Positions 1 through 25,021 of a stretch of 25,021 nt of DNA are shown in pieces. Every line of letters starts with the position of its first letter. The first letter of the stretch is position 1. Position numbers and translations under genes: made by a program. Origin of the DNA: a virus; IMG/VR virus record IMGVR_UViG_3300035698_029021, positions 1 through 25,021 of that record. The stretch is one strand, 5' to 3'. The notes under the pieces are model-generated. The model was not told where the DNA came from and ran no database searches. It saw only the letters and a list, made by a program, of their open reading frames with translations.

Positions 1-4860
<4,860 letters not shown>

Positions 4861-4940
4861 TATATATATTTAACATTATTTCAACGCTACTTATTCAATT
4901 AATTTTAGATTTTACCCGAAACCTTATTTAAATACCGAAT

Positions 4941-5183
4941 ATGACTTTAAATACTTTTATTATGGGAAAAGAAAATAATACTGAATTAGATAATAAAGAA
5001 AATAATACTGAATTAGATAATAAAATTTCTGTATTTAAAGAAATCCCTAATATGAATCAAAGGGATGCTATACATATATTAATTCAAGCTTCGGAAAAAG
5101 CTCACAAAGCAGGAGTATTATCAATAAAAGATTCTATATATTTAGGAGCTGCCATTGAGTTAATAACAGGTGTAAGTGTATAA
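4941..5183 (+). CDS. Small helical protein of unknown function next to the fibre
   Basis: An 80-residue frame if the ATG at 4941 is used. The ATG at 4962 (MGKENNTELD, 73 residues) is equally plausible, because neither has a Shine-Dalgarno sequence. The N-terminus holds a perfect duplication of the nonapeptide ENNTELDNK. The remainder (about residues 38-80, including DAIHILIQASEKAHKAG) looks like two amphipathic helices. Its TAA overlaps the ATG of the glycosyltransferase by one base (TAATG), so the two are likely translationally coupled. I do not recognise the family. Its place between fibre and glycosyltransferase suggests fibre assembly, but nothing in the sequence proves it. Confidence 0.7.
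   Translation: MTLNTFIMGKENNTELDNKENNTELDNKISVFKEIPNMNQRDAIHILIQASEKAHKAGVLSIKDSIYLGAAIELITGVSV
4971..5024 (+). repeat. Perfect 27-bp tandem duplication
   Basis: Bases 4971-4997 and 4998-5024 are identical 27-mers encoding ENNTELDNK twice. This is an in-frame length variant within the small gene. Confidence 0.95.
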
Positions 5184-6211
5184 TGGATTCTACACTGCTA
5201 AGAAAATATAAAAATTCTTTAGTAGAATCTTTATTTAAAATAGATAAAGATATTAACTCTATAGACTTAGGGAAAAAAAGAATACTTTATATTACTCCCC
5301 ATCTTTCTACTGGAGGTATGCCTCAATATCTACTTAAAAAAATTGAAATTTTCAATTCGATTGCTCAGGTTTATTGCGTATTGTGGGCTGATGTTGCTAA
5401 AATGTACGATGTGCAAAAAAAACAAATATCTAAAATCTTGGGTAAAAGGTTAATAATTTTAGGCGATGACAAAAAAATAACAGATATTATAGATAATGAA
5501 ATTTTTCCAGATATAATACATTTTGAAGATATTCCAGAAAGTTTCATTCCGATTGAAACAATAAGAAAATTATACAAAAAAGAAAGGTCTTATTTAATTT
5601 TTGAAACCCCACATTCATCAACTACTAGTCCTAATGAAAAAATATTTTTACCAGATAAATTTATTATGGTTAATAAATGGATGGTAGAATACTATAAGGA
5701 TTTAAAAGTAGAATCAGAAATATTAGAATATCATTTAGAACCTGTTTCGGAATTCGATAGAATAAAATTTATAAATAAACTAGGGCTTTCTAGTAATAAA
5801 AAGCATATTATAAACGTTGGTTTATTTACACCAGGTAAAAACCAGAAAGATATTATAGAATATGCTAAAAGTTTTATTGGTGAACAGATAGAATTTCATT
5901 TTCTGGGTAATATGGCATCCAATTTTTCTTCGTATTGGAAACCCTTGATTAAAGAATTGCCTTCTAATTGTAAAATATGGGGAGAAGTAGATAACGTTTC
6001 AGATTTTTATAAAGCTGCTGATTTATTTTTATTTACATCAAAGTGTGAGCTAGCTCCAATTGTAATAAGGGAATCTATAGCTAACCGATTACCTATTTTA
6101 ATGTATAGATTACCTTCATATATGGATGACTATGATCTAGAGCCTTATGTAAATTACTTGGGATCTTCAGATACAACAGAAAATAAAATCAGAAAATTAA
6201 TATCGCTATGA
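5183..6211 (+). CDS. GT-B (GT4-like) glycosyltransferase
   Basis: The 342 residues read as a two-domain Rossmann GT-B glycosyltransferase. The N-terminal domain has the glycine-rich acceptor loop HLSTGGMPQYL at 40-50. The C-terminal domain opens with INVGLFTPGKN at 210-220 and holds the donor-binding region near 279-300 (ADLFLFTSKCEL then RESIAN). In it, E289 and E297 form the EX7E arrangement of GT4-type retaining enzymes. The family transfers a sugar from a nucleotide donor; donor and acceptor cannot be read here. It starts inside the stop of the preceding small gene and ends in an ATGA overlap with the next. Sitting directly after a Thr/Ser-rich collagen-like fibre gene, it is a good candidate for glycosylating the fibre. 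Modification of a host surface glycan is the main alternative. Confidence 0.82.
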   Translation: MDSTLLRKYKNSLVESLFKIDKDINSIDLGKKRILYITPHLSTGGMPQYLLKKIEIFNSIAQVYCVLWADVAKMYDVQKKQISKILGKRLIILGDDKKITDIIDNEIFPDIIHFEDIPESFIPIETIRKLYKKERSYLIFETPHSSTTSPNEKIFLPDKFIMVNKWMVEYYKDLKVESEILEYHLEPVSEFDRIKFINKLGLSSNKKHIINVGLFTPGKNQKDIIEYAKSFIGEQIEFHFLGNMASNFSSYWKPLIKELPSNCKIWGEVDNVSDFYKAADLFLFTSKCELAPIVIRESIANRLPILMYRLPSYMDDYDLEPYVNYLGSSDTTENKIRKLISL

Positions 6212-6534
6212 AATTAAACAAAAAAGGAATTAACGTTTATGAAAATGTGATAAAAAATAAATTTGTATATTCCCCAATAAACCATAAAGCTATTTTTAGG
6301 TTTAATGAAGGTGCAATAGTAGATTTTAGTTCAAACGTACCCGGAAGTAAATGTAATGTTATTATGAGTGAAAAATTAACGGGCTTTACACACTATTCAA
6401 GTTTAATATCTAGTGGTATGTTTTCCATGTCAAATAAAAAAATTATCAGTCCTTTATTAATAAAGGCTACAGATGAGCTTGGAAATATATTGCTTGATAT
6501 AGATCTTATTGAATGGGCTAAAACAAATTTATAA
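6208..6534 (+). CDS. Hypothetical protein coupled to the glycosyltransferase
   Basis: A 108-residue protein, MKLNKKGINVYEN to EWAKTNL. Its ATG overlaps the glycosyltransferase stop as ATGA, which implies translational coupling. No signal peptide, membrane segment or known motif is visible. The pattern of alternating hydrophobics (AIFRFNEGAIVDFSS, SPLLIKATDELGNILLDIDL) suggests a mainly beta fold. It could be a fibre accessory or a partner of the glycosyltransferase. I do not recognise it. Confidence 0.7.
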   Translation: MKLNKKGINVYENVIKNKFVYSPINHKAIFRFNEGAIVDFSSNVPGSKCNVIMSEKLTGFTHYSSLISSGMFSMSNKKIISPLLIKATDELGNILLDIDLIEWAKTNL

Positions 6535-6553
6535 AGCAGAAAATTATTCATTC

Positions 6554-6563
6554 GATATATAAG
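6554..6563 (+). promoter_or_regulatory. GATATATA motif (putative late promoter)
   Basis: GATATATAAG lies 45 bases before the ATG at 6599 in the gap after a completed operon. It is one of six exact GATATATA copies, all intergenic. No consistent -35 element is visible upstream. Promoter function is inferred from recurrence and position. Confidence 0.5.
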
Positions 6564-6598
6564 AAGGTCTAAACCGACTATTAAAAATATAATATTGA

Positions 6599-9115
6599 AT
6601 GACTTTTTTTCCTGAAAATAAAAAACCAAAAAACGGTTTACCAGTATATAATAGTAGTGGTGAACAAAGAAATTTATCAGATCCGAAATACAGTAAAAAT
6701 TCGGGAATAGAAAACACTAAAAAGGCTCAAGTTAGTAGCACTAGCGATATGTTTTCTACTATAGAAGGAGCATTAGCAAGAGCTGAACAATTAGAATGTA
6801 ACGGATATCACGAGATTTCTTATAATGGAAAAACTGTTTTTATGCCATGTAGTAGTGAAACCTACTATAATATAAGAATGGATCAATTCCAATCTGCTAT
6901 AAATTTTAAATATATTGGAAGTCATCGGGTTCTTTCGTGGGATCAACCATTTAAAAACGTTAATAAAATTAACGGATGGGTTATAGAGGCAGGAGCAGTA
7001 TCAGATAATGACGGGGTTATTTTAAATTCTAACGATATTAAAATAGAATTTAGGTATAGTATAGATGGAAAAAGTTGGTCATTATGGACTGATTCTGGTA
7101 CAGCTTTAACGGGATTTTCTGAAAGTGAAACTCCGAATAATCTTATTTCTTTTTCTGAAATTCAATTAGATCCATCGAATAATTTCTATCCGGAGTTTAG
7201 ATTTACTTCAACTCTAGTTAATGAGGATGGTAGTATATCATACAATTCCAACGAACCTATAGACCCTACTGTATCCATAATCGACCTTGACCTTGACCTA
7301 GATTACGAAGAATCTAACATAGGAGAAAATACAATAATAATTCCACCCAATATAAGATGCGGAGATGAAAAAAATAACAGACCCGTCGTATTTACAGGGG
7401 ATTCTTTTACTTTTGATCCTTATGCAGTAAATCAGGGCATAAATTTATATAAGGATTTAAGTTTAATTGTTAATAAAATGTTTGGCTTTGATGTTAATTA
7501 TTATTCAGTTCAACCACAAGCTAGAGGAAAGGATATTTTATTAAAAGAATATACTATTTTTGATGTAGTTTCTCAAAGTTGTATAAAAGTAGTTATTCCA
7601 GATAATCAGCTTCCAGATAGTAAGGTTCAATATGATCCGTTCGGAATAACATTCGAAGAACCTTTCGAAATTCATATAGACAAAGCATATTTTGAAGAAT
7701 TTTTTGGTAAAAATAGTCAACCTAGAAAAAGAGATATTCTTTATTTTCCTATTACTAGTAGAATTTATGAAATTAATTCTACCTACTTATTTAAAGATTT
7801 TATGAATTCACCGGTATATTTTAAAATAGAATTAAAAAAATACGAACCTAAAAGTAATACTTATTTTAAAGATCCTGCAGATAAGGAAGGTTTAGAAGCT
7901 ATAGGAATAAGTAACGAAGAGTTGTTTAGTGAAGCAATAAAAAACGAGGAGGAAAAAAACTTAAAACCTGCTCAATATCAAACAACTTCTCAAAGAAGAT
8001 CTGAAGATCCTAATCGATCTTATATATTTAACGACCTTTCTATAATAGGCTACGATCTTAATAATAATTGGACCATAATTTTTAATAATTATTACGATCT
8101 AAATTCAAGCTTTATTGACGATAGCGATTTTTCTTATTCCCCTTTTAAATATAAAGAAGCTATAAGATATAAAGCATCTCCTATTTTATTAGAAAAAGAA
8201 GAATTATCTTTTACTAATTGGTTTAGCTTACGTAATTACTACGGATACAGTAAAATGTTAAAAACCTCTTCGGTTCCGTTAAATGTTCAAATAGAATCTA
8301 AGGTTAATGATAAAATAGCATATAGTACTTATCCATATGCTCATAAGCTTGTTGAAAATAAAGGGTATAAATCAAACCCTGATGGATACGTTTCAATAAA
8401 TGGTGATGTTAACCATACTGGGGCTTTTAAGGTAATTGACGTTTTAGATAATTATAGATTTACTGTAAAAGATTATGGTAAAAGCCAGGCTTTAGATACA
8501 ACAGGATGGAGAATGCAAAAGGCTCAATCAAGAAATATGATTGATGGTTTATATTTAGAAGATGATGAAAACTATAAAGGCGTTAGAGTAGATCTTATAC
8601 ATAGTGGGGTAATAGAAAAAGAAATAACTAATTTCTTAGGTTCTGGAAGTTTAGAAATAAAAATTAATGAAATAGAAATAAATACCTCCTTGCAGTTTGA
8701 ACCAGTTATTGACAATTGGTACGGAATAGTTATAAATATTTCTAATAAATATAAGCAGGTTTCAGTTAATATATGGGAAATGTCATACGAGCCAACTAAT
8801 CCTCAAAATCAAAGTAGCGAACTAAAAAAAGTCCACGAATATATAATGACTTTAGATTCTGAAATACTTTTTAATGCCCCAGAAAATATTAATATCGATA
8901 ATAGTAGCCCCTATTACGGAACTAATGAAAATTCTTATAAGATATTTACATCCCCTTTATATTTAAGTAATGTTAGGATATTTAAAAATATGATAGATAT
9001 AGATAACCAATCCACAATACTTAACCAAAATATTATTAGGGATGAACAATTAGCTTATGTTATAGACAATGCTAATCCACCATTAGAACTGAGAAGATTT
9101 GCTAGAAATAGGTAA
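6599..9115 (+). CDS. Neck protein, gp14-like domain with C-terminal lectin-like extension
   Basis: An 838-residue structural protein. Residues about 280-420 resemble the T4 gp14 neck (head-tail connector) family: MFGFDVNYY is followed by an extended strand-rich region and then the conserved block KRDILYFPITSRIYEI from residue 377, comparable to the gp14 'GDLIYFPL...FEI' signature as I recall it. The last 180 or so residues (LEIKINEIEIN, WYGIVINISN, YLSNVRIFKN) look like a LamG/concanavalin-like beta sandwich. T4 gp14 is only about 256 residues, so this would be a strongly enlarged version. Gene order supports the call: in T4 gp14 precedes gp16, gp17 and gp18, and here the terminase and sheath follow. 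The N-terminal 80 residues (including EISYNGKTVFMPC) are unassigned. It starts 45 bases after a GATATATA motif. The LamG label is the least certain part. Confidence 0.55.
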   Translation: MTFFPENKKPKNGLPVYNSSGEQRNLSDPKYSKNSGIENTKKAQVSSTSDMFSTIEGALARAEQLECNGYHEISYNGKTVFMPCSSETYYNIRMDQFQSAINFKYIGSHRVLSWDQPFKNVNKINGWVIEAGAVSDNDGVILNSNDIKIEFRYSIDGKSWSLWTDSGTALTGFSESETPNNLISFSEIQLDPSNNFYPEFRFTSTLVNEDGSISYNSNEPIDPTVSIIDLDLDLDYEESNIGENTIIIPPNIRCGDEKNNRPVVFTGDSFTFDPYAVNQGINLYKDLSLIVNKMFGFDVNYYSVQPQARGKDILLKEYTIFDVVSQSCIKVVIPDNQLPDSKVQYDPFGITFEEPFEIHIDKAYFEEFFGKNSQPRKRDILYFPITSRIYEINSTYLFKDFMNSPVYFKIELKKYEPKSNTYFKDPADKEGLEAIGISNEELFSEAIKNEEEKNLKPAQYQTTSQRRSEDPNRSYIFNDLSIIGYDLNNNWTIIFNNYYDLNSSFIDDSDFSYSPFKYKEAIRYKASPILLEKEELSFTNWFSLRNYYGYSKMLKTSSVPLNVQIESKVNDKIAYSTYPYAHKLVENKGYKSNPDGYVSINGDVNHTGAFKVIDVLDNYRFTVKDYGKSQALDTTGWRMQKAQSRNMIDGLYLEDDENYKGVRVDLIHSGVIEKEITNFLGSGSLEIKINEIEINTSLQFEPVIDNWYGIVINISNKYKQVSVNIWEMSYEPTNPQNQSSELKKVHEYIMTLDSEILFNAPENINIDNSSPYYGTNENSYKIFTSPLYLSNVRIFKNMIDIDNQSTILNQNIIRDEQLAYVIDNANPPLELRRFARNR

Positions 9116-9116
9116 T

Positions 9117-9341
9117 TTATTCTATAGTTTTTGGAAGTTTTAAATCGGTAAGCCCGGTTTCATTTACGTTAAAATTCGAATCTATTAAAGTATATCTAAA
9201 TTTATTAACGTTGTTTGTTTTTCCCTTAGTATATTGTTATTGGTTTTTTTGCTTCTTTAATCCAATCTTCAGATTCGCTATTATTTTTTTTCGAACAGGA
9301 AATAAAAGAAATAAATAAAATGCATTCTTTATAATTTTCAT
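9117..9341 (-). pseudogene. Frameshifted small lipoprotein gene
   Basis: On the minus strand an ATG (9341-9339) opens MKIIKNAFYLF. A second frame then continues FISFISCSKKNN, with Cys codon 9297-9295 in a lipobox-like context, and SEDWIKEAKKPITIY to a TAA at 9228-9226. A third frame continues TKGKTNNVNKFRYTLID and NVNETGLTDLKLPKTIE to a TAA at 9119-9117. Joined, these make one plausible lipoprotein of about 75 codons: charged start, hydrophobic stretch, lipobox, polar linker and a small beta domain. Two frameshifts break it, the first in a T-rich run. Its stop lies one base from the stop of the convergent neck gene, as expected for a formerly real gene in a compact genome. Sequencing error is possible but less likely, since the surrounding frames are intact. 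It would have been exported and anchored in a membrane; such phage lipoproteins can block superinfection, but that role is a guess. Confidence 0.6.
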
Positions 9342-9385
9342 AAGATGTAATTTCTTTTATCTATCTTAATTTTTATTTATTTCTT

Positions 9386-9402
9386 GTTATATAGTTATAT
9401 AC
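9386..9402 (+). promoter_or_regulatory. TATATAG-type promoter-like element
   Basis: GTTATATAGTTATATAC lies 29-45 bases before the ATG at 9431, the spacing seen for the exact GATATATA copies. It differs from the octamer at its first bases, so it is a weaker candidate. Confidence 0.3.
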
Positions 9403-9430
9403 TAAACAATATATAATTAAATTAATAACA

Positions 9431-9781
9431 ATGCCACGAAGAAAACCAAATCCCGAAAAACAAATACAAGAAAAAATAAAAGAAACCCTAGATTCTATAA
9501 TTACTAAAGAATCCCTTGAATTAAGCTCATTAACTAGTGGTGATCTACCTAGGCTTAAAAATTCTGTTATGTTAGACTTCGAAGCTGAAAAATTAGCTTC
9601 CGGTGTAAATGCAAAAATACTTTTGGATAAAATGGTAGATTTTTATTTGGATGCAGATTTAATAGGTGAAGAGGACCATATAGACTATAAAAAGAAAATG
9701 GATGCTATGAATATTTCATCTATGCTTTTGCAACTAAGAACATCTCAGCATACTATTATAAAAAATAATGGAAGAAATTGA
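9431..9781 (+). CDS. Small protein upstream of terminase, unknown
   Basis: 116 residues, MPRRKPNPEKQIQEK to KNNGRN. The start is basic, followed by predicted helices with many Lys/Glu and a Leu-rich central part (VMLDFEAEKLASG, AKILLDKMVDFYLDADL). It overlaps the next gene by 14 bases and sits two genes before the large terminase, where T4 has gp15/gp16. A small DNA-binding or terminase-accessory protein is conceivable, but I see no defined helix-turn-helix and leave it unassigned. Confidence 0.75.
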   Translation: MPRRKPNPEKQIQEKIKETLDSIITKESLELSSLTSGDLPRLKNSVMLDFEAEKLASGVNAKILLDKMVDFYLDADLIGEEDHIDYKKKMDAMNISSMLLQLRTSQHTIIKNNGRN

Positions 9782-10208
9782 CCTAGGTAATATGAACCCA
9801 AGGTTAATAGACGGTTTAGTTCAACTTCAGAATCAAATAATGAAAATGCCTAAAGATTACCAAGAATATATGGGTAAAATGGAGGATTCATATAAACGTA
9901 TGAAAACTGATTTTGAGCAAAAAAAACTAAGGGGAGGAGTAATTATAGATGAAGAAGGTGAAAGTACCGGAAAATCTACATCAGGAGAAAGTGGAATAAA
10001 GGTTAGAGGAAATAGAGGTCTTATGGAAAACCTTAGAGATATTCTTGGATCCGAAATAGAAGACGTTACTATAGAAAATCTTGACGATAAAGCAGTAGTT
10101 AATGCTAGAGAAAAAATAAAAATAGATCATAAAAAAAATTTAAATGATCCCGTTAATAAAAAGGATTCTGATGAATATGGGATAGACACTGATTTATTTA
10201 ATGGATAA
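9768..10208 (+). CDS. Candidate small terminase subunit (gp16 position)
   Basis: 146 residues, immediately upstream of and in the same direction as the large terminase (2-base gap), overlapping the preceding gene by 14 bases. Residues about 10-55 form a likely amphipathic coiled helix (LIDGLVQLQNQIMKMPKD, YKRMKTDFEQKK). A Gly/Ser-rich linker and a second helical part (GLMENLRDILGSEIED) follow, then an acidic/basic tail. T4 gp16 is 164 residues with a central coiled coil and lies directly before gp17. The call rests mainly on position and size, not on a family motif. Confidence 0.45.
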   Translation: MEEIDLGNMNPRLIDGLVQLQNQIMKMPKDYQEYMGKMEDSYKRMKTDFEQKKLRGGVIIDEEGESTGKSTSGESGIKVRGNRGLMENLRDILGSEIEDVTIENLDDKAVVNAREKIKIDHKKNLNDPVNKKDSDEYGIDTDLFNG

Positions 10209-10210
10209 AT

Positions 10211-12022
10211 ATGAAAGAAATTGATAATAATTACTGGTCTACTGAAAGAGTTAATGAATTACTTAGACAGATTGACGAAGATGGTCTTAACATTAAAAAA
10301 TTAGATACTCCTTTTTATGAAGCAGATACTGAATTAAAAGCAGCTAATCTTTTATGGGAGTTTACTTCCGACGAAATACTAGAAATGCAGAAATGTGCTA
10401 AAGACGTAACATATTTTGCTAAGTATTGTCAAGTTATGATGGACGAAGGCCTAGGTTATCTAACACTAAGAGATTATCAGGATTCCGTATTAAGAGAATA
10501 TCAATCAAATAGATTTAATATATTTTTGGCTCCAAGACAAGTTGGTAAAAGTATAACATCTGCTATAATATTAGTTTGGTATCTTTTATTCAATCATGAC
10601 AAAAATGCAATGATTCTTGCTAACGTTGGTGATACTGCTGAAGAGCTAATGGATAAAATTAAAGATATAGTAAGGGGATTGCCATTTTTTTTAAAACCTG
10701 GAATGAAGGTAAATAACGTCATGACTATGAAATTTGATAATGGATGTAGGGTATCTGCTAAAACTACTACTAAAACAACAGGAATAGGGTTTACTATACA
10801 TTTTCTTTATATGGATGAATTTGCACATATTAATGAGAATTTCATGGAATCTTTTTTCAGATCTACTTATCCTACAGTATCCTCGTCTAAAGTATCCAGA
10901 ATAATAATAACCTCTACCCCTAACGGCATGAATAAATTTTATGACTTATACAAAGACGGGCTGGAAGGAAAAAATGACTTTAATCCAATAAGGGTTGATT
11001 GGTGGCAGGTCCCAGGAAAAGACGAAGCGTGGAAAAAAAGAGAAATAGCAAATCTTGGTAGTGAAGAGTTATTTAACCAAGAATATGGAAATCAATTTCT
11101 AAGCTCTAGTTCTCTTTTATTAAGTTCTAATGAATTAAAATCAATAAAGCATAACGAGTCTGAATATAAATGGAAAGAAATAGAGGGTCTTCATGATTCC
11201 GGGACTATTTACGAAAATCTTTTATGGCATCCTAAATTTGATTTAGATAGCTGCTTTTTTCCTGGAAAAAAGTATGTATTTTCTGTTGATTTAGCCTCTG
11301 GTGGAAAGGGAGATCATAGTGTAATTAATATATTTAAAGTTGTTCCGTTACCAAAAAATAGAATAGAAGAAATAGAGGATTTTAATGACGAATCTGATTT
11401 TTTCGGTTTGCTTCAGGTTGGTGTATACAGAAACAATGAAGCTAAACTGGAAACCATTCAAAAAATACTCGAAATTTTAATTTTGGATGTATTTGGTGTA
11501 AATCAGATTAAAGTTGCTTTAGAAATGAATTTTAAAGGGGAATTATTAATTGAAAAATTAATGAATAATGAAGACCTTTACGAAGAGCTATTTCTTTATA
11601 CTAAGCATACTGAAGCTGCTAAAAGACCAAAAATTGGAATTAAATACAATGCTAAAAATAAAATGAAAGCATGTGAAACTTTAAGATCTAAAATAAAGGA
11701 GGGCGTTATTATGATAAATGAAAAAAAATGGACAATACCAGAAATGACTACTTTCGGTTTAAATAACAGGGGTACATATTCGAGTCAAACTGGACATGAT
11801 GACGTAGCTATGACTACTGTAAATCTTTCTTTTATATTTGAAACCGGAGAATTTCACGAATTAGTAGGGGAGGTGTATGATAATTTAGAAGAAACATATA
11901 AATCTTTAATAAATTCTAAACTTTCTGAAACTTTATTACCAATCACACATTCACCTTACGATAAATTTATACCTAAAACTAAAGAAGGAGCATCATATAA
12001 ATCTTTTAATGATCTTTTATAA
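10211..12022 (+). CDS. Terminase large subunit, T4 gp17-like
   Basis: The 603-residue ATP-driven DNA packaging motor and headful nuclease. The N-terminal ATPase has Walker A APRQVGKS at 107-114, Walker B FLYMDE at 198-203 (D202, E203) and coupling motif TSTPNG at 234-239. The C-terminal RNase H-like nuclease has its first acidic residue in SVDLASGGKGDHS (D360), a second in VALEMN (E438) and the last in GHDDVAM (D530/D531), matching the gp17 nuclease arrangement. T4 gp17 is 610 residues, so this looks full length and intact. It acts at the portal of the prohead with a small subunit, probably encoded just upstream. A good marker gene for placing this phage. Confidence 0.96.
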   Translation: MKEIDNNYWSTERVNELLRQIDEDGLNIKKLDTPFYEADTELKAANLLWEFTSDEILEMQKCAKDVTYFAKYCQVMMDEGLGYLTLRDYQDSVLREYQSNRFNIFLAPRQVGKSITSAIILVWYLLFNHDKNAMILANVGDTAEELMDKIKDIVRGLPFFLKPGMKVNNVMTMKFDNGCRVSAKTTTKTTGIGFTIHFLYMDEFAHINENFMESFFRSTYPTVSSSKVSRIIITSTPNGMNKFYDLYKDGLEGKNDFNPIRVDWWQVPGKDEAWKKREIANLGSEELFNQEYGNQFLSSSSLLLSSNELKSIKHNESEYKWKEIEGLHDSGTIYENLLWHPKFDLDSCFFPGKKYVFSVDLASGGKGDHSVINIFKVVPLPKNRIEEIEDFNDESDFFGLLQVGVYRNNEAKLETIQKILEILILDVFGVNQIKVALEMNFKGELLIEKLMNNEDLYEELFLYTKHTEAAKRPKIGIKYNAKNKMKACETLRSKIKEGVIMINEKKWTIPEMTTFGLNNRGTYSSQTGHDDVAMTTVNLSFIFETGEFHELVGEVYDNLEETYKSLINSKLSETLLPITHSPYDKFIPKTKEGASYKSFNDLL

Positions 12023-12034
12023 TTTATAAATTTA

Positions 12035-12045
12035 GATATATAAAG
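12035..12045 (+). promoter_or_regulatory. GATATATA motif, distal copy before sheath gene
   Basis: GATATATAAAG lies 94 bases before the sheath ATG, just after the terminase stop. It forms a tandem pair with the copy at 12096, 61 bases downstream, with a weak hairpin between them. Confidence 0.45.
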
Positions 12046-12067
12046 AAAAGCTATTCCTATATTAATT

Positions 12068-12090
12068 AAAAACCTTAAATAAAGTTTTTC
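12068..12090 (+). terminator. Weak candidate terminator after terminase
   Basis: AAAAAC, a bulged C, TT, a five-base loop, then AAGTTTTTC: a short AT hairpin ending in a T run. Its stem is weak, so termination would be leaky at best. Confidence 0.25.
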
Positions 12091-12095
12091 GTATA

Positions 12096-12105
12096 GATAT
12101 ATAGA
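12096..12105 (+). promoter_or_regulatory. GATATATA motif, proximal copy before sheath gene
   Basis: GATATATAGA lies 33 bases before the sheath ATG at 12129. The same decamer occurs before the tail-tube gene at 15584, which strengthens both as late promoters. Confidence 0.55.
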
Positions 12106-12128
12106 CTAGCAAAAATATTTAGATAATA

Positions 12129-15100
12129 ATGGCAAAAAAAATTAAACTAGATTTATCACAATTTAAAGCTTCCGGAGTTTATACACTGGAATTCGATGCA
12201 GGAGAAAATGTGATATTAACTTCTCAAACTATAAGACTTGTTGTTGGTTTCTCTAACAAGGGACCATTTAACACCCCAGTTTATGTCCCTGATTCAAAAA
12301 CCTCTTTGGCTATTTTTGGAAATATAGACAAAACCCTGGAAAATCAAGGATCTTATTTTCATAGATCCCTTCAAATCTGTTTATCCTCAGGACCGGTTTT
12401 TGCTTTAAATTTATTAAAGCTTAATAGTGACGAAACCAGTTCAACAGTAGATTCAGTTGGATATAAATCATTTTCTGTAGATACTGAAGAACAAAACGGA
12501 ATATTAACTGAAAAACTTTATGCTTCTTTTTATAATAAAGAAAGATTTTGGTTTGCAGATACTGATTATTTTTTAGCAACTCTATCTTTTTCTGATAGTG
12601 GAAAATTATTTAATCTAGTTAATCTTGGGAAAGAAGCATCTAGTGTTATAGTTAGAAAATCTACAGATGCAAATTCTCCAATACTAGGATATGATATTTT
12701 TGCTATAGATTGGTACGGGGCTGAAAATGTCCCTTCCTATGTACACGCATATGATTATATTTCCGATTATTTTGTTGATGTTATATCAGTTTCGGGAGAC
12801 TGGACAGATTATATTACTTTATCTTTAGATCCAAAATGGGGAAATTTCTTTACCGCAAATGGATTTATAAAAAGCCAAATTGATAATTTTTTATCAGATC
12901 CTGATGTTAATATAATAACATCAGTAAGTGGTTCTATACTTCCTGGTTTTGTAGATCTTGGAGGAAATAGCCAATATATAGAAACCTTAATAAATAACCA
13001 AACCGTACAAACAGGATTATTTTGTGCAATTGACGAAAAAGGAATAGAAGGTATATGTAACAACACATCTAGAATAGATTTAGTTGGACATCACTTAATT
13101 GACGAATTAACAGCAGATGGAGATTTAGTAGTACCTAGATTAAATTTCTTAAGTTATGATCAAGCTTTATTAGCAGATTACCAATATAATCAAAATTCCT
13201 ATTTACTTTCTATTACAGGATCTGGAAGTGATCTTAAAGTAGGTAGCTTATTTTCTCCAGAAGGAGCAACGGGTGATAAAGGATTAGAATCTAATTTATT
13301 TCTTCCGTATTCATCTGCTAATTTTGACGGAGGTTATCACTTTATAGAAACCCTACCCTCTGGAGGGACTGGGCCAACAGCGGAAGATTTAATAGAACTA
13401 AAATCGTTTTTGTCTATAAATACTAGCGACGATCAGCATTTTGTTATTGGAACAATCTCTACTATAACAGGAAGCGATAATGTAATAGATCAATTTGCTG
13501 AAGATGATTTAATTAAATTAAAAATAAAAAGTGTAAAGGAAATTAGCGGAGCACTTAGAATAATTTTTAGTCACCCATTAGATACCCCTACTTATAGAGG
13601 ATTAGGTATTATAATAGATCCTGCAAATAGTTCAACTTCAGGAGACGTTACTTTAACAGCATCTTCATACCAATTCGGAAAAAGTGATATTTTAAACAGA
13701 GCTTTAGTACCAACACCTACTGGAGCAACAGGAGCAGCCTTACCAAACCCTTCCTTACCAAAGGCAGAAACCTTAATTGGATATTCTCTTTCTACATTTT
13801 ATTCTGACGCTAAAAAAGAAGAAATAAAAAACGGAGACACTACCCAAAATAATTCAGATCCTTCAGGAAATCAACAATGGTTAACATTAACATCAAGTGT
13901 AGATAGAGACCAATTTGATTTAGTTTATGCAAGGGCATACGTGAATATAAGTAGAGATAACGGAAACGTAGTAACCTCTGGAACAGGATCTTCAGCACAA
14001 ACTAACATTTTTGATTGGGATGCCACTTTTACTAGCAATAATTCGGGGTTTGCATTAACTAGTGACCCTGGTGCTATTAATATAATATCTTCCGAAGGCT
14101 CTATTAATGAAATGATAGATAACGTAACAAGAATAGATTCAGTTTCATTTAATATGAATCCTTTGGTTTATCAAATTTCGGTAGGTGATTTATTAGTTTC
14201 TACTGATAAGGATATATGTACTGATTCTTCGGAAAATCAACAAAGTAGATTAACTAAGGTTCTTTCTGTATCTAAAACTACCTCTATAGATATTGTTAAG
14301 GTTACTACAGCAAGACCAATTGAATATTATCAAACCGGTACATTATCGGTTAGAAAATTTAGACCAATAGAGGAATTTACTAAATCTTTTCAACTTACAT
14401 ATTTAAAAGGTTTTATAATGAGAGCTACGCATAGACCAAACGGAAGTGATGCAAGGATTACTGAAATACTAGATGTTTTATACGATACTAATATTGCTTC
14501 AACATTAGCAACAAAAGACGTTATATCATTCAGATATGTTGTTGATACTTTTTCTGGACAAATATTACCGAATTCTAAATATCAACTTTCTAAACTAGCA
14601 AAAGATAGACAAAAAGCTTTAGCCTTAATTAATGCACCTTCTATTTCCCAGTTTAGAAATTCAGTTGATCCTAGATTTACCGACGCTCCAAGTAACGTAG
14701 ATCCTTTCCCTTCTATAAATACTAAATATATTGTAACTGGAGGAAATCTTTCTTTAAATCCTTCATATACATTTACTTTACCGACAGAAGAACAAGGGGC
14801 TAAATATTGTGGATTTTATACACCTTATTTAGTATTAAGAGAAAGTAATAAAAATATAAAAGTTCCTCCTGCGGCTTTCGTTTCAAATAACTTTGTTCGT
14901 AAATTTTCAAACGGAGAACCTTATTCTATTATAGCGGGAATGAAAAGGGGAGTACTTTCGGGTCCTTCTATAATAGGACTTGAATATGATTTCGATGCTG
15001 GGGATAGAGAAAACCTAGAACCCTTTGGGCTAAATCCTATTATTAAAAAAAGCGGATTAGGTCCTGTTATATTTGGAAATAATACCGCTTATCAACAGGT

Positions 15101-15449
15101 TAATTCAGCATTTAATTTAATCCACGTAAGAGATATATTAATTAGCGTTGAAAATGATGTCGAGGAAATATTATCAAATTATCTATTCGATTTTAACGAG
15201 GATTCTATTAGATTAGAAATTAAAACCCTTGTAGATAATTACTTAGATGGAGTTAGAGCTGGTGGTGGAATTTATACTTATAAAACAACAATGGATTCTT
15301 CTAATAATACTAAGTCTATAATTGATATGAATATGGGAATAATAGACATTAGCGTAGAACCAGCTAGAGGATTACAAAAATTTGTAAATAGAATAACTGT
15401 TACTAGAACGGGTGGAATAGCATCTGGAGGATTTATAAACTTTGTTTAA
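12129..15449 (+). CDS. Contractile tail sheath protein, gp18-like
   Basis: 1106 residues. The N-terminus (ASGVYTLEFDAGENVI, then LVVGFSNKGPFNTPVYV at about 37-53 and SKTSLAIFG) and the C-terminus (HVRDILISVENDVEEIL, a region ending YLDGVRAGGGIYTYK, and GIIDISVEPARGLQKFVNRI) are the conserved parts of contractile sheath proteins. The sheath polymerises around the tube and contracts on host contact. T4 gp18 is 659 residues, so several hundred extra residues sit in the middle, presumably as domains on the outside of the tail. Two short collagen-like pieces occur there: GATGDKG near residue 379 and PTPTGATGAALP near 528. Two GATATATA motifs precede it and a strong terminator follows, so it appears to be its own transcription unit. 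Confidence 0.9.
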   Translation: MAKKIKLDLSQFKASGVYTLEFDAGENVILTSQTIRLVVGFSNKGPFNTPVYVPDSKTSLAIFGNIDKTLENQGSYFHRSLQICLSSGPVFALNLLKLNSDETSSTVDSVGYKSFSVDTEEQNGILTEKLYASFYNKERFWFADTDYFLATLSFSDSGKLFNLVNLGKEASSVIVRKSTDANSPILGYDIFAIDWYGAENVPSYVHAYDYISDYFVDVISVSGDWTDYITLSLDPKWGNFFTANGFIKSQIDNFLSDPDVNIITSVSGSILPGFVDLGGNSQYIETLINNQTVQTGLFCAIDEKGIEGICNNTSRIDLVGHHLIDELTADGDLVVPRLNFLSYDQALLADYQYNQNSYLLSITGSGSDLKVGSLFSPEGATGDKGLESNLFLPYSSANFDGGYHFIETLPSGGTGPTAEDLIELKSFLSINTSDDQHFVIGTISTITGSDNVIDQFAEDDLIKLKIKSVKEISGALRIIFSHPLDTPTYRGLGIIIDPANSSTSGDVTLTASSYQFGKSDILNRALVPTPTGATGAALPNPSLPKAETLIGYSLSTFYSDAKKEEIKNGDTTQNNSDPSGNQQWLTLTSSVDRDQFDLVYARAYVNISRDNGNVVTSGTGSSAQTNIFDWDATFTSNNSGFALTSDPGAINIISSEGSINEMIDNVTRIDSVSFNMNPLVYQISVGDLLVSTDKDICTDSSENQQSRLTKVLSVSKTTSIDIVKVTTARPIEYYQTGTLSVRKFRPIEEFTKSFQLTYLKGFIMRATHRPNGSDARITEILDVLYDTNIASTLATKDVISFRYVVDTFSGQILPNSKYQLSKLAKDRQKALALINAPSISQFRNSVDPRFTDAPSNVDPFPSINTKYIVTGGNLSLNPSYTFTLPTEEQGAKYCGFYTPYLVLRESNKNIKVPPAAFVSNNFVRKFSNGEPYSIIAGMKRGVLSGPSIIGLEYDFDAGDRENLEPFGLNPIIKKSGLGPVIFGNNTAYQQVNSAFNLIHVRDILISVENDVEEILSNYLFDFNEDSIRLEIKTLVDNYLDGVRAGGGIYTYKTTMDSSNNTKSIIDMNMGIIDISVEPARGLQKFVNRITVTRTGGIASGGFINFV

Positions 15450-15457
15450 ATAATTTA

Positions 15458-15483
15458 AAACGATCAGTATTTACTGGTCGTTT
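15458..15483 (+). terminator. Intrinsic terminator after the sheath gene
   Basis: AAACGATCAGT pairs with ACTGGTCGTTT around a four-base loop (11 bp with one G-T wobble), followed by a T-rich tract (ATTATTTTTC). It starts nine bases after the sheath stop codon. Confidence 0.85.
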
Positions 15484-15498
15484 ATTATTTTTCTGATG

Positions 15499-15526
15499 TT
15501 TAATAAAACTTTCATGCTTTATTAAA
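15499..15526. repeat. Perfect 9-bp AT inverted repeat in the sheath-tube gap
   Basis: TTTAATAAA (15499-15507) and TTTATTAAA (15518-15526) are exact inverted copies around a 10-base spacer. The stem is all A/T. It could be a transcript-end structure, a binding site or chance in AT-rich DNA. Confidence 0.45.
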
Positions 15527-15583
15527 TGGTATAGTAGATATTTTATAAAATAACATATAATTTTTCTTTTTATTTCATTTGAT

Positions 15584-15593
15584 GATATATAGA
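15584..15593 (+). promoter_or_regulatory. GATATATA motif before the first tail-tube gene
   Basis: GATATATAGA lies 41 bases before the ATG at 15625, downstream of the sheath terminator. A fresh promoter is needed here for the tube genes to be transcribed separately from the sheath. Confidence 0.55.
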
Positions 15594-15624
15594 TTAGAAT
15601 TATAAGAAAATAATAATAGTATAA

Positions 15625-16179
15625 ATGGCTGGATTATCACACTATAGTAATGCAAAAGCGGGTATGAATAAATATGAACCTGTTTTTCTAAATCAGTTTG
15701 AGGTTTCTATAACAACACCTAGCGGTATTCCCGGAGGGGAATTGCTTCTAGAACAGGTCAGGTCGGTTAACGGGCTTTCTGTTGATAAAACACCAGCTCC
15801 TATAGATCAAAAATATAAATTTGCTAAAAGAAATTATGCTGGTGCTAAGCCAGGACAAACTTTTATGGATTTAGGTATAACTTTTAATGTTAACCTAAAT
15901 GATGAAAATTCTATGTATGTTTTTAAAACTTTAAGACAATGGTCGGATTTAATTTATAATCCTTTAACTGGAGCTCAGGGTCTAAAGGTTGATTATACAG
16001 GAAGTATAGTAATATCAGTTTTTGATAAATCAGGTGAGGTATTTAGAAGAGTTACATGTAGAGATGTATATCCAACTAAACCATTACCATCTATGGATTT
16101 AGGCTACTTAAACGAAGGTTTATTTCAAATAGAGGATATGACATTTGCAGTAGATTACTGGGATGATTTATTTTTATAA
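15625..16179 (+). CDS. Tail tube protein A, gp19-like
   Basis: 184 residues, close in size to T4 gp19 (163). Family-like features are MAGLSHYSNAKAGM with YEPVFLNQFEVSI at the N-terminus, a central LRQWSDLIYNPLTGA and a strand pair ending GSIVISVFDKSGEVFRRVT, and the C-terminal VDYWDDLFL. Tube proteins stack as hexameric rings inside the sheath and form the DNA channel. It is followed after 16 bases by a paralogue sharing roughly half its residues by eye, with no terminator between. The pair lies between strong terminators at 15458 and 16787. Confidence 0.88.
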   Translation: MAGLSHYSNAKAGMNKYEPVFLNQFEVSITTPSGIPGGELLLEQVRSVNGLSVDKTPAPIDQKYKFAKRNYAGAKPGQTFMDLGITFNVNLNDENSMYVFKTLRQWSDLIYNPLTGAQGLKVDYTGSIVISVFDKSGEVFRRVTCRDVYPTKPLPSMDLGYLNEGLFQIEDMTFAVDYWDDLFL

Positions 16180-16195
16180 AAATTAATAAAGTAAA

Positions 16196-16768
16196 ATGGC
16201 AGGATTATCACATTTTAAAAATAGTAAGTCGGGTATGGGTGATTATGAACCTATATTTCTAAATCAATTTGAGCTTTTAATTACTCCACCGACTTCAATT
16301 CCGTTAGACGGAACATTTCAGGGAGAAAGTATATTAACACAAGCTGTTAAGTCCATTGGTGGATTAACAGTGGATATTCAACCACAAGCACCTGTTGAAC
16401 AGCATTATAAATTTGCTACTCGTAGATATGCAGGTGGTGAACCAAGCACTAGTGATTTAGATTTAAGAGTAGAATTTGAAATAAACCTAGATGATAAAAA
16501 TTCTATGTCTGTTTATAAGGCTCTTAGACAATGGGCGGATTTAATTTATAATCCTTTAACTGGAGCAATGGGGGTAAAATCTGATTATACTGGATCTATG
16601 GTAATTTCAGTTTTTAATAAAGCGGGAGAAGTTTATAGAAGAATTACACTACCTAGCTGCTTTCTTTCGGAAGATTTAAATGTAATGGAATTAACCTATG
16701 AATCTAGTGACATTTATATTTTAGAAGCTAGCTGGAAAGTAGATTACTGGGAAGATATATTTTTGTAA
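16196..16768 (+). CDS. Tail tube protein B, paralogue of A
   Basis: 190 residues, collinear with the preceding gene: MAGLSHFKNSKSGM, YEPIFLNQFELLI, LRQWADLIYNPLTGA, GSMVISVFNKAGEVYRRIT, VDYWEDIFL. It differs by a six-residue insertion (near LDGTFQGES) in an early loop and by a divergent stretch after RRIT. Both copies look intact, so they probably have distinct jobs, such as main tube versus tube end or a mixed ring. T4 provides a precedent for tube-like paralogues in gp54 (tube initiation). A strong terminator follows at 16787. Confidence 0.86.
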   Translation: MAGLSHFKNSKSGMGDYEPIFLNQFELLITPPTSIPLDGTFQGESILTQAVKSIGGLTVDIQPQAPVEQHYKFATRRYAGGEPSTSDLDLRVEFEINLDDKNSMSVYKALRQWADLIYNPLTGAMGVKSDYTGSMVISVFNKAGEVYRRITLPSCFLSEDLNVMELTYESSDIYILEASWKVDYWEDIFL

Positions 16769-16786
16769 TTTAAATAAAACTTTTAG

Positions 16787-16820
16787 CGGAAAATCTTATT
16801 TTAGGATTTTCCGTTTTTTT
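16787..16820 (+). terminator. Strong intrinsic terminator after the tube genes
   Basis: CGGAAAATC (16787-16795) and GATTTTCCG (16805-16813) form a perfect 9-bp stem around a 9-base loop, followed directly by seven T residues. Confidence 0.93.
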
Positions 16821-16829
16821 GTGGGGTAA

Positions 16830-16841
16830 GGTATATACTTA
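16830..16841 (+). promoter_or_regulatory. TATATA promoter-like element before the gp26-like gene
   Basis: GGTATATACTTA lies right after the tube terminator and 24 bases before the ATG at 16854. It is a variant of the GATATATA theme. A promoter is expected here because the upstream terminator is strong. Confidence 0.35.
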
Positions 16842-16853
16842 AAATACATACAT

Positions 16854-17951
16854 ATGTCAAATAATTTGTCCCCAGAGGAAATACTAAAATCTAAAGAAAA
16901 ACAAAGTGGGTTTGTTTACGATGACGATATAAAAGAAAAAAATCCTTTAGTTAAAAGAATTGTCGAAAGTAAAGAACAATCTCTTGGAAATATAAATAAT
17001 ATAAAACAAGAAAAAAAACAAATCTTTAATAATCAAGAATCTCCACATAGTCCTACTAATTTGGGAAAGGTAGATACTAAAATTAGAAGAACTGGGGCCG
17101 AACTAGAAACCGGTTGGAAAAATCTTCCATTGGATATGTTACCTTCTCTAGGTTTGTTCTATCCTGATGGATCCCAAATAGCTATAAGACCAGCAAGCGT
17201 TGTAGAAATTAGACATTTTTCTACTATAGACGAAGATGATAAGATTTCAGTCCCAGACCAACTAAATTATATTCTTGATAGATGCATGAGAATGCAATTT
17301 ACTAAATCAGGAGTTGTTGAATATTTAGATCTTATTCAAGAAGATAGGTTTTATTTAATTGTAGCTATAAGAGATCTTACTTTTCTTAAAGGTGAAAATA
17401 AAATAATACTAAATCCTATTAAAAAATGTAAAGCAGAACCTGGATGTCCTTATGTTAACGGATATGAATTAAGAAGTGGATGCTTAGATTTTTTTAAAAT
17501 AGATGAAAAAATAATGGATTATTATTCTCCCTTAAATAAAAGGTTTGAATTTAGATTAAAAGAAAATCCCGAGGATTTAATAATTATGAGTATGCCTACT
17601 ATAGGAACTAAAGAAAAAATAGACGAGTTTTTAATTAAAATGGAATTAAAAAAAAATAAAATAGACTCTTCATTTAAGGAAATTTTACCCTTTATTTTAC
17701 CAGAAAGAAATCAAATAACTGTTGATTTAATATACCAAAAATATAGAGAATCCGATTATTGGACAAAAGAAGAATTTTCCCTTTATTTTATGTTAGCTAA
17801 AGAACTTAAGATTGGTACTAAATTATATTCATCTTTAATTTGCCCTAATTGTAGTCAAGAAATAAATGCTAAAATTCTTTTCAAAGACGGAATCAAATCT
17901 ATTTTCGTTATTTCAGATATCCTTGGACAATTACTTGGAAATAAAATTTAA
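16854..17951 (+). CDS. Baseplate hub protein, T4 gp26-like (T4_baseplate family)
   Basis: 365 residues. The first 80 or so are charged and probably disordered. Residues 91-122 carry the block I associate with the T4 base plate family: LPSLGLFYPDG followed by IRPASVVEIRHF. Then come ILDRCMRM (140-147) and DRFYLIVAIRDLTF (164-177). Cysteines at 192, 198 and 210 and a C-terminal CPNC at 330-333 look like metal-binding or structural positions. T4 gp26 is 208 residues. Such proteins sit in or help assemble the central baseplate hub under the tail tube. Its last 86 bases overlap a small gene in the +1 frame. Confidence 0.65.
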   Translation: MSNNLSPEEILKSKEKQSGFVYDDDIKEKNPLVKRIVESKEQSLGNINNIKQEKKQIFNNQESPHSPTNLGKVDTKIRRTGAELETGWKNLPLDMLPSLGLFYPDGSQIAIRPASVVEIRHFSTIDEDDKISVPDQLNYILDRCMRMQFTKSGVVEYLDLIQEDRFYLIVAIRDLTFLKGENKIILNPIKKCKAEPGCPYVNGYELRSGCLDFFKIDEKIMDYYSPLNKRFEFRLKENPEDLIIMSMPTIGTKEKIDEFLIKMELKKNKIDSSFKEILPFILPERNQITVDLIYQKYRESDYWTKEEFSLYFMLAKELKIGTKLYSSLICPNCSQEINAKILFKDGIKSIFVISDILGQLLGNKI

Positions 17952-18111
17952 TTTATGTAATATTCATTTTGTAGACCCTTTTTGGTTAGAAACATTACCA
18001 TTTTATGAATATCAAATATGGATAGAAAAAATAAATACTTCTACAGAAAATAAAAATAAAAAAAATACTGAAAAAAATGGAAAAAAAGAAGCTTTTAGAT
18101 TCGGAGAATAG
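17866..18111 (+). CDS. Small gene overlapping the gp26-like gene in the +1 frame
   Basis: Downstream of the gp26-like stop (17949-17951) the +1 frame encodes a convincing peptide, VDPFWLETLPFYEYQIWIEK, with a Lys/Asn/Glu-rich tail to the TAG at 18109-18111. The only ATG in this frame is 17866, which puts 28 codons inside the upstream gene. TTG codons at 17923 and 17935 are alternatives, and there is no ATG after the stop. The aromatic FxxLPxYEY pattern resembles the short C-terminal reading frames that phages attach to tail-assembly proteins by ribosomal frameshifting. It could be a separate small protein of about 55-81 residues or a frameshift extension of the gp26-like protein. The sequence alone cannot decide. 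Confidence 0.5.
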   Translation: MLKFFSKTESNLFSLFQISLDNYLEIKFNLCNIHFVDPFWLETLPFYEYQIWIEKINTSTENKNKKNTEKNGKKEAFRFGE

Positions 18112-18118
18112 GGTCTAA

Positions 18119-18128
18119 GATATATAAA
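18119..18128 (+). promoter_or_regulatory. GATATATA motif before the Lys/Asn-rich protein
   Basis: GATATATAAA lies 29 bases before the ATG at 18148 and just after the small overlapping gene. Confidence 0.5.
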
Positions 18129-18147
18129 CTAAAAATATTTATTGAAT

Positions 18148-19752
18148 ATGGCTGGGATATCAGAAAAATTAATTAATGAACTTACTAAAAATATTAAATC
18201 TATAAAAACCAAAATAAATGATATAGATTCTGGTATGGGTGACATAAAAGAAAAAATTTCAGAAACTGAAAATAATAGTAACGTAAATTTAAATAAACTT
18301 AAATCTGATATTATTTCTAATATAGAAAAAATTTCAAAGAATGAAAATAACGGTAACCTAGATTTAGATAAACTTAAATCTGATATTATTTCTAATATAG
18401 AAAAAAACGGCCTAAATTTAAAAGATTTCCCTATTAATGAAATAATTCAAAAAATTCAAAAAAATATAAAGGAAGAACCCCAAGGAACTATAGACGAAGC
18501 TTTAGATAAGTCTATTTTTAATGTTGATTTATCCATAGATGCTTCTGATAAAAGTAGCACTGAATTAATTTTTGATTCTAAAATACTAGAAAGTATTTTT
18601 TCAAACTATGCAAAAAAAATATTATCTTTTGATGCGGAGATTTACAATAATGAAAATAGGGATTTAAATGAAAAAACAGAAGAAAATTCTATAATAAGCG
18701 GAATTCAACCAGAAATAATAAAAATAAATCCAGAGGAAAAAGAAGAAAATAAAACTGACGAAAATAAAGATTTTAGCCAAGATGAATTAATAAGTAATAT
18801 AAGCAAAGAATTTAAAAAAGCTATAGAATTTCCAAATGTAAAAAATCCTATAGAACCCATTATTGATTCTATTAAAAATAAACCACCTGAATTAATAAAA
18901 GAGTTAACACCAGCCGATATTCCCTTTGATACACAAGAAAAAAAAGCTGATACTTTATTTTCTATTTTTAAAAAACCAACGGATGAAAAAATAAATGATA
19001 AAAAAGTAGAGCCAATTTTAGTTAAAAATGTAGTAAGTGATGATATAAAAAAAGAAAATAACGAAGATATTAAATTAGATTTAAGTTTTGATAAATATTT
19101 AGAAAAAAAAGAAAGTGAAACAGATTCGGAAAAATATAAATCTTTAGAAAAATCTAATAATGAAAATCTACTTAAAAAAGAGGATTTTAATAAACCCGTA
19201 GATGAAACAATTAACCCTATTTACGAAAAAGAAAAAATAAATAACGAAGAACTTTTAAAAAACGTTAATATAAACGATACTATAAATAATATTACTGAAA
19301 TAATAAAGGAAGTTTCGTTTGAATCCTTACCTAAAGATAAGCCAGAAATAATAAAAAATACAGATCCGGATTTATTAGAACCTTTAAATAATGAAACTGT
19401 AGTTAAAGAAATGCAAACTTTAATTAATGAAACTTCTTATAATAATAATAGCAATATAGATGAAATAATAAAAAGTAATGAAACCCTATCTTCTAAATTT
19501 GATGAACTTATAAAAATTATTTCAGAATCTAATAAAAATATAAGCATCCCTGATATTTCAGATAAAGAAAAACCAGAAAGAAAAAAATCTCCTCAATTAA
19601 AAAGAAAGGATAAAGAAAATGTAGTAAAGCAAACCTCTGATGTTTACGGACCCGAAATAATAAAAATCCTTGGACAAATTTCAAAAACCCTTTCGAGCCC
19701 ACTTAAAGTTTCTGATAGTAAACCATATAGACCAAATAGTAAATTTAATTAA
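18148..19752 (+). CDS. Lys/Asn/Glu-rich, probably disordered tail-region protein
   Basis: 535 residues from the ATG at 18148. A TTG two codons upstream is in frame, but MAG(I/L) matches the starts of three other genes here. Residues 37-61 and 62-86 are a 25-residue duplication (ISETENNSN and ISKNENNGN, each ending KLKSDIISNIEK) with heptad-like character. The middle is dominated by Glu, Lys, Asn and Asp with few aromatics, so it is largely disordered or coiled. The end, ILGQISKTLSSPL then PYRPNSKFN, is more ordered. It sits directly after baseplate and tube genes and has its own GATATATA motif. A tail-length, scaffold or internal tail component is plausible. It lacks the long membrane-like helices usual in tape measures, so I do not name it. 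Confidence 0.75.
   Translation: MAGISEKLINELTKNIKSIKTKINDIDSGMGDIKEKISETENNSNVNLNKLKSDIISNIEKISKNENNGNLDLDKLKSDIISNIEKNGLNLKDFPINEIIQKIQKNIKEEPQGTIDEALDKSIFNVDLSIDASDKSSTELIFDSKILESIFSNYAKKILSFDAEIYNNENRDLNEKTEENSIISGIQPEIIKINPEEKEENKTDENKDFSQDELISNISKEFKKAIEFPNVKNPIEPIIDSIKNKPPELIKELTPADIPFDTQEKKADTLFSIFKKPTDEKINDKKVEPILVKNVVSDDIKKENNEDIKLDLSFDKYLEKKESETDSEKYKSLEKSNNENLLKKEDFNKPVDETINPIYEKEKINNEELLKNVNINDTINNITEIIKEVSFESLPKDKPEIIKNTDPDLLEPLNNETVVKEMQTLINETSYNNNSNIDEIIKSNETLSSKFDELIKIISESNKNISIPDISDKEKPERKKSPQLKRKDKENVVKQTSDVYGPEIIKILGQISKTLSSPLKVSDSKPYRPNSKFN
18256..18405 (+). repeat. Two tandem 75-bp (25-codon) repeats
   Basis: Bases 18256-18330 and 18331-18405 encode the same 25-residue helix-forming unit. 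A stretch of about 39 bases (18293-18331 and 18368-18406) is identical at DNA level. Confidence 0.85.
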
Positions 19753-19813
19753 TTTATAAATAATCGTTGCTACCTTTATTTTTTTATCTACATTTACATT
19801 AATAAATACCCAA

Positions 19814-19824
19814 TAGATATATGG
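19814..19824 (+). promoter_or_regulatory. TAGATATATGG promoter-like element before the deaminase gene
   Basis: TAGATATATGG matches the sheath promoter context TAGATATATAGA except at one base. It overlaps the ATG at 19821, making that ATG unlikely as a start if the element is a promoter. It would give a leader of roughly 110 nucleotides before the ATG at 19944. Confidence 0.35.
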
Positions 19825-19943
19825 AAAGTAACATCTGTATCCCTTCTCTCTTTTTTAGCGAGGCGGGACAAATAGCGAAAAAATCTTCTTGGATCTTTTT
19901 AAAAAATGCAAAATGTGCTGTACCTTTTAGTAATTTAAACGAA

Positions 19944-20375
19944 ATGAAATCTAAAATTGGTCCGAAACAAATTGAAAAAGATCTCATATATTTAGAGATG
20001 TCACAGATATGGGCAAAAAATTCTCATTGTAACCGAAGAAAAGTAGGATGCTTGATAGTAAAAAATCAATCTATAATATCGGATGGCTATAACGGAACCC
20101 CTTCAGGGTTTAGCAATCCGTGCGAAGATTGTAACGATATTACTTATTCTTCCGTATTACATGCAGAAGCTAACGCAATTACCAAATTGGCAAAGGGTAC
20201 ACAAACATCAGAGGGATCTACCTTATATGTTACCCTTTCACCATGTTACGAATGTGCCAAATTAATAATCCAATCAGGAATAAGTAGGGTTGTATTCCAG
20301 GAATTGTACCGTAAAACTGATTCCCTTTCACTTTTAGTTAAAGGCGGGGTAGAATTAGTTAGAATAAAAATTTAA
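19944..20375 (+). CDS. dCMP/cytidine deaminase-family enzyme
   Basis: 143 residues from the ATG at 19944. The zinc-dependent deaminase core is clear: HAE at 73-75 (H73 zinc ligand, E75 proton shuttle) and SPCYEC at 99-104 (C101 and C104 zinc ligands), plus the dCMP-deaminase-like GYNGTPSG at 48-55. C60 and C63 (NPCEDC) may bind a second structural zinc. dCMP deaminase makes dUMP for thymidylate synthesis during phage replication and is common in T4-like phages. The frame stays open upstream to an ATG at 19821 (184 residues). That extension (including SEAGQIAKKSSWIFLKN) is not part of the usual fold, and its ATG overlaps a promoter-like element, so I prefer 19944. It is followed nine bases later by the sigma factor gene. 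Confidence 0.85.
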   Translation: MKSKIGPKQIEKDLIYLEMSQIWAKNSHCNRRKVGCLIVKNQSIISDGYNGTPSGFSNPCEDCNDITYSSVLHAEANAITKLAKGTQTSEGSTLYVTLSPCYECAKLIIQSGISRVVFQELYRKTDSLSLLVKGGVELVRIKI

Positions 20376-20383
20376 CATAACAT

Positions 20384-20980
20384 ATGATTAAGGAAAAAGA
20401 CATTCAAATAATTGCGACTAATTTTATAAAAGATAAAAGTGATAAAAATTTTAAATATTTATATGAAAGACTAAGACCGGGTATAATAAACCATTGCTAT
20501 GGTATATTAAAAGAAAAAAGTTTAGCTGAAGATGCTTTCCTTAATTGTATGGCAAAAATATGGCAAAAAGTTGATCAATATAACATAGACCGAGGTAATT
20601 TTTCTACTTGGTGTTATAATATAGCTAAAAATGAATCCTTACTAATAATAAAGGCCCGTAAAAAATATAAAAGTAAAACCGAAAGCGACGTAGAATTTAT
20701 AGCCGCTTCCAGTATGAAAAATCTTCCTGCTGAACCTGATCCATTATGGGCATTTGCAAACGATGAAGGTGATACTATTGATGAAATATATAATAATATT
20801 ATAGAAGAAATAAAAAATCTCCCTCCGTTATATAAAAATATAATGATAGATAGAGAAATAAATAGAATGAAATATAAAGATATCGCTGAAAAATACGATA
20901 TTAAAAAACGTTCTATAGCAACAAGAATACGTAGGGCTAGGAGTCAAATACGTAAAAAAATAAGAACCTCTAATAGATAA
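20384..20980 (+). CDS. ECF-like sigma-70 family RNA polymerase sigma factor
   Basis: 198 residues with the two-domain layout of a compact sigma factor. Region 2 spans about 22-95: FKYLYERLRPGI, the core-binding helix AEDAFLNCMAKIWQKVDQY and the -10-recognising NFSTWCYNIAKNE at 72-84. Region 4 spans about 137-193: LPPLYKNIMIDREINRMKYK then the helix-turn-helix DIAEKYDIKKRSIATRIRRA. Phages use such factors to redirect host RNA polymerase; T4 gp55 does so for late genes. Here the obvious candidate target is the GATATATA motif before the sheath, tube, neck and other late genes. It lies between the deaminase and a small membrane protein gene. An alternative is recognition of early or middle promoters outside the window. 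Confidence 0.85.
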   Translation: MIKEKDIQIIATNFIKDKSDKNFKYLYERLRPGIINHCYGILKEKSLAEDAFLNCMAKIWQKVDQYNIDRGNFSTWCYNIAKNESLLIIKARKKYKSKTESDVEFIAASSMKNLPAEPDPLWAFANDEGDTIDEIYNNIIEEIKNLPPLYKNIMIDREINRMKYKDIAEKYDIKKRSIATRIRRARSQIRKKIRTSNR

Positions 20981-20992
20981 AAAAATAAAAAT

Positions 20993-21460
20993 ATGAGAAT
21001 TATAAGATTATATAAAGAAATCCGTAATTATATTAGATATAAAAAAATAATAAAAGACGAATCAAAAAATTCTCCTAAATGGAGTAAATTTAGATTAAGA
21101 GTAGATTGGATAAATAGAATTTATACAGTAGTTAATCTTCCCCCAGCAATAACAAAATCTGAAGATTTTCCTGAAGAGGGAAAACCAGCTTATGTAATGG
21201 AAGAAATGGGTAAGGTAAATGATTACCTTGGAATAGATTTAAATTTAAACGAGGTCACTACAATAGGTATAGAACCTATAAAAAACAGTGATGCATTTTT
21301 GGTTTACTGGTTCTTCCTATTTAGAGAATTTACTATTTTGTATATATTAAGAATTTTAGCTATCTTAGGATCTATTATATACTTAGCACTTAAATGGGAA
21401 ATGTTATATGAATTTCTACTAAGTAGCATTAAAAAACTAACCGCATTATTTTTATTTTGA
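20993..21460 (+). CDS. Small membrane-associated protein, unknown
   Basis: 155 residues. The N-terminal 40 are strongly basic and amphipathic (RLYKEIRNYIRYKKIIK). A soluble middle contains PAYVMEEMGKVNDYLGIDL. Residues about 101-133 are very hydrophobic (AFLVYWFFLF, YILRILAILGSIIYLAL) but broken by R111-E112 and R120, giving one or two membrane segments. The C-terminus is again hydrophobic. It ends in a TTGA overlap with the nuclease gene, so the two may be coupled. I do not recognise the family. Confidence 0.7.
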   Translation: MRIIRLYKEIRNYIRYKKIIKDESKNSPKWSKFRLRVDWINRIYTVVNLPPAITKSEDFPEEGKPAYVMEEMGKVNDYLGIDLNLNEVTTIGIEPIKNSDAFLVYWFFLFREFTILYILRILAILGSIIYLALKWEMLYEFLLSSIKKLTALFLF

Positions 21461-22269
21461 TAGAAAAATTTCCAAAAATACTCCAGCTAGAAAAAATTAA
21501 AATAGAAAAAGCGCTAAATTATTTTAACGATCCACTTTTTATATTTAAAGAAAAAGAGCATGCATACACATATAATAATGTAAGATTTGATTCAGTCACC
21601 ACATTTATTAAAATATTTAAAAAAGAATTTGAAGAGGAATATTGGTCTAAAAGAAAAGCTAAAGAAAGAGGAATAAGTGTTAAAGAAATATTAGCTGAAT
21701 GGAAAAATAAAGGAGACGTAGCAAATATACTTGGTACATCAGTACATTCTTGGATTGAAAATTTTTGGATCTCGTGGGATTCTGAAATAATTCCAGCTCA
21801 TTACAATTCTTCGGCCGACGAGGTTAAAAAAAGATGCTTAAAATTTATAGATATTTATAATTCTAAGCTTAAATATTTTGTACCTTTAAAACCTGAGCTT
21901 AAAATGTTTTCTAAAAAATGGAGATTAGCAGGTACCGTCGATCAACCATTTTTATATTGGGACAAAAAATTACAAAAGGTTTTATTGGTTATAGGGGATT
22001 GGAAAACAAACAAAGAGTTTAAAGACGATAATCACCCCAAAGGAAAATACCAAAAATTATATAGACCCTTTTCTAATTTATTTGCCAATAGCCACAATGA
22101 ATATTCCATACAAATTAGTCTATATCGTTTAATGCTAGAAGAAATAGGAATAGAAACCCATGGTGGATTTCTTTGTCATATAGGACCAAAGGGCCCGGCT
22201 AAACTTTACCCAGTAAAAGATTTAAGAGAAATGTTAAAAATTTATTTGGACCATAATAGGTCTTTTTAA
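21457..22269 (+). CDS. PD-(D/E)XK (RecB/Cas4-like) nuclease
   Basis: 270 residues with the ordered motifs of a RecB-type exonuclease domain: GTSVHSWIE at 93-101 (H97, E101), E147 before WRLAGTVDQPF with D162, the catalytic DWKT at 181-184 (D181, K183), and QISLY at 219-223 (Q219, Y223). These enzymes cut DNA with divalent metal. Phage versions serve recombination, host DNA degradation or end processing. No ATG exists near the start. The first plausible initiator is TTG at 21457, which overlaps the previous stop by four bases, so translation is probably coupled to the membrane protein gene. No helicase domain is attached and no Cas genes are nearby, so a Cas4 role is not suggested. Confidence 0.8.
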   Translation: MIEKFPKILQLEKIKIEKALNYFNDPLFIFKEKEHAYTYNNVRFDSVTTFIKIFKKEFEEEYWSKRKAKERGISVKEILAEWKNKGDVANILGTSVHSWIENFWISWDSEIIPAHYNSSADEVKKRCLKFIDIYNSKLKYFVPLKPELKMFSKKWRLAGTVDQPFLYWDKKLQKVLLVIGDWKTNKEFKDDNHPKGKYQKLYRPFSNLFANSHNEYSIQISLYRLMLEEIGIETHGGFLCHIGPKGPAKLYPVKDLREMLKIYLDHNRSF

Positions 22270-22281
22270 AGCGAAACTTTA

Positions 22282-22302
22282 CATATATACAAACTATAAA
22301 TA
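22282..22302 (+). promoter_or_regulatory. ATATATA and TATAAATA promoter-like pair
   Basis: CATATATACAAAC begins 39 bases before the ATG at 22321, and TATAAATA (22295-22302), identical to the T4 late promoter consensus, lies 26 bases before it. Either could serve as a -10 element. In AT-rich DNA the second match may be chance. Confidence 0.35.
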
Positions 22303-22320
22303 TAAAATACAAAATTTAGG

Positions 22321-22830
22321 ATGAAAAAAAATAAAGAAAATAAAGAAAATATCGTTGATACAGTTGATACTGATGGTAATCGTGATTCTTCCAAGGATAT
22401 TATTATAGATGAAAAGGCTATTGAAATAACAGAAAAATTAATATTAGATAAAACCGAAGAAATGAAAGATAAAGTTTATTCGGTTAAAATGAACGAAATT
22501 TTATTAAAAAGACTTAATTTTTTTATGTTAGAAAAAATTAGCTGGACAAATAAAGAAGCACTGGGAGTTATTGAAATAAATAACACATTAAAGGATATTA
22601 ATAAAACCGGAATAAAAGAGGGATTTATTTATATGAATTCTTTACCTCTACAAGCTATGCATTATTTTGTTTCTAAAAATAAGGGAATAGGTTTAATAGA
22701 AGCTAATAAGCATATTGATATGCTAAAGGTTTTAGATGATGGATTGGAAAGATCATCAGAAGACGTTAGACAACTTAAAGCTCTTGAAAATGAGTTAGCT
22801 GGTCTTCAACAGGGGATTTCCACGGAGTAA
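22321..22830 (+). CDS. Hypothetical helical protein
   Basis: 169 residues. The first 30 are polar and include KENKENIVDTVDTDG. The rest is predicted to be mostly helical, with EKAIEITEKLILDKTEEM, then a segment ending ALGVIEINNTLKDIN, and a closing helix that includes VRQLKALENELAGLQQ. No known domain is recognised. It stands alone between a promoter-like element and a strong terminator, so it is a single-gene transcription unit, which is unusual here and suggests high or separately timed expression. Confidence 0.75.
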   Translation: MKKNKENKENIVDTVDTDGNRDSSKDIIIDEKAIEITEKLILDKTEEMKDKVYSVKMNEILLKRLNFFMLEKISWTNKEALGVIEINNTLKDINKTGIKEGFIYMNSLPLQAMHYFVSKNKGIGLIEANKHIDMLKVLDDGLERSSEDVRQLKALENELAGLQQGISTE

Positions 22831-22850
22831 AAATAAAATAACAATTGATT

Positions 22851-22882
22851 AAAAAGCACTTTTTTATAAAAGTGCTTTTTTT
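22851..22882 (+). terminator. Strong intrinsic terminator
   Basis: AAAAAGCACTTTT (22851-22863) pairs perfectly with AAAAGTGCTTTTT (22868-22880) around a TTAT loop, giving 13 bp and a seven-T tract at 22876-22882. The A run on the 5' side could also let it act on the other strand. Confidence 0.93.
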
Positions 22883-22898
22883 GTATATAAAGAAGTCT

Positions 22899-22908
22899 GA
22901 TATATAGT
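22899..22908 (+). promoter_or_regulatory. GATATATA motif before the membrane-protein operon
   Basis: GATATATAGT lies 34 bases before the ATG at 22933, directly after the terminator at 22851. Confidence 0.5.
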
Positions 22909-22932
22909 AAAGATAAAATTAAATTTTGAATC

Positions 22933-23241
22933 ATGAAAACATTTGAAAAAATAAAAAAACACAGCTGGGCAATAATTTTGGGCCTTTTAATAATTCTTTT
23001 TTTTAAACAGTGCGGATTAAATAGAGATATAGATAAAATACAAAAAAATTCTAAAGATTCTGTATTTTATATAGATAGTACATACAAAGAAGTCGAAAAT
23101 ATAAACACTATAACTAGAAAAGATATTAACGAGGAAATGAAAAAAGTTATGTTTCAGTACCTTATATACGAAGACGATTTAGACAAAGGAAAAATTTCAT
23201 TATCTGATATAAAAACGAAAATAGAAAATGATGAAAAATAA
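22933..23241 (+). CDS. Small single-pass membrane protein, unknown
   Basis: 102 residues. A short basic N-terminus (MKTFEKIKKH) precedes one hydrophobic segment at about 11-26 (AIILGLLIILFF). The remaining 75 residues are charged and helical (DIDKIQKNSKD, KDINEEMKKVMFQYL). The layout is that of an N-terminal signal anchor with an exported coiled domain. It overlaps the next membrane gene by 14 bases. An inner-membrane spanin-like or other lysis or exclusion protein is possible, but no outer partner is seen. Confidence 0.7.
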   Translation: MKTFEKIKKHSWAIILGLLIILFFKQCGLNRDIDKIQKNSKDSVFYIDSTYKEVENINTITRKDINEEMKKVMFQYLIYEDDLDKGKISLSDIKTKIENDEK

Positions 23242-23968
23242 AATAATTTCTGGTTTTATTATAGGAACTTTTGTTACTCTTTATCTTATGGTGTCATTAA
23301 TTTCTACAATACATGTTATAGAATTTTTTAGGTTATCTAATCCTGAATGGCTATCTATATCATTAGCTGTTGCATTTGAAGTAGGTGCTGCAGCATCTTT
23401 AGCTTCTATAATAGTTCTTAAAAAAATGAATAAAAGTTTAGTTTGGGTTTTATTCATAGTACTTACTTTAATGCAGGCTATGGGTAATACATACTATGCA
23501 TTTACTAACCTGGAAAATTTTTCTGGATGGATTGAGCTTTTTGACTTAGTTGAAGAAGATGTTCTATACCAAAAAAGAATTCTTTCTGTTATTAGCGGAG
23601 CTATTTTGCCTTTAATAGCTTTAGGTTTTATTAAAAGTTTAGTAGATTATATAAAACCAGAAAATTCTAAAATAGACCAGGAAATTATTTTGGAAGAAAA
23701 TAAAGATATTAAAAATGTCCCAGATAAAAATAATATAAAGGAGACTGAGGTAAATAATATTGTAAATCCGGAGGATTTAACAAAAAAGGAGGATTTAACA
23801 AAAAAGGAGCTAAAAATAATAGAAGTCGATGGAGGAAATAGTACTACTGAAACAAAAAAAGGAGAACTAATAAGTCCAGATCATTATTCAGAAATGCCTA
23901 ATGTAAACCTTAATAAAAACCAAGAAAAAATAGATCTTGTAAAAAGATACCCTGAAAATTTAAAATAA
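23228..23968 (+). CDS. Four-helix membrane protein with long cytoplasmic tail
   Basis: 246 residues. Hydrophobic segments lie at about 7-29, 40-63, 69-90 and 117-137, giving four probable membrane helices. A polar tail of about 100 residues follows, rich in Glu, Lys and Asn, containing a duplicated EDLTKK. Two adjacent ATG codons at 23228 and 23231 both fit. The overlap with the preceding single-pass protein suggests that they act together. I do not recognise the family. Roles in lysis timing, superinfection exclusion or membrane remodelling are all open. Confidence 0.75.
   Translation: MMKNKIISGFIIGTFVTLYLMVSLISTIHVIEFFRLSNPEWLSISLAVAFEVGAAASLASIIVLKKMNKSLVWVLFIVLTLMQAMGNTYYAFTNLENFSGWIELFDLVEEDVLYQKRILSVISGAILPLIALGFIKSLVDYIKPENSKIDQEIILEENKDIKNVPDKNNIKETEVNNIVNPEDLTKKEDLTKKELKIIEVDGGNSTTETKKGELISPDHYSEMPNVNLNKNQEKIDLVKRYPENLK
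23771..23806 (+). repeat. Perfect 18-bp tandem duplication
   Basis: GAGGATTTAACAAAAAAG occurs at 23771-23788 and again at 23789-23806, encoding EDLTKK twice in the tail of the four-helix membrane protein. Confidence 0.95.
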
Positions 23969-23970
23969 AA

Positions 23971-24564
23971 ATGGCAGGATTACCAAATATACTAGAAGGA
24001 AATGCAACTGGACCTGTTCCCCCAGGAGCTAGCGGAGATAAATTCGAGTCCGAATATACTATTATAGCAAAAAATAAAAAAGATATTGAAAGAGTCCAAT
24101 TAACATTTTGTGACTTTAACGAATCTAGAAAAATAAAATTTTTTCACGAATCTTTTAATATAGTTTGGAAACAATATTTAGAGGAGTCTATAAATTTATC
24201 TAAATTTTTTCATCCTCTTCAAGATTTTTCTGGATTTCAAAATCAAACATTTGCTATTAAACCAGAATCCTATTTTTATTTCGACCCCGGAAATTTTAGT
24301 AACACTAACGATATATTAGGATTCCTTTTTGCTAAAGCCGAATATCTTCCTGAATCCCCCGAAAACCAAAAGTCATTATATTGGAGTTATGGTGCATCAG
24401 GAAAAGATGATAATAACCTTGAAAATTACGTGATGGGTGATTTTCTTTCTTTAAGTGGAGCAATAAAAAAAGGAGCTACTGGAAATGGCTGGAATTCTAA
24501 GGGCTTTTATTTTACTAACCCAAATTCTCATGTGGTAAAATTAAAAATAATAACAGCAAATTAA
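23971..24564 (+). CDS. Unknown, probably virion-associated protein
   Basis: 197 residues starting MAGLPNILEG, the same Met-Ala-Gly-Leu opening as both tube proteins. Two short Gly/Thr/Pro-rich pieces (GNATGPVPPGASGDK and KKGATGNGW) echo the collagen-like triplets of the fibre. The rest looks like a beta-rich structural domain (FESEYTIIAKN, TFAIKPESYFYFDPGNF, SHVVKLKIITAN). Its TAA overlaps the next ATG by one base. I infer a tail or capsid decoration protein without naming a family. Confidence 0.7.
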   Translation: MAGLPNILEGNATGPVPPGASGDKFESEYTIIAKNKKDIERVQLTFCDFNESRKIKFFHESFNIVWKQYLEESINLSKFFHPLQDFSGFQNQTFAIKPESYFYFDPGNFSNTNDILGFLFAKAEYLPESPENQKSLYWSYGASGKDDNNLENYVMGDFLSLSGAIKKGATGNGWNSKGFYFTNPNSHVVKLKIITAN

Positions 24565-25021
24565 TGGCTACTTCCCCTATTATATGTCCTGCACCGAATC
24601 TAAATGGATTTCTTTTTGAAAGATCTAGTTTAATTTTAGAAGAAAGTTCATTAACTAATATTTTTGACCTTAGTTTATATTCTATGGACTTAACTAGCTA
24701 TGCTAAAACCAGATATAATTTAAAACCAGAAGATTCTTTTTTACTTGCCCAAAGCGATATAGGAGATAAAGATGGATATGTAAGGTTTATAGCATTTACT
24801 GTAAAATATCCAATTGAAACTACAACGGTTAATAAATTCATTAATTGGACATATTCAGGAAAAACTAACAATCTGGGTGAAATAATGATACTTAGCGGGG
24901 ATAGAATAGATTCTGAATTAAATCCAACTACAGGATGGAATCTATCATATGACAATGGAATAATTATAGAAAATCCTCATCCTAATTTATCTGTAGAAAT
25001 TGAAATCTTAGTTGCAAGATA
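24564..25021 (+). CDS. Unknown protein, cut by the window edge
   Basis: An ATG at 24564 inside the preceding stop (TAATG) opens a frame that runs to the window end: 152 codons plus two bases (TA). It reads MATSPIICPAPNLNGFLFER to NLSVEIEILVAR. The strand-rich pattern (YVRFIAFTVKYPI, GEIMILSGDRI, GIIIENPHPN) resembles its upstream neighbour in style. The protein could end just past the edge, because the final TA may begin a stop codon. It is coupled to and probably works with the preceding protein. Confidence 0.75.
   Translation, partial: MATSPIICPAPNLNGFLFERSSLILEESSLTNIFDLSLYSMDLTSYAKTRYNLKPEDSFLLAQSDIGDKDGYVRFIAFTVKYPIETTTVNKFINWTYSGKTNNLGEIMILSGDRIDSELNPTTGWNLSYDNGIIIENPHPNLSVEIEILVAR

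Follow-up and report, generated by a model that had tools for sequence, protein, structure and literature searches.

The occurrence of a compact sigma factor gene together with repeated copies of the octamer GATATATA in a 25-kb fragment of viral DNA that encodes a terminase, sheath and tube of T4 type (25,021 nucleotides; henceforth the window) raises the question of whether the octamer is a promoter and, if so, which factor recognizes it. The original prediction combined the two into a dedicated late-transcription system, with a phage sigma of ECF-like shape paired to a -10-only promoter as a variation on the gp55 theme. Our analysis retains the dedicated -10-only late promoter and the gp55 theme, and parts with the ECF-like sigma as the partner. 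We consider it likely that GATATATA serves as the -10 box of late promoters in a clade of huge T4-related phages and is read by a miniature version of gp55 (mini-gp55), with the ECF-like sigma being a separate factor; the promoter was recognized correctly and its partner probably wrongly.

The six exact copies of GATATATA originally listed for the window (at 6554, 12035, 12096, 15584, 18119 and 22899; Table 1) are all found on its plus strand and 0/6 lie inside a called gene, as had been claimed; the minus strand has zero exact copies. The base after the octamer is A or G at 6/6 sites, and five of the copies do lie 29-45 nt 5' of a start codon, the measured distances from the first motif base being 45, 33, 41, 29 and 34 nt. 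The remaining copy, at 12035, is the distal member of a tandem pair and is 94 nt from the start codon. The distance of 29 nt for the 18119 copy refers to the ATG at 18148, with 23 nt separating it from the alternative TTG at 18142. An 81-aa ORF (17866-18111) overlapping the end of a 365-aa gene in this region is conserved in the syntenic nearest relative, L007, with 78% identity; judging by this conservation it is probably a real gene, and the true gap 5' of the 18119 site would therefore be short.

Table 1. Features of the window discussed in the text.
Feature	Position	Strand	Evidence or context
GATATATA	6554..6561	+	Before 838-aa gp14-like neck gene at 6599 (37 nt gap from motif end)
GATATATA, distal tandem copy before sheath gene	12035..12042	+	Relatives' second peak 70-90 nt from starts
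GATATATA, proximal copy	12096..12103	+	Before tail sheath gene (12129-15449)
Terminator-like hairpin	15458..15483	+	Between sheath and tube genes
GATATATA	15584..15591	+	Before tail tube gene 15625 (tube by PHROG 45), 3' of terminator-like hairpin
GATATATA	18119..18126	+	Before 536-aa gene (TTG 18142 or ATG 18148)
Region upstream of cd	19753..19820	+	TTTTTTTATC then directly TACATTTAC
dCMP deaminase (cd)	19821..20375	+	Pfam PF00383 1.3e-24; upstream neighbour of sigma gene
ECF-like sigma factor, 198 aa, regions 2 and 4	20384..20980	+	Pfam Sigma70_r2 2e-10, r4_2 6e-9; PHROG 1740
GAAAC-N16-CTATAA, candidate two-box promoter	22273..22299	+	Of 169-aa gene 22321
Terminator-like hairpin	22851..22880	+	Ahead of 22899 promoter
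GATATATA	22899..22906	+	Before 102-aa membrane-like gene 22933, 3' of terminator-like hairpin

The raw count of the octamer is unremarkable: shuffles of the whole window give an expectation of 3.7 copies on both strands, and at least six are reached in 18 of 100 shuffles. Since such shuffles are blind to the intergenic restriction of the motif, we relied instead on intergenic Markov models and on relatives. Models of order 1-3, trained on the 1,276 intergenic bases of the window (81% A+T), produced on average 0.17-0.48 copies, with six being reached in 0/4,000 trials. The octamer thus exceeds shuffled AT-rich intergenic DNA ahead of late genes, the comparison on which the original prediction had staked itself. 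A generic sigma-70 promoter scan found sites no more numerous than in shuffles. The 6554 site is kept before the orthologous gene in the contigs G006 (G006_518, a gp14 match), G013 and G014, and the 12096 site before the sheath gene is conserved in the same three. The 18119 and 22899 sites have counterparts in L007, respectively at 1713, 5' of the orthologous gene, and at 6812, 5' of an ORF at 6835.

To place these sites in a wider setting, we used 109 loci from viral contigs, found with the sigma and the terminase as search queries, and added the window itself along with six loci that copy parts of it (116 sequences, 1.83 Mb; genes called by a simple longest-ORF rule). In this set GATATATA occurs between genes 318 times in sense and 0 times in antisense orientation, these being counts of non-independent events as related loci share ancestry; only 39 copies fall in coding DNA, although it makes up 95% of the sequence. 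It is also the top de novo upstream 8-mer (139 regions sense vs 2 antisense), and its distance to the start is mostly 15-35 nt, with a minor group at 75-90 nt. Removal of near-duplicates leaves 107 sites, 107/107 of them sense, whose profile begins with a T-rich segment (-11 to -2) leading into the octamer, which is followed by A, G or C (rarely T) and finally by A-rich DNA. No -35 element was detected at these 107 sites, with no upstream column exceeding 0.2 bit, which bears out the claim of a -10-only promoter; in 162 upstream stretches GRAAC is found in 8 and TTTTTATC in 0. The strand bias holds over whole contigs (e.g. 24:0 and 21:0 sense:antisense). Intergenic copies before a gene start account for 56/75 of those in G006 (373 kb) and 42/55 in G013 (319 kb), and for only 3/41 in G011 (246 kb). 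No paper on GATATATA as a phage promoter was found in the literature search.

The genes that follow the octamer point to its role. When the genes of G006, G013 and G014 were labelled with T4 proteins and a box was counted if it lay at most 110 nt upstream, GATATATA was found directly before 13 of the 31 structural matches, including neck gp14, sheath, portal, prohead protease and baseplate gp25, vs none of the 46 matches to replication or metabolism proteins (Fisher p=1e-6). The late-gene placement proposed for the window thus extends to these three related contigs, and the octamer persists in front of orthologous genes even though protein identity is often no higher than 45-90%. Some replication genes may nonetheless be co-transcribed from upstream GATATATA boxes, and the late-only claim is therefore limited to direct promoters. 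On these sequence comparisons, GATATATA is taken to be a genuine clade-wide late promoter and a variant form of the late octamer known from T4.

The relationship to T4 becomes apparent in the octamers enriched in 12 genomes (G006, G013, G014, G011, LR745206, LR756500, LR756502, LR756504, Lak-A2, PAU, PTm1 and T4, with 400 kb of each LR and Lak genome covered), which all fit NATA-N-ATA (the NATANATA family), the genomes being gp55-bearing throughout. The form GATATATA is seen in LR756500 (24:4 sense:antisense), G006 (51:13), G013 (37:6) and G014 (36:6), AATAAATA in G011 (34:5) and Lak (53:14), TATACATA in PAU (36 sense, 1 antisense), NATACATA in PTm1 and TATAAATA in T4; for AATATATA of LR745206, LR756502 and LR756504 the antisense count is high (LR745206 108:61), making this weaker evidence. 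GATATATA differs from the T4 octamer at 2/8 positions, with T to G at -13 and A to T at -9. The available part of the T4 review (PMC2988020) describes late promoters without a conserved -35, with A at -13 at nine sites and changes there tolerated. It also cites T4-type late promoters inferred in silico from sequence in KVP40, 44RR, S-PM2 and Aeh1, the -13/-12 positions being variable in Aeh1; for these octamers the same part of the review reports none with T or C substituted at -9, a change that is seen in the huge-phage clade and in PAU.

Among the sigma factors found, the only phage sigma common to 12/12 records is gp55. T4 proteins detected a homologue in G006 and G013 by phmmer (5e-8 and 4e-6), and a gp55 profile, to which some of the 12 records themselves contributed, in all of them; 19/20 contigs of the window's clade likewise encode one. 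In the huge phages it is a protein of 118-136 aa (about 119 aa in the clade) that corresponds to the portion of T4 gp55 forming sigma region 2. A search with the mini-gp55 of L007 alone matched it to PHROG 234, 'late sigma transcription factor', at 4e-14. When the structure predicted for this protein (pLDDT 84) was compared with the PDB, the best match was T4 gp55 as seen in 7d7c, a gp55-dependent open complex (probability 1.00, TM 0.69, E 0.009). In L007, gp55 starts about 2.3 kb beyond the counterpart of the window's end, and synteny suggests that the window's own phage encodes it just past that end; the gene, being outside the window, was thus invisible to the original prediction.

In T4 gp55, the sliding-clamp epitope is borne by a C-terminal extension that the mini-gp55 lacks, and a search of the examined records for the gp45 clamp with Pfam PF02916 gave a match in T4 only. 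Hence, in these phages gp45-type activation must be different or too diverged to be recognized. A homologue of the clamp-loader (gp44) was found by labelling with T4 proteins, while a phmmer search with T4 gp33 returned zero matches. Short acidic and hydrophobic C-terminal tails (..DDEIYSI, ..EDNSYNI, ..GQGIHSL) are observed on the mini-gp55 of L117, L118, L120, G011 and the clade, and possibly represent a reduced clamp-binding tip. There were suggestive signs that residues in region 2.4 of gp55 covary with the octamer, but ancestry confounds this pattern and we do not claim it.

The compact sigma encoded in the window is indeed ECF-like, with regions 2 and 4 confirmed by Pfam and fold: it has no region 1.1 or 3, is about 200 aa long as in the ECF class, is closest by sequence to SigW among PDB chains, and has sigmaE and SigW among its best folds. 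That this factor recognizes GATATATA as a late promoter of the -10-only kind could be argued from its conservation in 19/20 clade contigs, its location in the structural gene cluster and its region 2, potentially able to recognize a -10 box. However, within the clade its co-occurrence with gp55 cannot separate the two as readers; only PAU, PTm1 and T4 do so, and a search for the ECF-like sigma found it absent from all three, which nevertheless have homologous octamers. Region 4 of sigma factors is expected to read the -35 box, and its strong conservation in the ECF-like sigma is at odds with a motif lacking any -35 signal. Further, the G011 orthologue (34-36% identical) goes with AATAAATA and not GATATATA. 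With a gp55 homologue available as the alternative in 12/12 records, we regard the pairing with the ECF-like sigma as unlikely.

The third phage sigma, an RpoD-like protein of about 300 aa, is even less probable as the reader of GATATATA. It is encoded in 3/3 large clade contigs (G006:61049, G013:6747, G014:280319), and its MRQFKIS start resembles Bacteroidota RpoD; but it was not found in LR745206, LR756502, G011, PTm1 or T4, all with the octamer family, and such sigmas normally require a second element. We assign the lowest probability to GATATATA being no promoter at all, and instead an AT-rich by-product of composition or a leader or translation signal. The A+T-richness of intergenic DNA is in keeping with this, as is the enrichment of other AT-rich words, such as AGATAAATAT, close to starts; yet the complete intergenic strand asymmetry, the two distance peaks, the placement of the octamer after terminator-like hairpins, its retention before orthologues despite diverged flanks and its gene-class specificity all speak against it. 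The octamer is best understood as a mini-gp55 promoter because gp55 is present in all the genomes and the same kind of octamer is shared by the ECF-less PAU, PTm1 and T4; we infer that GATATATA is most probably bound by the minimal gp55. Host core RNA polymerase equipped with this sigma of the gp55 family, about 119 aa long and confined to region 2, would open DNA at GATATATA, using no -35, and transcription from it would cover the head, neck, sheath, tube, baseplate and other late genes. This would amount to a T4-like late system with an octamer altered at -13 and -9.

The ECF-like sigma would then be a separate factor, more likely serving another promoter class, with cd as its probable operon partner. 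In most relatives, a TTATATTTG/TTACATTTG box is found immediately 5' of cd, often with a T-tract or TTTTATC farther upstream; the window's cd upstream region does not keep this host-like two-box spacing. Because most relatives have the TAnnTTTG box at this position, the ECF-like sigma is probably an early product. A second promoter class of the clade has the form ATTTTTTTATC[CT]G, 13-15 nt, TTAnnTTT[GA]C, with a -7 box matching the Bacteroidota housekeeping promoter TAnnTTTG (PMC6847099). The third class consists of GRAAC (G[AG]AAC), 16-17 nt and CTATAA(T): GRAAC..TATAAT at spacing 17-18 occurs in 15 gene families sense vs 1 antisense, with none at spacings 6-16. For instance, GRAAC-N16/17-CTATAAT precedes gp55 in several relatives and, with GAAAT, the topoisomerase gp52 in G006, and the two-box type also occurs before the orthologues of gene 22321 in G006, G013, G014 and at other loci.

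The reader of the GRAAC class could be either the ECF-like sigma or the RpoD-like sigma of about 300 aa. Its assignment to the ECF-like sigma as that factor's own promoter was attractive, given an ECF-type -35 (AAC), but sits uneasily with the distribution: a motif of this type is strongest in PAU (19:1), which has a 364-aa RpoD-like sigma and no ECF-like factor, and weak or absent in the ECF-bearing LR745206 and G011. Dyads based on ACTA were a first guess, replaced after an unbiased scan. Tentatively, one might envisage a three-step sigma cascade on the core polymerase of the host, wherein host-type promoters (TTTTTATC..TAnnTTTG) drive cd and the ECF-like sigma, the latter acts on GRAAC-N16/17-CTATAAT (gp55 and replication genes, gp52 among them), and mini-gp55 on GATATATA; we consider this scheme less likely than not. 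PAU (JQ362498) also displays a strong two-box motif, TGAAACTT..GTAGTATAAT, which is not of the host TAnnTTTG type and probably marks a phage sigma class; the dyad TGAAA-N16-AGTA is found in 31 upstream regions sense and 1 antisense. The host of PAU is a Sphingobacterium (PMC3738902). Those of the window's clade are probably Bacteroidota, going by promoter style, the RpoD-like sigma and relatives.

Comparison with known systems brings out what is shared and what has changed. Like the T4 late promoters, GATATATA is a single -10 type octamer with no -35, followed by AT-rich DNA and situated before structural genes, and the clade combines a gp55-family region-2 sigma with a T4-type terminase, portal, protease and capsid. 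Unlike in T4, the clade gp55 has only 118-119 aa, being devoid of the C-terminal linker and the clamp epitope, the gp45 clamp is not recognizable by Pfam, and the phages carry genes for two additional sigma factors. The window's ECF-like sigma resembles SigW and sigmaE in size, fold and the possession of region 2 plus region 4; it differs from them in being phage-encoded, in having no identified anti-sigma gene and in adjoining a dCMP deaminase gene. Two sigma types and a gp33 orthologue have already been noted for the 'group 2' jumbo phages, Lak included (PMC7824862); the available part of that account does not name gp55 and gives no late promoter motif or factor-promoter pairing.

For an uncultured group of huge phages, these findings supply a concrete signal of late genes, and one homologous promoter-factor pair would link these, Lak and the Bacteroidota jumbo phages to T4. 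With little beyond sigma region 2, the clade gp55 homologues are attractive as minimal sigma factors. The natural octamer series, with T, A or G at -13 and A, C or T at -9, offers a route to the DNA-reading residues of gp55, whose identity in T4 is called speculative in the available part of the review (PMC2988020). The window also illustrates how reading a single fragment can match a motif with the wrong factor.

Certain other features were observed in passing. In G014, a recurrent leader, AACCAATTAAAACAAA, lies close to start codons and is perhaps a translation signal (CAATTAAA occurs 20 times in sense and 0 in antisense). The window has an unusually long A+T-rich gap of 315 nt without a called gene (9116-9430), and at 376-4860 it encodes a 1,494-aa collagen-like protein with long repeats of the G-T-S-G type, which is probably a fibre.
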